Translations under genes and position numbers: made by a program
NCBI RefSeq assembly: GCF_963675635.1
Contig: NZ_OY776488.1
Coordinates: 723,740-787,739 of the forward strand
DNA from: an uncultured Pseudodesulfovibrio sp.
Lineage (GTDB): Bacteria > Desulfobacterota > Desulfovibrionia > Desulfovibrionales > Desulfovibrionaceae
Length of the DNA stretch: 64,000 nt
Reading direction: 5' to 3'
Notes under the pieces: generated by a model
Databases searched by the model: none
What the model saw: only the letters and a program-made list of their open reading frames with translations
What the model was told of the DNA's origin: nothing
Part shown: positions 1-64,000 of the stretch, in pieces
How positions within the stretch are numbered: position 1 is the stretch's first letter
Layout of the letters: each line of letters starts with the position of its first letter

Positions 1-262
1 ACTGGAAGACCATGCCGACCTCCATGCGAACCTTGTTGATATTGGTTTTTGGGTCGAGAACATCCACTCCGTCGATCATGATATGACCTGAATTGGCATG
101 TTCAAGCCGGTTGAGGCATCTGAGGAACGTGGACTTGCCGGACCCTGAAGGGCCGATAACCACCACCACTTCGCCGGGATTGATGTGGTATGACACATCG
201 TGCAGAGCCTGGACCTCGTGCGGGACGAAGAATGTTTTATATACGTTTTTGACGTCGATCAT
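1..262 (-). CDS. Polar amino-acid ABC transporter ATP-binding protein (3' end outside window)
   Basis: Only the first 87 codons are inside the window. The start codon is complement(260..262), just downstream of the permease stop, so the two genes are probably co-transcribed. The N-terminus begins [11 protein letters not shown] and carries the Walker A motif GPSGSGKST followed by FLRCLNRLE, the usual sequence of GlnQ/HisP-type ATPases. By family it energises uptake of a polar amino acid together with the permease and binding protein upstream. The Q-loop VFQ is just reached at the window edge; signature and Walker B motifs lie outside, so completeness cannot be judged. Confidence 0.93.
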
Positions 263-266
263 TCTT

Positions 267-1277
267 TTAAACCTCCGCTGTCCTTTTTTCGAGATATTGA
301 ACGAACATGGACAGAGTGAATGTGATCACGAGGTACATGATTCCGCACAAAAACCAGAGTTCGTAAGGCATGAGGCTGGTGGTAACCGCCTCACGCGTCG
401 CCTTGGTTAATTCGCGAATTGCGATGACGCCGAGCAGGGAGGAGTCTTTGATCAGGCTGATGAACTGACCGGCCAAGGGGGGCAGTATACGTTTGAAAGC
501 CTGCGGCAGGATGATCTTGCGCATGGCTGTAGCCTTGGTCATGCCAAGTGACCGCGCTGCTTCCATCTGTCCCTTGTGAATGGACTGGATGCCTGCGCGG
601 ACGATTTCGGCTACGTAGGCACCGGCAAATATGGCGAGTGACGCTACTGCAAACCACATTTCCGGAATTTGGAAGAGGTCGGCTTTGGCCAATAGATTGT
701 TAATGATTGTTCCGAGTACGAAGTACCAGATCATGATCTGGACGAGCAAGGGAGAGCCTCGTATCAGTTCTATATAGGTAATGGCCCCCCACTTCAGGCA
801 GGGGTTTGTCGATATCCTTGCAAGGCCCGTGAACAGGCCGAGCATAATGCCGAGAAAGATGGAAACAAGGCTGACTTCGATAGTGACTAACAGGCCATCA
901 AGAAGCAGTCCCATCCTGCCTTCTTCGTAGACGCCTATGGGGTCACCCATGTAGATGGTGTCGCCAACGGACACGCGGACGTCGGAACCAGGAACCGTAT
1001 AGTATTCAGATTCGCCTCCGCCTTCTATGATGACAACGGAGTCATCACCTTTGTGACTGATGGAGGCCACCTGACCTTCGATTTCGGCCGTAACGTCTAT
1101 GGTTTCGACATAGTAGAAATATCTGGGAAGACGATTCCAACGCCAAATGTAATCAGCTTGCTCTGTGGCCCAGTAAAAGCCGCCGATGACAATGAAGAGC
1201 AGAACGAAATAGACTGCCTTCCAGAAAGTATTTTTGTTGAATCCTTTAGGGGCTCCAACGGTATCAGTATCTGTCAT
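267..1277 (-). CDS. Polar amino-acid ABC transporter permease with extra N-terminal periplasmic domain
   Basis: 336 residues, against about 220 for an ordinary HisM/GlnP permease. The C-terminal ~215 residues are the standard fold, with the EAA-loop segment [20 protein letters not shown] contacting the ATPase. The first ~120 residues hold one membrane segment (about 18-38) followed by a beta-rich stretch (about 60-118, with [16 protein letters not shown] and [15 protein letters not shown]) that resembles a barrel-sandwich (lipoyl/biotinyl-like) fold and would lie in the periplasm. It is in the same operon as the solute-binding protein upstream and the ATPase downstream. The substrate is not readable from sequence. 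The family call is firm; the role of the extra domain is unknown. Confidence 0.93.
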
Positions 1278-1302
1278 TGATTAACTCGGTAAGGTAAAGA
1301 AC

Positions 1303-1342
1303 GGAAAAAAAGTCCGGGGATCGCGCATGCACGATCCCCGGA
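1303..1342 (-). terminator. Intra-operon hairpin between binding-protein and permease genes
   Basis: An 11-bp perfect inverted repeat (1313-1323 with 1332-1342) is followed on the minus strand by a run of seven T. It lies between the solute-binding protein stop and the permease start. In ABC operons such a leaky terminator typically gives more binding protein than permease and ATPase. Confidence 0.8.
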
Positions 1343-1356
1343 AGATTCTGTGTGGT

Positions 1357-2181
1357 TTACTGAACGTCTTTGAGCCAGTTGTTGGAGCCGAACCACTTAT
1401 TGTAGATTCGGTCATAACGGCCATCGTTCTTCATCTGAACAAGGAAGTTGTTGAGCCAGTTCAGGAAGTCAGGATCACCCTTGTTGATAGCCCAGCCAAG
1501 AGGTTCGTAGGTGAAGGGCTTGTCCAGAAATTTCATGCCAGCGTCTTTACCGCGCTGAGCATAGAAGATGGAGGTCATGGGCAGATCATATACGGTGGCG
1601 GTAGCCTTGCCGTTCAGAGCCTCCAGCATGGCTTGATCTTCCATTTCAAAAGATTTGTATTGCGCTTTAGGGAACGTGCGCTTTGCAGCCTGTTCACCGG
1701 TTGTGCCAAGCTTGGAAGTGATGATGTATTTGGGGTTGTTCAGATCTTTGAAAGTCTTGATTTCGTCAGCCCATTTTTTGTTGATCAGAGCTGTCTGACC
1801 GACAACAAGGTAGGGGTTGGCAAAGTTTACTTTCAGGTTGCGTTCCTGATTAACGGTCATGCCGGAAGCGATGAGGTCATACTTGTTGGACAAAAGACCG
1901 GGGATAATTCCGTCCCAGGCGGTGTTGACGATGGTCAACTTGACGCCCATGGCCTTGGCCATTTCTTTGCACATGTCAATGTCAAAGCCAACGATCTGAC
2001 CTTTTTTGTCGGTCATTTCAAATGGCATGTACCCGGCTTCGGTGCCGATGCGCAGTTCGCCGCTTTGGACGACTTTTTCCAGGGTGGATTTCTTGGCGAG
2101 TTCGATATCAGCCGCCTGAGCCGACACCGCGGCGCACAACAGTAGAGAGAGCGCAGCCAGAATGGTAATAATGCGTTTCAT
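1357..2181 (-). CDS. Polar amino-acid ABC transporter substrate-binding protein
   Basis: 274 residues from ATG at complement(2179..2181), which follows GGAGGAAAGG. The reading frame stays open further upstream, but that part has no signal-peptide character. The signal peptide MKRIITILAALSLLLCAAV ends at AQA. The mature protein has the family-3 solute-binding pattern: SGELRIGTEAGYMPFEM, then GFDIDMCKEMAKAMG, then the interdomain region GMTVNQERNLKVNFANPY. It captures the substrate in the periplasm and delivers it to the downstream permease. The exact amino acid cannot be assigned. First gene of the operon, preceded by a ~240-base leader with three degenerate repeats. Confidence 0.95.
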   Translation of the reverse strand: MKRIITILAALSLLLCAAVSAQAADIELAKKSTLEKVVQSGELRIGTEAGYMPFEMTDKKGQIVGFDIDMCKEMAKAMGVKLTIVNTAWDGIIPGLLSNKYDLIASGMTVNQERNLKVNFANPYLVVGQTALINKKWADEIKTFKDLNNPKYIITSKLGTTGEQAAKRTFPKAQYKSFEMEDQAMLEALNGKATATVYDLPMTSIFYAQRGKDAGMKFLDKPFTYEPLGWAINKGDPDFLNWLNNFLVQMKNDGRYDRIYNKWFGSNNWLKDVQ

Positions 2182-2233
2182 CCTTTCCTCCAGTAACAAT
2201 TGGGTTTGTGGTATGCTTAGGTTCTGGTGTGCC

Positions 2234-2390
2234 GTTCGGGTTAAAACGGCATGCCAGAGAGTGCTTGGAGCCATTGTCTTGGCAGTTGTCCGGGTTAAAC
2301 AATCGCCACTTGACTTGGTCCTGTGCCTCGATTTGCTGTCCGGGTTAAAACAGCATGACGAGGGCTTGGTCCTTGACGCCTGCCCAATGA
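2234..2390. repeat. Three degenerate ~50-bp tandem repeats in the leader of the ABC operon
   Basis: The core GTYCGGGTTAAA occurs at 2234, 2288 and 2338 (spacings 54 and 50). Each copy is followed about 15-20 bases later by a RCTTGG-like block and a less conserved tail. The unit is seen on the plus strand, but the region is upstream of the minus-strand binding-protein gene, so in the transcript the core reads as TTTAACCCGRAC. No protein is encoded convincingly across it. Confidence 0.7.
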
Positions 2391-2417
2391 ACAAAATTGT
2401 CTTTTGAGCGAAGCTAT

Positions 2418-2446
2418 TGTTTAGCCTTAATGGTGGGAAATTTCAA
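2418..2446 (-). promoter_or_regulatory. Possible sigma70-type promoter of the ABC operon
   Basis: On the minus strand TTGAAA (2441-2446) and TAAACA (2418-2423) are separated by 17 bases. This would place the three leader repeats inside the 5' untranslated region. The rest of the stretch 2447-2696, up to the divergent hybrid kinase, shows no gene. The boxes match the consensus only moderately. Confidence 0.3.
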
Positions 2447-2696
2447 GAAAGTTTCTTATGGTGTCGATATCGAGTTGTTTCCGGTGTTAGTGTCTAACGA
2501 AATAAAATGACTAAGGTTGTTGACTGGCAATGCCTGTCGGCTGTTTTAAACAGATTGTCTGGGTGATATGTTGTCGTTTTCCAATGTTGTAATAATGTGA
2601 TCTCGCTCAGAAAACAGTCATATTAACGGGGTGACTCCTGAGCGGTGGGTATGGTAGCTGTGGAGCTGTTGAACCACTGCATGAGGGAGATGTTGC

Positions 2697-4268
2697 ATGC
2701 CGACAGAGACTATTTTGCTAGTAGAAGATGACATCATGGCCCGAATGGATATTCAGAGCGCTTTGGACCGGGCCGGATATGGTGTTGTCGGACATGCCGT
2801 CAGTGGAGACAGTGCCATCGAGATGGCAGATTTACAGAAGCCGGATATAGTAATCATGGATGTCCAACTTGAAGGAACCATGGACGGAGTGGAGGCTGCC
2901 AGTGAGATTATACGTCGTTTTGATATTCCGGTTATTTATCTGACCGAGGTGGCGGACGAGGAAACGGTGAGCTGGGCAAAGTCCATGGGACCACTCGGTT
3001 ATCTGGTCAAACCTGTTGATTACAACGAACTCAAATTCGCTATTGAAATAGGTCTGTATAAACACCAGATGGAGGGGCAACTGAGAAAAGCCAAGCGTGA
3101 AGCCGAGGCGGCCAACAGAGCCAAAACCTCTTTTTTAGCCACGGTCAGCCATGAGCTCCGCACTCCCATGAATGGTGTGCTTGGCATGACGGAGTTGTTG
3201 CTCATGTCTGATCTAGGTGATCCGTATCGGGAGCATGTTCAGCTTATTCGTGAATCGTCAATTTCCTTATTGTCAGTATTGAATCAGATTATTGATTATT
3301 CAAAAATGGAGGCCAGTTCGCTTCCGGTTCGGGAGATGGATTTTCGTCTGGAAGATATGGTTTCCGGGGTGTTGTCTCAACATAAGAGGGCAGCCCGGTT
3401 CAAAGGTGTTACACTTGAATACTCAATTTCCCCGGATATTCCCGGTTGGATCAAAGGGGATACCTCTAAGGTGAGGCAAATTCTGGGCAATCTTGTCAGT
3501 AATGCTGTGAAATTTACCTCGTCCGGTCAGGTCATGGTGGATGTATCACCGCCCAGCAATGGTGATGCAGCTTTCGCTGCAGATCGAGCAGTAGATCTGG
3601 CAGTTCAGGTATTGGTTCAGGATACTGGCATTGGTATTCCATCGGAAAAACTGCATGATATTTTTGAGAGTTTCAATCTGGCTGAGGACCATCTGAGCCA
3701 TACTACTGGGGGCCTGGGCCTGGGGCTCGCAATCGTCAGCAGGCTAGTGAACGCGCTTGGTGGTGTAATAAAGTGTTCCAGTGTCGAGGGGAAGGGGAGT
3801 ATCTTCTCTGTTATTCTGCCGTTTAATCGGAGTCGATACGAAGATCAGTCCCCTTCAGCTGCCGTGTTGGGGGATCACTCCCCGCTCAAGGGAGCGAGAG
3901 TTCTTGTGGCAGAAGACGATCTGGTCAATCAACGCTACATCGTCCGATTGCTTGAAAAGATGGGGTGCGATGTGACTTTGGTCGAAGACGGCGGGCAGGC
4001 TGTGGACATGCTCAGGGAACGACGGTTTGATATTGTCTTCATGGACGTGGAGATGCCCTCCATGAACGGTATTGAAGCAACTCGACTCATCAGGAAGTCA
4101 GAGACCGGCTGCCTGGACCCCGATGTTCCCATTGTTGCCCTGACGGCTCGTGCCATGTGGGGAGATGAGCAGAGATGTATTCACGTCGGCATGAATGATT
4201 ATGTTGCCAAACCCGTGAGCATTGACACTATAGCTGCTATCATACAATCAACCTTGAACAATGAGTAA
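2697..4268 (+). CDS. Hybrid sensor histidine kinase, REC-HisKA-HATPase-REC
   Basis: 523 residues, cytoplasmic, no membrane segment. Domain order: receiver (about 1-120, phospho-acceptor Asp55 in [10 protein letters not shown]), linker helix (120-145), HisKA with His152 in [13 protein letters not shown], HATPase (about 255-375, with [10 protein letters not shown] and [12 protein letters not shown]), and a second receiver (about 395-520, Asp450 in [13 protein letters not shown]). With no sensor domain, the input is probably phosphotransfer from another kinase onto the N-terminal receiver. No output regulator is adjacent. The next gene starts 40 bases downstream and may be co-transcribed. The signal is unknown. 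Confidence 0.95.
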
Positions 4269-4308
4269 AACTGTCGGAATACCGGCATCCCGCGGAGCAT
4301 GATTCATC

Positions 4309-5415
4309 ATGAGTGACGATAAAAATCCAGTCCCGTTGCTGAACGGGGGGATATACAAAGTTTTCTTTGTCCTGCTATTTTCCCTTTCACTGTATCTGGG
4401 TTTCTCCCTGATACAGCCCTTTCTGCATACGTTGATATTTTCAACGGTGCTCGCGGTTCTTTTTGCCCCAGTTTTTGTATGGGCTCTGAAGCTCTGCAAG
4501 GGACGGCGTAACCTGGCTTCTGCCATTACGGTTTCCATCATAGTTTTTGCGTTGCTTCTTCCGATGGCTTTCATTGTCATGGCCCTTATCAGTCAGGGAG
4601 TTGAATCGCTCATTTCATTGAATCAATGGGTGGCGCAAGGGTTATATAAATCTCACGTCAGTCTCGATATGTTGGATAAATACGTCCATATGATCAATGA
4701 AAAGTTGCCGTTCCTGCGGATTGACGAAGTGGATATCAAGGCGAGTGTGATTCAGTACTCTCGGCAGTTTGCTCAGGGAATGCTGACTTTCGGAACTGAT
4801 CTGGTGAGGAATGGAGCCAAATTTATTCTGCATTTTTTGCTTATGGTCTTTATCCTTTTCTACTTCCTGCGTGACGGAGCCAAGATGGTTGCGTACATTA
4901 AACACTTGTCCCCTCTTCGGAGACAACAAGAGGATTTCATTATTGATTCACTCAAGCGCGTGGCGCGTGGGGTTCTCATGGGCTGCCTGTTGGTGGCAAT
5001 ACTTCAAGGGATTGCCGGTGGAGTCGGTCTGGCTGTTGTCGGTATTCCTGCCTTTTTCTGGGGTGCCATCATGGCGTTGTCCTCATTGATCCCCGTACTT
5101 GGAACCGGATTGATCTGGGTTCCCTCCGTCTTGTACCTTTTTCTTGTCGGTGACTGGAAGATGGCTCTGTTTCTGGCTTTGTACTGCGGAATCTTCGTGG
5201 TCGGCATAGATACAATTCTTCGACCGATCTTTATGCGTGAGGCGGCTCGCGTTTCCACCTTCTATATACTTCTGGCCATCCTCGGCGGCGTTTATTCATT
5301 TGGTATGCTGGGCATTTTTTATGGTCCGCTCATCTTGAGTTTCGTCATGGTCATGCTGCAAATCTACATTGAGGAATATGCCGAGGACCTCAAGGATTCC
5401 GAGGAATGTGACTAA
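4309..5415 (+). CDS. AI-2E family transporter (PerM-like membrane protein)
   Basis: 368 residues with hydrophobic segments near the N-terminus (about 17-55 and 65-90), a central amphipathic region, then closely spaced membrane helices from about 170 to the end. The C-terminal half has the family pattern GIPAFFWGAIMALSSLIPVLG and the terminal FYGPLILSFVMVMLQIY. Family members (TqsA, PerM and others) export autoinducer-2 or act as antiporters; the substrate cannot be read from the sequence. Its stop shares one base with the start of the MltA gene, so translation is probably coupled. Confidence 0.9.
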   Translation: MSDDKNPVPLLNGGIYKVFFVLLFSLSLYLGFSLIQPFLHTLIFSTVLAVLFAPVFVWALKLCKGRRNLASAITVSIIVFALLLPMAFIVMALISQGVESLISLNQWVAQGLYKSHVSLDMLDKYVHMINEKLPFLRIDEVDIKASVIQYSRQFAQGMLTFGTDLVRNGAKFILHFLLMVFILFYFLRDGAKMVAYIKHLSPLRRQQEDFIIDSLKRVARGVLMGCLLVAILQGIAGGVGLAVVGIPAFFWGAIMALSSLIPVLGTGLIWVPSVLYLFLVGDWKMALFLALYCGIFVVGIDTILRPIFMREAARVSTFYILLAILGGVYSFGMLGIFYGPLILSFVMVMLQIYIEEYAEDLKDSEECD

Positions 5416-6635
5416 TGTGTGTACGAGCGATTTTCTTTGTTTTCATGACGACTATGCTGTGTATTTTTTGGGGATGTGGTCCAGAAACAAGCCGACTTCC
5501 TCCAATAGATGAAACGCCGACCTATATTCCTCTTGATACGAATGAGGCCGAAGATCTGGCAGACAGTTTGTCCAGCCGGTTGCAGGGAATGCAGTCGTGG
5601 ACTGAACTCCGGCCTGCACTGGAAAAAAGCCTTCGGTATATACGATCACGCCAACAGGATGCAGTCTGCGTTGATCAGGTAGGGCTACGGATGACATGGG
5701 CGCAGCTTGGCGAATCCGTGACTGAACTGCTTGGCATGCTGGAGTCGTTGGATCAGGATCCGCGCATTGTTGCGGAATATTTCCAGTGGTTAAAACTCAA
5801 CCCTGGTACGTTGTTGACTGGCTACTACGAGCCGTGGTTGTCGGCTTCCATGACGCAAGATGAAAAATATAAATACCCCCTCTATGGTGTGCCGGACGAC
5901 CTCAAAACTGTTCGATTGAGCAACTTCCATCCTCGATGGAAAGGACAGTCTCTTGTGTATCGCATGGGAGAGGATGGTATTGAGCCGTACTATGATCGAG
6001 AAGCCCTTGATGGTGAACGTGTTCTGGGTGGGAAAGGTCAGGAAGTTGCCTGGGCTTCTGATTTGGTGGATGTTTTTTTCCTTCATATAGAAGGGTCTGG
6101 TCGCCTGGCGTTTCCAGATGGCAGCACCAAGCACATTCTGTATGCTGGAAAGAACGGTCATCAGTATGTCTCCATCGGCCGTCTGCTCATCGACAAAGGG
6201 TATGTCCCCAAGGAAGAAATGAGTATGCAGCGTATTCGGGCTTTTCTCCACGAGAACCCGGACAAGGTCGAGGATATTCTCAATGCCAATCCGAGTTATG
6301 TTTTTTTTAGGTTGGCAGATGAAGGTCCCTACGGTGCCTTTGGAGGTATCCTGACGCCGCGTGTTAGTGTCGCCGTCGACAGAAACATGATCCCACTTGG
6401 GAGTGTGGTTGCACTGAAAACGTCGCTGCTGAGTGAAGACGGTGACTCCGATTCCTTTATGTCTTTGGTCTTGGCTCAAGATACAGGTGGAGCCATCAAG
6501 GGAACGCGTATGGATTTGTTTTGCGGTTCCGGCGAGGAAGCAGCAGTCCTGGCAGGTCACCTTCAGGCGGATTCCGAAGTTTTCATGCTTGTGAGCAAGA
6601 AGGTTCTTGCGTCGGTTCAACAAGACAAGGATTAG
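5415..6635 (+). CDS. mltA: Membrane-bound lytic murein transglycosylase A (lipoprotein)
   Basis: 406 residues. The N-terminus MCVRAIFFVFMTTMLCIFWG is followed by Cys, which suits a lipoprotein signal. The MltA domain (about 110-300) contains TGYYEPWLSAS and ALDGERVLGGKGQEVAWASD, followed by the 3D domain with AQDTGGAIKGTRMDLFCGSG, which carries the catalytic aspartates of this family. It cleaves the MurNAc-GlcNAc bond of peptidoglycan with anhydro-MurNAc formation, at the outer-membrane face of the periplasm. It overlaps the upstream AI-2E gene by one base. Confidence 0.94.
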   Translation: MCVRAIFFVFMTTMLCIFWGCGPETSRLPPIDETPTYIPLDTNEAEDLADSLSSRLQGMQSWTELRPALEKSLRYIRSRQQDAVCVDQVGLRMTWAQLGESVTELLGMLESLDQDPRIVAEYFQWLKLNPGTLLTGYYEPWLSASMTQDEKYKYPLYGVPDDLKTVRLSNFHPRWKGQSLVYRMGEDGIEPYYDREALDGERVLGGKGQEVAWASDLVDVFFLHIEGSGRLAFPDGSTKHILYAGKNGHQYVSIGRLLIDKGYVPKEEMSMQRIRAFLHENPDKVEDILNANPSYVFFRLADEGPYGAFGGILTPRVSVAVDRNMIPLGSVVALKTSLLSEDGDSDSFMSLVLAQDTGGAIKGTRMDLFCGSGEEAAVLAGHLQADSEVFMLVSKKVLASVQQDKD

Positions 6636-6640
6636 ATGTT

Positions 6641-7072
6641 ATGGGTACTTCTTCAAAAAAAGATACATCGATGCAGTATGTGGCATTATTCGAAAAGGAC
6701 AAGCAGGGGTATTCGGTGACTTTTCCGGATTTCCCTTTGTGTACCACCTGTGGTGAAACCTTGGATGAGGCTGTTGACCACGCCCATGAAGCCTTAGCAA
6801 TGTTCGTCGAAAACCTTGTTGAAGACGGTAAAACGTTGCCTGAGCCATTAGAAAAGAAGATAATTATGGCTCAATCTGAAAATAAGTCAAAAAAAGCTAT
6901 AAAAATTTCCGTTAAAGGCGACGGAACTGATTTTGAAGAGTTCGAACTTGTCATGCACACCCACCTTTTGGAGAGAATTGAGAAGTGTTGCCTGAAAAAC
7001 AACATTTCTCCGGCTGACTTCTTGGCAATGGCAGCCAGAAAAGCACTCGATTCAGACGAATTTGTCGGCTAA
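6641..7072 (+). CDS. HicB-family antitoxin-like protein, no HicA partner
   Basis: 143 residues from ATG 6641; ATG 6671 (MQYVALFEK) is an alternative start and neither has a strong ribosome site. The N-terminal half is the HicB fold (YSVTFPDFPLCTTCG, then ETLDEAVDHAHEALAMF). The C-terminal ~30 residues (LLERIEKCCLKNNISPADFL) look like a ribbon-helix-helix or helical DNA-binding tail. HicB proteins neutralise the mRNA interferase HicA, but no HicA-sized frame lies on either side: mltA ends 5 bases upstream and 445 gene-free bases follow. It may therefore be an orphan regulator. Confidence 0.8.
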   Translation: MGTSSKKDTSMQYVALFEKDKQGYSVTFPDFPLCTTCGETLDEAVDHAHEALAMFVENLVEDGKTLPEPLEKKIIMAQSENKSKKAIKISVKGDGTDFEEFELVMHTHLLERIEKCCLKNNISPADFLAMAARKALDSDEFVG

Positions 7073-7517
7073 ATTGAATTAATTTCATTTTCCTTTTATT
7101 AATTAATCATTCTGCTTTGAAATATAGGGTAATTTTTCCCCTGTGTTTCGTGCAGTCTACGATATCGTCTTGTCTTCAGACTGATGATGCTAAACATTTT
7201 TGTCAAAATCTATGAATGTGCTGGGGTTGCAGGTTCATCTGTTTTCCCCTACCGTTTTCACAGAGGGAGAATGGTGAACGTGCTCCTTGCCTGTGAGTTT
7301 TGTGCCAAGTCGTATTGCATAATTGTGAATATCGTTACATTTCGATGATGACTAGGCTGAAAACACCGACCAGTCGTAAGGGGCGTATTCGCTGAATCTC
7401 AGATTCGGGAGTCTGATGGCTGATAGAGCCGATATGTTGTCTACTGTCTACCAGAGTGTAGTATTGACTGCCCGTATGTGATCCAATCATCCTGTAACAA
7501 TGGAGTGAGGCGAGAGC
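7073..7517 (+). promoter_or_regulatory. Gene-free leader upstream of glutamate synthase, with candidate promoter
   Basis: 445 bases without a convincing gene. A possible promoter TTGTCT (7437-7442), 16 bases, TAGTAT (7459-7464) lies 53 bases before the first glutamate synthase gene. A perfect 13-base palindrome GAATCTCAGATTC (7394-7406) sits just upstream of it and could be an operator. A sigma54 -24/-12 element with correct spacing was looked for and not found. The first part (7073-7120) is AT-rich, without a clear terminator. Confidence 0.35.
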
Positions 7518-8654
7518 ATGTGCCGATTATTTGCGCTGACAAGCCGTGATCCGGTGTCACCCATGCGCGCTATCGACGCCCTCAACGTAATGAAGGAAGG
7601 GCATGATGGTTCTGGCGTAGGGTTGTTTTTGAGCGGTCTGGGAGGAGCCTTCGAAGAGCTGAAGGAGTACCCAGTCCTGTCTGGCATTTTTACGGAACCC
7701 GGATTGGCCCGTGTCTTTGAATATATGTCAGACAAGGGGTTCCGGTCTAAATATTCCGTGATGTTCAAGCCGGATTCAGAACCGCCTGTGGGGACTCCCA
7801 AGCGGGGAACCTATGCCTCCATTGCATATAAAATTCCCAGTGAATGGGGCAATCGGACACAGGAAGAGGTTGATCGCGGTCTGGTCCAGATGCGCCTTGA
7901 TCTGCGTGCAATGGGCGAGGAGATCGGTGGCATCATGGTCTTTTCGTTCTGGCCTGATACCATCATGATCAAGGAAGTGGGAGACCCCATGGCCATGGGG
8001 GAATATCTCCAGCTTGGTCGCAAGGAACTTTACGCCAGACACATCATGGCGCAGGGACGGCAAAATACCAACTACGCCATTGATTTATATGCCTGTCATC
8101 CGTTTTTCATGGAGGGTATCTCTACCATGACTAATGGTGAAAATACGGCGTTCCTTCCCATTCGCGAATATCTTATGTCCCGGGGCGTCACAGGGTATCA
8201 GGGCTATCAGTCCGATTCAGAGGTGTTCACCCATATCGCGCATTTTACCACCAAGAGGCTTGGTCTGGACATCAGTGCATACAAGCATGTCATCACGCCT
8301 ATGAGTGATGAAGAAATGGCGGATCATCAGGATCGTGAGTTCCTGTCCAATCTGAAAAGGTCTTGCCGCAAGCTCATTATTGACGGCCCCAACTGTATCA
8401 TAGGGTGTTTGCCTGACGGTTCCATGTTCATGGCGCAGGATCGCAAAAAATTGCGGCCCGGCGTGGTCGGCGGCAATCCGGAACTTGGTATCTACGGATT
8501 TTCCTCCGAGATATGCGGATTGAATGCCGCCATTCCCGAACGTGATCGGACCAAGGATTTTCAACCCATGCATCTCGACACGGCAATCGTCGGACCTGAC
8601 TGCCGGGAGGTTTTCCAATGCTCTCAGAAAGACCCATTACGCCTTCAACGTTAA
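7518..8654 (+). CDS. Glutamate synthase, glutamine amidotransferase subunit (class II GATase)
   Basis: 378 residues. It starts MCRLFALTSRDP, so removal of Met exposes Cys2, the nucleophile of class II (Ntn) glutaminases. The pattern KEGHDGSGVGLF continues the family. The protein equals the N-terminal GATase domain of ordinary large-subunit GltB, here as a separate gene as in archaeal-type enzymes. It would release ammonia from glutamine for the FMN-containing partner encoded next. The two genes overlap by 37 bases. First gene of a three-gene operon. Confidence 0.92.
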   Translation: MCRLFALTSRDPVSPMRAIDALNVMKEGHDGSGVGLFLSGLGGAFEELKEYPVLSGIFTEPGLARVFEYMSDKGFRSKYSVMFKPDSEPPVGTPKRGTYASIAYKIPSEWGNRTQEEVDRGLVQMRLDLRAMGEEIGGIMVFSFWPDTIMIKEVGDPMAMGEYLQLGRKELYARHIMAQGRQNTNYAIDLYACHPFFMEGISTMTNGENTAFLPIREYLMSRGVTGYQGYQSDSEVFTHIAHFTTKRLGLDISAYKHVITPMSDEEMADHQDREFLSNLKRSCRKLIIDGPNCIIGCLPDGSMFMAQDRKKLRPGVVGGNPELGIYGFSSEICGLNAAIPERDRTKDFQPMHLDTAIVGPDCREVFQCSQKDPLRLQR

Positions 8655-10252
8655 GTCGCAAGGATCTGCCATGGCAGATCAAGTGGGATATCAATACGTG
8701 TACTAAGTGTGGCCGATGTACGGCGGTTTGTCCTGTCAATGCCATAGAACTCGGCGTGTTCCGTAAACGGGACATCAAAACGACCATGGGCCTCTTGGCC
8801 AAACCGACCACAGAGTTCTCGACTTTTTACGGTATCCGTCAGCGGACTGATCCGGCCTATGCCTGCATCGGCTGCTCCATGTGCAACATGGTCTGCCCGA
8901 ACAATTCCATTGAGCCGGTTCGTCAGTATGACTCGACCACGCTACAGTTCCACAACAATCGGGGTGGTCAGCCCCGGACTCGTGGTGGGCGTCGGAATAA
9001 TGCCGAATCATTGTTGGATCAGATCAAGTTCATTCGAATCTCCATGTTGACCGATCCCGCTTTGGATGCAGGACGTCATGAGTTCGAAATGCGGACTTTG
9101 CTCGGTCGAGTGCTGCCGCCTGAAGAAGAGATCAAGTGTTTTCAGAATAACGGCTGGAAACCGCCTGTTCGCGAAATTTATCCACTGGTTATAGGCGGGA
9201 TGTCCTTCGGTGCGCTTTCTCCGAACATGTGGGAAGGCCTCCAGATGGGGGTGGCGTATCTCAATGAAGAATTGAATATGCCGGTTCGCATGTGTACGGG
9301 AGAAGGCGGTTGCCCGCCGCGTCTGTTGCGCTCCCGTTTCATCAAGTACGTCATCCTGCAGGTCGCATCAGGGTATTTTGGATGGGATGAGATTATTCAC
9401 GCCATCCCCGAGATGAAGGAAGACCCGTGCGCCATTGAAATCAAATACGGCCAGGGTGCAAAGCCCGGTGACGGAGGACTGCTCATGTGGTCCAAGGTCA
9501 ATAAACTCATCGCAGCTATCCGTGGTGTGCCGCAGGGCGTGAGCCTGCCAAGTCCGCCGACGCATCAGACCAAGTATTCTATCGAGGAAGCCGTCGCCAA
9601 GATGATCCAGTCCATGTCCATGGCCTGGGGATTCCGAGTGCCGGTTTATCCGAAGATCTCTGCTTCTTCCACCTCACTGGCAGTGCTTAATAACCTTGTG
9701 CGAAACCCGTATGCGGCAGGGCTTGCCATAGATGGTGAAGACGGTGGTACGGGCGCGGCATACAATGTTTCCATGAACCATATGGGCCATCCCATCGCTT
9801 CGAATCTGCGAGACTGCTACAAGGCGTTGTGCGTGGCAGGTGCCCAGAACGAGATTCCGCTCATTGCGGGCGGGGGCATAGGCAAACACGGAAATCTGGC
9901 AGCCAATGCAGCGGCTCTTATCATGCTTGGCGCGTCAATGGTTCAGATTGGCAAGTATGTCATGCAGGCCGCAGCTGGCTGTGTGGGGAGTGAAAAAGAC
10001 CGTTGCAATGTCTGCAACATAGGTGTCTGTCCCAAAGGGATAACTTCTCAGGACCCGAGAGTCTATCGTCGCCTTGATCCGGAAAAGGTCGCAGAAAGGG
10101 TGGTGGATTTTTATCTGAGCTTCGACATGGAATTGCGCAAGGTGTTCGCACCCCTTGGCCGGTCTACGTCCCTGCCCGTCGGCATGTCCGACGCACTGGG
10201 TATTTCGGACAAGGATGCGGCTGACCGTCTCGATATCAAGTACGTGATCTAA
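8618..10252 (+). CDS. gltB: Glutamate synthase, FMN/FeS catalytic subunit with N-terminal ferredoxin domain
   Basis: 544 residues. ATG 8618 is preceded by GGGAGG with 8 bases between, which fixes the start inside the upstream gene. Two 4Fe-4S motifs come first (CTKCGRCTAVCP and CIGCSMCNMVCP, about residues 28-95). The TIM-barrel synthase domain follows, with TGEGGCPPRLLRSRF, DGEDGGTGAAYNVSMNHMG and the cluster cysteines CNVCNIGVCPKG. It makes two glutamates from 2-oxoglutarate plus ammonia channelled from the amidotransferase subunit. The N-terminal ferredoxin module suggests electron entry by ferredoxin or by the GltD-like partner downstream. The next gene starts 25 bases on. Confidence 0.94.
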   Translation: MLSERPITPSTLSRKDLPWQIKWDINTCTKCGRCTAVCPVNAIELGVFRKRDIKTTMGLLAKPTTEFSTFYGIRQRTDPAYACIGCSMCNMVCPNNSIEPVRQYDSTTLQFHNNRGGQPRTRGGRRNNAESLLDQIKFIRISMLTDPALDAGRHEFEMRTLLGRVLPPEEEIKCFQNNGWKPPVREIYPLVIGGMSFGALSPNMWEGLQMGVAYLNEELNMPVRMCTGEGGCPPRLLRSRFIKYVILQVASGYFGWDEIIHAIPEMKEDPCAIEIKYGQGAKPGDGGLLMWSKVNKLIAAIRGVPQGVSLPSPPTHQTKYSIEEAVAKMIQSMSMAWGFRVPVYPKISASSTSLAVLNNLVRNPYAAGLAIDGEDGGTGAAYNVSMNHMGHPIASNLRDCYKALCVAGAQNEIPLIAGGGIGKHGNLAANAAALIMLGASMVQIGKYVMQAAAGCVGSEKDRCNVCNIGVCPKGITSQDPRVYRRLDPEKVAERVVDFYLSFDMELRKVFAPLGRSTSLPVGMSDALGISDKDAADRLDIKYVI

Positions 10253-10277
10253 TCGAAGTTTCAGGCAATCGGAGAAT

Positions 10278-12611
10278 ATGATGGCAAAGAAAATATATCG
10301 CATACAGGGTCATGATGACGGTGACCGGCTGGAATCGCGCATCCTTGAGGAGCGTATTCAGAGTGCGGTCCGTCAAGGTGGTCGTAAGTTTGAGATCGAG
10401 GCAATGGGTCAGCATGGAATCGGCGGTCGACTCTGGGTGTCCAAGGAGGATCCTATTTTCCTGACGATTACCGGCTCCCCCGGTCAGCGTATCGGATCCA
10501 AAGGATTTCCCGGTACGACTATAGAGGTTATGGGTCCGGTTTCGGATGATCTGGGCTGGCTGAATGCCGGAGCCGAGATCATCGTGCACGGCAATGCTTC
10601 AAACGGTGCGTGTAACGCCATGGCTCAAGGAAAGGTCTTTATCGGTGGCAACACTGGGTCCCGTTGTATGACCATGACCAAGACCAACCCTCGTTTTGAT
10701 CCACCGGAACTTTGGGTGCTCGGTTCGGTTGGTGATTATTTCGCCGAGTTCATGGCAGGCGGCACGGCAGTTGTTTGCGGGCATGATGCGCAAAGTCCGA
10801 ATAATGTGCTTGGCTATCGCCCCTGTGTGGGCATGGTTGGGGGGCGTATTTTCGTACGTGGCCCTATTGAAGGGTTTTCTCAGGCCGATGCCATAATGGA
10901 ACCCGTTGATGACGAGACATGGGGATGGCTAATTGAGAACCTGACGGCTTTCCTGAAAAGAATACGGCGCAGCCGATTGTTGCAACGACTTTCCCGGCGT
11001 GAGGAATGGCAGCTTATTCGGGCAAAGACGCCGTTTGAAAAGAAGGGCAGGGTCCGTCGTTCCATGACCGATTTTCGTACCAACGTATGGGATGCGGAAC
11101 TGGGGCGGGGTGGTATGATCGGCGATCTGACGTCTCTTGATCGTTCGCCTATCCCGTTGGTTGTGCATGGCGATCTACGCCGTCGGGTTCCCGTGTGGGA
11201 GAATCGGAAATACATGGCGCCATGTCAGTCCAGTTGCCCTACGGGGATGCCGGTACAGAAGCGGTGGCAATTGGTACGCGATGGTTTGTTGGACGAGGCC
11301 GTTGATCTTGCTTTAGCGTATACGCCATTTCCAGCTACTGTCTGTGGTTATCTTTGCCCCAATCTATGTATGGACGGGTGTACTCGATCTACACAACAGG
11401 GCATGGCTGCGGTGGATATTACCAAACTAGGACGTGAGGGATATAAATCTGCAGCTCCGAAGCTGCCGGCATTGTCCGGCAAGCGCGTTGCCGTCATAGG
11501 TGGTGGCCCGGCGGGTATTTCTGTTGCATGGCAGATCCGTATGAAGGGACATGAGGCCGTTGTTTTTGACATGGCAAAGACCCTTGGCGGAAAGATAGCC
11601 TCGGCCATTCCTTACAGCCGCGTTCCCAAAGAGGTTGTTGAGGCCGAAGTGGAACGTGCTGCCAAAGTGTTACCGCATGTCCACCTGCAACAGCAGTTGA
11701 AATCAAAAGAATTTGAAGAACTGAAAGCGGAATACGATTACGTGGTTCTGGCTATCGGTGCGCAGAAGCCGCGCATGATTCCGGTTCCCGGTCATGAGCG
11801 AATCATTCCGGCTCTGACATTTTTGCAGGAAGTGAAAAAAGGGGGCATGAAGTCCGGCAAGCGTGTGGTGATCATTGGCGCCGGTAATGTTGGGTGCGAC
11901 GTGGCGACTGTCGCGGCGACTGTCGGTGCGGAAGACATCGTGCTCATCGATATTCAGGAACCAGCCTCTTTTGGCAAGGAACGAAAGGAAGCCGAGGCCG
12001 TGGGCGCCCGTTTCAAGTGGCCGTGTTTCACCAAGGAAATTACGGATAAGGGAGTGCTCCTTCAGAGCGGAGAACTGTTGAGAGCAGACACGGTTATCAT
12101 GTCCATCGGCGATCAGCCGGACGTGGATTTCCTGCCGGAAACCATTGCTCTGGATCGTGGACATCTGGTGGTCAACGACGATTACCAGACCACGGATTCG
12201 CGAGTGTTCGCCATAGGTGATGCCGTCCGCCCTGGGCTGTTGACGCATGCCATCGGGCATGGGCGTCGGGCCGCCGAGGTTATCGATGACCTGTTCAACA
12301 ATCGTCGTCCTCAAAGCGATACCAGAGAAATGATCGACTACACCCGCATGACACTGGAGTATTTTGATCCTCGCGTTATCGAATTCAGTGATATGAATCA
12401 GTGTGGGGCTGAATGTTCATCCTGTGGTTCCTGCCGGGATTGCTACATCTGCGATACCATCTGTCCGCAGGCGGCGATAAGTCGAAACGAATTGCCGGAT
12501 GGTGGTTTTGAACGAGTGGTTGATCCTGACAAATGTATTGCCTGTGGTTTCTGCGCTGATTCCTGCCCTTGTGGAATCTGGGATATGAAGCCCCCGGCTC
12601 CGATGGAGTAG
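10278..12611 (+). CDS. Glutamate synthase GXGXG domain fused to GltD-like NAD(P)H:FAD oxidoreductase
   Basis: 777 residues. Residues 1-220 are the GXGXG beta-helix normally at the C-terminus of GltB (MGQHGIGGRLWVSK, GNTGSRCMTM, GTAVVCGHD, CVGMVGGRIFVRG). From about 310 comes a GltD-type module: cysteine cluster CQSSCP ... CGYLCPNLCMDGC, FAD site VAVIGGGPAGIS, NAD(P) site VVIIGAGNVGCDVA, and AIGDAVRPGLLTHAIGHGRR. The C-terminus adds ferredoxin-type motifs CGSCRDCYICDTICP and CIACGFCADSCPCG. The protein joins the third part of the large subunit to the small subunit and should pass electrons to the FMN subunit encoded upstream. Start is ATG 10278 or the adjacent ATG 10281. Confidence 0.93.
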   Translation: MMAKKIYRIQGHDDGDRLESRILEERIQSAVRQGGRKFEIEAMGQHGIGGRLWVSKEDPIFLTITGSPGQRIGSKGFPGTTIEVMGPVSDDLGWLNAGAEIIVHGNASNGACNAMAQGKVFIGGNTGSRCMTMTKTNPRFDPPELWVLGSVGDYFAEFMAGGTAVVCGHDAQSPNNVLGYRPCVGMVGGRIFVRGPIEGFSQADAIMEPVDDETWGWLIENLTAFLKRIRRSRLLQRLSRREEWQLIRAKTPFEKKGRVRRSMTDFRTNVWDAELGRGGMIGDLTSLDRSPIPLVVHGDLRRRVPVWENRKYMAPCQSSCPTGMPVQKRWQLVRDGLLDEAVDLALAYTPFPATVCGYLCPNLCMDGCTRSTQQGMAAVDITKLGREGYKSAAPKLPALSGKRVAVIGGGPAGISVAWQIRMKGHEAVVFDMAKTLGGKIASAIPYSRVPKEVVEAEVERAAKVLPHVHLQQQLKSKEFEELKAEYDYVVLAIGAQKPRMIPVPGHERIIPALTFLQEVKKGGMKSGKRVVIIGAGNVGCDVATVAATVGAEDIVLIDIQEPASFGKERKEAEAVGARFKWPCFTKEITDKGVLLQSGELLRADTVIMSIGDQPDVDFLPETIALDRGHLVVNDDYQTTDSRVFAIGDAVRPGLLTHAIGHGRRAAEVIDDLFNNRRPQSDTREMIDYTRMTLEYFDPRVIEFSDMNQCGAECSSCGSCRDCYICDTICPQAAISRNELPDGGFERVVDPDKCIACGFCADSCPCGIWDMKPPAPME

Positions 12612-12627
12612 GGGAAGGGGAACAAAT

Positions 12628-12662
12628 AAAAAAGGCGACGAGATTTTCTCGTCGCCTTTTTT
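12628..12662. terminator. Bidirectional terminator after glutamate synthase operon
   Basis: A 12-13 bp perfect GC-rich stem (12631-12643 with 12647-12659) has a T run on the plus side and A residues before it. It can end the glutamate synthase operon on the plus strand and the DUF922 operon arriving on the minus strand. Confidence 0.92.
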
Positions 12663-12680
12663 ATATGCATGTAAGGTCTG

Positions 12681-13250
12681 TTAAGGATACCGTCCCATAT
12701 TTCGTTCCTGTTTCAATCCATGCTCGGTCAACCTGTCGTATTCCTTTTGATCTTTCTTCATTTTATCCAAAATACGGGTTGCGCGCTTTTTGATCTCAGC
12801 CTTGAAATTGATACAGTCACTTGTCGGGAAGGATTCCAATGTGTCGTCAAGCAAGTGGGCTGCCTTGGTCGATATTTCACCATGGATTAGTTCGTGTTCT
12901 TCCAATTTGGACAGGAATTCTTTCCACCATTTTCGGGTTTTATAGTCCACGCTGTGAATGAGCTTCGGGTATTTGTAGGTAAGATGGAGATATACCGTTG
13001 CTTTTGTCGGGGTACATTGTCCACCGTGGTTGCGCCAATTGAAGCTGTATTTGATATCGGTCAGGGTGTGCGCCTGATATGTCTTGATTCCCTTGTTCAA
13101 GGGGGAGTGGTTCTTTAGGTTCATGAAGATGGTCTTTGGATCATGGCCATCCACCATGTAATATTCCGTGTTGACTGTTCTGACCACGTCCGCCAGAGCG
13201 GAGGATGCCAGGAGCAGGAGTATGGAGATTGCCAGAATCAGGCGGCGCAT
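12681..13250 (-). CDS. DUF922-type putative zinc-dependent periplasmic protease
   Basis: 189 residues from ATG complement(13248..13250), preceded by AAGGGAACTAAG; the frame is open further upstream only because it runs into the ABC gene. The signal peptide MRRLILAISILLLLASS ends near ALA-D. The mature protein begins with VNTEYYMVDGHDPKTIF, typical of DUF922, and contains HELIH (His119, Glu120, His123) inside LEEHELIHGEIS, the HEXXH signature of zinc metallopeptidases. The C-terminal third is charged and helical. It starts 10 bases after the stop of the MsbA-type gene, so it is in that operon. The substrate is unknown. Confidence 0.82.
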   Translation of the reverse strand: MRRLILAISILLLLASSALADVVRTVNTEYYMVDGHDPKTIFMNLKNHSPLNKGIKTYQAHTLTDIKYSFNWRNHGGQCTPTKATVYLHLTYKYPKLIHSVDYKTRKWWKEFLSKLEEHELIHGEISTKAAHLLDDTLESFPTSDCINFKAEIKKRATRILDKMKKDQKEYDRLTEHGLKQERNMGRYP

Positions 13251-13260
13251 CTTAGTTCCC

Positions 13261-15039
13261 TTATCCATCCTCGGAAGAACAGAGGTTTTCGAATTGCATC
13301 TGGTACAGACGGTTGTAAAGAGGGCAGGATTCAAGCAGGTCGTCATGCTGCCCCTGTGCCACAATTCGTCCTTTTTCCATGACCACGATAACATCTGCTG
13401 ACATGATCGTCGATAACCTGTGTGCAATGACTATGGATGTTCTGCCTTGCATCAGGTTTTCGAGAGCTTTCTGAACGACTCGTTCCGACTCGGTATCCAG
13501 AGCGCTGGTGGCTTCGTCGAGAATAAGTAAGCTCGGGTTTTTCATGATGGCGCGAGCAATGGTCAGCCGCTGTTTTTGGCCGCCAGATATTTTGACGCCG
13601 CCTTCACCGACGATGGTGTCATAGCCTTCGGGCATCTTCGTGATGAATTCGTGTGCATATGCGGCCTGAGCTGCCTGAACTACCGTGTCGACATCATATT
13701 CATCCTGGGCATAGGCAATGTTGTCAGTCACGGATGCGTTGAACAAGAAGGTGTCCTGCGAAACAAGGCCGAGATTGAGACGCAAGCTGTCCAGGGTGTA
13801 ATCTTGGAGTGAGGTGCCATTGATCTTAATGTCACCATGTTGAGCGAGATAGAACCGGGGGATCAGGTTGACCAGTGTGGTCTTGCCTGATCCGCTGGGG
13901 CCGACAACCGCCACTCTCTGGCCCGCATTGATGGTCAGGGAGAGTTCTTTAATTGCAGGCTCTTGTGTGTTCGGATAGGTGAAGCTGATATCGTTGAATG
14001 TAAGTTCTCTGAGGACACCGTCAAATGCCAACGTGCCGTCATTTTCCATGTTGATATCCGGCGAGTCCAGAATGTCGAAAACACGTTCGGCTCCGGCTAG
14101 GCCGCCCTGAATCTGATGGTTTGAGGCATTGAGTTTTTTGATCGGGTCGTACAACTGCACGAGACAGACGAGAAATGCTGTAAGATCTCCTGGGGACATC
14201 TGGCCATTAATGACACGGCTGCCGCCTACCCAGAGAACGGTCCCACCTGCCACGGCCGCAATCAGGTCCATAATTCTGGAAGATCCTTCACTATATAGGA
14301 TACGGCGAATTATCATTCCTGTCAGGCTGTTGTTTTCCTTGTTGAATTTAATTTCTTCGCGAAGCTCATTGGCAAACGCTTTAATGACTTTAATGCCTGA
14401 AAAGCTTTCTTCAAGGACGACGTTGATGCCTGACAGTTCAGCTTGCATTTTGCGACCGTATTTGCGGATCTTCTGACCGAAGAAAACAAACGGATAAATG
14501 GCCACAGGCATGACTATCAAGCTCCAGAAGGCTAGGTAACTGTCAAGATAGATGGTTGTGCCAATCAAGCCAATCAGGGTAAATATCTGTCTGACGAACA
14601 TGATTCCGCTTGGCAGACAGACTCGGACTGCGACAACATCAGCAACGATACGACTCATGAGCATCCCTATTTCACTTTCTGCGAAATAAGGCATGGGGAG
14701 GCGGATGATTTTCTTGAACAAGTCGCAACGTAAATCTCGCAACACGAGCATGCCTGTTGCATTCATCACGTAAACCTGTCCTAACTGGAGGACACCTTTG
14801 AGAATGATAAGGCCTGCAAATCCATATATGCAAAGCTCTAATGTCTTGATATCTTTGGCGATAAGGACTTCGTCCGTGATGAATTTTGTTAACCATGCGA
14901 GGGCGGGAGCGATAGGGGCATACAACAGCATCGCTATGATTGCCAGGGTGACACGTCCTTTGTATGGAGCGAAATAACTGATGCTTCGTTTGAGCAGGTA
15001 ACGGTTGCTCATCTTATGGAGTTTTACTTCTCGAGCCAA
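13261..15039 (-). CDS. MsbA-type ABC exporter (fused membrane and ATPase domains)
   Basis: 592 residues from a TTG start at complement(15037..15039), which has AAGGAG 7 bases away; ATG at complement(15010..15012) (MSNRYLLKR) is the alternative. The first ~320 residues form a six-helix exporter domain. The ATPase has Walker A VAVVGPSGSGKTTLVNL, Q-loop VSQDTFLF, signature ISGGQKQRLTIARA and Walker B LLILDEATSALD. The family flips lipid A-core or other lipids across the inner membrane. It lacks the C39-like N-terminal domain of many type I secretion ATPases, so it is not an obvious exporter for the neighbouring adhesin. Operon with the DUF922 gene. Confidence 0.9.
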   Translation of the reverse strand: MAREVKLHKMSNRYLLKRSISYFAPYKGRVTLAIIAMLLYAPIAPALAWLTKFITDEVLIAKDIKTLELCIYGFAGLIILKGVLQLGQVYVMNATGMLVLRDLRCDLFKKIIRLPMPYFAESEIGMLMSRIVADVVAVRVCLPSGIMFVRQIFTLIGLIGTTIYLDSYLAFWSLIVMPVAIYPFVFFGQKIRKYGRKMQAELSGINVVLEESFSGIKVIKAFANELREEIKFNKENNSLTGMIIRRILYSEGSSRIMDLIAAVAGGTVLWVGGSRVINGQMSPGDLTAFLVCLVQLYDPIKKLNASNHQIQGGLAGAERVFDILDSPDINMENDGTLAFDGVLRELTFNDISFTYPNTQEPAIKELSLTINAGQRVAVVGPSGSGKTTLVNLIPRFYLAQHGDIKINGTSLQDYTLDSLRLNLGLVSQDTFLFNASVTDNIAYAQDEYDVDTVVQAAQAAYAHEFITKMPEGYDTIVGEGGVKISGGQKQRLTIARAIMKNPSLLILDEATSALDTESERVVQKALENLMQGRTSIVIAHRLSTIMSADVIVVMEKGRIVAQGQHDDLLESCPLYNRLYQMQFENLCSSEDG

Positions 15040-15124
15040 AATATCTCCTTGGATATTGCTTTTAGACGGCTTTGTTCGCCGTGCAATCATCAAATAAGGC
15101 GTTGAAGCTTCATAGTAAAGGATA

Positions 15125-15158
15125 ATAAAAAAGTGAAGGCTGACCATGTGGTCAGCCT
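15125..15158 (-). terminator. Terminator of the HD-domain gene
   Basis: A 10-bp perfect inverted repeat (15137-15146 with 15149-15158) is followed on the minus strand by TCACTTTTTTA. It separates the HD hydrolase gene from the MsbA-type gene. Confidence 0.7.
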
Positions 15159-15191
15159 GAAATATTGTCAAATTATGAAAGAGAGTGGTGG

Positions 15192-15824
15192 CTATACGAC
15201 TTGTGCGTAGTTTGTGCCATTTTGGTGTGCCAATGCTGCACGAGTGAATTCCCGCTGTCGTCTTTGGAGTTCAAGATAGGCCAGTTCCCGTGATGTTTCA
15301 CAGTAGAAGAATCCATCTGAGGCAATCTGGGGATGAATTCTGTCGTGAAGACTTTGGGGGGGGAAGTTGAAACGTTCGACATCAGCATCAAATCCGGTTT
15401 TTGAAAACCGCCATAGTTTGTCAGCGTCTCTGACCAGGCCTTCATCTTTTGAGATGAAGCCCTGACGAGTGTCGTGCTCGGCAATTATTTCCAGGATATC
15501 GACTATCAGGTGTTCAGGGTAGTTCACTTGATGTAAAACCTGACGGGCTATCTTGACGCCTTCTTCCTGGTGTCGGAGGCGGACTGTCATTTCGTCTTCA
15601 GGCGTTTTTTCAGAACTGAACACGACCTGCCATTCAGCTCGTGAAAGCTGACTCCAGCCTGTGTCATGCAGGATGATGGCGGGGAGCACGACATCTTTAT
15701 TCCCCTGCTCCAGATCAACCAGTTGTTTAGCGAATTCCAGAGTGATGAACGCATGCCCAGCATCATCCCTTTTATCTTGGTAGGGTAGAGCCGTGTTCCA
15801 TATGGCGGTGTGGATTTTGTTCAT
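15192..15824 (-). CDS. HD-domain phosphohydrolase
   Basis: 210 residues. The metal-binding HD pattern is visible: His24 in AGHAFITLEFA, His-Asp in LPAIILHDTGWSQL, and later EIIAEHDTRQG, with Asp in LVRDADKLWRFS. HD proteins hydrolyse phosphate esters of nucleotides or related compounds; the substrate here is not evident. It is cytoplasmic, with no signal sequence. It is monocistronic, ended by the hairpin downstream, and divergent from the adhesin gene across a 650-base gap. Confidence 0.85.
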   Translation of the reverse strand: MNKIHTAIWNTALPYQDKRDDAGHAFITLEFAKQLVDLEQGNKDVVLPAIILHDTGWSQLSRAEWQVVFSSEKTPEDEMTVRLRHQEEGVKIARQVLHQVNYPEHLIVDILEIIAEHDTRQGFISKDEGLVRDADKLWRFSKTGFDADVERFNFPPQSLHDRIHPQIASDGFFYCETSRELAYLELQRRQREFTRAALAHQNGTNYAQVV

Positions 15825-16369
15825 ATGATACGATTAAATATCCAATTAATTAGGTGATTTGATTCGGTAATGGTTTTGCCGGATTTGGTGTAGAAAATCC
15901 ATGTATGTGGGAATTCGTCGTATGTCAATTCAAGATTTTTCGGCCATATCGTAATAAAAAACATGGGTGTCAGTTGTGGCTGTCTTACATGGTTTTTAGC
16001 GTCTTTGCGTTTCTGAAATGCTGTCTTTTCGAATTGGTTTGCACTTCCTTTTTTTCGCCATCTACGCTGCAGGTATTATTGGAGATCATCGAGGAGTCTA
16101 CTTTTTCAAGACAGTTCGGTATGAATTAGGTTTAACTGTAATACACATATATTTTGGATGCTTATGGCCCAGTGTGCGTGTTGTTATCTCGGTTGAAAAC
16201 ATTAATTGTTATGACAATTTATCAACAGTTGCCTGTTTATAACTTCTAACGAGTTTTATTAAGTGTGAAAAATTGTTGTATTCCGTTTGTCCTTACTGTC
16301 AATGTGGTTTGTATCGTCAAATATATGTATCCACATGATAAGTCATTGGTTTTATTTAGTTTTATACAA
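15825..16369. other. AT-rich gene-free stretch upstream of the adhesin
   Basis: About 545 strongly AT-rich bases between divergent genes, with no convincing coding frame on either strand. Its length and composition would suit regulation of an adhesin (for example binding of H-NS-like proteins), but no specific operator was recognised. Confidence 0.4.
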
Positions 16370-16398
16370 TTGACTTAAAAAATGGCAATATGTATAAA
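16370..16398 (+). promoter_or_regulatory. Sigma70-type promoter of the adhesin gene
   Basis: TTGACT (16370-16375) and TATAAA (16393-16398) are separated by exactly 17 bases, which is close to consensus. Transcription would start near 16405, giving a ~70-base leader before the adhesin ATG, which has GGAGG 5 bases upstream. Confidence 0.75.
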
Positions 16399-16474
16399 AT
16401 GTCTCGAAAAGTTTCGATAGCACGAATAGATCAAATTCTTATCTCATGCTCAATATACTCAAGCGGAGGACCTC

Positions 16475-19400
16475 ATGGCTGACCCCAAGACTCAAGTGCT
16501 TCAAGTTTCTCTCCCCGGTGCAGGACAGACGACATCGTATCAGTTGTCTGCTGGCGTTCCTGTCAAGTTTACCTTCGACATCTCCGAAGCTGTTTTTAAC
16601 GGTAGCAACGGTAGTCTTACGATTGCCATTGAAGGTGGGGGGACGGTCGTTCTCGAAAATTATCAGGCTCTCGCCGCTGCGGAATCAATGCCTGTTTTTG
16701 AAATGCTGAATGGTGAGCAGGTCGCAGGCGATGTGTACCTTTTCGCTTTTGCCGATGGAGCCGATAGGGCTGATGGTGAACTGGAAACGGCGGCTGATGG
16801 GGCCAATGGCGGTTCCGGTGCAGGGGAATATTCTGATGATCCCGGTCAGATTGGTGATGGTGTTGATGCTTTGGGTGGACAGGACGACGCGTACGCCAGT
16901 CGCTCTTTGTCAACTGCGGCTGGGATTGATGAGAATCATGCTCCGGTTGCAAATGATGATTTCAACGAAATCACTGAAGTTGGTGATGACGATTTCAATG
17001 CGAATGAACATGTCAGTTTCGTTTCCGGCGGTGACCAGATGGACGGAGAGTCCCCGGAAGGAGATTTCTTCAGCCTGGGCAGCAACGGTGACGGCTTTGT
17101 CATCAATTACCCGAATGATGCTCCGCAGGAACAGGAGCCTGTTGCTGGCAATCTCATTGATAATGATTTCGATCCAGATTCTGCACATACAAATGATTCA
17201 CTGATGATGCATTCCATCGATTACGATGGTGTTGACTCCAACGGTCAAAACCCCGGTCCGGTCGAGATTCCGGCTGAAGGGCAGACTATCGAAGGCCTTT
17301 ACGGAACGCTGGTTATCCAGTCTGACGGTTCTTATACATATACATTAAATGAAGACTTGGCTGACAGCCTTGAAGAAGGCGAGACCTTTGACGAGGTTTT
17401 CAATTATACCATCGAAGATCCTGTCGGTGCGGTCAGCAACCAGGCAAGCCTGACCATCACGGTCCATGGTTCCAATGATGCGCCTACCGCAGTGGCTGAT
17501 ACCAATGTGCAGGCTATCGAGCACGGTGACTCTTCTGGCTACCAGCTCCCCGATGGGTATCCTGCTCCTGACGGCCATGAGATTGATGCTGCCCCTGGCA
17601 ATGCTCTCGTTGCGATTGATGGAGACTCCTATGGTACCGAAATTCTGTCCGGTGTTGATGACGGCTCCTTTTTTGTGGATACGTCGGCAGCATTCGCGGA
17701 TGGTTTGAATTTCTTTGGGAATACCTATGACGGAATTTATGTCAGCACCAACGGGTACATAACTTTTGGTGAAGGGCAGACGAGCTGGAGTTTTGACCCC
17801 TCTGATCTTTCCGATGAGCCTCCATTCATCGCTGCACAGTATGATGACTTTAATCCCGCCAAAGGCGGTCACATCTACTATGATGTTGATGCAGAGAATG
17901 GTGTGGTTACGATTACTTGGGAAGACCTGCAGGAGTGGGGAAATTCTTCCGGTGACGACAACTCTTTCCAGATTCGGTTGCACGACCTCGGCAAAGGTGA
18001 TTTCGACGTTGAGATTCGTTATGCCAATACGGATTGGGCTGATGAAAACTCCACCGGCGGCTGGTCAGCCGGCGATGGTGTGAACTTCGAGATTCCGCTT
18101 TCCGGCGCTGAAGATGTCCTGAATGCAGAAGATTCATCCAATATCGGTCATGATGGTGTATACGGTTGGACTGTCCGTGATGGGCAGGTTACCGGCGAGC
18201 TTCATGACTATACTACGGCAGTCGCTGCTTCCGGTAATGTGTTGGAAAATGATTCGGATGTTGACGACAACGATATGGTTTTCGAGGCCGGTGAAGAGTC
18301 CGGTCTTTTCGTCATGGGTGTCTACTCCGCACATCCTTCCGACAACATCGACGATCAGCTTGATTACGATCCTTCGCTTGTTAATGGCGAACTGGACGGT
18401 GTGGTTGAACCTTCCCAGACTTCGTTTACTGTTCAGGGTCACTATGGAACCCTGACCATCAACAGCGATGGTTCTTACACTTACACTTTGGATAACGATG
18501 GTAACAACGCCGACCTTGAAGGGTTGAACTACAACAATCCCGGTACGGATTCTTTTACTTACGCCATCATGGATGACTCCGGTGCGCTCGATTACGCCAA
18601 TATCACCTTTACAGTGAATGGTGCCAACGATGCCCCCGAGGCATTTTCAGACACCAATTCCATTCAGGAATTCGGGTATATCTTTGAAGAGACGAGCTAC
18701 TCCGGTATCGCCACTGGAAACGTTATCACTGACGTGAATGGTGATGACCAGGTGGATACAGATGCTGACGACGCGCAGATTTTTGTAGAGTCGATCAGCC
18801 ATGGCGAGAATACACAGGCAGTTTATGACTATGACGATACCAATGAATACGTGGAAATCGACGGTGATTACGGTACGCTGAAAGTCTGGAAAAACGGTGA
18901 GTATGAGTACACCCTTGATAATGACAATGAAACTGTCGACGCCCTTGATGATGGCGGTAAGCTGACCGAAACGTTCTCTTACACTACCACGAACAGTTGG
19001 CAGGATGGCGTCAGCAGCAATGCTGCCGATCTGACGATCACCATTCACGGAACCAACGACGCTCCGGTTGCAGTGAACGATGTGGATACCGCATCCGAAG
19101 CCGTTGATGATGCCTCCCTGGTTCCGGCCACAGGCAATGTCATTACCGATGCCGTGACCGGCGATTCCGACGTTGATACCGGCGATGTCCTGCATATCAC
19201 AGAAGTCCAGTATGGCACCGAGTCGGTGACGACCTTTGACACCGAGGGCAATCTGACCATCGTCGGCACTTACGGTACGTTGACGATCGATGCTGACGGT
19301 GAATACTCCTATGTAGCAGATCAGGAAGCTGCCAACAGGCTGGATTCCGGTTCCGACCCGGTTGACGATGTCTTCACTTACACGGTTTCCGATGGCGACG

Positions 19401-22400
19401 TCCCTGTCACGGCGACGTTGACTCTCTCAGTTTCCGGCGTGAATGACACTCCGGTTGCAGTGAACGATGTGGATACTGCATCCGAAGCCGTTGATGATGC
19501 CTCCCTGGTTCCGGCCACAGGCAATGTCATTACCGATGCCGTGACCGGTGATTCCGACGTTGATACCGGCGATGTCCTGCATATCACGGAAGTCCAGTAT
19601 GGCACCGAGTTGGTGACGACCTTTGACACCGAGGGCAATCTGACCATCGTCGGCACTTACGGTACGTTGACGATCGATGCTGACGGTGAATACTCCTATG
19701 TAGCAGATCAGGAAGCTGCCAACAGGCTGGATTCCGGTTCCGACCCGGTTGACGATGTTTTCACCTACACGGTTTCCGATGGAGATGCGACGACCACCGC
19801 GACGTTGACCATCTCTGTTTCCGGGGTGAATGATGCACCCGAAGCAGTCGGCAACCACTACGGAGAGTTCGAGCCTGGTTTCACAGCAACTTTCGAAGCG
19901 ACTGATGTGAATGTGAGCGGTAATCAACTGTCCGTCACTGATGGAGGAATCACCGTTTCAGCGAATATGATTTATTCTTTCGCAGATGGTGCGGTTGAGG
20001 TTCGTAATGAGCCGTATTTCAATCTTGATTTGACCACCAAGGGTGGCGGTCTTGGAATCAGCGGTCGTGACGATCTCAACGGCGGCGAAGTCTCGCTGCG
20101 TGACGGTGACGATTGGTATGATCAGGCAGACGAAGGTCTGGTTGTGGATCTCGGCGACAATGCCGCTCCCACTGTGACTATCGAACTCGGATTGCTCTTT
20201 CAGAATGGGCCAGACGGCAACTACACCGAAGTTGCGCGGGTCATTGCCTTTGATGCTGACGGTAACAAGATCAGTGATCAGAATGTATCTGGCTCCACGA
20301 ACGGAAACGTCACCGTTGAACTGGATGGTGGAACCGTTGATATCGCCCAGGTGATAGTGCTTCCGGTTGATAACGGCGCAGGTATGGTCGGTAACAATTC
20401 TGACTTCGTTCTGAATTCCGTGACCGCTGAAAAGCCTGACTATTACGAATTCCTTGAAGACGGCGGCGATATCACTCTGGCTGCAACCAGTGCGGATGGC
20501 TCCGGTATCCTTGATAACGACTTTGATGTTGACGGCGATTCCCTTGAAATCGTGCTCTTTGAAGACGGTACTCACCCCGTGGTTGGTGGAACTGTCAGTG
20601 TCGATGCCAATGGGAATGTTGTTTTCTCACCAGAACAGGATTTCAACAGTGAGCAGAATGGCGGCGATGCCTCCTTCTGGTATAGGGCGTTTGACGGAGA
20701 AAAATACTCTGATCCGGTTGAAGTGACCATCAAGATTGGTGCTGTCAACGATGCCCCTGATGCTGGCGGTGATAGTTTCGCTACCCTGGAAGACACTCCG
20801 TTGAATCTGGATGTCCTTGTTAATGACATTGATATGGACGGTGATAATCTGACCATTGTGAGTGAAGCAGATAGCGACAATAACGTTGATGCTCCGTCCG
20901 CTGCTAACGGCAGTGTTGAAATAGTGCTCGTCAATGGTGAACAGCAGCTTCACTATACCCCTGATACTGATTTCAACGGTCAGGATACCATTACATACTC
21001 TGTTTCTGATGGTAACGGTGGTTTTGATACGACTACCGTAACGGTCAATGTCGGGCCCGTAAATGATGCTCCTGTGGCAGCCAAAGACGCCAAGACCGTT
21101 ACCGAACCCAATGACGATGGTGCTTCCATCAGCGTAACAGACAATGTCCTGACCAACGATCATGATCCGGACAACTTTGACAATAATCCTAATGACGATC
21201 CGGCCAGCCTGGTCTCGGTTACCTATGCCGGTGCTGAACATGTGTTCAACGCCAACGGGGATGATATATCCTTCGGTACTGAATACGGCACAGTGACCTT
21301 TACTCAGCAGGGTGACTATACGTTCACGGCCAATAACGACACTCAGGCCGCGGGTTTCAATCCTGAAGAAGTATTCACTTACGTCATGCAGGATTCTGAC
21401 GGTGTAACGTCCTCATCCACCTTGACTGTGACAGTTAACGGCGTGAACGATGCCCCGACTCTGGACCTCTCTGCAGGCACGGTGACCTTTGAAGGTCATA
21501 CCGCCAGCTATCATAACATGATTGGCGTGTATGAGATGTCCAACGGTAAGCCCGTGAATCCGGAAATCATTCTGGAAGACGTACAGGACGCCAATATTGG
21601 TGATGTCCTTACCACATTCGGTGATGGCCAGGATCTTCATTACTTCCTGGTAGATGTCGGCGGTGGCTCCACTCCGACAGGTACTCCCGAGTTCGTATGG
21701 GATGAAGCCAACGGCGAATGGGATATTACTTTTGATGGCGGCGCAACCACCAAGAACGTTCATTTCGATGATATGTCCTTGAATCCGAACGATCACGGTG
21801 AAAGCACCTTTGGCGATAATCCGAATCATGACTATGAAGTTGAAGTTGATGATCAACTTGTTGCCGGTCACAAGACGCCGGGCGATGACGATGACTATGA
21901 CGATGTTCTTGCTGATGAACATCCCGGCATGGACGGCTCGGACCATGGCGCCACCTTCACTGAAGGAGGTGCCCCCGTTTCGGTCACCGGCGCTATGGAT
22001 ATCTCGGATATCGATTCCGAGACCATCACCAAGGTTGAAATAACATACACTCCTGAAGAGTTCGACGATCTGAATATTGACCTCGGTTCCTTCATCGACG
22101 GAGGGACTGTGACCAACCCTGACGGCAGTGTTACCTGGACCATCTCCGGAGAAGCTTCCAAGGGTGATTATGAAGATCTGCTTCAGAGCCTGACCTTTGA
22201 GAATAGCTCCGAAGCATTACAGGACGGCACGCGTGAAATCACCATTCGTGTGAATGACGGCGAAGACTGGAGCAATCCGGCACAGTCCACCATCACGGTT
22301 GTCGGTGTGAATGATGCTCCGGTTGCATTCGGTGAGTCCATTGATAGTACGCATGTGGTTCCGGGTGCATCTGATATCTTTAATGCAAGCGATATGACAC

Positions 22401-24445
22401 TGAATGGAACAACGGCTACCATGGCCGGTATTACAGTTGCCGGTGCTGCTGTATTCCATCCGGATCATACTCAAGATTATTCAGCAGATTTATCTCGGAC
22501 TGTGCACGGTATTGGTGTTAATGACGGAGGATGGGACACTCTGAATAATGAAGTTGACTCTGAAAGAAACTACCCCGGTTGGGATGAAAGCCTGACCGTC
22601 ACTCTTGATACACCGCGTGACAGCGTTACTATTGATCTCGGATTGTTCTTCAACAATTCCAGTGAAACAGAACAGGCCCGACTTATTGCCTATGATGCGG
22701 ACGGCAAGCAGATTGGTGAGCCGGTTATCGTGACTGGTGAAGCTGATGGTTCCGTGACTTCTCCTGCACTGGGTGAAGACGGTTCCAAGGTTGCAACGGT
22801 TACCATCACACCTGTCGGTGATCAGTCAGACTTTACCTTGGTCGCTGTACATGCAGTAGATCATCCGACTGAAGTCCCCAACTGGGTAGAAGACCAGGTT
22901 GATCCCATTGTGTTCTCGGTTGCCGATATACTGGCAAACGATACAGATGCGGATCATGCGGATTATGGCGATGGTGATTCCACATCGTTGTCCATCTCCG
23001 AGATTACCGGTGCCAATGGCGGTACTGCGGAACTCAGTGCCGACGGTACTCAGATCATCTTCCACGCCGATCCGAACCACAATGGTGAGACGTCCTTTAC
23101 CTACACCGTTGAAGATCCCTTGGGTGCAGTGTCCAACGAGGCCACAACAACCTTCGAGATTGGTGCTGTGAATGACGCACCTGTGGCGATTAATGACAGT
23201 TACCATGGTTTCGTTGTTGAAACGCATACTGACGTTGTGACGAACTGGAGTGCCGCTGAAGATTTGCCCTCATACACGACTAACGGCATGACTTTTACTG
23301 CCAAGTCTCAGGGTGACTCGTCTGTATGGCTTGAGTCGATGGATAGAGGTGATGATTTGGGTGTTGATAATGGCACTACAGATAATTCCGATTTGATTGA
23401 CAGCTCCGGACAGCGTGATTCGATTTTAGTCGATTTTGCTGAAGGCAAAGATTCAGTCACTATTGAGTTAGGATGTTGGGATGATTATGACGATGCAAGA
23501 ATCTACATCAACGGTGTTAATCATGGGCGTTATTCAGGCGACTCCAGTTCATTGACCTTGACGGCTGCAGCGGACAATGGCGGTGTGCTGATTGAATCAA
23601 TCGAGATCATGGCTGTGAAGCATGGCTCTTCAAATAGTTACTTCACCCTTGATAGCATTGAAGCATCGACGTATTCCCTTAGCGGTGAAGCCGGAGCTTC
23701 CGGCGATGTCCTGGCTAACGACTTCAATGTCGATGCCGGTGACACCCTGTCCGTGATCGGTGTTAACGGTCATGTTGTGAATGAGACGGGCTCGACCGAG
23801 ATTCAGGGTGAGCATGGTGTTTTGACCATCCATGCAGATGGTTCCTATGACTATGCTCTTGATGACGGTTGGCAGAGCCTTGATCACACGGTTACCGAGA
23901 CTTTTGAGTACACGGTGTCCGATAGTCACGGCGTTACTGATGTCGCGGATCTTGAAATTCCGATCCACGTCAATGCCAACGTTGTAACTGATACGAGTAC
24001 CGATGCAATGACTGGTGAACATGTCATGCATGGCTCTGTTGGCGAAGACCTTATCTACATCGCGCCTGATGCTGATATGGTTGACCTGTCTGCCGGTGGT
24101 CACGATACGATCTTTATTGATCCTGATTATATCGGCCATGCCGGTGGTGACATCACGGTGTCCGGGTTCGGTGAAGGTGATGAACTGGTCCTGAACGACA
24201 TGGGGCAAATGTTCCTCTCTGTCGAACAGGTGACGACTTCTACTGGAGTCGATACGATTCTGACCATCAATGATGGGGCTGGTGACATTAATCCTGCTGA
24301 TGATTACACCATCACTCTGGCGGATTACTCACTCCACGGTGTTGATCAGATAGATCTGCCGATTGGTCACATGGACATCTCCAGCGACCACGAGTCCTTG
24401 AACTCTCTCATCCAGACTATCATTGACTCTCCAGACAAGAACTAA
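16475..24445 (+). CDS. Giant VCBS/cadherin-like repeat surface adhesin, probable type I secretion substrate
   Basis: 2656 residues, very acidic, no Sec signal. Residues 1-~100 form a conserved-looking N-terminal domain (VPVKFTFDISEAVF, LTIAIEGGGTVVLENYQALA). A TAAG motif follows at 147-150. Then about eleven repeats each begin near N(D/H)(A/T)P and most have YGTLTID.DGSYTYT blocks (VCBS type). A NIDO-like domain lies at about 384-566 (YVSTNGYITFGEG, FIAAQYDDFNPAKGG). Three copies of an unclassified module lie at about 1126-1322, 1951-2132 and 2241-2397. The C-terminus (DMVDLSAGGHDTIFIDPDY and acidic/aliphatic tail) resembles RTX-type secretion signals. By analogy with LapA-type adhesins it would be held in the outer membrane and mediate attachment. 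No dedicated exporter, LapD or LapG is in the window. Confidence 0.9.
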   Translation: MADPKTQVLQVSLPGAGQTTSYQLSAGVPVKFTFDISEAVFNGSNGSLTIAIEGGGTVVLENYQALAAAESMPVFEMLNGEQVAGDVYLFAFADGADRADGELETAADGANGGSGAGEYSDDPGQIGDGVDALGGQDDAYASRSLSTAAGIDENHAPVANDDFNEITEVGDDDFNANEHVSFVSGGDQMDGESPEGDFFSLGSNGDGFVINYPNDAPQEQEPVAGNLIDNDFDPDSAHTNDSLMMHSIDYDGVDSNGQNPGPVEIPAEGQTIEGLYGTLVIQSDGSYTYTLNEDLADSLEEGETFDEVFNYTIEDPVGAVSNQASLTITVHGSNDAPTAVADTNVQAIEHGDSSGYQLPDGYPAPDGHEIDAAPGNALVAIDGDSYGTEILSGVDDGSFFVDTSAAFADGLNFFGNTYDGIYVSTNGYITFGEGQTSWSFDPSDLSDEPPFIAAQYDDFNPAKGGHIYYDVDAENGVVTITWEDLQEWGNSSGDDNSFQIRLHDLGKGDFDVEIRYANTDWADENSTGGWSAGDGVNFEIPLSGAEDVLNAEDSSNIGHDGVYGWTVRDGQVTGELHDYTTAVAASGNVLENDSDVDDNDMVFEAGEESGLFVMGVYSAHPSDNIDDQLDYDPSLVNGELDGVVEPSQTSFTVQGHYGTLTINSDGSYTYTLDNDGNNADLEGLNYNNPGTDSFTYAIMDDSGALDYANITFTVNGANDAPEAFSDTNSIQEFGYIFEETSYSGIATGNVITDVNGDDQVDTDADDAQIFVESISHGENTQAVYDYDDTNEYVEIDGDYGTLKVWKNGEYEYTLDNDNETVDALDDGGKLTETFSYTTTNSWQDGVSSNAADLTITIHGTNDAPVAVNDVDTASEAVDDASLVPATGNVITDAVTGDSDVDTGDVLHITEVQYGTESVTTFDTEGNLTIVGTYGTLTIDADGEYSYVADQEAANRLDSGSDPVDDVFTYTVSDGDVPVTATLTLSVSGVNDTPVAVNDVDTASEAVDDASLVPATGNVITDAVTGDSDVDTGDVLHITEVQYGTELVTTFDTEGNLTIVGTYGTLTIDADGEYSYVADQEAANRLDSGSDPVDDVFTYTVSDGDATTTATLTISVSGVNDAPEAVGNHYGEFEPGFTATFEATDVNVSGNQLSVTDGGITVSANMIYSFADGAVEVRNEPYFNLDLTTKGGGLGISGRDDLNGGEVSLRDGDDWYDQADEGLVVDLGDNAAPTVTIELGLLFQNGPDGNYTEVARVIAFDADGNKISDQNVSGSTNGNVTVELDGGTVDIAQVIVLPVDNGAGMVGNNSDFVLNSVTAEKPDYYEFLEDGGDITLAATSADGSGILDNDFDVDGDSLEIVLFEDGTHPVVGGTVSVDANGNVVFSPEQDFNSEQNGGDASFWYRAFDGEKYSDPVEVTIKIGAVNDAPDAGGDSFATLEDTPLNLDVLVNDIDMDGDNLTIVSEADSDNNVDAPSAANGSVEIVLVNGEQQLHYTPDTDFNGQDTITYSVSDGNGGFDTTTVTVNVGPVNDAPVAAKDAKTVTEPNDDGASISVTDNVLTNDHDPDNFDNNPNDDPASLVSVTYAGAEHVFNANGDDISFGTEYGTVTFTQQGDYTFTANNDTQAAGFNPEEVFTYVMQDSDGVTSSSTLTVTVNGVNDAPTLDLSAGTVTFEGHTASYHNMIGVYEMSNGKPVNPEIILEDVQDANIGDVLTTFGDGQDLHYFLVDVGGGSTPTGTPEFVWDEANGEWDITFDGGATTKNVHFDDMSLNPNDHGESTFGDNPNHDYEVEVDDQLVAGHKTPGDDDDYDDVLADEHPGMDGSDHGATFTEGGAPVSVTGAMDISDIDSETITKVEITYTPEEFDDLNIDLGSFIDGGTVTNPDGSVTWTISGEASKGDYEDLLQSLTFENSSEALQDGTREITIRVNDGEDWSNPAQSTITVVGVNDAPVAFGESIDSTHVVPGASDIFNASDMTLNGTTATMAGITVAGAAVFHPDHTQDYSADLSRTVHGIGVNDGGWDTLNNEVDSERNYPGWDESLTVTLDTPRDSVTIDLGLFFNNSSETEQARLIAYDADGKQIGEPVIVTGEADGSVTSPALGEDGSKVATVTITPVGDQSDFTLVAVHAVDHPTEVPNWVEDQVDPIVFSVADILANDTDADHADYGDGDSTSLSISEITGANGGTAELSADGTQIIFHADPNHNGETSFTYTVEDPLGAVSNEATTTFEIGAVNDAPVAINDSYHGFVVETHTDVVTNWSAAEDLPSYTTNGMTFTAKSQGDSSVWLESMDRGDDLGVDNGTTDNSDLIDSSGQRDSILVDFAEGKDSVTIELGCWDDYDDARIYINGVNHGRYSGDSSSLTLTAAADNGGVLIESIEIMAVKHGSSNSYFTLDSIEASTYSLSGEAGASGDVLANDFNVDAGDTLSVIGVNGHVVNETGSTEIQGEHGVLTIHADGSYDYALDDGWQSLDHTVTETFEYTVSDSHGVTDVADLEIPIHVNANVVTDTSTDAMTGEHVMHGSVGEDLIYIAPDADMVDLSAGGHDTIFIDPDYIGHAGGDITVSGFGEGDELVLNDMGQMFLSVEQVTTSTGVDTILTINDGAGDINPADDYTITLADYSLHGVDQIDLPIGHMDISSDHESLNSLIQTIIDSPDKN
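19061..19834 (+). repeat. Two near-identical 387-bp tandem repeats in the adhesin gene
   Basis: Copies at 19061-19447 and 19448-19834 each encode a 129-residue VCBS unit. The first ~340 bases differ at only about six positions; the last ~50 differ more. Such similarity at DNA level points to a recent duplication or gene conversion and allows copy-number change by slippage or recombination. Confidence 0.93.
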
Positions 24446-24458
24446 TTGCTAAATAACC

Positions 24459-24500
24459 AAAACCCCGGATTCGGCGTATGTCGAATCCGGGGTTTTTTGA
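24459..24500 (+). terminator. Terminator of the adhesin gene
   Basis: A 15-bp inverted repeat (24459-24473 with 24482-24496), core CCCCGGATTCG, is followed by a T run, 13 bases after the adhesin stop codon. Confidence 0.93.
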
Positions 24501-24532
24501 TGTTCAGTCGAATATTCAGGTCTCAGTGGAAA

Positions 24533-24568
24533 ACAGAAAGGCCCGGAAGGAATACCTTCCGGGCCTTT
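24533..24568 (-). terminator. Terminator of the aminotransferase operon
   Basis: A 14-bp perfect stem (24537-24550 with 24555-24568), core GGCCCGGAAGG, has a loop of four. On the minus strand it is followed by CTGTTTTCC. It ends the long minus-strand operon 24625-30731; with the adhesin terminator it separates two convergent units. Confidence 0.85.
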
Positions 24569-24624
24569 AAGCATTGATTGATCGGGATATCCGTGTCCTA
24601 AAGAGGAAACGGTCGATTCTTTTG

Positions 24625-25773
24625 TTACACTTTGCTCTTGTAGAAAGCGCAGAAGCGGTTGATGCCTTCCCTGATCTGCTCAGTGTCGGCGCAGAAGGAG
24701 AAGCGGATGAATTTGTCGGAGTCTTTGCCGAAGGTCAGGCCGGGAGCAGTGGCAACGCCTGTCTCCTTGAGCAATTCCTTGGCAAAGGTGTAGGAATCCA
24801 TTCCGGCCTTGGAGACATTGGCCATGAGGTAGAATGCCCCTTTAGGACGGGAGAATTCAAAGCCTTCTGCGGACAACGTATCGAGAACAAGGTCTCGGCG
24901 TTCGCGGTAAGCTTCGACCATTGTACCGATGCAGTCCTGCGGGCCGTTTAATGCGGCCTCAGCTGCTTTTTGGGAAACAGCGGAGGCGCAGGAGACGTAT
25001 GGTTCCAAAATCTTGTTCATCTGTGGTGCAACTTCGGAAGGAGCGCTGTAATAGCCAACGCGCCAGCCGGTCATGGCGTATGCCTTGGACACGCCATAGA
25101 TGGAAATGACATTACCATTGGGGTCGATATTCAACGGGGAGTGATGTTCTCCGTCGAATACGATCTTGTCGTAGACTTCATCAGAGATGATGTAGATGTC
25201 GTGTTTTTTTGCGAATTCAACCAGCTTTTCGACTGTTTCCTTGGAGTACACGCCTCCAGTGGGATTAGACGGAGTGTTGATGAGTATGACCCGCGTACGA
25301 GGTGTGATAAGCGGTTCCAGGTCTTCGATACGAGGCTCAAATCCATTATCTTCCCGCAGGGGATAGAATACCGGGGTGCGCTCCATGGCAATGGTCTGCA
25401 TATAGTAGTTGGGCCAGCCTGGATCAGACAGCAGGACCTCATCACCGGGGTTGGTAACTGCCATCATGGCCTGTGCCAGAGCAAAAACGGAACCGGGGGC
25501 AATGCCGATCTGGTGGATGTCCACCTTGGCTCCGTCTCTGTCCAATTTGTTGAGACACGCTTCACGCAGGGAAAGTAGACCATTATTGGCGGTATACTTA
25601 GTGAAACCGTCATGGATCGCCTTGCACGCGGCTTCTTTGATGTGATCCGGGGTTTGGAAACCGGGCTCGCCGAGTTCCATGTGGATGACATCTTCCATTC
25701 CCATGGCCAGATCCATGATGACACGGATTCCGGAACGGGGCATTTTGTTCAGGGATTCGCAGAGAGTCTTCAT
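24625..25773 (-). CDS. Class I/II PLP-dependent aminotransferase (aspartate aminotransferase-like)
   Basis: 382 residues from ATG complement(25771..25773), with AGGAAG 6 bases upstream. Family motifs: HMELGEPGFQTPDHI near the N-terminus, the NTPSNPTGGVYS substrate loop, ISDEVYDKIVFDG, and SKAYAMTGWRVGYY containing the PLP-binding lysine. The enzyme transfers an amino group between an amino acid and a 2-oxo acid in the cytosol; the substrate is not decided by motifs. Last gene of a locus that also encodes KDG kinase, KDPG aldolase and an amino-acid-type importer, 25 bases after the kinase stop. That context suggests it handles an amino group from the imported compound. Confidence 0.9.
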   Translation of the reverse strand: MKTLCESLNKMPRSGIRVIMDLAMGMEDVIHMELGEPGFQTPDHIKEAACKAIHDGFTKYTANNGLLSLREACLNKLDRDGAKVDIHQIGIAPGSVFALAQAMMAVTNPGDEVLLSDPGWPNYYMQTIAMERTPVFYPLREDNGFEPRIEDLEPLITPRTRVILINTPSNPTGGVYSKETVEKLVEFAKKHDIYIISDEVYDKIVFDGEHHSPLNIDPNGNVISIYGVSKAYAMTGWRVGYYSAPSEVAPQMNKILEPYVSCASAVSQKAAEAALNGPQDCIGTMVEAYRERRDLVLDTLSAEGFEFSRPKGAFYLMANVSKAGMDSYTFAKELLKETGVATAPGLTFGKDSDKFIRFSFCADTEQIREGINRFCAFYKSKV

Positions 25774-25798
25774 AATTTCTTCCTGTGATACTTGGTTA

Positions 25799-26824
25799 TT
25801 ATCGTTGATCTCGACCCGCTGCACCATCGGCAAGGGCCTGTATTTCTTCTTTTGTCGCGCGGAGGAAATCACCGGGAATGGAGTGTTTCATGGCTCCGGC
25901 TGCTACCGCGAAATCAATGGTTTCCTGAGAATCACCCGTTTTGTCGAGGGCATATAGGAAGCCTGTGGTAAAGGCGTCGCCGCCACCGATACGGTCTACG
26001 ATATTCTTCATTTCAAAGACAGGGGAGGTCCACATTGCATCCGGTGTGGCGAGTATGGCTACGGTAGACTGGTGGTCTGCGGATTGCGTCCGTCGAACCG
26101 TGATGGCGACTTTCTTGATATTCGGCCATTGCTCGAAGACTTCATCGGCCATCGGACGATATGCAGACGGATTGTCATAAATATCATTCTCTTCAACTCT
26201 GGCGGACAGGCCGAGGCAGGAGTCGAAATGGCCTTCGTTACCAACGAGCACGTCAACGTATTCCATCATGCGACGATATACATCTACATGGTTGAATCCA
26301 TATTGCCAGAGTGCGGCGCGAAGATTTAAGTCGCAGGAAACCGTCAACCCCATATCCTTGGCCGTTTTCATGGCCTCCAGAGTACAGCGCATGGCTGTCT
26401 CGGAGATGGCTGGAGTGATACCGGTAATATGAAACCAGTCTCGATCAGCCAGTAACGTGCGCCAGTCGAAAGTTTTTGGTTCCGCTTTAGCGATGCATGA
26501 ATCAGCTCGATCATAGACCACCTTGATAGGGCGGTGATTGGCACCTGTCTCGACGAAGTATAAACCGAGTCTGCCTTGGTAGAAGGCTATTTTCGATGTG
26601 TCTACACCGTGTTTTCGTAATTCGTCACGCACGGCGTTTCCGAGATCGTTTGTCGGCAGTGCTGTGATGAAGGATACATCTTCGTTAAATCGTCCGAGGC
26701 CGACAGCAACATTGGCTTCGGCTCCAGCCATGGTTACTTCGAGTGATGGGGTCTGAAACAGCCGCTCATACGCGGGGGCCTTGAGCCGCATCATTATTTC
26801 ACCAAACATGGCATACCGTTTCAT
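25799..26824 (-). CDS. kdgK: PfkB-family sugar kinase, probable 2-keto-3-deoxygluconate kinase
   Basis: 341 residues. Ribokinase-fold motifs: GEIMMRLKAP at the start, AGAEANVAVGLGRFN for substrate binding, and IGGGDAFTTGFLYAL with the catalytic base Asp. The early GEIMMRL..P and the neighbouring aldolase favour 2-keto-3-deoxygluconate as substrate, making KDPG. It lies 9 bases downstream of the aldolase stop, so it is in the same operon. Fructokinase-like activity remains possible from sequence alone. Confidence 0.87.
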   Translation of the reverse strand: MKRYAMFGEIMMRLKAPAYERLFQTPSLEVTMAGAEANVAVGLGRFNEDVSFITALPTNDLGNAVRDELRKHGVDTSKIAFYQGRLGLYFVETGANHRPIKVVYDRADSCIAKAEPKTFDWRTLLADRDWFHITGITPAISETAMRCTLEAMKTAKDMGLTVSCDLNLRAALWQYGFNHVDVYRRMMEYVDVLVGNEGHFDSCLGLSARVEENDIYDNPSAYRPMADEVFEQWPNIKKVAITVRRTQSADHQSTVAILATPDAMWTSPVFEMKNIVDRIGGGDAFTTGFLYALDKTGDSQETIDFAVAAGAMKHSIPGDFLRATKEEIQALADGAAGRDQR

Positions 26825-26833
26825 GGTTTGCTC

Positions 26834-27754
26834 CTACAGTTTCTCAATGAGTTGGATGGAAATTCCACCAGCGGTTTCTTCCATCCACGCCGAATTGTTT
26901 TTGGTGTCGATAGCTTTAACTTTCTGACCGTTGTTTTCGAGCCATGCGACTGCGCGCTGAATATTGTTACATGCAATGCGGAGTGTGCCGGGAGCATCAC
27001 CCATGGCAGTCAGCGGCGCAAAGCCAGGGATGGCCGATGGTGCGAAAGCCATGGCAAGCGTCTCAAGCATTGTTGAACCGGTTTCATCAGCCCCTGTCCC
27101 AATTTCGGCGCTGAGCAGTTCAAAACCGTGGAGCAGGGCCATGGCTTCTCTTGCATTGCGGGTGATTTGTTCGAATTGACCGGCTTGGATGTATTTTTGT
27201 TTAGCGATCCAAGTACCACCTACTGCCAGAACAGAATTACTTTTGGCGTAGCTGGTGATGTTGTCGGGGCCAATACCGCCTAGGGGCAGGAATTTGACGC
27301 GCTCTTTGAACGGGGCAGCCATTGATGCCAACCCTTTCATGCCGCCTCTGGATTCAGCGGGGAAGAATTTGACAGCTGGGAGGCCGGCCTCAAGGGCTAG
27401 TTCGATACCCGTCGGGCTGTCGATGCCGGGAATAATCAGGAAATCATTGTCAACACAATGGTACACGACGCGGGAGTTGAAGCCCGGCGTGACGATGTAG
27501 CAGGCTCCTGCTTCCTTGACTTCTTCCACCTGTTCAGGAGTCAAAACGGTTCCTGCGCCGACGAGCATGTCAGGGTAGGCTTCCAGCACTGCCCGGATGG
27601 CGTCGCAGGCGACATCTGTGCGGAGCGTAATCTCCATGGCTGCTATGCCGCCATCCCTGAGCGCTTTGGCGACAGGTACAGCGTCTTCCAGCCGCTCGAT
27701 TTCGACGACCGGGAAGATGCCGGCTATTTGAATTGCTTTTAATATTTTTTGCAT
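26834..27754 (-). CDS. eda: KDPG/KHG aldolase with C-terminal VOC-like extension
   Basis: 306 residues; ordinary Eda is about 210. Residues 1-~210 are the aldolase: Glu41 in AAMEITLRT, GAGTVLTPEQ, and the Schiff-base Lys129 in LPAVKFFPAES. They split KDPG into pyruvate and glyceraldehyde-3-phosphate. Residues ~215-306 (from about TMLETLAMAF to the end, with GTLRIACNNIQRAVAWLENN and GGISIQLIEKL) resemble half of a VOC/glyoxalase fold, perhaps a regulatory or dimerising domain. The adjacent kinase supplies the substrate. No frameshift separates the two parts. Confidence 0.9.
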   Translation of the reverse strand: MQKILKAIQIAGIFPVVEIERLEDAVPVAKALRDGGIAAMEITLRTDVACDAIRAVLEAYPDMLVGAGTVLTPEQVEEVKEAGACYIVTPGFNSRVVYHCVDNDFLIIPGIDSPTGIELALEAGLPAVKFFPAESRGGMKGLASMAAPFKERVKFLPLGGIGPDNITSYAKSNSVLAVGGTWIAKQKYIQAGQFEQITRNAREAMALLHGFELLSAEIGTGADETGSTMLETLAMAFAPSAIPGFAPLTAMGDAPGTLRIACNNIQRAVAWLENNGQKVKAIDTKNNSAWMEETAGGISIQLIEKL

Positions 27755-27777
27755 TGTTTTTCCTTGTATATGCTGGA

Positions 27778-28512
27778 TTAGTCGTGGGTAATCTGGTGCA
27801 TGAACTGACGTGTGCGTTCATTCTGCGGATTGTCGATGAGTTGGCTTGGTGCGCCTTCTTCCACAATAACGCCGCCATCCATGAAAATCATCCTGTCCGC
27901 AGCCTTGCGGGCAAAACCCATTTCGTGGGTTACAACAAGCATGGTCATGCCTGATTTGCTGAGTTCGTCCATGACGTCCAGAATACCGCCAGTCAACTCC
28001 GGGTCCAGCGCAGAGGTCGGCTCGTCAAACAGCATGACATGAGGGTTCATGGCCAGGCCGCGCGCAATAGCTGCGCGCTGTTGCTGACCGCCGGAAAGGT
28101 TGTCCGGGTATACATCCACCTTGTCCACGATGCCGACTTTTTCCAGGAGTGCGCGGCTTATCTCGCGGGCTTCATCAAGCTCCTTATTATGGACCTTGGT
28201 AAGGGGCATGGTAATATTTTCCATGATGGTCAGGTGTGGAAACAAATTGAAACTCTGGAAGACCATGCCGATTCTCCGGCGCAGGTCGAGCAGGTCCGTT
28301 TCCGGGGTGTGTACCGATGTTCCGTCAACGATAACCTCACCCGCCTGAATCTTTTCAAGACCGTTAAGGCAGCGGAGCAGGGTCGATTTTCCCGAGCCGC
28401 TGGGACCGGCAAAAATGACGGTTTCTCCAGGTTCAACATCGAAGCTGACGCCTCGGAGCACTTCAAGGGCACCGAAGCTTTTGTGGAGATCTTTAACAGA
28501 TACTATAGGCAT
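27778..28512 (-). CDS. Polar amino-acid-type ABC transporter ATP-binding protein
   Basis: 244 residues from ATG complement(28510..28512); the frame is open further upstream but overlaps the permease. Motifs: Walker [22 protein letters not shown]-loop VFQSFNLFPHLT, signature LSGGQQQRAAIARGLAM, Walker B VMLFDEPTSALDPE, H-loop VTHEMGFAR. It powers the import system formed with the two permeases and binding protein upstream. It lies in one operon with the KDPG aldolase and KDG kinase, so the cargo may be a sugar-acid derivative rather than a simple amino acid. Confidence 0.95.
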   Translation of the reverse strand: MPIVSVKDLHKSFGALEVLRGVSFDVEPGETVIFAGPSGSGKSTLLRCLNGLEKIQAGEVIVDGTSVHTPETDLLDLRRRIGMVFQSFNLFPHLTIMENITMPLTKVHNKELDEAREISRALLEKVGIVDKVDVYPDNLSGGQQQRAAIARGLAMNPHVMLFDEPTSALDPELTGGILDVMDELSKSGMTMLVVTHEMGFARKAADRMIFMDGGVIVEEGAPSQLIDNPQNERTRQFMHQITHD

Positions 28513-28528
28513 AATAGATTCCTTGAAA

Positions 28529-29191
28529 CTAAGTTGTCTTTTGTTTGAGTCGCTTTTCCAGATTCGCGGAGAGGTGAAGAATCGGGTAGCAGAGAGCAAA
28601 GTAGAACACGGACAGGACCGCGAATGTGATCAGCGGCTCCATGTTGGATTGCATCTGCACTCGGGCAACACGAGTCAGTTCGGTCAGGGCGATGACTGAG
28701 ACGACCGATGTATCCTTGATATGCAAGACTATCTGCCCGGACAGCGGTGGTAACGTCAGCTTGATGGCTTGAGGAATGATGACATACCTCAGGCGTTGAT
28801 ACGTGGTCAGGGCCAGTACCTTGGCAGCTTCATGTTGAACAGTGGGGATGGATTGTAGGGCGCTACGGATGATTTCCGAGACGTATGCCCCGGAGTGCAT
28901 CGACAGGGCCAGAATCCCTGTTGTCAGGGCTGAAAGTCGCATGCCAAAGAAAGGCAGTACGTAGAACAGGAAGAACAGGATCATTAGGAAAGGCAGACCC
29001 CGCATCAAGTCGACATAGACACGAAGAATCTGGGAAAGGACCGGTATCTTGAGGAATCGGATCAACCCTGTGAATATTCCGAAGAGTATGGCTATGACAA
29101 AACCTGCCACGGCCAAAAGTACGGTGGCGGGTAATCCGCGTTCCGCAAGGAGTATGAAAAGGTTTCCGGTCATTGAGAGTGTATCCATCAT
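28529..29191 (-). CDS. Polar amino-acid-type ABC transporter permease
   Basis: 220 residues, about five membrane helices, usual length for the HisM/GlnP family. The EAA-like loop is EAAKVLALTTYQRLRYVIIP and VDLMRGLPFLMILFFLFYVL is the family N-terminal pattern. It is adjacent (1 base) to the second permease; together they should form a heterodimer. Start ATG at 29191 has GGAGA upstream. Confidence 0.94.
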   Translation of the reverse strand: MMDTLSMTGNLFILLAERGLPATVLLAVAGFVIAILFGIFTGLIRFLKIPVLSQILRVYVDLMRGLPFLMILFFLFYVLPFFGMRLSALTTGILALSMHSGAYVSEIIRSALQSIPTVQHEAAKVLALTTYQRLRYVIIPQAIKLTLPPLSGQIVLHIKDTSVVSVIALTELTRVARVQMQSNMEPLITFAVLSVFYFALCYPILHLSANLEKRLKQKTT

Positions 29192-29192
29192 C

Positions 29193-29852
29193 TTACCATC
29201 TCCTCATGCGTTTTTCGAGGAACGAAGTCCCGTAGATAAGGGTCAGGATGATGAGGAGATAGAACACCATTGCAGGAAGAAACGCTTCCATAGGGCGGAA
29301 AGTGACGGCCTGGGTGACGGCCGCAGCCTTTGTCAGATCAACGACACCCATTACTGAAACAAGGGCGGAGTCTTTGACAAGATAGGAGGCCTGTCCGACC
29401 AGTGGGGGAAAGATGTTTCGAAATGCCTGAGGCAAAATCACATACCGCATCTTTTGTGAGTAGGACATGGCCAAACAGTCTGCGGCTTCATACTGCGTGG
29501 AGTGAATGGACTCGATGCCCGCTCGGATAATTTCGGCGGCATACGCCCCGGAGTTGAGCATCAGAGCCATGACACCCACCAAAAAGGCGGGCAGAATAAT
29601 GCCGAATTCCGGCAGTCCGAAAAAGAGAAAGTACACTTGTACAAGTAGGGGGGTTGAACGAATGAACTCCACATAAGCGGTTGCTGATCGTTTCAGCCAT
29701 GGCTTGTGTGAAAGTCGGGCCAATGCCACCAGAACTCCCCACAATACGGCAAGCACGATGCTGATAAGGGAAATGAGGATGGTGTTTTGCAAGCCTGTCA
29801 TAATATCAGGCATGTAGTTGACCATCATCTGGTAATTGAAATCGTAATTCAT
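29193..29852 (-). CDS. Polar amino-acid-type ABC transporter permease
   Basis: 219 residues with the same architecture as its downstream partner: TGLQNTILISLISIVLAVLW, VEFIRSTPLLVQVYFLFFGL, and EAADCLAMSYSQKMRYVILP as the ATPase-contact loop. It follows the binding-protein gene after a hairpin that probably reduces its transcription. Confidence 0.94.
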   Translation of the reverse strand: MNYDFNYQMMVNYMPDIMTGLQNTILISLISIVLAVLWGVLVALARLSHKPWLKRSATAYVEFIRSTPLLVQVYFLFFGLPEFGIILPAFLVGVMALMLNSGAYAAEIIRAGIESIHSTQYEAADCLAMSYSQKMRYVILPQAFRNIFPPLVGQASYLVKDSALVSVMGVVDLTKAAAVTQAVTFRPMEAFLPAMVFYLLIILTLIYGTSFLEKRMRRW

Positions 29853-29874
29853 TGTGTGACCATTTTAACAGGTG

Positions 29875-29904
29875 AAAAAACGGGGCAGGGATACCCCTGC
29901 CCCG
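29875..29904 (-). terminator. Hairpin between binding-protein and permease genes
   Basis: A 10-bp perfect GC-rich stem (29881-29890 with 29895-29904) is followed on the minus strand by six T. It lies between the binding-protein stop and the first permease and probably gives partial termination, as in the operon at 1-2181. Confidence 0.88.
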
Positions 29905-29924
29905 ATGATATGTGTCGTTATTGT

Positions 29925-30731
29925 CTACGGATGCATGTTCCAGTCGGCCTGCCAGGGCTTGCCGAGCCACTTTTCGTAGATTTCACCGTATTCGCCGGTA
30001 CGCATGATAGTGGCGAAGAACAGGTCCAGCCAGTTTTTCATGCGGTAGGAATCGAAGTCGGGGCGAACTGCGTATGCGTATGCGTCAGGCTGGATGTTGC
30101 CTTCGAGCATAGTCAGTCCCTGGACTTTGGTCGGGAAGCTCATGACGATGAGTTCATCGTTCAAGGCTGCGTCAACACGACCGTCTTTGAGGGCTTTCAA
30201 CTGGTCGCCATCCAATTCATAGGTAACGAGCTCAGCATTGGGCAGCTTTGCCTTGGCAACAGTCGAACCGATTGCACCGGCAATGGCACAGACCTTTACG
30301 CCAGGCTTGTTCAGGTCTTCCCAGGTCTTGAAGCCCTTGCCATCGCGGGCAACAGCGAAAGTGCCTGTCATGAGCCAGGGATGTGCGAAGACAACTTTTG
30401 TGGCGCGCTCCATGGTGGCAGACATGCGGGCGCCAATCAGGTCAATGCGCTGCGAAAGCAGGGCCGGAATCAGGCCGCCCCAAGCCATGTCGGCAACTTC
30501 GACTTCAACACCCATGTATTCGCCGAGTTTGTTCATGAGATCGATTTCAAAACCTTCGGGCTCGCCTTTGTCGTTACGGTAGGCAAAAGGCGGGGCAGCT
30601 AAGGTGGTGCCGATGACGATTTTGCCGTCGCTTTTTATCTTGTCCAAAAGATCGGTCTGGGCGGAAGCGACAGAACCGAGGCCGAAAGTCATGATGAGCG
30701 CAAAGGCAGCCAGTAACCAGGTTTTACGCAT
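29925..30731 (-). CDS. ABC transporter substrate-binding protein (family 3)
   Basis: 268 residues from ATG complement(30729..30731), with AGGAG 6 bases upstream. The signal peptide MRKTWLLAAFALIMTFGLGS ends at ASA. The mature part has SDGKIVIGTTLAAPPFAYRN, GEPEGFEIDLMNKLGEYMGV and GARMSATMERATKVVFAHPW, the amino-acid-binding (SBP_bac_3) pattern. It should bind the ligand of this locus in the periplasm; the association with KDG/KDPG enzymes suggests an amino-sugar acid or sugar acid carrying an amino group, but this is inference. Confidence 0.93.
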   Translation of the reverse strand: MRKTWLLAAFALIMTFGLGSVASAQTDLLDKIKSDGKIVIGTTLAAPPFAYRNDKGEPEGFEIDLMNKLGEYMGVEVEVADMAWGGLIPALLSQRIDLIGARMSATMERATKVVFAHPWLMTGTFAVARDGKGFKTWEDLNKPGVKVCAIAGAIGSTVAKAKLPNAELVTYELDGDQLKALKDGRVDAALNDELIVMSFPTKVQGLTMLEGNIQPDAYAYAVRPDFDSYRMKNWLDLFFATIMRTGEYGEIYEKWLGKPWQADWNMHP

Positions 30732-30818
30732 GGAATTCTCCTGTTTTTTTGATGATTGAACCGCAATTATTAAAAACCACACCTATTTTTTCATACGAGT
30801 CAGGGATGACAAGCATGA

Positions 30819-31658
30819 TTAAATGACTTTTCCGAGAAGGGCTCGCTTCACTTTATCCAAGCGATCGAAACCCTCTTCACTGATGATCCGCATTGCAACT
30901 GCGACAAAGATGGTGTCGAGTAACGCCAGCTGCATAAGTCTGCCAGCTTTGGGGGCGAGGCGAAGGGCTATCTCCCGTGAGGATATGCACAGTGGAATAT
31001 CGCAATGTTTTGCGACTTCGGAGTTCTTTTTACCCAGGATACCAATGACTGTAGCGCCTGCCTTTTTGGCAATTTCGGCAGATTCGATGATGTCCTTGGT
31101 GACACCTGAGTGGGATATAACGACTGCTACGGCGTTTTTATCGAGCTGTGCAGCGCTCATGACCTGCATGTGAGAGTCGTTGTAGGCAACGCACGGGACG
31201 CCGAGACGGAAAAATTTGTGATGGGCATCAAGAGCAATAATGCCGGAACCACCCATGCCGTAAAACTCCCAGCGCGTAGCCGCGACCATGGCGTCCACAG
31301 CATCTTCCAGCATACGTCGATCCATGCCGCGTTCGGTGCTGCTTACAGCTTCGACAACGGAGCGCATGACGTTGGTGAATATGGAATTGACCGAATCTGT
31401 TTCGGTAATGTCTTCTAGGACGGTCTTATCGATAGGGTGGGCGCTGGCAAGACGGAGCTTGAGTTCCATGAACCCTTTGAGTCCCAGTTGTTTGCAAAAA
31501 CGGACAACCGTAGGATCGCTGGTCCCGGCCAGATTGGCTGCTTCGGATATGGAGCCGTTCATGACAATATCAGGTGATGACAGGACAAGGTCGGCGACCT
31601 TTTGCTCGGACTTTCTCATTGTAGGCATTTCTGAACGAATTGTTTCAAAAATATCCAT
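30819..31658 (-). CDS. RpiR/HexR-family transcriptional regulator
   Basis: 279 residues. The N-terminal HTH_6 domain (about 1-77) contains MRKSEQKVADLVLSSPDIVM and SDPTVVRFCKQLGLKGF. The C-terminal SIS sugar-phosphate-binding domain (about 120-260) contains WEFYGMGGSGIIALDAHHK and AVVISHSGVTKDIIESAEIA. HexR proteins respond to KDPG, the very compound handled by the next genes. The gene begins the minus-strand locus, 87 bases upstream of the binding protein, with AAGGGG as ribosome site. It probably controls the locus and itself through the inverted repeat upstream. Confidence 0.92.
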   Translation of the reverse strand: MDIFETIRSEMPTMRKSEQKVADLVLSSPDIVMNGSISEAANLAGTSDPTVVRFCKQLGLKGFMELKLRLASAHPIDKTVLEDITETDSVNSIFTNVMRSVVEAVSSTERGMDRRMLEDAVDAMVAATRWEFYGMGGSGIIALDAHHKFFRLGVPCVAYNDSHMQVMSAAQLDKNAVAVVISHSGVTKDIIESAEIAKKAGATVIGILGKKNSEVAKHCDIPLCISSREIALRLAPKAGRLMQLALLDTIFVAVAMRIISEEGFDRLDKVKRALLGKVI

Positions 31659-32169
31659 GCGTACCCCTTGTGAAGCCTAAGTTCAGAAACTCAATCGGTT
31701 ATTCTTGTAAAATTACAACATTATTACATTGTCATGTCAATATGGTTTACTCTTTTTGTGTAATAGCAATAAATGGTTTAAATTATTGCATTTATTTTTT
31801 AAACAAAAAGATAGCAACGTTACATAACCTTATGCGACGTAGCGTTGGTATTGCAATGGAGTATGTTTATATTTGTTTTTGTAGTTTTAATTCATGCCGT
31901 TTCAAGGTTGTGAATTGTCTGTGGAGAAAACAGTCTTTTCGTAATGTTTTTCGATAAAAAAAGTGCCTGTCTGAATCAATGGCTACGGGTATTGGGTCCT
32001 GCAGTGTATCGCACCGTGCAGTTATAAAAAATTATACCAATAAGTGGCAGTTGAGAGGGGGGGCGTAATCCAAAAAAAAGACCTGTCACCTTTTGTGTAC
32101 AAGTCGATTCTTTCAGGCACATATGGACGAAGAGAGGTGAGCCGTGTGTATAGCAAAGAGGGTTTGGTC
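31659..32169. other. Gene-free stretch upstream of the HexR-type regulator
   Basis: 511 AT-rich bases between the regulator start and the small minus-strand gene. Besides the operator-like inverted repeat at 31705-31718 I see no coding frame with a ribosome site and no clear second terminator. An imperfect CTGCA...TGCAG inverted pair lies near 31999-32021. Confidence 0.4.
31705..31718. promoter_or_regulatory. Inverted repeat, candidate HexR/RpiR operator
   Basis: TTGTAAAATTACAA has perfect TTGTAA/TTACAA arms with two central bases, 46 bases before the regulator ATG; a related half-site TTACAT follows at about 31723. Known HexR sites have TGTAAT/ATTACA arms with a slightly longer centre, so the arms agree but the spacing is shorter. 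Autoregulation is inferred. Confidence 0.5.
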
Positions 32170-32301
32170 TTATTCTGAGGACGATTCTCCACGAATGAAG
32201 AATTTGATTACAAGTTCAATGAGAACAATAGCCGCGGGAACAGAAAAACCACCACAGATAAAGCCTTTCCAAAATACAGGAAGAGTCGTCCACCACGTCA
32301 T
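32170..32301 (-). CDS. Small single-span membrane protein, 43 residues
   Basis: A short frame with ATG at complement(32299..32301), preceded by AAGGGGAAACGAC (good ribosome site), and TAA at 32170-32172. The protein begins MTWWTTLPVFWKGFICGGFS, has one hydrophobic segment (about 10-35, including VPAAIVLIELVIKFFI) and a short charged tail RGESSSE. It lies just outside the integrated element. No family recognised. The ribosome site and clean transmembrane profile make it more than a chance frame. Confidence 0.55.
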   Translation of the reverse strand: MTWWTTLPVFWKGFICGGFSVPAAIVLIELVIKFFIRGESSSE

Positions 32302-32415
32302 GTCGTTTCCCCTTGAAAATGGTTACAACTTGTTTTGTCATAATGGAGCCGCTTTTTGTTGTTGCCTCATCATGCCAAAATAATATGAAATGCTTCATCC
32401 ATTGTCTCTAAAAGT

Positions 32416-32449
32416 AAAGGGTTTATGTCATGAAGACATAAACCCTTTT
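32416..32449 (-). terminator. Displaced original terminator of tRNA-Leu
   Basis: A 14-bp perfect stem (32416-32429 with 32435-32448), core GGGTTTATGTC, lies immediately outside the left 57-bp att copy. It is positioned as a terminator just after the CCA end of the tRNA fragment on the minus strand. Before insertion it would have terminated tRNA-Leu. Confidence 0.75.
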
Positions 32450-32454
32450 CATAC

Positions 32455-32511
32455 TGGTACCTGGGGCGGGATTTGAACCCGCACGACCTTGCGATCAAGG
32501 GATTTTAAGTC
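32455..32511 (-). repeat. attL: 57-bp copy of the tRNA-Leu 3' end
   Basis: Identical over all 57 bases to 40435-40491, i.e. tRNA-Leu from nucleotide 31 (anticodon stem/loop) to the CCA end. Beyond 32511 the sequence no longer matches the tRNA, so this is a fragment, not a gene. It marks the far end of the integrated element. Confidence 0.97.
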
Positions 32512-32595
32512 GCAATCTAGCTGTATGATATCGTTGCATTTTTTATACAACTATTTGAATTCATTTAGCATGGCTTTGGGTAAAATTAGATCGGT

Positions 32596-32643
32596 TTGTT
32601 CCAATTAATACCCCGAGTGGAACAAAAATGGAACAAATGGAAC
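32596..32643. repeat. Left arm-type sites of the element (TGGAAC motifs)
   Basis: Three direct TGGAAC motifs (from 32618, 32630 and 32638) and one inverted copy TTGTTCCA (32596-32603). A 21-base block (32616-32636) is identical to one beside the integrase at 40357-40377. Likely binding sites of the integrase arm domain or of the excisionase. Confidence 0.65.
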
Positions 32644-32686
32644 TGCTCGAAAATATACTATCCCTGATGCGAAGGGTATTAGGAGA

Positions 32687-33238
32687 CTAGTTGCCCTCAG
32701 GTGGGTAATGAGGGGATATGTGCTCGAAGATAACTTCTGAACTCGGTCCATCTGTGCGCGAAACAGTGATATGGGTTTCCCATTCACCATTCACCTTTTT
32801 CATTTTTAAAACTTGTGTATGCCCGCCATTTCTTGCTTGCATGAAAAAGTTAAATTGGGCTTCATTCGAATTCGTATAAATGAAGGGGTAATTTAATCCT
32901 GCTGCATAGTTTGGATACGCTATTGGGACTCGGTTTAACGGAGTCGGCAAGGTCGGGGCGGTAGGATTGAAAGTCTGAAGATCAACCACCTGCATTTCAA
33001 GATCGTAAACCGGATATTCTCCTTTGTGGATGAGTATGAAAGCATTTACTCCCTTTACCAGATCGACATAGCAAAAGCTGTCTCCGCCAGTGATATTGTT
33101 AATTGTTTTTCCCTGAAGCTCAATGACCTTTGAGTCATGCTTGCTTTGATTGATTTGCGACCAAACACCACCAATTGCAGTAAATACAACACCTACGAAT
33201 ATAAGGGTCGTCGGCCCCCAGTTAGAGATGAAGCTCAT
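32687..33238 (-). CDS. Membrane-anchored protein of the element, unknown function
   Basis: 183 residues. One N-terminal membrane segment (about 9-27, TTLIFVGVVFTAIGGVW) is followed by a soluble beta-rich region without recognisable motifs (VKGVNAFILIHKGEYPVYDL, MQARNGGHTQVLKMKKVNG). No family recognised. It is the only gene of the element's left end and points outward, away from the mobilization genes. Position and lack of homology suggest cargo. Confidence 0.75.
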   Translation of the reverse strand: MSFISNWGPTTLIFVGVVFTAIGGVWSQINQSKHDSKVIELQGKTINNITGGDSFCYVDLVKGVNAFILIHKGEYPVYDLEMQVVDLQTFNPTAPTLPTPLNRVPIAYPNYAAGLNYPFIYTNSNEAQFNFFMQARNGGHTQVLKMKKVNGEWETHITVSRTDGPSSEVIFEHISPHYPPEGN

Positions 33239-33605
33239 TGTCTCTTCCTTGTTTTTTTTAAAAGTCCATGGGTGACTTGGAGCATAAATGGGCTTGTTGA
33301 AAAAAGAAAGTTTACAAAAAAGTTCGTCTTCTGTCTGTATTATGCTGTAATAACTTGTAAAGTTTTTTGCAGTGGTGTGTTTAGTTTAGAAATTTCAATT
33401 TTATACACATAACGTTTGAAAATTGAAAAAACCAAGAGGCTTTTTCTGCAGTTTTTTGCACTAAATTCTGCAGTATTTTTCACATCTTCAAAATTTATAT
33501 GTATAACGTTTGAACGAGGTAACTCCCTGAACTGATTTGATATATTGTAAAAACAGCGTATTATTTGTCTCAACTTGCACCCACTAACAAACATAGGTTT
33601 GAAAG
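33239..33605. other. AT-rich intergenic region with repeated motifs, possible origin or control region
   Basis: 367 bases between divergent genes of the element. ATAACGTTTGAA occurs at 33409-33420 and 33503-33514, both preceded by TATA-rich sequence. CTGCAG occurs twice (near 33447 and 33468) beside TTTTTTGCA/TATTTTTCAC. Spaced repeats beside an HTH gene and a replication-like gene could be operators or iterons of an origin; neither can be proven here. Confidence 0.4.
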
Positions 33606-33836
33606 ATGAAAGTTGAAGACAGACTGATAGGAGTTGAGGAGTTAGCCGGTATCCTCAATCTGTCGATCCACACGGTGAGGACATACTGCACGAAGGCACC
33701 AAAATTACTTCCTCCCTCAGTGAAGATTGGGCGTTCAGTTCGTTTTAGGCTCAGCGACATCAATTCATGGATGGCCAATCTGGATGCAGGACAAATGCCT
33801 GTTAAGCGTGGCCCTGGTCGTCCGAGGAAGCGCTAG
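33606..33836 (+). CDS. Excisionase/AlpA-like helix-turn-helix protein
   Basis: 76 residues of the HTH_17 (MerR-like excisionase) type: IGVEELAGILNLSIHTVRTY as helix-turn-helix, then SVKIGRSVRFRLSDINSWM as the wing, and a basic tail KRGPGRPRKR with an AT-hook-like GRPRK. Such proteins direct excision by integrases or activate element genes. Its stop lies 2 bases before the next gene, so it heads the plus-strand operon 33606-37256. Confidence 0.87.
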   Translation: MKVEDRLIGVEELAGILNLSIHTVRTYCTKAPKLLPPSVKIGRSVRFRLSDINSWMANLDAGQMPVKRGPGRPRKR

Positions 33837-33838
33837 CG

Positions 33839-34771
33839 ATGAACGAATGTCCATCCTTTCAGTTTTATCCGCGAGATTGGCTCAATGATCTCGATTTGCA
33901 GGGCTGTTCTCTACAGGCCCAGGCGATCATGATGACTTTTATTTGTGCGAGCCACGACTTTGAAGAAAACGGAATTTTGGTCATTGGAAAAGAGAAAAAA
34001 GATCCATTTTTAGATCAAAAATTTGCCAAAAAGTGTTCAAAAATTTTCAGAATTACGCCGAAAAAATTTCAAAAATTATTGCGCGAATTGGTCGATTCTG
34101 GAGTCTTAAAACAGGATGACGAAGGGTGTGTGTATTGTGCAAGAGTGGTCAGAGATCAAGAGCTTAGAGAGAAGCGGCGTGCCGCTGGGAAACTTGGAGG
34201 CAACCCGAATTTGGTTAAGCAAAAGGTTAACCAATGCTCCAAGCAAAATCCAACCCCTTCTACTACTACCTCTTCTTCCTCTTCATCTTCTCCTTCAAAA
34301 ATACCACCTACCACTACTTCTCCTCCCTCCACATCAGAGCCAAGTGGTTGTGGTCGTGTTTTGTCTGAGGATGAAGAAGACTTCATCCGGCTCTATGCCA
34401 AATTCAACACAAAAATGAGCAAGACAGGTCTGATCGAAACCTTAAAGAAGCGGGCCTTCTCGGGAACTCTTGATTTGTCGGCTCTGGAAGCTCTCCGAGC
34501 CAAAGAGCGGGAAGATCTTCGCATAGAGCGTGAGCGAGAAGCATCGATTCTACGGGTTAAGCAGGCTGAGGCAAGCCAGAAGCGAAAGGAAGCAGAGCAA
34601 CAAGCCGCAGAAGCGGAACGCCAGAAAGAAGGCCGTCGAGTTGCAGAAAAGTTTCGTGCTCAACGCCTAGCTGCCCTAGCTGCGCAAGGCAAAAACGGCG
34701 AGGAGGGACCTGTAACTTCGCTATCCGATTTTCAATCGGATGCTCGTCAGGTCCCTCCTGCGGAGAGCTAA
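33839..34771 (+). CDS. Phage-replisome-like protein with N-terminal winged-helix domain
   Basis: 310 residues. The N-terminal ~130 residues (FQFYPRDWLNDLDLQGCSLQ, FRITPKKFQKLLRELVDSGV) resemble the helix-turn-helix domain of phage or plasmid replication-organiser proteins. A Ser/Thr/Pro-rich linker (about 135-175) follows, then a highly charged helical tail rich in Arg, Glu, Ala and Gln, likely coiled coil. Replication initiation or regulation is inferred from domain type and from the position between excisionase and mobilization genes. The family match is moderate. Confidence 0.6.
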   Translation: MNECPSFQFYPRDWLNDLDLQGCSLQAQAIMMTFICASHDFEENGILVIGKEKKDPFLDQKFAKKCSKIFRITPKKFQKLLRELVDSGVLKQDDEGCVYCARVVRDQELREKRRAAGKLGGNPNLVKQKVNQCSKQNPTPSTTTSSSSSSSPSKIPPTTTSPPSTSEPSGCGRVLSEDEEDFIRLYAKFNTKMSKTGLIETLKKRAFSGTLDLSALEALRAKEREDLRIEREREASILRVKQAEASQKRKEAEQQAAEAERQKEGRRVAEKFRAQRLAALAAQGKNGEEGPVTSLSDFQSDARQVPPAES

Positions 34772-34774
34772 GAA

Positions 34775-35122
34775 ATGGCACGACGTGGACCTAACCCAAA
34801 GTCTGATTCTGAGCTGCGGAAGCATCAGATCAATTGCCGATTAACTGACCAGGAGCTGCAAGCCCTGGACGCTCGCCGCGGTGGTTTGTCTCGTGGCGCA
34901 TGGCTGCGCACGGCCGCTATGCAGCGTCCGCCACGAATTGTCCCTGCGATAAATCGTGAAGCTTGGTCACACTTGGCCAAGGTGGCTGGTGGGCTGACCT
35001 ACCTTGTCGAGGTGGCGAAGTCTGGCGGTACACCGTCAATGGACGGAAGCATGGTTGCCGATTTACGCCAGGCGGTTTCTGATGTTCGGCGTCTGCTGAT
35101 TGGGGTGGCAGATGAGGGCTAA
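34775..35122 (+). CDS. mobC: MobC-like relaxosome accessory protein
   Basis: 115 residues. The N-terminal ribbon-helix-helix (INCRLTDQELQALDARRGGL, SRGAWLRTAAM) and helical C-terminus (LTYLVEVAKSGG, VADLRQAVSDVRRLLIGVAD) are typical of MobC-type proteins that bind oriT and help the relaxase nick. Its stop overlaps the relaxase start at 35112, so the two are translationally coupled. The Arg/Lys-rich start MARRGPNPKSDSELRK suits DNA binding. Confidence 0.85.
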   Translation: MARRGPNPKSDSELRKHQINCRLTDQELQALDARRGGLSRGAWLRTAAMQRPPRIVPAINREAWSHLAKVAGGLTYLVEVAKSGGTPSMDGSMVADLRQAVSDVRRLLIGVADEG

Positions 35123-37256
35123 TGTCGTTCGTGGAGATGGATTTCGCGGGGCGTTGAATTATGCGCTAGCCTCACAGAAGCACGCCACTATTGTTGGTGG
35201 CAACCTTGAGGGACGTTCACCCCGGGAGTTGGCTAGCGAGTTTGCCGTCTCTCGCTCCCTGCGTCCTGATTGCATACGCCCTGTTTGGCATTGCTCCTTG
35301 TCTGCTCCCCAGACAGAGAGGCCTACTCCTGAGCAGTGGGAACAAGCTGCAGAGTTGCTCATGCGATCTGCTGGGTTGAGCCCTGAAAAACATCAATACG
35401 TGGTTGTTCGTCATGGCGATGCAGCTCATGACCATGTGCACGTCTATGCAAGCCGAATCGGCCTAGATGGATCGATATGGCATGGGCAGCATGAAGCCAA
35501 TCTTGTCCAGGACGCGACAGACAAAATCGAGCGAGAATTGGGGCTTACAGTTACCAGGGACCGACAGAACCCACGTTTCCAACCAAAATCGACAGTAAAA
35601 TGCTCCAAGCGGGAAACGGAGATGTGGGCACGAAAAGGTGTAGATGTCCCGCCCAAATATTTCATTGCCGCGAGCCTTGAGGGTGCTTTGGAGGCAGGAG
35701 CTAAATCCTGGGATGACCTGGTAGCAGCTTTAGAGCTTGATGGTATCGGTCTGCAAAAGAATAAGCGTGGTACCGGCTACAGGCTCAATTATGTCGAGCC
35801 TGTGACAGGCGAAGAGTGCTCTTACAAAGCTTCCGACATAGGCAAATCATATTCCTTCAAGCGTGTTGCGTCTGAATTAGAGGAGAACATGAATGGGCAA
35901 GATCGAAGAAATCAAAGAGAAAGCCAAGGAGAAGGCGGGGAGAGATCGTCTCAGCGAAATATTACAGAGCCTAGCCAGGACGAATCGTCGACTGGGGGAG
36001 ACTCTGACTATTGTCAGGACTCTTCCAAGTCAGTCGCAGTCTCAAGTTCCTCAACTGAAACAGGCGATCTTGTGCAGCCTAATAACAGGGGGGATCTTGA
36101 TGATGGGAACTTGGGCTTGGTTCGAGTTTCGAAACGATCCTTTGGAGGCAAAAGCAGCGAATTGGGACAGGATCGTCCAAAAATATCAAGTAATGACGCC
36201 GGAGACTCAAGCTTGGGTGCGGCAAAATTTGTTTCAGTAAAGGAGGATGTAGTCATGGATAGAGAGACCTTAAAGAAACAGGTCCAAACGACAATCAGCG
36301 GGATTTTGGACAAGGAAGATGAGCGAATAGAATTGATGGAATTCGCCCGGTTATTGAAAGAAAAAGGCATCGAATCAAAGCTTCATTACAACGAAAAAAT
36401 AAATAAGATCATGGGGTTCGGTCTTGACCTTGAGGGTGAGCACTTCCAGGGGCATGAGGTTGCAATTCCCTGGCAGTCGATTCGCAATAGAATAATCTTG
36501 CCCGAGGCCATGCAGAAGCTGGACAAGCCCACATTTACACTCAGTGCCGCTACAGAATCTGACGGAGATGGTTATACTTTGCCCATACCTGTATGCAGTC
36601 GGGAGGAAGCCCTGGAAGCCGCGAGAAGGCGTGCGCCAGGCCTGTTTGAAGGCTTTGAAATGTCGGAGGATGAAGATGGATGGGGATTGTTTTCAGTCAA
36701 TGGCGAAGTGCAGTTCTGCGAACCACCTGACGGAAAGAGAATAATTGTAAATCAAGAGAGTTATGAGGCCATTGCTGCAGCCATCGTCTACGGTAATGCG
36801 AGATGGGGGGAAGGTAATGTTTTGGTGACAAGTAAGGATCCGAAATTCATTGAAAAATGTCTCCGATCAGCCGATGAGTATGGCATCCAAATTGCCAATA
36901 GAGAGGAGCTGGAACGGATTATCAATGGAGACATTCAATCCAAGCCACAGCCTAAAGATAAGCCAGCAGTGCCATTTTCCACATATGCAGAAACCCTCGA
37001 AAAATTGGTGGAATATGAGGGCTATGCGTCTCTTGGGGAAAATGAACAAATCAAGGCCGGGCTTCGCGAAAAGCTGAATGAAATGGCGCAGGAGGGAGTT
37101 CTGGTGGGCCCCGAAGACATGAAAAAGCTGGCTGATAAAATTTCTGACCAGATTGGATACCCAGAGCAAGCTGAGCTTGCTGCGAAGTATCTTCAGAAAA
37201 TTGGCTATGAGGCAAATTTTGAAGATCAGGATAGCCAGCGCCTAGGGATGTGGTGA
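35112..37256 (+). CDS. mobA: Relaxase / mobilization nuclease with C-terminal polyvalent domains
   Basis: 714 residues from ATG 35112 (MRANVVRGDGF); ATG 35100 is possible. The N-terminal ~200 residues form the relaxase: Tyr in GFRGALNYALAS, then VVRHGDAAHDHVHVYASRIG with the metal-binding histidines. Two similar modules follow: SWDDLVAALELDGI...SYSFKRV and FARLLKEKGIES...AIPWQSIRN. Between them is a low-complexity Ser/Gly/Gln/Asp region (about 270-375) that overlaps a second gene in another frame. The C-terminus (YEAIAAAIVYGNARWGEG, KCLRSADEYGIQIA) resembles the LPD7 domain of plasmid proteins. It nicks oriT and leads the DNA strand into a conjugation pore supplied by a helper. Confidence 0.9.
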   Translation: MRANVVRGDGFRGALNYALASQKHATIVGGNLEGRSPRELASEFAVSRSLRPDCIRPVWHCSLSAPQTERPTPEQWEQAAELLMRSAGLSPEKHQYVVVRHGDAAHDHVHVYASRIGLDGSIWHGQHEANLVQDATDKIERELGLTVTRDRQNPRFQPKSTVKCSKRETEMWARKGVDVPPKYFIAASLEGALEAGAKSWDDLVAALELDGIGLQKNKRGTGYRLNYVEPVTGEECSYKASDIGKSYSFKRVASELEENMNGQDRRNQRESQGEGGERSSQRNITEPSQDESSTGGDSDYCQDSSKSVAVSSSSTETGDLVQPNNRGDLDDGNLGLVRVSKRSFGGKSSELGQDRPKISSNDAGDSSLGAAKFVSVKEDVVMDRETLKKQVQTTISGILDKEDERIELMEFARLLKEKGIESKLHYNEKINKIMGFGLDLEGEHFQGHEVAIPWQSIRNRIILPEAMQKLDKPTFTLSAATESDGDGYTLPIPVCSREEALEAARRRAPGLFEGFEMSEDEDGWGLFSVNGEVQFCEPPDGKRIIVNQESYEAIAAAIVYGNARWGEGNVLVTSKDPKFIEKCLRSADEYGIQIANREELERIINGDIQSKPQPKDKPAVPFSTYAETLEKLVEYEGYASLGENEQIKAGLREKLNEMAQEGVLVGPEDMKKLADKISDQIGYPEQAELAAKYLQKIGYEANFEDQDSQRLGMW
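35893..36240 (+). CDS. Nested MobB-like membrane protein in the +1 frame of the relaxase gene
   Basis: 115 residues, fully inside the relaxase gene but in another frame. ATG 35893 is preceded by GAGGAG. The protein has a charged helical N-terminus (MGKIEEIKEKAKEKAGRDRL), a transmembrane segment (about 58-78, AILCSLITGGILMMGTWAWF) and a polar tail. The relaxase frame is low-complexity exactly here, as expected if this frame carries the constraint. In RSF1010, mobB is nested in mobA the same way and encodes a membrane-associated helper of transfer. Homology by sequence was not tested. Confidence 0.75.
   Translation: MGKIEEIKEKAKEKAGRDRLSEILQSLARTNRRLGETLTIVRTLPSQSQSQVPQLKQAILCSLITGGILMMGTWAWFEFRNDPLEAKAANWDRIVQKYQVMTPETQAWVRQNLFQ
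36239..36257 (+). promoter_or_regulatory. Strong internal ribosome site and ATG in the relaxase frame
   Basis: AAAGGAGG (36239-36246) lies over the stop codon of the nested gene and 8 bases before ATG 36255, which is in the relaxase frame. Reinitiation there would give a separate 333-residue C-terminal protein (36255-37256, MDRETLKKQV...). In RSF1010 the RepB primase is likewise produced from an internal start in the mobA frame. Confidence 0.55.
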
Positions 37257-37260
37257 TGTC

Positions 37261-37458
37261 ATGCAGGCACAAGAGCAACAAATCTTGGAATTTGTGACAA
37301 TGGCCGATCATATTGGACCTTTTTGCAGGCTCTCGGAGCTTCGGGGGCTGCTTCAAAGTGTCCCTGCAGAAATTCGTGATACTCCGCTGTACCATTACCT
37401 GCACGGCTTATACGATGCGCGGTGCTTCTTCGATAAATCCCAAATGAATGATTTATGA
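37261..37458 (+). CDS. Small protein of the element, unknown
   Basis: 65 residues (MQAQEQQILEFVTMADHIGP...), probably all helical, with no recognised family. It starts 4 bases after the relaxase stop and its last 4 bases overlap the start of the HEXXH gene (ATGA), indicating translational coupling on both sides. Confidence 0.65.
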   Translation: MQAQEQQILEFVTMADHIGPFCRLSELRGLLQSVPAEIRDTPLYHYLHGLYDARCFFDKSQMNDL

Positions 37459-38222
37459 TTGAAAGATTCAGAAGATATATGAGAAGCCGATCCCTGCGCC
37501 GTGGCGTAAACATTTATGCTGCTATGAAAGCGTGGGGATCGCCTTTTCCCATCGAAGTGGTAAATATAAATAAGCCGTACCTTAATGCCATTGGGTTGTG
37601 CCCAGAGTATAATTACGACAGAAAAATATATTTCAATCTTTCCAAAGAGATATTTCCCAGATTCAGGAAGGAAAAAGCAATAGCTGAATTTCCCAGTTTT
37701 AATGAGTCGTACTCTTTTTCATATAAAGAATTATGGAAATCGCTAAACAAACGGAGAGTGTCATTAATCGAATATCCGTACTATGTATATTCACATGAAT
37801 GTGCTCACAAGTTTCTGTCGATACATCATCTCAACTTTGCGTGTCATTGTTTGGCGTTTTCTATTGTGAATTCAGTACTTCTAATTCGCTTGGGATTGGA
37901 TATGGATGAGGTCTTTGCTTTCTATAATTTTCATGAAGAACGACAGGCTTGTTATTCCTTAAGAAAATATGGTGCAGAAGCAACGTTGCGAGCATTGAAG
38001 TTGCTTGTGGTTGAAGCTGCAAATGAAATTAACAAGAATTATGTTGATGTCGCTGATTGCTGCAGTGAAGCCGTTGATTACGACTATAAGTCGTGCGCGC
38101 AGAATCTCATTATCGAATGGGCAGCGTACTACAAAAAACAAATCGTTAGAGAGCGATTGGAGAGATGGGTACTCATAGTCTTGTGTCTCCTCCTATTTTT
38201 CTTTTGGCTCCAACAATTGTAA
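37455..38222 (+). CDS. Tail-anchored HEXXH putative metallopeptidase, unknown family
   Basis: 255 residues. YSHECAHKFLSIHH carries HECAH (His114, Glu115, His118), the zinc-binding HEXXH pattern, and a later glutamate in YNFHEERQACY could be the third ligand. Residues ~235-254 (WVLIVLCLLLFFFWLQQL) form a C-terminal membrane anchor, so the catalytic part would face the cytoplasm. No family recognised. Overlap of 4 bases with the small gene upstream. Context: last gene of the coupled run that starts at the excisionase; candidate cargo for host interaction or defence, by inference only. Confidence 0.75.
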   Translation: MIERFRRYMRSRSLRRGVNIYAAMKAWGSPFPIEVVNINKPYLNAIGLCPEYNYDRKIYFNLSKEIFPRFRKEKAIAEFPSFNESYSFSYKELWKSLNKRRVSLIEYPYYVYSHECAHKFLSIHHLNFACHCLAFSIVNSVLLIRLGLDMDEVFAFYNFHEERQACYSLRKYGAEATLRALKLLVVEAANEINKNYVDVADCCSEAVDYDYKSCAQNLIIEWAAYYKKQIVRERLERWVLIVLCLLLFFFWLQQL

Positions 38223-38425
38223 AAAAAACTGTCTGTTGAGAGCGCTGTGGTGAATTATGCTTGTAATACAATTGGTAAAACGCTCCGTATTAACTTTTGT
38301 TATCCGAACTGTGGTCGCCTCAAGCCCTCCTTCGTCGGGATCGTCGAAAGAGACCACCTTGGGGCTGCTGCCCCCTTGCCCCCCGCTTATTTTTGAGGTT
38401 AAACATTTTTATGGAGGATAGAGAT
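38223..38425. other. GC-rich island with hairpin between cargo genes
   Basis: About 200 bases without a gene. The right half contains GGGGC/GCCCC (38361-38374) and a run of C-rich sequence, unlike the AT-rich genes on both sides, and a GGTCGCCTC...GAGACCACC imperfect inverted pair (about 38313-38358). It may be an oriT or an insulating terminator; no nic-site consensus was recognised. Confidence 0.35.
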
Positions 38426-38728
38426 ATGGATAAGCGGGGCTTTAATTATGAAAAGTTGTTGGAAGATTCGGCGTGCTCTTTTTGTGGTTCGTTTGCTGCA
38501 AAGGGAACCTCTGTTTGCAATTCGTGTGGAGCTGTGCACGGAACCGTTCTTCCAGGGATAGGGGCCTTTATGATCTTTTTGGCCCTTTTCTTTTCTGGAA
38601 TTGCTGGCGTGTACTTCGGGGTTGATAACAAGTCGGGAATTGTTGGGTGGGGCGTTTTCATTGCAGTAGGCCTTCCCTCCGCAATATTCATGGGAAAGAG
38701 TTTTATCCGTAAGGGGTGGTTTAGATAA
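38426..38728 (+). CDS. Zinc-ribbon membrane protein of the element
   Basis: 100 residues from ATG 38426, with GGAGG 8 bases upstream. The N-terminus holds two CxxC pairs (CSFCG and CNSCG) 10 residues apart, a zinc ribbon. Two membrane helices follow (about 43-65 and 72-92). No further family recognised. Lies between the HEXXH protein and a coiled-coil membrane protein. Confidence 0.75.
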   Translation: MDKRGFNYEKLLEDSACSFCGSFAAKGTSVCNSCGAVHGTVLPGIGAFMIFLALFFSGIAGVYFGVDNKSGIVGWGVFIAVGLPSAIFMGKSFIRKGWFR

Positions 38729-38751
38729 TAATCCAATTTAGTGAGGATTGT

Positions 38752-39324
38752 ATGGAAGTTGGTTTTCAGTGGACAATTTTTGGTTCAATTGTTGGCGCTA
38801 TTGTGGCTTCTTTGGTTGTGAATTTTGCAGTTGGCAAGGTTCAACTTGAGCGCACAACAAAGCAAATTAGATTGCGGGAATGGGAAAAGAAAGTTGATCT
38901 TGAAAGAGAAGAACGTTTATTCTTCGTGGATAAGCTCGAGAGGGCATACGTCATTTGTTCGTCGTTATCCTACTTCAACTCTATGACTAAGTGGTTCATT
39001 GAGTCAGAAAGGATGTGCTCTCCCGAGGAATGGGATCAGCTTTACCAGATAGAGAGAGCAAAGTTTGACGAATTGGAAATGCTTATAGGGCTATATTTTC
39101 AAGATTTAGTTGATGTCTGCAATAAATTGCATGGGGCTACAAATTGTTTTTGGGGAAACCAGCGAAGCTACATGCGGTATGAACAGGATGGTAAAAAAGA
39201 TCTTCAAGAGTTTTATGGAGAGAAGATCGTTAAAGACTCACAAACTGTTGGGCAGATAGTGAGTTCACTGGAGTATGGTTTGTCGCGACATGCTAAAGGT
39301 CTTGGATTTAACGTAGCAGATTAA
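38752..39324 (+). CDS. N-terminally anchored coiled-coil protein of the element
   Basis: 190 residues: one membrane segment (about 7-27, TIFGSIVGAIVASLVVNFAV), then a charged coiled-coil (about 35-65, RLREWEKKVDLEREERLFF) and a helical soluble domain with several aromatic residues. No known family recognised. The gene follows the zinc-ribbon gene by 23 bases and is convergent with the integrase. Confidence 0.75.
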   Translation: MEVGFQWTIFGSIVGAIVASLVVNFAVGKVQLERTTKQIRLREWEKKVDLEREERLFFVDKLERAYVICSSLSYFNSMTKWFIESERMCSPEEWDQLYQIERAKFDELEMLIGLYFQDLVDVCNKLHGATNCFWGNQRSYMRYEQDGKKDLQEFYGEKIVKDSQTVGQIVSSLEYGLSRHAKGLGFNVAD

Positions 39325-39345
39325 TGAGATCAATTTGAATTGATC

Positions 39346-40335
39346 CTAATTAACATTTTCAGCCAGACTTTTAACCAAGTCAACAGCCCGCAAGTGGGTA
39401 TACCTCGCCAGCATTTGCAGAGTCTTGTGGCCAGTAATCATCTGGATCTGCATGATGTCCAGGTTGGTTTTTTCAAAGAGCCTGGATACAGCTTCGTGTC
39501 TGAGATCGTGAAACCGCAAATCCTTGAGCTTTGCGCCAGCTCGGGTCTTCTTCATGGCCTGAGTGATTTCATCCGGCGTCAATCTGAAGGCCGATCCTTT
39601 TATGTCCCTTGGGAGCTCCTTCAGCACATTTAACGCGGCCGGAGAGAGCGGGACTGTGCGGGCCGCCCCATTCTTCGTCTTGGGCAGAAATACAGTGCTT
39701 TCTTTGAGCTTGACGTTTTCCCAGCGAAGGGCGGCTATCTCGCCGCGTCTCATGGCCGTTTCAAGGGCAAACTTAATGACAGGACCGAAGCCTTCCGGCG
39801 CATGCTTAAGAAGCTTCTCTTCCTCACCTTCATGGAGTCGACGCTCTCGGCCTCTCGACACTTTGGGCTTTCTGGCCTTCTTGACGGGGTTGTCCAGGTA
39901 TTCCATGCCCCAGTCCTTGCGGGCAGTCTCAAAGAGGCGGGAGAAGGTTGCCAGGTCGAGTCTGATCGTGTTGCCGGCGACTCCTTCGGCCTCGCGTTCT
40001 TTAATGAAGGCTGCAATATCCATCCCCCGAATTTTGGCCAATGACATTTGGGCGATCTTGCGCTTTTGGAGAAACTTTGCCCTGTTTACCTCGCGCTGGT
40101 GGTCGGCAAGGGATGGGGCGTATTCCTCGATGTATCGATCAAGGGCTTCATGCAGGCTTGTGCGTTCGGCTTCTTTGGTACAAAGGAAAGCTCCCTTATC
40201 CATTTTGCTTTCGACATCTCGGACCCAAGCTTCAGCGTCTTCTCTTTTTTCGAAGGTGGCAGTTTGGAGAGGGTAGCCCTTTCGTCTGATCCGGGCGTTC
40301 CATTGCTTAGTGCCTCGTTTTCTTATGCTCGCCAT
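39346..40335 (-). CDS. int: Tyrosine-type site-specific integrase
   Basis: 329 residues from ATG complement(40333..40335), with AAGGAG 7 bases upstream. An N-terminal arm-binding domain (MASIRKRGTKQWNARIRRKG) and SAM-like core-binding domain precede the catalytic domain: Arg in ETAMRRGEIAALRW, HDLRHEAVSRL and ITGHKTLQMLARYTH with the nucleophilic Tyr. Reads away from the intact tRNA; it inserts the element into the tRNA-Leu anticodon-to-CCA segment. Arm-type TGGAAC repeats precede it at 40357-40397. Confidence 0.96.
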   Translation of the reverse strand: MASIRKRGTKQWNARIRRKGYPLQTATFEKREDAEAWVRDVESKMDKGAFLCTKEAERTSLHEALDRYIEEYAPSLADHQREVNRAKFLQKRKIAQMSLAKIRGMDIAAFIKEREAEGVAGNTIRLDLATFSRLFETARKDWGMEYLDNPVKKARKPKVSRGRERRLHEGEEEKLLKHAPEGFGPVIKFALETAMRRGEIAALRWENVKLKESTVFLPKTKNGAARTVPLSPAALNVLKELPRDIKGSAFRLTPDEITQAMKKTRAGAKLKDLRFHDLRHEAVSRLFEKTNLDIMQIQMITGHKTLQMLARYTHLRAVDLVKSLAENVN

Positions 40336-40356
40336 TTTGATGCTCCTTTGATTCTT

Positions 40357-40397
40357 AGTGGAACAAAAATGGAACAATAATACAAGTGGAACAAAAG
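40357..40397. repeat. Right arm-type sites of the element
   Basis: Three TGGAAC motifs (near 40360, 40370 and 40387) between the integrase start and the tRNA end; the block 40357-40377 is identical to 32616-32636 at the other end. The layout suits binding by integrase and excisionase at attR. Confidence 0.65.
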
Positions 40398-40399
40398 AA

Positions 40400-40427
40400 A
40401 AGGAGCTATGCTTTCGCATAACTCCTT
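40400..40427 (-). terminator. Element-borne replacement terminator for tRNA-Leu
   Basis: Stem 40400-40411 with 40416-40427 (one mismatch, loop of four), followed on the minus strand by TCTTTTGTT. It lies 8 bases beyond the tRNA CCA end, inside the element, and substitutes for the original terminator now at 32416-32449. Confidence 0.75.
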
Positions 40428-40434
40428 ATATTTT

Positions 40435-40491
40435 TGGTACCTGGGGCGGGATTTGAACCCGCACGACCTTGCGATCAAGGGATTTTAAGTC
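40435..40491 (-). repeat. attR: 57-bp tRNA 3' end at the integrase side
   Basis: Perfect match to 32455-32511. The shared segment begins in the anticodon stem and runs to the CCA, a common integrase target. Confidence 0.97.
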
Positions 40492-40521
40492 CCTGGTGTC
40501 TACCAGTTCCACCACCCAGGC
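40435..40521 (-). tRNA. tRNA-Leu(UAA)
   Basis: 87 nucleotides including an encoded CCA. Acceptor arms GCCTGGG and CCCAGGT, anticodon stem AGGGA/TCCCT with loop CTTAAAA (anticodon TAA, codon UUA), a long variable arm TTGATCGCAA typical of tRNA-Leu, and T-loop GGTTCAAATC. Its 3' 57 bases are the element's attachment sequence; integration has kept the gene intact. Confidence 0.97.
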
Positions 40522-40534
40522 TTGAAGGTTTGTT

Positions 40535-40563
40535 TCTTTATCCCGCAAAATAGCGAGCGTCAA
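40535..40563 (-). promoter_or_regulatory. Promoter of tRNA-Leu
   Basis: On the minus strand TTGACG (40558-40563), 17 bases, TAAAGA (40535-40540), 13 bases before the mature tRNA 5' end. It lies outside the element, so transcription of the tRNA is unaffected by the insertion. Confidence 0.6.
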
Positions 40564-40572
40564 CGGTTTTGG

Positions 40573-42255
40573 TTACTTGAACATCTTTAGATAGTTTTTG
40601 AACAGTCGGGGGCTGACTCTGGAGTATTGATCAAAATCGGAAATAAGTTCAAGGCCGGGGATAATGGCTCGGGTGACAGGAATGTCCAGATCCTTGCGGG
40701 TCAGGTCCACGTAGGTCGGATTGTATCCATTATCCATAAGCGTTTTTTCAAGAACCATGAGATCACCCTCGGCACTGCCTGTGGAGTAGTTTGGCAGGTC
40801 TTCGAGGCGGCGTGTCTCAATACCTTCCGGGGCCGGGCCGCTTGCAGGGCCAGGGTATGGATAGGCCGTTTCCGTCATGGCGGAGACCAGGGCGGATTGA
40901 CCGTTCAGTCCACAGCCGCCGCCTTTGTTGACATCGCCGTGTTTGCCGAGGACAACTGACTTGTAGCAGGGGACGCCGAGCTCAGTAGTCATGTCAATAA
41001 ACCAGACGTCGATGCCGTCGGTTTTGTATCCGTTCAATATTTTGGCGATATCCTGATTGTTAGTTTCAATGCGGAAACACCGTTTGGAGTCGTAGAGCAT
41101 GGTCGCATCGGAATCACGTTCGATGACTTCTGTCAGGGCGGCAACTTTTGCTTCGGCGATGGTGTTGCCGGATGCCAGACCTGTCGAGCCAAGAGCGCTG
41201 AACAGGCTTTGCTCATCCAGATTGCAAAAAAGAAATATGCATTGGACCGGGATCAGGATGGGCTTTGTTCCGCCGTTGCCGTCTGGCGTATTGCCTTCCA
41301 TCCAGTAGAGTTTTTGGCCTGCGTAGGGGACTTCGAGTCGGACGTGATTCGGATTGATTGCGTTGACGTCCAACTCATTATAGGCAGCATACGTGAGGGG
41401 GTATTTTTGTTTGTAACCGAGGATACCTTCTTTACCTGCGCTGGCGTATGACGAAAAACGTTCTGCCATTTCCATGCAGCATGAGGCGTCCGCCTGTTTG
41501 CGTGACAATCCCCGACCATAACTGGTTTGGATGCCCTCAAGTGAGTTGGATAGTGAGCCGTTGACCGAACGGGTTTTGACCATCCAGTGCCGCAGGCTGG
41601 CAATCGGCGACAATGATGCCTTGTGCTCCATGACAGGACCAAGAAAGGCATCAGCCTTGTCCAGCGCAGAGAACGCCCGGTCAATGGTTTCTTCCAGTGG
41701 GCATCGAGGTTTTGGTGGCGGGAGTTGGCTGTTCAATGCTTTGCGAACTTCCGCTGCGGTTGTCGGCGTGGGCTGGTCGAGTTCGGCGTCTGTGTACAGC
41801 GGCTCAGGAGCGTCTTCAAGAGAAGGCAATGGAGCCAGGGTATAGATGTTTTCCCTGAAAAGATTGATCCATTCCTGGTGCCGGGGTTGGTCCGCGACAA
41901 GTCTCGAGCGGATATGGATGGCCGGAGTGAAGTCAAGTAGAGATGCAGAGTTCAGCCCGTCGAACAAGGGGAGCAGTGAGGCTTGCCGGGAATGACAGAT
42001 GCACGCTTCATACATGACAGCCGTGAGAATCGGATCGGACTGGCCGTTATCTTTCATGACTTCTTTGATGAGTTTTTGAAGCTTGCGTGTGCGAAAGTCC
42101 TTGAACCCCTGAAGCACGAATTGGTGCATATAGTCGTCATATGGGTGTTTTCGCAGATAGTCCGTCATTTCGTTGAAGCTCAAGTTGGCATCCGGTATGG
42201 CGGCAAACATGCCGACACCGAAATCCGTATCCATCATTTGCAGCTTGTAACGCAT
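40573..42255 (-). CDS. YcaO-domain protein
   Basis: 560 residues from ATG complement(42253..42255), with GAGGA 4 bases upstream; this ATG shares one base with the stop of the SGNH gene. The N-terminal ~230 residues are helical and not recognised (YMHQFVLQGFKDFRTRKLQK). The C-terminal YcaO domain has LASGNTIAEAKVAALTEVIE and ERDSDATMLYDSKRCFRIET. YcaO proteins are ATP-dependent enzymes that form azolines or thioamides in peptides or proteins, or assist RimO-type modification. No precursor peptide or partner dehydrogenase is adjacent, so a housekeeping type is more likely than a natural-product cluster. Confidence 0.88.
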   Translation of the reverse strand: MRYKLQMMDTDFGVGMFAAIPDANLSFNEMTDYLRKHPYDDYMHQFVLQGFKDFRTRKLQKLIKEVMKDNGQSDPILTAVMYEACICHSRQASLLPLFDGLNSASLLDFTPAIHIRSRLVADQPRHQEWINLFRENIYTLAPLPSLEDAPEPLYTDAELDQPTPTTAAEVRKALNSQLPPPKPRCPLEETIDRAFSALDKADAFLGPVMEHKASLSPIASLRHWMVKTRSVNGSLSNSLEGIQTSYGRGLSRKQADASCCMEMAERFSSYASAGKEGILGYKQKYPLTYAAYNELDVNAINPNHVRLEVPYAGQKLYWMEGNTPDGNGGTKPILIPVQCIFLFCNLDEQSLFSALGSTGLASGNTIAEAKVAALTEVIERDSDATMLYDSKRCFRIETNNQDIAKILNGYKTDGIDVWFIDMTTELGVPCYKSVVLGKHGDVNKGGGCGLNGQSALVSAMTETAYPYPGPASGPAPEGIETRRLEDLPNYSTGSAEGDLMVLEKTLMDNGYNPTYVDLTRKDLDIPVTRAIIPGLELISDFDQYSRVSPRLFKNYLKMFK

Positions 42256-42830
42256 CAATTCCTCGTCTGTACGGTGTTGATCAGTTCACGGATGTGGGGA
42301 AGCAGAGATCGGGTAATGGCTTCCACGCCCCCTGCATTGGGGTGCATGCCGTCGAGCAGCGTTAGCGCGGAGTCACCGAAGTAGCTGCTGAGGATGTCCG
42401 GGAACAGAGGGAGTTTGAATTTTTTTGCTAAAGCCGGAAAAATTGGATCGAAATGGTGTTTGTACTCCATTCCCATATCCGGCAGGGCAGTGATGCCCAC
42501 CAGCAAAATAGGGAGATTCTGTTTAAGGATAATTTCGATGACAGCCGTGGCCGTGGCCATAATGCTCTCTGCGGGGTACGCCATGAAACTGTCATTAGCT
42601 CCGAATTCAAGGATGACAAGATCAGGCCGGGCAGCGAGCATCGCGTGGATTCTGGTCAAGCCGTCTTCGAAAGTGTCGCCTGACACACCGAAGTTGAGGC
42701 AGTCAGTCTGGATGCCCTCATCAAGAAGCATGCGCTCCAGAACTATTGGCAAAGCTTCATCCGGGGAAAGACCATAGCCTTCAGTCAGGCTGTCGCCGAA
42801 GCAGGCTATACGTATGGGCCTGTCTTTCAT
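42255..42830 (-). CDS. SGNH/GDSL-type esterase
   Basis: 191 residues. Block I RIACFGDSLTEGYGL with the nucleophilic Ser, block II NFGVSGDTF, block III ILEFGANDSF, and the C-terminal DGMHPNAGG with Asp and His. The order matches TesA-type lysophospholipase/arylesterases, but there is no signal peptide, so it is probably cytosolic. It is coupled to the YcaO gene and 2 bases downstream of the RdgC-like C-part. Substrate unknown. Confidence 0.9.
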   Translation of the reverse strand: MKDRPIRIACFGDSLTEGYGLSPDEALPIVLERMLLDEGIQTDCLNFGVSGDTFEDGLTRIHAMLAARPDLVILEFGANDSFMAYPAESIMATATAVIEIILKQNLPILLVGITALPDMGMEYKHHFDPIFPALAKKFKLPLFPDILSSYFGDSALTLLDGMHPNAGGVEAITRSLLPHIRELINTVQTRN

Positions 42831-42832
42831 CG

Positions 42833-43354
42833 CTATCCGTTGATCCAGAGCTTGACGCTGGCAGCTTCCTCATTCCATGCCTTGCTCATGCGCAAGTTGA
42901 GGAATTGAGTGAATACAATGTCGAGCATCTCCAGACATCGTTCTAAAAGGAACATCTTTTCAAGGAATTTTGCGTCCGGATCATCGCCTTCGTCGTCTTT
43001 GGTGGCTATTTTAGGCGTTTTGAGACCTGATATACCGAAGTCGGAAGCGTTCACCGAGACCAACCAGTCATCTTGATCCATTGAAAAGAGCAATTGTGCT
43101 TTGCTGACTTTCTTGCCGGTGCCCAAGCCGGTTTTGGCTTCGGATAACTCTCCGGCTGGACTGGAGACAGTTGCGGTCGCCTTGGTTTCACCTTCTCCCC
43201 CCTGAACCGAGAGCTTCTGCTCCATGTGCAGGGTGAAGGTGCGTTTGTCTTTCAGGGAGAACAGAACATTTTCATTGTCCGTCTTGTACCAGAGCCACGT
43301 CAGGAAGTCCTGACCAAGCAGAGTGTTTTCGCGTTCGACGAGTGAGAGATCCAT
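42833..43354 (-). CDS. RdgC-like protein, C-terminal part (separate gene)
   Basis: 173 residues. The segment ENTLLGQDFLTWLWYKTDN resembles the C-terminal region of RdgC-like recombination-associated proteins outside gamma-proteobacteria. Acidic and Lys-rich stretch near 115-130. It lies 12 bases after the stop of the next gene upstream, which looks like the N-terminal part. Both frames are intact, with their own starts, so this is a split gene rather than an obvious frameshift. The family match is moderate. Confidence 0.55.
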   Translation of the reverse strand: MDLSLVERENTLLGQDFLTWLWYKTDNENVLFSLKDKRTFTLHMEQKLSVQGGEGETKATATVSSPAGELSEAKTGLGTGKKVSKAQLLFSMDQDDWLVSVNASDFGISGLKTPKIATKDDEGDDPDAKFLEKMFLLERCLEMLDIVFTQFLNLRMSKAWNEEAASVKLWING

Positions 43355-43366
43355 GAACTGAAATCC

Positions 43367-43981
43367 TTATACGAAAATTGTGGGGTCGAGATTTTCCAAC
43401 TTGGGCGCGGCTTCTTCGCCGAGTATGTCCATGGCCATGAAGAAAGGCGTTAACGGCTCCAGGTGCAGATCGAAAGTCAGAGCGAAGTGGTCTTCAAACA
43501 GAGCGCAGACCTTGGCGTTCGTCGTGGTCAGGTAGATTCTGTTTGTAGACGGATTCCATATGATGTCGAATATTGCCGGTATGGGCAAAGTCCGCGCACG
43601 CAATCGGAGAGTTACCTGTTCCTTGAGTTCCCGTTTGCGGTCACGGGATACGAAGTTTTTGCCTTGTTCCTTGTTGTGCTCAAGCTCTTTGTTGAGTGCT
43701 ATGGTGGTGTGCTTTTTGAGCACGGCTGGCGGGATGCGACGGGTGTCCAGACGCAGACCAAAGGCGAAGTATTCAGCTTTTTCCGGCGGCGACTGTGTCC
43801 AGTTCATATCCAGCATATCGTCGATATTTGTCCAGCCAAAGGAGCGTTCGTCGGCGGTTGCGTCAATATCGACAAAACAGAATTTCTGAAGTTTTTCCGG
43901 GACCTCTTGCAGCAGATCCTTGGGAACTTCTTCGATGATACGGTATCGTGTCAGCCCAAGGCTGGCGGAGAGTATGCTCAA
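43367..43981 (-). CDS. RdgC-like protein, N-terminal part
   Basis: 204 residues. FGLRLDTRRIPPAVLKKHTT and ALNKELEHNKEQGKNFVSRD, then KRELKEQVTLRLRARTLPIP and FDIIWNPSTNRIYLTTTNAK follow the order of RdgC (Lys-rich helix, then PRxxP-like and beta-strand segments). RdgC is a ring-shaped DNA-binding protein that limits RecA access. Full-length RdgC has about 300 residues; this gene plus the next would give 377. First gene of a four-gene operon with SGNH esterase and YcaO. Confidence 0.6.
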   Translation of the reverse strand: MSILSASLGLTRYRIIEEVPKDLLQEVPEKLQKFCFVDIDATADERSFGWTNIDDMLDMNWTQSPPEKAEYFAFGLRLDTRRIPPAVLKKHTTIALNKELEHNKEQGKNFVSRDRKRELKEQVTLRLRARTLPIPAIFDIIWNPSTNRIYLTTTNAKVCALFEDHFALTFDLHLEPLTPFFMAMDILGEEAAPKLENLDPTIFV

Positions 43982-44144
43982 CTGAGTCTCCTCAAGTAGA
44001 TGTGTGTTTCGGGGGGAGTCTTTGAGGTAAGATCAAAGCGTGGTTTTGTCCAGATTTTTTGAGGCATGGGGGGTGCTGTGTTTCTGTCAGTCTGCTTGTA
44101 ATATGGTAAAGCAGAGGGTACATGATGGCAAACAGGAGAAAAGC

Positions 44145-44516
44145 ATGCTAGACCAAGCATTGATAGAATTGATAGATTTTCTTGAGAAAACAAATGCCGA
44201 CATCCTTCGACTGGAAAAGGAAGGAGAGGCGGTTTTGCAGGCCGGAGGACAGCGTGAATTTCAGATCAAGCTGGAGGAGAAAGCTAAAACTCTTTCTGCT
44301 CTTGGCGAGAAAGCGTGGAAATACACAGAAAGGATAAAAGGGCCGTTGGGAACAGAAATATCAACACGTCTTGAACAATTTTCAACGAGTGCGAGCGCTG
44401 CGCTGCGTATCGGGAGCGTATTCTTCATGACTGCTTTGCTGTATCCGGAAGACCACAAACCGGGTGAACCAAATGATCTCGAAACATATATAAGAGAATT
44501 GCGCCGACAGAATTAG
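44145..44516 (+). CDS. Small helical protein, unknown
   Basis: 123 residues from ATG 44145, with AGGAGA 6 bases upstream. Almost all helical, heptad-like (ELIDFLEKTNADILRLEKEG, KLEEKAKTLSALGEKAWKYT), no membrane segment. No family recognised. Divergent from the RdgC-like operon, and tail-to-tail with the PilZ gene, with 4 bases of overlap. Confidence 0.7.
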   Translation: MLDQALIELIDFLEKTNADILRLEKEGEAVLQAGGQREFQIKLEEKAKTLSALGEKAWKYTERIKGPLGTEISTRLEQFSTSASAALRIGSVFFMTALLYPEDHKPGEPNDLETYIRELRRQN

Positions 44517-45139
44517 GTTGGGAGCGAAAAATCTTTGTCTTTTCTGGCCGCCTTACGGGCGGCCTGTTCTTTTTGGCCTATCAGTACTATTTTGTGAACG
44601 GCGTCGTCCTGTGCCCGGTCCAGTTCCACAAAAGCACAGCCTACATTGCCTTTCTCGTGGCGCCTGACCTGACATAAAATGTCTGTAGCCAGTTTTTCCC
44701 CTTTGAGCACGATGTCCATTTTTATTTTGACCCCGGCCTTGATGCGGGGCTTTTCAAATTTGAATCCGAGGCCCGTGGCGCTGATATCAGAGACTTCAAA
44801 TCTTTTTTTGAGCCGAGGGATGAAGACGGTCAATCCTTCCACCGTCATTCGAATGGCATTGCGTTTTTTTGCATAGGCATCCTCAGTTTTGAGAGAGATA
44901 CTGAAACCCAGGGCGGCTTCATCAATAGGATCAGCTGTAATCTGCTTGGATTTTAATCGCCCTTTGGGTTTTCCGTCGACTTTGAGAGACAAGTCTGGTG
45001 TTTGTTCTGCCGGCTTTTTTTTTCGCGCTACAGTCTTTGGCCTGGCATTCTGTTTGGCGGTATTTTCTTTGCCGTTTTTCTTCGGCGTGGAAGTCGTGAA
45101 TGCGGGGAAAAGTTTTTTTAAGAAGTTGAGAAGGTTCAT
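44513..45139 (-). CDS. PilZ-domain protein
   Basis: 208 residues. A Lys/Ala/Thr-rich N-terminus (about 15-70) precedes the PilZ domain (about 90-190) with KKRNAIRMTVEGLTVFIP, VSDISATGLGFKFEKP and CAFVELDRAQDDAVHKIVLI. The classical c-di-GMP motif RxxxR is only partial here (KKRNAIR), while D/NxSxxG is kept as DISATG, so nucleotide binding is possible but not certain. Could link c-di-GMP to motility or exopolysaccharide. Confidence 0.85.
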   Translation of the reverse strand: MNLLNFLKKLFPAFTTSTPKKNGKENTAKQNARPKTVARKKKPAEQTPDLSLKVDGKPKGRLKSKQITADPIDEAALGFSISLKTEDAYAKKRNAIRMTVEGLTVFIPRLKKRFEVSDISATGLGFKFEKPRIKAGVKIKMDIVLKGEKLATDILCQVRRHEKGNVGCAFVELDRAQDDAVHKIVLIGQKEQAARKAARKDKDFSLPT

Positions 45140-45334
45140 TGTGTACCACTTTTGCTGCTAATTGATGAACACTTGCGGGGAACTGTATTAAAAAGAAGGT
45201 CCTATGACAAGTAATCATGAACAAGGCATCACTCTCTTGCCTCTTTTTACGGAATAGGGTTGACAAATTGCCGTTTTGATGGGCAATAAGACACATCTTT
45301 TCAAGCAAAAAGCGGATGATCGAGGAGGAATAAG

Positions 45335-45478
45335 ATGATTGGCGAACTGCTTTCCGGAATGGCTCATAGCTCGGGCCCCGGCTTTGTCGGCGTATCCCTG
45401 ATTTTCATTTATCTCGCATGGATTCTGACTATCGGTATTATCCGGGTCCGTGAAGCCATGAACGAGGACCATCATTAA
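45335..45478 (+). CDS. Small membrane protein, 47 residues
   Basis: ATG 45335 is preceded by AGGAGG with 6 bases between, an excellent ribosome site; the stop TAA is at 45476-45478, directly followed by a terminator. The sequence starts MIGELLSGMAHSSGPGFVGV, has one membrane helix (about 20-38, SLIFIYLAWILTIGII) and ends RVREAMNEDHH. No family recognised. Monocistronic with its own terminator, so probably a real small gene. Confidence 0.72.
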   Translation: MIGELLSGMAHSSGPGFVGVSLIFIYLAWILTIGIIRVREAMNEDHH

Positions 45479-45479
45479 A

Positions 45480-45557
45480 CAAAAAACGCGACGATTTTCG
45501 TCACGTTTTTATTCTTGGTGTAATACCGCTTCCCTTTATGGGAGGCGGTTTTTTTTT
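45480..45557 (+). terminator. Two consecutive terminator hairpins
   Basis: First stem AACGCGACG/CGTCACGTT (about 45484-45510, one mismatch) with flanking A and T runs; second stem 45525-45534 with 45540-45549 followed by eight T. They end the small plus-strand gene; the first can also act on the minus strand after rmlA. Confidence 0.85.
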
Positions 45558-45562
45558 AGCTT

Positions 45563-46447
45563 TTAACAGGATTTGGTCGAGTCTTCCAGCACCACATCCA
45601 ATAGGTATTGGCCGTAGCTGTTGTTGCTCATTTTACACGCCAGCTCTTTGAGTTGATCGCAAGAGATAAAGCCCCGACGATACGCTATTTCTTCAGGACT
45701 GGAGATGACGTATCCCTGTCGCGCCTGGACCGCCTGCACAAAACTTGATGCGCCGTGCAGAGATTCGTGGGTACCCATGTCAAGCCACGCATATCCGCGT
45801 CCCAAAGTCTGTACTTCAAGATCACCCCGTTCCAGGTAAATCTTATTGATGTCGGTGATTTCCAGCTCACCACGAGCTGATGGCTTGAGGGATTTGGCTA
45901 TTTCGATGACGTCGTTGTCGTAAAAATATAGACCTGTGACGGCATATTTCGATTTGGGCGTTGTCGGTTTTTCCTCTATGGACAGTGCCTTGAAATTGTT
46001 GTCGAATTCAACCACTCCGTAGCGTTTTGGGTCTTTGACCAGATATGCGAACACAATGCCGCCCTTGTTCAGTTCTCCGGCTTGTTTGAGAATGTCTCCA
46101 AGACCATGACCATAGTAGATATTATCACCCAGCACCAGGCAGACCGAGTCGTCACCAATGAATTTTTCACCGATGATGAAGGCCTGGGCCAGCCCTTCCG
46201 GTTTGGGTTGAACCTTGTATGAAATATTTAGACCGAGTTGGGAGCCGTTGCCCAGCAGTCTCTCGAAATTGGGCAAATCATGTGGTGTTGATATAATGAG
46301 AATATCCCTGATCCCTGCCAACATAAGGGTGGATAAAGGGTAGTAAATCATCGGTTTGTCATAGACTGGCAGGAGTTGTTTGCTGACGACACGGGTCAGG
46401 GGGTGAAGTCGTGTGCCGGAGCCGCCGGCGAGGATAATACCTTTCAT
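45563..46447 (-). CDS. rmlA: Glucose-1-phosphate thymidylyltransferase
   Basis: 294 residues, the family length. Nucleotidyltransferase motifs: [54 protein letters not shown] and [19 protein letters not shown]. It makes dTDP-glucose from dTTP and glucose-1-phosphate, first step to dTDP-rhamnose and related sugars for surface polysaccharide. The other rml genes are not adjacent, so this is an isolated copy. Confidence 0.96.
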
Positions 46448-46584
46448 GAGTGCCTCTTGGTACTGTAATTTACATCAAGTTCGAGTTGGGTTACATCCCA
46501 ATTGCATGATTTCCGCCATAGTATAGGGGCGGGATAACAGAAAAATCAACCGGCATTTCATCAATGGAAATGCAAGGTGAATGA

Positions 46585-47316
46585 ATGTATCCGTATTTTC
46601 AGTTTTCAGGCGGCATGATTCCGGCACTGCTTTTATTGGTGGCGCTCTTTTTTCTCTTTATTTTCCTGCCTGTTTCCATGGTCGCCGAGGCTTTCTCCAA
46701 GCTCGGCCTGACTCCGGCGCAAGGTGTGTTGATGCTCATTGCCATCCTCGTGGGAAGAGCCATCAATATCCCGGTATTTACAAGTGAGAGGTTGGTGGTG
46801 GTTTCCAAGCCTCGGACCATCCGCTTTGGAATGGATGATTATGGTCGTCCTGTTCAAGTCGAAGAGGATGGTGCCAATGAGTTGAAGAAGCAGGTTTTCG
46901 CTGTCAACGTAGGCGGCTTTTTGCTGCCGCTCATGCTCAGTCTGACCTTTTTAATCCGTCAACATATGATAGGACAGACAGACGGCGTATATCTCTGGAT
47001 CGGGTTTGCCATGATTATGGTCTCCCTTGGCTGTTACATCACGTCAAAGCCGGATGTGCTGACCGGGATGCGTATCCCTTTGGTTTTGCCGGCGATCATG
47101 ACCTTTCTGTCCGTGTATTTTTTCGTGCCTGAACCGTTTCGGCCCGTGGCCGCATATGTTGCGGGAACCATGGGGGCCATCATTGGCGGCAATCTTATTC
47201 CGCTGCTTTTTCCACGGTTTCGAAATTCCATTGGTACTCCAGTCGTTTCAATCGGTGGCCCGGGAACTTTTGGCGGCGTCTTTGTCGCCGGGATTCTGTC
47301 TGTGCTTTTGGCCTAA
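46585..47316 (+). CDS. DUF1614 membrane protein
   Basis: 243 residues with about six to seven membrane helices. Characteristic segments: FFLFIFLPVSMVAEAFSKLG, GRAINIPVFTSER near residue 57, and GNLIPLLFPRF plus SIGGPGTFGGVFVAGIL at the C-terminus. Family found in sulfate reducers and archaea; function unknown. Followed after 22 bases by the MogA-type gene. Confidence 0.85.
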   Translation: MYPYFQFSGGMIPALLLLVALFFLFIFLPVSMVAEAFSKLGLTPAQGVLMLIAILVGRAINIPVFTSERLVVVSKPRTIRFGMDDYGRPVQVEEDGANELKKQVFAVNVGGFLLPLMLSLTFLIRQHMIGQTDGVYLWIGFAMIMVSLGCYITSKPDVLTGMRIPLVLPAIMTFLSVYFFVPEPFRPVAAYVAGTMGAIIGGNLIPLLFPRFRNSIGTPVVSIGGPGTFGGVFVAGILSVLLA

Positions 47317-47338
47317 TTAATATGTATCAGGAGTGATT

Positions 47339-48130
47339 ATGTCAGCCTCCAAACTCTCTTTGACTGTGACTGTGCCTGTTGCACAGGGGGCTCGCGGGTA
47401 CCTGTGCCGTGCAAGCGCAACTCCGCCTGCAACTGCCGTCGCAACGGCAGAAAGCCTGCCGAATCTTCGTGTCGGGACTCGTTTGACCGCAGACGCCGGA
47501 GAGTTTTTGGTGCAGGGTGTGACATGGCTTCCCGGTGAATCCGGTGGGCCGTCCACAGCCATGTATCTTGTTGAAGCCGTGCGCGGTTCAGGGCCGGGCC
47601 GGTTGGAGTGCTCCATTGAGCGAGAAGGGTATGCGATGGCCTGGATCACGTTGAGTGATAAAGGTTCACGGGGGCAGCGAGTCGATGAATCAGGGCCGCT
47701 TGTCGGAGCACTGGTCAGTGAGCAACTCGTGCTCAACACTGTGCAGGGGTTTGTTATTCCCGATGAAGCTTCCCAGCTCAAGGGACTGCTGGTGGATCTG
47801 GCCTTGAATCAAGGAATTGATCTTATCCTTACAACCGGAGGGACCGGGGTTGGACCAAGGGATATCACTCCGGAAGCGACTTTGGCTGTCATAGAGAAAC
47901 GACTGCCGGGGTATGAACGCGCCATGACAGCGGCCAGCCTCGTCAAGACGCCGCACGGGGCCATTTCCCGGGCCGTTGCTGGAACATTGGGGCAGGCTGT
48001 CATTGTCAATATGCCAGGGAGTCCCAAGGCCGTTGCAGAATGTCTGGCTCCGCTTCTGCCGACTTTTCGCCATACGCTGGAAAAACTGCAGGGTGATCCT
48101 TCTGATTGTGCTCTTCTTCGGAAAGACTGA
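47339..48130 (+). CDS. MogA/MoaB-type molybdopterin adenylyltransferase with N-terminal extension
   Basis: 263 residues from ATG 47339, with AGGAG 5 bases upstream. The MoaB/Mog domain (about 100-250) has AWITLSDKGSRGQRVDESGP, LILTTGGTGVGPRDITPEAT and VIVNMPGSPKAVAECL. It binds molybdopterin and adenylates it before Mo or W insertion. The first ~95 residues (SLTVTVPVAQGARGYLC, FLVQGVTWLPGESGG) are extra: a beta-rich region resembling a MOSC-like or other small domain. Confidence 0.9.
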   Translation: MSASKLSLTVTVPVAQGARGYLCRASATPPATAVATAESLPNLRVGTRLTADAGEFLVQGVTWLPGESGGPSTAMYLVEAVRGSGPGRLECSIEREGYAMAWITLSDKGSRGQRVDESGPLVGALVSEQLVLNTVQGFVIPDEASQLKGLLVDLALNQGIDLILTTGGTGVGPRDITPEATLAVIEKRLPGYERAMTAASLVKTPHGAISRAVAGTLGQAVIVNMPGSPKAVAECLAPLLPTFRHTLEKLQGDPSDCALLRKD

Positions 48131-48233
48131 CTCCATTAGGGGTTGCGAGTCCCGTAGAGAGTTGGTATACGTCTGAATTGTTAATCGTTGCTACTGCAAC
48201 TGAACCTCGTATGACATCAAGCAGGAACGCACT

Positions 48234-49598
48234 ATGAGCCGTAATCGGTTATCTCTTTTTGTTTTCACTCTCGTGGCCGTTCTGGCCTTTTCTTGTCTGG
48301 CTTTTGCCCAGGATGCCGATCCCGCAATGGGCTCCAGTTCAAAGAATGAAGAAATCTCTGGTCCTTTTGATCTTGAGCGGTGCGTGCAGCGTGCTCTGGA
48401 TCTTAATCCGACCATGACTTCCATTCGTGCTCAGTTGCAGGGATCCAGGTTCGGAACCCGTTCCGCTATGGGTGATTTCGGCCCAGCCCTTTCAGCTTCT
48501 TATGGCTACATGCATTATGATCGTGGGTATGTTTCAAGCGGAAAACAGTCCGATTGGGTTGGCAAACTCAACGTTACCCAACCTGTTTTCAAGGGGTTCA
48601 ACCTGCTTGCCACATGGCAGAAGGCCCAGTTGACCGAAGAATCCACCATGGCGTCTTTGACAAAAGTTGAGTTGACCCTCGTAGAAAATGTTCAGACCAC
48701 CTTTCTTTCTCTGCTCAAAGCTCGGATGGACGTGAAGAGTGCGGAAGATTCCGTGGCTCGACTGGAATCACAGCTCAAGGTCATCAGTGCTTTTTATGAC
48801 GTAGGCCTCAGGCCAAAAGCCGAAGTGCTGGATGCAGAAGTTGATTTGGCAACAGCCAAGCAGGGACTGCTGACTTCTCGTAATAATGTCTCCACGCAGG
48901 AGGCTCAATTGAACACCTTGTTGAATATTCCCATTGAAATGGATGTTGAATACGTCGGTGAACTCAAATATGTTCCTTTTGAGTTGACGCTCAAGGAATG
49001 CCTGAATCGTGCTTATGATAATCGTCCTGACTTGCTGGTCGGTGAGAAGAGTGTCGAGATTGCCCAAAAAGACGTTACTATTTCCGAAAGTAGTTTTTAT
49101 CCCTCAGTTGACGCAACATGGGATTACGTTAATCGGGGTGACGATGCCGGTTTGAACGGTGGCGGCGATTACTCCCACGAAGGTTCCGAGTATTGGACTG
49201 CCGGAGTCACGGCATCCATGTCCATTTTCGAATGGGGTTCCGATTATTACAACTCCAAACAGTATGACCAAACGGTCAAGCAGCTTGAAGCTGATCTGGA
49301 AAATACGCGTCTCAATGCAGGGTTTGAAGTCAAGCGCTCTCTTTTGAATATTCAGGAAGCAGCCGATCGTATCACTGTAGCCAAGAAATCCGTGACTGCG
49401 GCAGAAGAGGCCTACCGTATGGCCGTGGCTCGGTATCAGGCCCAAGTCGGTACAAATACCGATGTGCTGAATGCACAGGAACGATTGACCGCCAGTGAGG
49501 CGCAGCTTTCTCAGGCTTTGGCCGATTATGGAACAGCCGTTTCCACCCTGTATGTCGCTATGGGTGAGAAGAACCTCGGTTTGAAAGACGCCAAGTAA
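48234..49598 (+). CDS. TolC-family outer-membrane efflux protein
   Basis: 454 residues with a signal peptide (FVFTLVAVLAFSCLAFAQ). Two OEP repeats: SIRAQLQGSRFGTRSAMGDF, LKARMDVKSAEDSVARLESQ, and in the second half VEIAQKDVTISESSFYPSVD and RYQAQVGTNTDVLNAQERLT. It forms the trimeric outer-membrane channel of tripartite exporters. No inner-membrane pump or adaptor is adjacent, so it may serve several systems, including a type I exporter for the adhesin encoded 24 kb away; that link is speculative. Confidence 0.93.
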   Translation: MSRNRLSLFVFTLVAVLAFSCLAFAQDADPAMGSSSKNEEISGPFDLERCVQRALDLNPTMTSIRAQLQGSRFGTRSAMGDFGPALSASYGYMHYDRGYVSSGKQSDWVGKLNVTQPVFKGFNLLATWQKAQLTEESTMASLTKVELTLVENVQTTFLSLLKARMDVKSAEDSVARLESQLKVISAFYDVGLRPKAEVLDAEVDLATAKQGLLTSRNNVSTQEAQLNTLLNIPIEMDVEYVGELKYVPFELTLKECLNRAYDNRPDLLVGEKSVEIAQKDVTISESSFYPSVDATWDYVNRGDDAGLNGGGDYSHEGSEYWTAGVTASMSIFEWGSDYYNSKQYDQTVKQLEADLENTRLNAGFEVKRSLLNIQEAADRITVAKKSVTAAEEAYRMAVARYQAQVGTNTDVLNAQERLTASEAQLSQALADYGTAVSTLYVAMGEKNLGLKDAK

Positions 49599-49638
49599 AG
49601 TGTTTTCCCGTCGAAAACGTTCCTGGCAGGCCGGTGGC

Positions 49639-49806
49639 ATGGAGTGCAAACGTTGCGGGCTTGATCTGACCGCCTTTAGGGGATGTCAGGATGTGACCCT
49701 GCGGTGCCCTCAATGTGGGGCAACGTATGATCTTAAAGAATTCGCATCCGAGATGGATGAGGATTTCGAGGAGGAAATGGGGTTTGTCCCAATGGATAGG
49801 ATTTGA
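49639..49806 (+). CDS. Small dual-CxxC zinc-ribbon protein
   Basis: 55 residues from ATG 49639 (GTG 49600 is an alternative). Two cysteine pairs CKRCG and CPQCG, about 20 residues apart, form a zinc ribbon, followed by an acidic tail EMDEDFEEEMGFVPMDRI. Lies between the TolC gene and the transglycosylase gene, 4 bases before the latter. Function unknown. Confidence 0.75.
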   Translation: MECKRCGLDLTAFRGCQDVTLRCPQCGATYDLKEFASEMDEDFEEEMGFVPMDRI

Positions 49807-49810
49807 CTCC

Positions 49811-50743
49811 ATGAAGAAAAATCGCATGAAATGTGCGGCCATCGTTATTGCGTTGGCCGCCGTTTTCTTTTGTTCAACCTTGCGTTTCTCTGCAGTGGCA
49901 GAAGCGGAGGGAACGTGGCAGCCGTTGATTGAACAGTTGGTTGAAGACGGCTTTGAACGAAATCATGTGACGTATCTTTTTTCCAGTCCTGATCTGGAAT
50001 TCACACCAGAAATAATGGCTCGAAAAATGAATTCTCTATTGAATATCAAACTTTCTGCAGTGAAGCCGGAGGCTCCCAAACCTCCGGAAGTTATGGATCG
50101 GTACCTTAATCCTATTCTGATTGCCGGAGCGTATGCATTCTATCGTGAACATCGAGCCGATTTTGCTGTCATTGACAGACAGTATGGTGTTTCTGGAGAA
50201 CTGCTGACCGCAATTTTGCTCGTGGAGACGAGACTTGGGATGAATGTTGGTGATAATAATGCCTTCACTATACTGGCGAGTATGGCGTTGTCACGTGACT
50301 TTTCTCTTATTAAACCACACCTTGAGCGGACTGATGTTTCTGATGATATCATGAAATGGCTGGTTAAGCGGACGGAACAAAAATCGAGTTGGGCATACAA
50401 GGAACTCAAGGCATTGCTTCGATATGCCAAAGGTAACGGCCAGAATCCGCTTTCTATTCCCAGTTCAATCTATGGAGCCATTGGACAGTGCCAATTCATG
50501 CCGACCAGCGCCGAGCATTATGGCAGGGACGGTAGTGGCGACGGACGTGTGGATCTGTTTGAAACGCGTGACGCCCTGCACAGTATGGCAAACTTTATTG
50601 CCGAACACGGTTGGAAAAGCAGTCTGTCATCCGAGGCAAAACAAAAAGTGCTGTATCGTTATAACCATTCGGACAGTTATGCCATGACCATTCTTGCAGT
50701 TGCCGATAAGATCAGGAAAACAAAAGAGTTGTTTGGTGGCTAG
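49811..50743 (+). CDS. MltB-type lytic murein transglycosylase
   Basis: 310 residues from ATG 49811. The signal peptide MKKNRMKCAAIVIALAAVFF ends near AVAEA. SLT_2 domain: TYLFSSPDLEFTPEIMARKM, TAILLVETRLGMNVG with the catalytic Glu, ILASMALSRDF, GAIGQCQFMPTSAEHYGRDG and DLFETRDALHSMANFIAEHG. It cleaves peptidoglycan in the periplasm. Convergent with the glycosyltransferase gene. Confidence 0.93.
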   Translation: MKKNRMKCAAIVIALAAVFFCSTLRFSAVAEAEGTWQPLIEQLVEDGFERNHVTYLFSSPDLEFTPEIMARKMNSLLNIKLSAVKPEAPKPPEVMDRYLNPILIAGAYAFYREHRADFAVIDRQYGVSGELLTAILLVETRLGMNVGDNNAFTILASMALSRDFSLIKPHLERTDVSDDIMKWLVKRTEQKSSWAYKELKALLRYAKGNGQNPLSIPSSIYGAIGQCQFMPTSAEHYGRDGSGDGRVDLFETRDALHSMANFIAEHGWKSSLSSEAKQKVLYRYNHSDSYAMTILAVADKIRKTKELFGG

Positions 50744-50758
50744 CGCGAACGACCTTCA

Positions 50759-51868
50759 TTAATTTTCGTCGAGTAGGCTATGGTAGAGGTTGAGTGTCCT
50801 TTTTAGGAACTCTTCCAGAGTGAGTTGTGACATGGTTCGTTTCTGTGCTTCTAAAACCTCTTCGCGTAACTCGGATTTTTCAATCAGTAAGCTGATTGTC
50901 TGAGCAAGCCCTTCGACATCTTGAGGTTTGACCAGCATGGCAGGACTGACGAGATCGGGCATGACGCCAACATCTGTCGATACCAGGGGACGTCCTGCTG
51001 CCATGATTTCCAGAGCGGAGCGGGCAATTGCCTCAGACCAGAGAGATGCGACCACGCCGATGTCCAGTGCACTGATACAGGCGGCGATATCGTCACGTTT
51101 GCCACTGATATGGGTGATGTCACCTATAGAATAGTCATCAATGAGTTTTTGAATCTGGGAACTGGTCATGGCCGTTTCAAAGCCGATGAGGAAAAGTCGG
51201 ATGGAATCGTGTCCCTGTTCTCGCAAACGGGCTACGGCAGCGATTGTTTCCTTGTGTCCCTTGACCCGGTCAAAACGACCGAGTAGGCCGACTACGGTAT
51301 GGTCCTGAGTAAAACCGAACTCAGCCCGGACGCGCTCCCTGCCTTTTGGGTCAAAGTGAAATTTATCTGAATTCACGCCGCCATGGATAAGCCAAAGGCC
51401 TTTGCCGGGAGTACTCATTTTTTCCAGGAAAAAATCAGCCATACGGCGGTTGGTCACAACCACGCTGTCCGCGACATTTGCGTGCAGCCAGCGGTTGAAG
51501 ACATCATTTCTGGGTGGGCGTTGGTCGCCTCGGGTACGAACTAGCTTAAATCCGAAACCGAGGAGCTTGAGAAGTCCCCAGAGGAAAAAACCATCACCTC
51601 TGTGGCAGTTGATGATGTCAGGGCGGTGCGTCCGAAGCAGTTGTATGATATGCTTTGTGGCAGTGCAGAACCGGATCGGATTGGTGGTGTTCAGGTCGAC
51701 AGATATTGTTTTCAGACCCATGTCACGGGCCATTCCGTCGGGAACGGTTCCAGCCTGTGTCAGGACAACGACATCGTGACCGGCCTCAGCCAGAAGTTGG
51801 CTGAGAGTGAGCGCATACCATGCGGTTGCGTTGAACCAGCGAACATTGATAACTTGAAATATTTTCAT
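50759..51868 (-). CDS. Glycosyltransferase family 4 (GT-B)
   Basis: 369 residues. GT-B pattern: NVRWFNATAWYALTLSQLL near the N-terminus, VGLLGRFDRVKGHKETIAAV, and the C-terminal donor site SLWSEAIARSALEIMAAGRP followed by STDVGVMPDLV. It transfers a sugar from a nucleotide sugar, probably in lipopolysaccharide or other surface glycan synthesis. Divergent from the GT2 gene by 71 bases. Confidence 0.92.
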   Translation of the reverse strand: MKIFQVINVRWFNATAWYALTLSQLLAEAGHDVVVLTQAGTVPDGMARDMGLKTISVDLNTTNPIRFCTATKHIIQLLRTHRPDIINCHRGDGFFLWGLLKLLGFGFKLVRTRGDQRPPRNDVFNRWLHANVADSVVVTNRRMADFFLEKMSTPGKGLWLIHGGVNSDKFHFDPKGRERVRAEFGFTQDHTVVGLLGRFDRVKGHKETIAAVARLREQGHDSIRLFLIGFETAMTSSQIQKLIDDYSIGDITHISGKRDDIAACISALDIGVVASLWSEAIARSALEIMAAGRPLVSTDVGVMPDLVSPAMLVKPQDVEGLAQTISLLIEKSELREEVLEAQKRTMSQLTLEEFLKRTLNLYHSLLDEN

Positions 51869-51939
51869 AAAAATTGCCTATTGGGATGTTGGATTCACAA
51901 CATGACAGTTCATGGCATGGAACGCAAGGTCTTATATAT

Positions 51940-52800
51940 ATGGAAAATACGCTCGTATCTATCATTCTTCCTACCTATAATCGTGCTTCGTTTCTTGGAA
52001 AAGCTCTGGAATCGGTTTTGGCTCAAACCTATGTTCATTGGGAGTGCATTATTATCGATGATGGGTCTACTGATGACACGGTTGATGTCATAGCCCGGTA
52101 TGATGATTCTCGTTTTATCTATTTATATCAGGATAACCAGGGAGTATCCGGTGCGAGAAACTCGGGCATCAAGGTTTGCAATGGTGGCATTATGGCATTG
52201 CTTGATTCCGATGACGAATGGATGCCGGAAAAGCTAGCTACCCAGCTTGCCTATATGAAGAAGCACGGATACGAAATCTGCCAGACTGAAGAAATATGGT
52301 TTCGTGGTGGAAAACGTGTCAATCAACCTAAAAAATATGCCAAGCCCGAGGGATGGTTTTTTGAGGCTTCACTTGAGATGTGTCTCATCAGTCCATCCTG
52401 TACCATGTTCACGGAAAGAGCGTGGAATGATATTGGGCCATTTGATACGAACATGTCATCCTGTGAAGATTATGACATGTGGCTTCGGGCCTGCCTTCAA
52501 TATCCTGTTGGATTGGTCCGCGAGAATTTAACTGTTAAACATGGCGGCCGACCTGACCAATTGTCAGTCTGTGTGCCGTGTGCCGATCGTTATCGTATCC
52601 GTGCTTTGATGAAAATCCTGCAAAGTCATAAACTTGATGCAGAACAGCGGGATACAACCATGTCCTCGCTGCGAAGAAAGGTTGAGATTTATATGCAAGG
52701 GTGTGAAAAAAGAGGAAAAAACAACGAGGCAGATACTGTTTGGAATCTGTTTTGCATGGTGTGTGATGGGAAAAAAGTTCCCTTGAATACATTGTGTTAA
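51940..52800 (+). CDS. Glycosyltransferase family 2 (GT-A)
   Basis: 286 residues from ATG 51940 (MENTLVSIILPTYNRASFLG). The UDP-sugar site DDGSTDDT, the DXD-like LLDSDDEWMPEKLA, and the acidic CEDYDMWLRAC near 180 are the GT-A motifs. It likely works with the divergent GT4 in surface glycan synthesis. A small GGGG/CCCC hairpin at 52811-52826 follows it but has no T run. Confidence 0.9.
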   Translation: MENTLVSIILPTYNRASFLGKALESVLAQTYVHWECIIIDDGSTDDTVDVIARYDDSRFIYLYQDNQGVSGARNSGIKVCNGGIMALLDSDDEWMPEKLATQLAYMKKHGYEICQTEEIWFRGGKRVNQPKKYAKPEGWFFEASLEMCLISPSCTMFTERAWNDIGPFDTNMSSCEDYDMWLRACLQYPVGLVRENLTVKHGGRPDQLSVCVPCADRYRIRALMKILQSHKLDAEQRDTTMSSLRRKVEIYMQGCEKRGKNNEADTVWNLFCMVCDGKKVPLNTLC

Positions 52801-52863
52801 CAACGACATAAAGGGGTTGTCCCCTTGAATCATGGAATCGCTGTCAGAACGTGAGGTAAGTGC

Positions 52864-55521
52864 GTGCCGAGTATTGCCAAACTCATAGAAAATCTTCCCG
52901 AAGTCAGTCAGGCGAGACTGGTGGCCTCGGGCTATGGAATATGGGTTGCCTGGAAGGGCGAACTACACAATGCGGTGTCAAACACCTTTCAGGAATATGG
53001 AGCGTTATGTGTTGCCAGGCTGGAAGATCAGGCCTTGTGGTTTTGCAATACAGATGAAGTTTTCCGTGCTGTTGCACGTTTGCAGGTTTGGACTCGTGTC
53101 AATCCTACCCCTGTCTTCTGTCAGCTCGTCCCGCTGACGTTTCTGCTCGGCTATGATCTTGAATTCACGGTTTCGTTATCGGTGGAGCTTGATAGGCAGT
53201 CAATCACGGTTCCTGATGAGTTTGAATTGGTGGTTCATCCCAAGCTTAAAGACAAGGTCAACGCTGTTCAGGGGTTGAGCACCGAAAACATTGGCGGCGT
53301 CGACGGGCTTGCCAATGTGGAATGGCTCAAGCTCATGGCGGATCAGGGGTTGGACTATGAATCCATGCGGAAGTGGTATTTCATTATCAAGCCGTTGGGT
53401 AAGATGTCCGACAAGGATAGTATACTCGGATGGCGTGATTTTTCTGCAGAGATCGTTGAGCTTCTTCAGAGATTGGGGCTGAAATATATTTCTGATGTTA
53501 AAGAAGGGGCGCTCTTTTTCCCTCTGGATAATTTTCGGTTGTTGCGGTCTTTATGCACAGAGTTGCTTGGGCTTATCAAGTCGACCAAGGACGACGAAAG
53601 CAAACGATATTGGCCGATTGTCATGGCTGCGGTCTTGCAAGGTCCGTATCATTTTACGGCGGATCTCCCTAAAAAGGTCGGTCTTGATTGGAACCGGATG
53701 ACCCCGGATTTCCCTTACGTTCGATTCATGGACGGATTTCTCCTTTCCGAACGGTTTCGCGTGAATGAAGCTCGGTACGGCACAGAGCAGATCTCTCTCG
53801 ATTCGTGGTGTACCATTACGCTGAAAGAGGGGGGCGAGGATATTGGGTATGGCTCCATGCAGGTGTCATTGCCTAACGCGTTGGTGACGATGGAAGGTAC
53901 TGAATGCTATTATTGTGGTCTGAAAAACCATAACCCCAAAGATTGCCCTTCAAAAAGGATTGCCAAACCCCAACCTCAAGTCTGGCGGCAGCTTGCAAAG
54001 ACAGATATCCAAGACTTTTCCAGTGGGTTCGACCAGATCGACGCAGATGTTGATATGGAGAATTTCACGTCGAGTATATCGCATCTGATGAGTGCCAAAA
54101 AGAATCTGAAAAGCATCATGGCGCGAGCTGTGTTCGAGATCAATGTCCCCGGACAACTTAGAACGCTGAAACTTGTCTGGCGAAGCCGGGGCAAGGATTG
54201 GGTTGATGGCTTCAAGCAATTGGCCCCGGAAGAAGGTGAATTTGTCTGGGACGCCATGAGAGCTGTCGAGGATGGTGAACTGGAAAAGGCAGAACATCTC
54301 ATCAAGGAAGCACAGTCGGCGTCTCCGCGGAGTTATCAGCCGCATTCCTTATGGGGCTTCTGGTATATGGAGAAGGGTGACTTTAACCAGGCGTTGTTTC
54401 ATTGGCAGGAGGCCGAACGTCTGAGCTACTCGCCGTTGCAGCAAGGGAGTATGGCGTATCTTCAAGGGAGACTTCTGGAAGTCGAAGGGAGTCTCAAGGA
54501 TGCCATCAACCTTTACAAGCATGCCAATTCTCAGTCTCCGACGTGGTTGGAGCCGTCATACAGACAAGCGGTGTGTATGGTGAAGATGGGGTTCACGGGG
54601 CAGGCGATGGACTTATTTTTCGACCTTATCAGTCGGGATCCGAATGTATTCAATCGTATTCTGGTTGATCCGGAGCTTGATAGAGGTCGAGTTCAGCTTA
54701 TGAATGCCTTATGGGAGCAGTGGACACAGGCCGAAACGGCTGTGGAGTCCGTCCGCGTCAAGGTGAATGACCTTTCGACGGATATTTCCAAGCGCTTTAA
54801 TCAGGAGCATGGCTATTCGGAAATAGCCACTGAAGAACTGGAAAGGTTAAAGAAACTTGGGAAAACAAATAATTTTGTCGCGTACCAATTGTTTTTGCGG
54901 GGAACTGATAAGTTTGAATCTGCGTTGGATTTAGAAGTCAAACGCGAGATTAAACGTATCAATTCCAATATTGAATATCTTTCGGACCGGGTGCGGCGAA
55001 TTCAGAAGGAAGCCGCATGGTTTCCATTCCCCAAGTTGCTTTTGGAGTTCAACAAGGAATTCAACGCCTGTGTTGATAAGATAAACTGGATCAGTACACA
55101 GCATTTGAACGAGGCAGAAAACTTCCGAAAGTCTCTCCGGTTTGTAGAAGAGATTGAAGATCATATTGACAGCCTTCAGCGACGGCTTGTCACTCTACGC
55201 ATTATTCGTGATTCAACACTTTTTGTTCTGATGCTGGGCCGTAATTTCATATGGCTTGAACTCATCGGTCTTGGGCTCCTGTTGATTGGTATTCCTTCGC
55301 TTGTTTATTTTACCAGAGGCGTTCAGGGGAATTATCTCATCGATTTATTTAATGATCCAAGCAAACGGTGGGAAATATCAAAAGCGCTTATTGTTATTTT
55401 GAGTATTCTCTGCGTGGCTTCTGCTGCGATAAAAAGTGCCGTGACTTTTGATAAGAAGAAGCGGGAACTTTTTGATAAAATGGACGAAGAATATCGTCAG
55501 CGATCCCGCAAGCGATATTAA
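52864..55521 (+). CDS. 885-residue protein with CCHC zinc knuckle, TPR-like helices and C-terminal membrane segments
   Basis: GTG start with GAGG 8 bases upstream. N-terminal ~340 residues: beta-rich region with no recognised domain. Residues 348-361 (CYYCGLKNHNPKDC) fit C-x2-C-x4-H-x4-C exactly, the zinc knuckle of retroviral Gag and of RNA-binding proteins, followed by basic PSKR. About 470-620 are TPR-like (ALFHWQEAERLSYSPLQQGS, EPSYRQAVCMVKMGFTGQAM). About 620-790 are long helices, probably coiled coil. Two membrane segments lie at about 797-822 and 838-860, with a basic end RQRSRKRY. The protein would be held in the inner membrane with the knuckle and TPRs facing the cytoplasm. No family is recognised as a whole. 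Confidence 0.8.
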   Translation: MPSIAKLIENLPEVSQARLVASGYGIWVAWKGELHNAVSNTFQEYGALCVARLEDQALWFCNTDEVFRAVARLQVWTRVNPTPVFCQLVPLTFLLGYDLEFTVSLSVELDRQSITVPDEFELVVHPKLKDKVNAVQGLSTENIGGVDGLANVEWLKLMADQGLDYESMRKWYFIIKPLGKMSDKDSILGWRDFSAEIVELLQRLGLKYISDVKEGALFFPLDNFRLLRSLCTELLGLIKSTKDDESKRYWPIVMAAVLQGPYHFTADLPKKVGLDWNRMTPDFPYVRFMDGFLLSERFRVNEARYGTEQISLDSWCTITLKEGGEDIGYGSMQVSLPNALVTMEGTECYYCGLKNHNPKDCPSKRIAKPQPQVWRQLAKTDIQDFSSGFDQIDADVDMENFTSSISHLMSAKKNLKSIMARAVFEINVPGQLRTLKLVWRSRGKDWVDGFKQLAPEEGEFVWDAMRAVEDGELEKAEHLIKEAQSASPRSYQPHSLWGFWYMEKGDFNQALFHWQEAERLSYSPLQQGSMAYLQGRLLEVEGSLKDAINLYKHANSQSPTWLEPSYRQAVCMVKMGFTGQAMDLFFDLISRDPNVFNRILVDPELDRGRVQLMNALWEQWTQAETAVESVRVKVNDLSTDISKRFNQEHGYSEIATEELERLKKLGKTNNFVAYQLFLRGTDKFESALDLEVKREIKRINSNIEYLSDRVRRIQKEAAWFPFPKLLLEFNKEFNACVDKINWISTQHLNEAENFRKSLRFVEEIEDHIDSLQRRLVTLRIIRDSTLFVLMLGRNFIWLELIGLGLLLIGIPSLVYFTRGVQGNYLIDLFNDPSKRWEISKALIVILSILCVASAAIKSAVTFDKKKRELFDKMDEEYRQRSRKRY

Positions 55522-55599
55522 CACTGTCTGGTCCCTTCCTTCTTTTGTCTTTCCTCTTGTGTTGCAAATCTGTCTTTGTGCACGTACAGCCTGTTCATC

Positions 55600-56697
55600 A
55601 TGATTGAAGTTCAATTCACCAACGATCTGCTTGCCTGGTATGATGCCAGCAGGAGAGAATTGCCTTGGCGTCAAAACCCTGAGCCATACTCTGTCTGGGT
55701 ATCTGAAATCATGGCCCAGCAGACCCAGATTGACCGTGTAGTGAGATACTATGAACGGTGGATGGGACAGTACCCTGATGTCGGATCATTGGCCCGCGCT
55801 CATGAGGAAGATGTTCTCAAGCTGTGGGAGGGATTAGGGTATTATTCCCGTGCTCGGAACATGCTTAAGGCAGCAAATGTTATTGTCCAAGGTCATGGGG
55901 GCGAATTCCCGATGGATTATGCGGACATTCGCGGCTTGCCAGGTGTCGGTGAGTATACTGCCGGCGCTATTTGCAGCATAGCTTTCGGTCAATCAGAACC
56001 AGCTGTTGACGCCAATGTGCTTCGAGTTTTTGCCCGGTTGCTCGACTTGGAAGAGCCTGTTCGCGAAGCAAAAGGGCGCTCTCGGGTCGAGAAGCAGGTC
56101 CGTGCGCTTATTCCGAATGACAGGGCCGGTGATTTCAATCAGGCCGTCATGGAGTTGGGAGCATTGGTCTGCACCAAAAGCCCCAATTGTGAAGACTGTC
56201 CGGTTCAACAGTATTGCCGCGCTCAAGATGCCGGAACAGTCGCCCAGCGTCCTGTGTTGCCAGCCTCGAAAAAGACTGTTCGAATCACAATGGCGACCGG
56301 AGTCTTGGTGCATGAAGGGCGATTCCTTATTCAGAAACGTCAGCCCGATGATGTCTGGCCAGGTCTGTGGGAATTCCCGGGCGGGGGCATTGAGGAGGGG
56401 GAGACTCCAGAACAGGCGGTCGTACGTGAATATATGGAAGAGGTTGAACTGGCGGTAGAGCCGATACAAACGATTACGACCCTTGTATACACATACACCC
56501 GATATCGAGTGACCATGCATTGTCTTCTTTGTCGATTTGCCGAAGAACCACGCGAGCCTGTCTTCAACGAGGCCGTTGAAGGCGGATTCATGCTTCCTGC
56601 GGAGCTTGACTCCTACGCTTTTCCCTCAGGACATCGTCGTCTTGTTGAATTTATGAAAAATGACAAGACATTTGACGCGTTGTTTTCAGATATATAA
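55600..56697 (+). CDS. mutY: A/G-specific adenine glycosylase
   Basis: 365 residues from ATG 55600. Catalytic Glu in VWVSEIMAQQTQIDRV, helix-hairpin-helix GLPGVGEYTAGAI, catalytic Asp in AVDANVLRVFAR, 4Fe-4S cluster CTKSPNCEDCPVQQYC, and C-terminal NUDIX-like domain with GLWEFPGGGIEEGETPEQAV. It removes A opposite 8-oxoG. The NUDIX motif is close to the MutT box (GETPEQAVVREYMEEVEL), better kept than in most MutY. Confidence 0.96.
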   Translation: MIEVQFTNDLLAWYDASRRELPWRQNPEPYSVWVSEIMAQQTQIDRVVRYYERWMGQYPDVGSLARAHEEDVLKLWEGLGYYSRARNMLKAANVIVQGHGGEFPMDYADIRGLPGVGEYTAGAICSIAFGQSEPAVDANVLRVFARLLDLEEPVREAKGRSRVEKQVRALIPNDRAGDFNQAVMELGALVCTKSPNCEDCPVQQYCRAQDAGTVAQRPVLPASKKTVRITMATGVLVHEGRFLIQKRQPDDVWPGLWEFPGGGIEEGETPEQAVVREYMEEVELAVEPIQTITTLVYTYTRYRVTMHCLLCRFAEEPREPVFNEAVEGGFMLPAELDSYAFPSGHRRLVEFMKNDKTFDALFSDI

Positions 56698-56799
56698 ATA
56701 CTCTTTAAATCATCTATGGTTGCCTTAATCGGCACACCCTTTGCTTTTCTCCTTGCGGAGGTCTGTATACAGGCCAAAACTTTGACGCAGGAGTTCTGC

Positions 56800-57792
56800 A
56801 TGTCTTTTGGCAAGATCAACGAATATGCGGCCCAGATTGGTGGGCAGGGTAAGGATGGGATTCATTCAGGGGCGACCGAAGGGGAGCGTAATAAGCACCT
56901 TCAAGCCGCTTTTGACTCCCAGATGACCATGGCGCAAAGTCTTTTTGGAGAAGGGTCAGATTCATACGGGGAGGGGAGCGCTTCAAGTTCGTTCGACGTT
57001 TCCATGATCAATGATTCTTCGATGCTGGAAGCTTTGGCAACAATTACTCGGCTCATGCGTGATGAGGCTGATCTGCCGCTGCGTAAGGTTATGCCGGATG
57101 TAAGCCCCACAGCGGGACGTCCTTCAAATACTGATGTGTCAAAATCACCCGTGCACATTCCCGGCGAACTGTCTGCACAGTTCGAATCCGGTAAAAACGG
57201 GGTTTCTGCCATCGGCTATGATCGTGTGGGGGGGACGTCTTACGGGAAGTATCAGATTGCTTCTGAACCTGGTACCATGGATCGATTTCTCGCTTATCTC
57301 GACAAGAATGCGCCAGAATTGGGCGACCGTCTGCGTGAGGCCGGTCCGGCCAACACCGGTTCCAAGGAAGGGGCGATGCCGCTTGAGTGGCGCGCCATAG
57401 CAGCAGAATCACCTGTTCGATTTGAGAAGTTGCAGCATGATTTTATTGAAGGGGAAACCTACCAGCCTGCACGAAACATGATTCTTCAGCAGACTGGTCT
57501 TGATTTTAATAATGCTCCGCCTGCATTGCGTGAGGTCCTGTGGTCCACATCGGTTCAGCATGGTCCTACCGGAGCTGCGAAAATTTTCAACAAGGTCATT
57601 GATCGTTTTGTCGAAGGCGGTCGAGTGGTCGATTTTAACGCTTCTCTCATTGAAGGTGTTTACGACAGCAGAAAAGGACAGTTCGGCTCATCCTCAAAAC
57701 GGGTGCAGCAGTCTGTTGTCAGCAGGTTGAATTCCGAGAAATTATTGGCCCTCGACATGTTGGGGCAGACAAAACTCAACCGGATCGTATAA
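56800..57792 (+). CDS. Putative peptidoglycan-degrading protein (VgrG/tail-lysozyme-like domain)
   Basis: 330 residues from ATG 56800, with AGGAG 7 bases upstream. N-terminal ~125 residues low in structure. From about 128, FESGKNGVSAIGYDRVGGTS and YGKYQIASEPGTMDRFLAYL match a chitosanase/lysozyme-like domain also seen at the C-terminus of VgrG and in phage tail proteins; Glu in QFESG is a candidate acid. No Sec signal. No type VI or phage genes adjoin it, so its delivery is unknown. Confidence 0.7.
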   Translation: MSFGKINEYAAQIGGQGKDGIHSGATEGERNKHLQAAFDSQMTMAQSLFGEGSDSYGEGSASSSFDVSMINDSSMLEALATITRLMRDEADLPLRKVMPDVSPTAGRPSNTDVSKSPVHIPGELSAQFESGKNGVSAIGYDRVGGTSYGKYQIASEPGTMDRFLAYLDKNAPELGDRLREAGPANTGSKEGAMPLEWRAIAAESPVRFEKLQHDFIEGETYQPARNMILQQTGLDFNNAPPALREVLWSTSVQHGPTGAAKIFNKVIDRFVEGGRVVDFNASLIEGVYDSRKGQFGSSSKRVQQSVVSRLNSEKLLALDMLGQTKLNRIV

Positions 57793-57826
57793 ATGTCGGG
57801 GGGAGAGAGCGAGTTGGTCATAATTC

Positions 57827-57856
57827 AGGGGGCATGATATTCATGCCCCTTTTCTT
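57827..57856 (+). terminator. Terminator after putative muralytic gene
   Basis: Stem 57829-57837 with 57841-57849 (GGGGCATGA), loop of three, followed by TTTTCTTTT. Confidence 0.88.
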
Positions 57857-57980
57857 TTGTGATTCGAGTCGTCGGCTTATCAGGATCAGTCGATTCCCCT
57901 ATGAGTGATTTTCTGCTGAGCTGATCTGCTTTCAACGTGCCGTCACTCATACGGATCTGTTTTTCAATTTGTCGTAAAAA

Positions 57981-59009
57981 TCAGGCAAACGTCTCCTCGC
58001 CCATAACGATCTCTGAGTATTTATCCACCTGCGCCTCTGCCTGGGATAAGGTTTCAAAACAGGCAATATGCATGATCGCATCGCCCTTGTAGACCGATGG
58101 CAGGGATTGCGCTCCGATAATCACACCGCTTTTGGGTGAGATAAGGTCAAAAGAGGCTTTACTGAAAGGGTCATGTATCGTCCCGAGGATTTCTCCCTTT
58201 CGCACACGTTCTCCCAATTTGACCTTTGTTCGGAACAGACCGCTCGCAGGGGCTCTGCTCCATGTTCTGTCGTGGGCAACTTGGAGTGCAACCTTTCTGC
58301 GCCTGACTCCTTTTCTGGCTGACAGCATACCGAGTTTTTCCATGACTGCTGTGATGCCACGGACGCCTGCACGAATGGAAAATTCATCGAAAGAAAGTGC
58401 GCCGCCCGCTTCATACAGCAAGACCTTGATGCCACAGGTTTCGGCAGAGTAACGGAGTGAACCTTCAATCCCTTCTGTGTTCAAAGCCAGAGGTGCTCCA
58501 AACGCATCGGCCATGCTCAACACAATTTCATCCGTCATGTTTCCTCGGACTTGCGGGAGATTGTCTCTATGGTTTGAGCCTGTATGGAGGTCGATGCCGT
58601 ACTGGCACTTGGTCACAACGTTTTCGAACAAGACCTGGGCCAATTCTGATGCGAGCGAGCCTCCGGTTTTTCCCGGAAAAAAACGATTCAAATCTCGTCT
58701 GTCAGGTAAATACCGAGTATTGGCGATGAATCCGTAAATGTTAACAACCGGGATGGCATAGAGCGTTCCGGCAAGTTTTGATAGTCGTTTCAACCCGATT
58801 AAGCGGCGAACAATTTCAATACCGTTGAGTTCGTCTCCGTGAATAGCGGCAGAGACAAACAGGCTGGGACCATCACGACGTCCATGAAAGACGTGTACGG
58901 GCATGCCGGAGCCTTGTCTGAGATACGTGTCAGGCACAGGCAGCACCACAGTGGCCTGTGTGCCGGGTGCAATCGTCTGCCCTACGAGTTCTATTGGTAA
59001 TCGAGCCAT
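57981..59009 (-). CDS. AstE/AspA-family zinc deacylase
   Basis: 342 residues. Zinc site: His and Glu in AAIHGDELNGIEIVRRL, His in GIDLHTGSNHRDNLPQVRG; catalytic Glu in LLYEAGGALSFDEF. C-terminal ~100 residues beta-rich, biotinyl-like (ASGLFRTKVKLGERVRKGEI). Family members (aspartoacylase, succinylglutamate desuccinylase) remove acyl groups from amino acids. Here it lies next to rimK and a DUF785 protease, as in other gamma- and delta-proteobacteria, suggesting a role with poly- or oligo-glutamate chains. Confidence 0.92.
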   Translation of the reverse strand: MARLPIELVGQTIAPGTQATVVLPVPDTYLRQGSGMPVHVFHGRRDGPSLFVSAAIHGDELNGIEIVRRLIGLKRLSKLAGTLYAIPVVNIYGFIANTRYLPDRRDLNRFFPGKTGGSLASELAQVLFENVVTKCQYGIDLHTGSNHRDNLPQVRGNMTDEIVLSMADAFGAPLALNTEGIEGSLRYSAETCGIKVLLYEAGGALSFDEFSIRAGVRGITAVMEKLGMLSARKGVRRRKVALQVAHDRTWSRAPASGLFRTKVKLGERVRKGEILGTIHDPFSKASFDLISPKSGVIIGAQSLPSVYKGDAIMHIACFETLSQAEAQVDKYSEIVMGEETFA

Positions 59010-59076
59010 GACAAATCAATCCTCTTTTTCTGGAGAAAATGCGCTGGAACCGAGGCTCTGCGTAAAGAATTAGAGC

Positions 59077-59982
59077 TTAGCCCTTACCGCGAGTCTTGGT
59101 CTTACCCGGTTTGGCATTTTTTTCAATAAAACGGATAATTTTTGCAGCAACATTGATACCCGTTGCTTTCTCAATCCCTTCGAGACCCGGAGATGAATTG
59201 ACTTCCATGACAACTGGACCATGGTTTGATCTCAACAAATCAACACCACAAATGTTGAGTCCCATTATTTTTGCGGCTCTCACGGCGGTTGATCGTTCTT
59301 CGGGGGTAATCTTTACTTGAACGGCCGAACCCCCTCGATGGATATTTGAGCGAAATTCATCCTTGGATGCGGTTCGCTTCATGGCGGCGATGACCTTACC
59401 TCCGATGACAAAGCACCGAATGTCGGACCCTCTGGATTCCTTAATAAATTCCTGCACGAGAATGTTTGCTTTGAGTCCCTGGAAGGCCTGGATCACACTT
59501 TCGGCAGCCTGCCGGTTTTCCGCCAGGACAACGCCAATTCCCTGTGTGCCTTCGATGAGCTTTACAACCAGCGGCGCTCCGCCAACCATGTCGATCAGGT
59601 CGCCAGTGAACTTTGTGGAACTTGCAAAACCCGTCACGGGAAGACCAATACCTTTGCGTGACAAAAGTTGCAGACTACGGAGTTTGTCACGCGATCGTGT
59701 AATGGCGATGGATTCGTTGACACTGTAAACTTCCATCATTTCGAACTGTCGGACAACGGCTGTGCCAAAAAAAGTTATGGAAGCTCCGATTCGGGGAATG
59801 ACTGCATCGACATTTTCGACCTTAACCCCTTTGTAATGAATACTGGGATTGTGGGATGTAATGTTCATATAGCATCGAAGCGGGTCGATTACTTCAATGT
59901 CATGCCCTGCTTCAATTCCTGCTTGAACGAGTGCGTTGGTGGAGTAGAGGCTGCTCTTGCGCGACAAGATGACAATTTTCAT
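59077..59982 (-). CDS. rimK: RimK-type ATP-grasp ligase
   Basis: 301 residues, as for RimK. ATP-grasp core with [40 protein letters not shown], and [20 protein letters not shown] with metal ligands. RimK adds glutamates to the C-terminus of ribosomal protein S6 or to other acceptors. Its start overlaps the stop of the DUF785 gene by 4 bases (ATGA). Confidence 0.93.
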
Positions 59983-60467
59983 TTCATATTTCCTTTTTCT
60001 CGGTGCTCTACGTAAAATTCGGCACCATGTCGTTTCCCTGCCTGCATTGAGAGGTGCGGATCGACAATCAACCTTCTGGACATTGCATTTCGGCCCAGAA
60101 GCATTCTGAATTTCATTTGATCACGATTGGTGAGTGTCAATTCAATGGGCCAAGAACGGCCAGCGATTTGAAGAGTTGTGGCAATGACATATCGCCTCTG
60201 GCTTTGTCCACCAGAACTCGTAACTTTACGTCGATCTATCAGGGGGGCCGTACAAGAGATGACTACCGTATCATTCCTTTGCAAAGGGTGTACGTTGAAC
60301 GACACAAATCGAACACCATTCTGTTCAAATGGTTTCACATCAAAAGCGTGAAGCGCCGAAGTCCTGGCCCCGGTATCAACCTTGGCCTTGATGGCTGGCA
60401 CGCAAAGGTCCGGCAGAGTGAGCCATTCCCGCCAACCGATAATCATTTTGGGTTCATTAATCTTCAT
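59979..60467 (-). CDS. RimK-associated retropepsin-like protease (DUF785/RimB family)
   Basis: 162 residues. [18 protein letters not shown] carries the D-T-G motif of aspartic (retropepsin-like) proteases; [18 protein letters not shown] is the second conserved segment. Genes of this family travel with rimK and RimB-like proteins trim glutamate tails. Directly coupled to rimK. Together the three genes suggest addition, trimming and removal of glutamates. Confidence 0.9.
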
Positions 60468-60535
60468 GTCATTTCCCGAATAAAAAATATGAATTTTTCG
60501 TTTATCAAAGTGTGTGTAGGGGGGCCAAGATCAAC

Positions 60536-62371
60536 TTACATGAATTGAATTGGTAACAAAAAAGAAAGGGTGACCCACATGATGAGAACAAGAGGGATAC
60601 CGACTTTCAAGAACTCTGAAAAAGAATACTCTCCGGCGTTCATGACAAGCAGGTTCGTCTTGTAAGCCATAGGTGTTGCAAAACTCATATTGGCACCAAA
60701 GAGTACAGCAAGTACAAATGGTTCAGGAGATTGTCCCATCTGACTTGCAATAGAAATAGCAATCGGAGTGCCTATGACGGCGGTTGCATTGTTGGAAATG
60801 ATGTTTGTAAAAAAAGCCATGAGAAGCATGAGTCCACTCAGGACCATGGCCGGAGAGGCATGTCCTGACATGGCAACAAACATTGTCCCCAAATACTCTG
60901 CGGCTCCTGTGATGAGCATTGCGGTTCCAAGAGCCAGACTTGTCACCACAATCAGAATAACCTGTGCACTGAGTGCTCGCGTTGCATCGCGCCAACTCAG
61001 GCATCCTGTCAGTATCATGCACAACGCTCCGCAGGGGGCGCTGATGGCAATAGGCAGGACCCCGAGGGCCGCAGAAAGGATGATGCCGAGCATGAGCCCC
61101 ATGGCTATGGGAGCCTTTTTCGAATACGGCAGATCTACCGTTGAATCGAGTACAAGGAAATCTGTGCTTCTCTTAATTTCAGAAATAGTGTCTCGCGGCC
61201 CTTGGACCAAAAGGATATCACCGGCACGTAATCGAAGATCGCTGATTTTGTCCTGTATGCGCTTAAAACGTTTTCCTGATCTGTGCAGAGCCAAGGGGAG
61301 CAGACCGTATCGGTCGATAAACCGGAAGTTGTTCAATGTTGAACCGTTGAGCGGTGACCCTTGAAAAATGGCAATTTCTGCGATTTGCTGATCGTCATCA
61401 TGCAGGGGGTTGTTCTCGTTGATAGGCGTGTCTTCAGATCCGACCGGAAACAGTGTGCCATGAAGAATCGCTTCGAATTCCTTGAGATTATCTGGAGTGT
61501 CATTGATGACGAGATGGTCCCCAGGCATGAGGGTGATATCCGGCAAAAGCATGACCTGATTCCCTTCACCTCGTTCAAGGGAAGATATTTTCATTTTGCC
61601 GTCAGTCAATTTCAAGGCTTTCGAGAGAGATTCTCCGTTGACAGGGCTTTTCTCCGTTACGGCGAGGTGCGCTGTAAATACTCGTGCCGATGAATCCGTG
61701 ATAGCTATTTCCCGCTTGGAAAGAAGTCGTGGGGCGATAAGCCAAAGATAGAGAATGCCCACACTTCCGGCAATGACTGCGGGAAGCACAAAGTCGAACA
61801 TGCCGAATTTCTTGAGTCCCATTTCTGCGGCAACTGCCACCACGAGCAGGTTGGTCGATGTGCCGATGGTCGTGCTTGTGCCGCCAAGCAGCGTGGAAAA
61901 TCCCATGGGCATCAAAATCGGTGTTGCTGATTCACCTGTCTTGAGGGATACACTGATCAGTACGGGAAGCAGTAAAACAACTACAGGGACGTTGTTGATG
62001 AAAGCACTGATAAAAGCTCCGAATAATAGGGTTATCAACAATGAAAATGCTGGACTGATTTTCCAGAGTCTTGCCAGTATACGCCCTACGGGATCGAGGG
62101 CTCCTGTACGCAAGATCCCTTGTCCTGCTATCATCAGGGAGCACACAGCCACCAAGGCTTCGTTGCCGAACCCCATGAAAAAATTGACAGCGTGAAATTC
62201 TTTGCCTTCAGCCTGAAAAGGAAACACCTCAAATCCCACGGCAAGTATGGCAAGGATAAACAGGCTTGAGGATTCCAATGAGATTTTTTCACGGCTGAAG
62301 AGTATGAGCGCAACTGCTGTTAATCCAAGAACAGCCAGAGCGTGTGGATTGGGTGGCGGTGGGAATATCAT
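60536..62371 (-). CDS. SLC13/DASS-type anion transporter with two TrkA-C domains
   Basis: 611 residues. About 11-12 membrane helices in two halves (SLMIAGQGILRTGALDP, FINNVPVVVLLLPVLI, then INSNN-like MAFFTNIISNNATAVIGTPI). Between them, about 205-390, two TrkA-C (RCK-C) domains, with MPGDHLVINDTPDNL and LRAGDILLVQGPRDTI. It imports dicarboxylate, sulfate or a similar anion. 68 bases downstream of the DUF785 gene's start side, on the same strand and possibly one transcript with the RimK cluster. Confidence 0.92.
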   Translation of the reverse strand: MIFPPPPNPHALAVLGLTAVALILFSREKISLESSSLFILAILAVGFEVFPFQAEGKEFHAVNFFMGFGNEALVAVCSLMIAGQGILRTGALDPVGRILARLWKISPAFSLLITLLFGAFISAFINNVPVVVLLLPVLISVSLKTGESATPILMPMGFSTLLGGTSTTIGTSTNLLVVAVAAEMGLKKFGMFDFVLPAVIAGSVGILYLWLIAPRLLSKREIAITDSSARVFTAHLAVTEKSPVNGESLSKALKLTDGKMKISSLERGEGNQVMLLPDITLMPGDHLVINDTPDNLKEFEAILHGTLFPVGSEDTPINENNPLHDDDQQIAEIAIFQGSPLNGSTLNNFRFIDRYGLLPLALHRSGKRFKRIQDKISDLRLRAGDILLVQGPRDTISEIKRSTDFLVLDSTVDLPYSKKAPIAMGLMLGIILSAALGVLPIAISAPCGALCMILTGCLSWRDATRALSAQVILIVVTSLALGTAMLITGAAEYLGTMFVAMSGHASPAMVLSGLMLLMAFFTNIISNNATAVIGTPIAISIASQMGQSPEPFVLAVLFGANMSFATPMAYKTNLLVMNAGEYSFSEFLKVGIPLVLIMWVTLSFLLPIQFM

Positions 62372-62706
62372 GAGTGTACTCTTTAGGTTTGGTTCCTAGA
62401 GATTGGGTCGAACATGTTGAAAATCTGCGTATACCATTCACAGATTGTACGAAAATGAGAATATTGAACGCCAAGGTTGGCGCCCATGAATTCATAGATT
62501 TCCCTCAATTATTCAGGCTCCCTTTTTTAATTATAAGAATAAAGTGTATCGCCAGTGAAGGGCATAGCTTTACTCATAACAGAATTTTTTGTGAAAGACT
62601 CGTAATAGCCTTTACAACAGGGAGTGTTACGTATGGTGTGTCTGCTTGTAAGCGGATGTGTTTAAATTTGAAATCTATGGAAAGTGGGTGGAGTCGGGAA
62701 AGCTGA
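62372..62706. other. Gene-free stretch between SLC13 and NFACT genes
   Basis: 335 bases with no convincing coding frame (a plus-strand frame has no ribosome site or recognisable composition) and no clear terminator. It presumably holds the promoter of the SLC13 gene on the minus strand. Confidence 0.4.
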
Positions 62707-64000
62707 TTAAGCGAGAGTGTCTTCAAGTGAAGGGTCAAGTTCGACACGAAGGGTGCCGATTTTTTTGTCGACGGCAACTTGACCGACGTTAAATCCTTTG
62801 ACTTTGCGTACGTCTTTGACCAGTGCGTACATGACGTCCGCTCTGTTGTCATCTTTGCGATAACTCTTGAGTCCGCACAGGATAGCTGCTTCCTTCAGGG
62901 TTGTTTCCGGTACATCCTGGCCTGGATGGTCCCGTTTGAGGATGACGTGAGAGCTGGGACCATCCTGAATATGAAACCAATAGTCGAACGGGCTGGCCGC
63001 CTTACTGAGCATATCGTGATTGGCCTTCTTGTTTTTGCCGCGAAGGATGGTGAAGCCATCCGAAGATCGGAATAGGGCTACCGCGAGGTCTCGATAACGT
63101 TTGGGCAGAGCTGATGGGCCATCCTGTTTGATTGACTGACTGGTTTGCATGGCAGGATGTACTTCAAGGGTGCCGTTTTCCGCCTCTTTTAATTGGCGCT
63201 GCAATTCCTTGCGGCGACGTTCCAGATGAGGGAATCCCCGCTGGGCCTTGGCGGAAAGTTTGAAATAGTATTCCATGTTTTCCGTAGGCGAGAGAAATGG
63301 ATTGAGTGGAACGACCATAACGCCGTGGACTGGATGAGTTGCTTCAATCTCTTCCAACCCTTCGGCGTTTTTGAAGCGGTAGAGTTCGGCCTGCAAGGCT
63401 TCAGCCTTGATCTGATCCTCCATCAGCGTGTCGAGTCGGGCTTTTTCTTCATCCAACCGAGCAAGGTTGCGGCGTATCTTTTTGATGGCCCGTTTGAGCA
63501 GCGTTTGCTGGGGTTTGTCTTCGTCCATCTCCATCATAGGAAAAAGTGTGCGTTCTCCATAGGCGTTTGCAGCATCCAGAGCAGAGGTGAATATTTCTTC
63601 TTCCTTGCCGGATGGCCATGCAAGCGGCGGCAACCAGCCCTCTTTGGATTTTTGCAGGTAGAATGAATCGGTTTCAGCAGTTGCCACGCCAAAGTAGAGG
63701 GCGTGCGCGTCATCTATCGGGAGGCGGTTGAGGGCTTTGCGCAGGCGAGGTGAAATATGCGGGTATTCACGCCAGATATCGGTCTCGGTCAGGACGTCTT
63801 CCAGTGCAGGCCATTCAGGTTGGATTCCAAAGTCCTGGTCGAGTGTTTCAACCAGCTTCATGTCGGTTCGACAATCAATGACAAGGAAGTTTCCAGCTCC
63901 CTGTTCGTCGCGGGGTGTGAGGTGCAGCGCAATTCGCAAGTGGGGCCAGTCGGTGAGCACAGTTAATATTCTGCGCCCCCGCAATCTCTTGCGAAACCAC
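62707..64000 (-). CDS. NFACT-family protein (RqcH/FbpA-like), N-terminus beyond the window
   Basis: At least 431 residues are visible; the frame stays open to the window edge, so the start is outside. Visible parts: end of the NFACT-N domain (VLTDWPHLRIALHLTPRDEQ), coiled-coil region (about KAIKKIRRNLARLDEEKARL to LKEAENG), and the C-terminal NFACT-R domain (FTILRGKNKKANHDMLSKAA, DYWFHIQDGPSSHVIL). RqcH-type proteins bind stalled 50S-peptidyl-tRNA and add C-terminal alanine tails. Whether this one does cannot be decided without its N-terminal residues. Confidence 0.9.
   Translation of the reverse strand, partial: WFRKRLRGRRILTVLTDWPHLRIALHLTPRDEQGAGNFLVIDCRTDMKLVETLDQDFGIQPEWPALEDVLTETDIWREYPHISPRLRKALNRLPIDDAHALYFGVATAETDSFYLQKSKEGWLPPLAWPSGKEEEIFTSALDAANAYGERTLFPMMEMDEDKPQQTLLKRAIKKIRRNLARLDEEKARLDTLMEDQIKAEALQAELYRFKNAEGLEEIEATHPVHGVMVVPLNPFLSPTENMEYYFKLSAKAQRGFPHLERRRKELQRQLKEAENGTLEVHPAMQTSQSIKQDGPSALPKRYRDLAVALFRSSDGFTILRGKNKKANHDMLSKAASPFDYWFHIQDGPSSHVILKRDHPGQDVPETTLKEAAILCGLKSYRKDDNRADVMYALVKDVRKVKGFNVGQVAVDKKIGTLRVELDPSLEDTLA

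Follow-up and report, generated by a model that had tools for sequence, protein, structure and literature searches.

Does one stretch of chromosomal DNA encode both the linker of a relaxase and, one frame over, a complete membrane protein – and is that protein a MobB? The question is posed by a relaxase gene in 64,000 nt of DNA from an uncultured Pseudodesulfovibrio sp. (the window, to whose positions all coordinates refer), where the first-pass annotation had read an open +1 frame as a mobB-like gene nested in the relaxase gene. That remains the best reading, supported by conservation of the frame in a second genome of the genus, G242, and by the pattern of substitution between the two. We consider it likely that 35893-36240 is a true, expressed, dual-coding mobB-like gene that has its own ribosome site and overlaps, in the +1 frame, the relaxase gene of a small integrative mobilizable element; its product would be a 115-aa inner-membrane protein that most likely anchors the relaxosome.

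The mobilizable island and the nested frame

The relaxase gene belongs to an element of ~8.0 kb, bounded by identical 57-bp repeats and integrated in the 3′ end of tRNA-Leu(taa), the features of which are as follows.

32455..32511, left att repeat, 57 bp, identical to the right copy
33606..33836, + strand, HTH_17 / excisionase-like protein
33839-34771, 310-aa protein without a significant Pfam match; its counterpart in the G242 island is 73% identical
34775..35122, + strand, mobC, accessory protein of the relaxosome resembling NikA (PF21983, E 1.6e-5, slightly under the cut-off), overlapping the mobA start
35112..37256, + strand, mobA, MOBP relaxase of 714 aa (PF03432, MobA/VirD2 nuclease domain, E 2.3e-26)
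35880..35885, + strand, Shine-Dalgarno GAGGAG of the mobB-like gene, with a 7-nt spacer to the ATG at 35893; kept in G242
35893..36240, + strand, mobB-like gene, 115 aa, complete, +1 frame relative to the relaxase gene
36241..36246, + strand, AGGAGG, a candidate Shine-Dalgarno for an internal start, immediately after the mobB stop and followed 8 nt on by an in-frame ATG at 36255
36255..37256, + strand, C-terminal 333 aa of the relaxase, in frame with mobA, a candidate for separate translation
39346..40419, − strand, tyrosine integrase (PF00589, E 4.4e-25)
40435..40491, right att repeat, inside tRNA-Leu(taa) (40435-40521, − strand)

Small cargo genes make up further content of the island. With an integrase, att repeats at a tRNA, a relaxase and no match to the VirB4 family PF03135 in the whole genome, the element is an integrative mobilizable one, and its transfer would therefore need a helper. 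The genome carries a dsrA above the cut-off, which makes a sulfate reducer plausible. The related island of G242 shares this backbone, also at a tRNA-Leu(taa), and has different cargo. A 70-bp block with inverted repeats (38319-38388) is 88.6% identical in the two islands amid cargo that is not conserved, and is a candidate oriT or other recognition site; nothing like it was found in the other loci compared (best 20 of 29 bases). The IncP-type nic pattern, tried as a guide to oriT, gave two minus-strand matches, neither of them persuasive, and an Rfam scan of 32400-40600 returned nothing but the tRNA.

The relaxase is classed as MOBP, as are its closest plasmid relatives; its match to TraI_MobP_relax (E 1.4e-20) lies under that model's cut-off. 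The nested gene overprints residues 261-377, a linker that is indeed of low complexity, as had been claimed: its entropy of 3.68 bits compares with 4.12 and 4.07 in the flanking parts, and 16% of its residues are hydrophobic, against 28% and 31% there.

Coordinates, frame, length, Shine-Dalgarno sequence and membrane stretch of the nested frame were all confirmed. The protein, which begins MGKIEEIKE, is predicted to comprise an N-terminal helix, one membrane helix (~residues 52-81) and a short helical C-tail; a single-sequence model (mean pLDDT 70) places helices at residues 3-43 and 52-81. Hydropathy averaged over 19 residues peaks at 1.61 (residue 59), a borderline value taken alone; the G242 protein reaches 2.15. 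The membrane stretch starts at 51% of the length and is thus mid-protein, unlike the near-C-terminal stretch of 21 others in our alignment (A1) of such proteins.

Overlapping frames in related loci

Among the Desulfovibrionaceae loci, the window and G242 were the only two to show full nesting. The relaxase was matched at E up to 1e-20 in 19 of 288 family genomes, among which G242 alone, besides the source genome, has the full-length type. Searched against the same 288 genomes the nested protein gave five matches: those in its own genome and in G242 are real, and the other three were rejected, being weak (E 0.002-0.008) and having stops inside the match. Against plasmids it gave none. Among 395 genomes of the phylum the relaxase found two matches besides its own, one with an overlapping ORF (L034) and one without (L035); it had no match among viral_contigs, and a single weak partial one among genome_contigs (L027, residues 361-443, E 8e-5).

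A looser form of the arrangement is common. In 16 of the 18 other Desulfovibrionaceae relaxase loci (L004-L021) there is a +1 ORF with an SD-like core and a membrane stretch, which makes the arrangement less exceptional than the first-pass annotation supposed. These 16 ORFs encode proteins of 152-174 aa that resemble the window's in position, Shine-Dalgarno sequence and start motif (M(S/G)K- or MK-type) and begin after ~246-270 relaxase codons, as do those of five of six judged plasmid loci. They differ in that all run beyond the relaxase stop, so that they are 3′-overlapping and not enclosed, in that their membrane helix is near-C-terminal, and in that their profile similarity to the window pair is not significant. 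One of the 18 relaxases (L014) is broken by two stop codons. In the +2 frame, our control, no ORF of at least 80 aa with a membrane stretch was found in the 17 loci recognised of the 26 given.

A tree of 28 rows, drawn from the N-terminal parts of the relaxases, places the window in a set of ten (99/97) together with G242, the plasmids pGNB2, pGXY040 and pTM18-1, L034, L036, L007, L008 and L035; L040 and the other Desulfovibrionaceae loci fall outside. The window relaxase thus lies apart from the common group of its family and is not derived from the common local type. The +1 ORF is absent from L007 and L008, the two exceptions within the family, and from L035 and L039. L007, L008 and L035, whose MOBP relaxases group within or close to the clade of the window relaxase, may have lost it or may have a different accessory protein.

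Closer parallels than RSF1010 are found on plasmids with MOBP relaxases. Seven loci were picked, non-randomly, from 279 records matching the relaxase; one (L038) ends at the record edge, leaving six to be judged, and the ORF is present in L028, L029, L036, L037 and L040 and absent from L039. A further plasmid, pTM18-1 (L031), reached by way of the pGNB2 nested protein, also has it. The gene is unannotated in pGNB2, a hypothetical protein in pGXY040 and pTM18-1, and an IncQ-type MobB (NCBI) in L040. For seven of eight plasmid records with such a gene pair (L028-L032, L036, L037, L040) the gene table, which in PLSDB is itself incomplete, lacks the relaxase or the mobB-like gene; that of L037 covers only the 3′ part.

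The genes of pGNB2 (L028), pGXY040 (L029) and pTM18-1 belong with relaxases of the window's own clade, lie in the +1 frame, start at the same place, encode a membrane helix and share an M-x-K-(I/L)-E start; in pGNB2 and pTM18-1 a C-tail motif also aligns with that of the window protein. They differ in the length of the protein (161-227 aa), in residing on replicating plasmids and in the C-termini of their relaxases. The Chitinibacter plasmid L040 has, at codon 247 of a MOBP relaxase gene, a +1 gene for an IncQ-type MobB that matches PF17511; its relaxase stands outside the window's clade and has a RepB primase as C-terminal part.

RSF1010/R1162 (IncQ1), with mobB in mobA/repB, shares the nested arrangement: its relaxase gene, too, carries a +1 gene for a small membrane protein that begins beyond the nuclease part, and an in-frame downstream protein, RepB, starts at the mobB stop (PMC2200642). 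But its relaxase is MOBQ and not MOBP, the window's element is chromosomal and integrating, the window's C-terminal part weakly matches LPD7 and not RepB, and the window protein has no PF17511 match. Accessory mobilization genes that overlap a MOBP relaxase gene are also described elsewhere, and we liken these to ours by description, not by sequence: mobA, mobB and mobC overlap in the MOBP5 plasmids pMARC2/pAES4 (PMC3832669), and RP4 traH lies in another frame of traI, a MOBP relaxase gene, TraH being described as an acidic relaxosome protein (PMC7314908). A search of the open-licence literature, which mostly leaves out the subscription work on R1162 and pC221, turned up none that deals with a mobB nested in an element of the Desulfovibrio type, which does not prove that there is none.

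Likeness of the protein to MobB

Two features of MobB are seen in the window: a helical N-terminal part followed by one membrane helix, though mid-protein, and a location in the +1 frame of the relaxase gene with a start of its own. Sequence likeness is slighter. Against PF17511 (Mobilization_B) the window protein gave no match at E up to 1, and it is no member by the curated cut-off. The L040 protein matches at 3.7e-13 and the L036 protein weakly (0.021); five other nested or overlapping proteins scanned gave none among the matches listed, and within alignment A1 the family is matched by the RSF1010-type member only. The top NCBIfam match of the window protein is CusB (E 5e-4, far under the cut-off), across the membrane segment. 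When the window/G242 pair was compared by profile with a set of seven nested or overlapping proteins of MOBP type, the probability was 85% over membrane helix and tail, a score attained by none of 100 column-shuffled decoys whether or not the membrane block was kept; three further comparisons with MobB-like sets gave 9.5, 1.8 and 6.8%. Because three of the four are unsupportive, our use of the term MobB-like draws mainly on place, frame, start and topology and less on sequence. In R1162 the transport signals of the relaxase reportedly need MobB, as a 2007 title of Parker and Meyer indicates.

The limited sequence similarity leaves some room for a different product: a real overlapping gene whose protein resembles TraH, the soluble relaxosome stabiliser of RP4, or is an unrelated membrane protein. 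The gene for TraH, too, occupies another frame of a MOBP relaxase gene (PMC7314908), yet the same paper describes an acidic relaxosome protein, whereas ours has a membrane helix; moreover, position and topology fit the plasmid MobB-like proteins, and the C-tail of the window protein aligns with those of pGNB2 and its relatives. We therefore judge a product of this other kind unlikely, and prefer a MobB-like one.

Selection on two frames

A more basic doubt is whether the frame is a gene at all. An open frame alone is weak evidence here, because synonymous codon shuffles of the relaxase often give a +1 ORF as long or longer: at least 115 aa in 1096 of 5000 shuffles for the window and at least 116 aa in 2402 of 5000 for G242. 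A frame in the same place was open in 705 of 5000 shuffles of the window, in 1143 of 5000 of G242 and in both together in 167 of 5000. A length so unremarkable (22% and 48% of shuffles) is what might be expected if the frame were a chance product of a low-complexity, stop-poor linker; it is the evolutionary pattern that carries the case.

The full-length comparison, and with it the codon test of the nested gene, is of one pair, the window and G242. The frame is open in G242, the one full-length relative found: its ORF, of 116 aa, has the same offset and the same Shine-Dalgarno sequence, and 73 of 115 aligned residues are identical (63%). Identity of the relaxase between the two is 64% before the overlap, 37% within it and 72% after it, and the same alignment read in the +1 frame gives 30%, 62% and 49%. 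In the overlap, then, mobB is more conserved than the relaxase at the protein level, +1 identity there standing 0.24 above relaxase identity; outside the overlap it is at best 0.18 below (367 sliding windows). We do not count as evidence a related comparison, in which the 73 identities observed for the nested protein were set against synonymous shuffles (mean 23.3, maximum 38): shuffling erases shared ancestry, and the sliding windows are the better control.

Substitutions by codon position, the check that had been proposed for this gene, show changes in the overlap avoiding the third position of relaxase codons. In a relaxase-guided alignment – a choice that works against the nested-gene hypothesis – changes at positions 1/2/3 number 58/41/22 in the overlap and 84/60/154 upstream (p 2.5e-9); in a nested-guided alignment they number 57/38/18, against 136/100/293 in both flanks (p 2e-13). 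Far from being disrupted by synonymous variation in the relaxase, the nested frame is spared by the substitutions that separate this pair. Close pairs of 3′-overlapping loci, and pGNB2/pTM18-1, have also lost the third-position bias, with p < 0.05 in seven of the eight pairs tested (the window pair included; pairs partly share members).

When, in turn, the synonymous codons of the nested gene were shuffled, the relaxase frame stayed open in none of 10,000 cases for the window and in 58 of 10,000 for G242. Since it closes in nearly all such shuffles it must also be constrained; and its identity within the overlap, 42 of 114, was reached in 3 of 3000 shuffles that held the nested protein fixed. 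Both frames are under selection.

Against an origin by chance, therefore, stand the higher conservation of the nested protein where the relaxase is least conserved, the kept ribosome site and start, an inverted codon-position pattern that refutes it unless the G242 pair is unrepresentative, and an ORF in the same place in the 16 other family loci with nothing in the +2 control; we hold it to be very improbable. No more credible is a ribosomal frameshift that would yield a relaxase-MobB fusion in place of free MobB, for although the frame is +1 and starts just past a domain boundary, an SD-like core and an ATG precede it in all 23 genes listed, among them RSF1010 mobB, and RSF1010 MobB is described as a separate gene (PMC2200642).

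The relaxase C-terminal part and the origin of nesting

Directly behind the mobB stop, G242 has the same AGGAGG and ATG as the window, with 14 nt from stop to ATG in both. RepB begins at the mobB stop in the RSF1010-type and Chitinibacter records, and in RSF1010 the start region of repB had to be changed when mobB was taken out (PMC2200642). Together the conserved signals and these precedents make a separate C-terminal product likely here: the relaxase C-terminal domain probably also has a start of its own right after the mobB stop, by analogy with RSF1010 repB. The LPD7 match of this domain is weak (23 bits; cut-off 27), its predicted structure (mean pLDDT 50) was set aside for fold searches, and it found no match among plasmids and matches in two of 348 genomes of the class, the source genome and G242.

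Full nesting requires four changes on the 28-row tree, on which gains and losses are not separable; by this count it is not a single event. One history that would join these observations, and to which we give about even weight, is the following. A +1 gene for a mobB-like membrane protein, whose Shine-Dalgarno sequence falls within the last codons of the relaxase middle domain (often those of an LQKRG motif), would be standard but mostly unannotated in a large MOBP group of Desulfovibrionaceae and of plasmids from several phyla. Nesting would have arisen when the relaxase frame was extended over an older mobB into a downstream in-frame gene, making the linker the overprinted newcomer and mobB the constrained original, with the downstream part retaining its own start.

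Mechanism and significance

How might such a protein act? MobA would nick oriT together with MobC. MobB, inserted in the inner membrane with its cytoplasmic-type N-terminal helix toward the relaxase, would most likely – by analogy with plasmid MobB – bind the relaxase, anchor the relaxosome there and pass it on to a helper type IV secretion system, at whose coupling protein it would promote docking. The overlapped part of the relaxase would serve as a tolerant linker between the nuclease and middle domains and the C-terminal domain.

The arrangement resembles one for which small mobilizable plasmids offer known precedents, and the gene described here stands amid a wider family of such genes, most of them unannotated; what the window gene adds is unusually clear evidence of dual coding. 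It provides a case in which dual coding in a bacterial chromosome, with constraint in both frames, can be cleanly measured, and it suggests that a small membrane protein of the relaxosome, overlooked in annotation, is common in the mobilizable islands of sulfate reducers.
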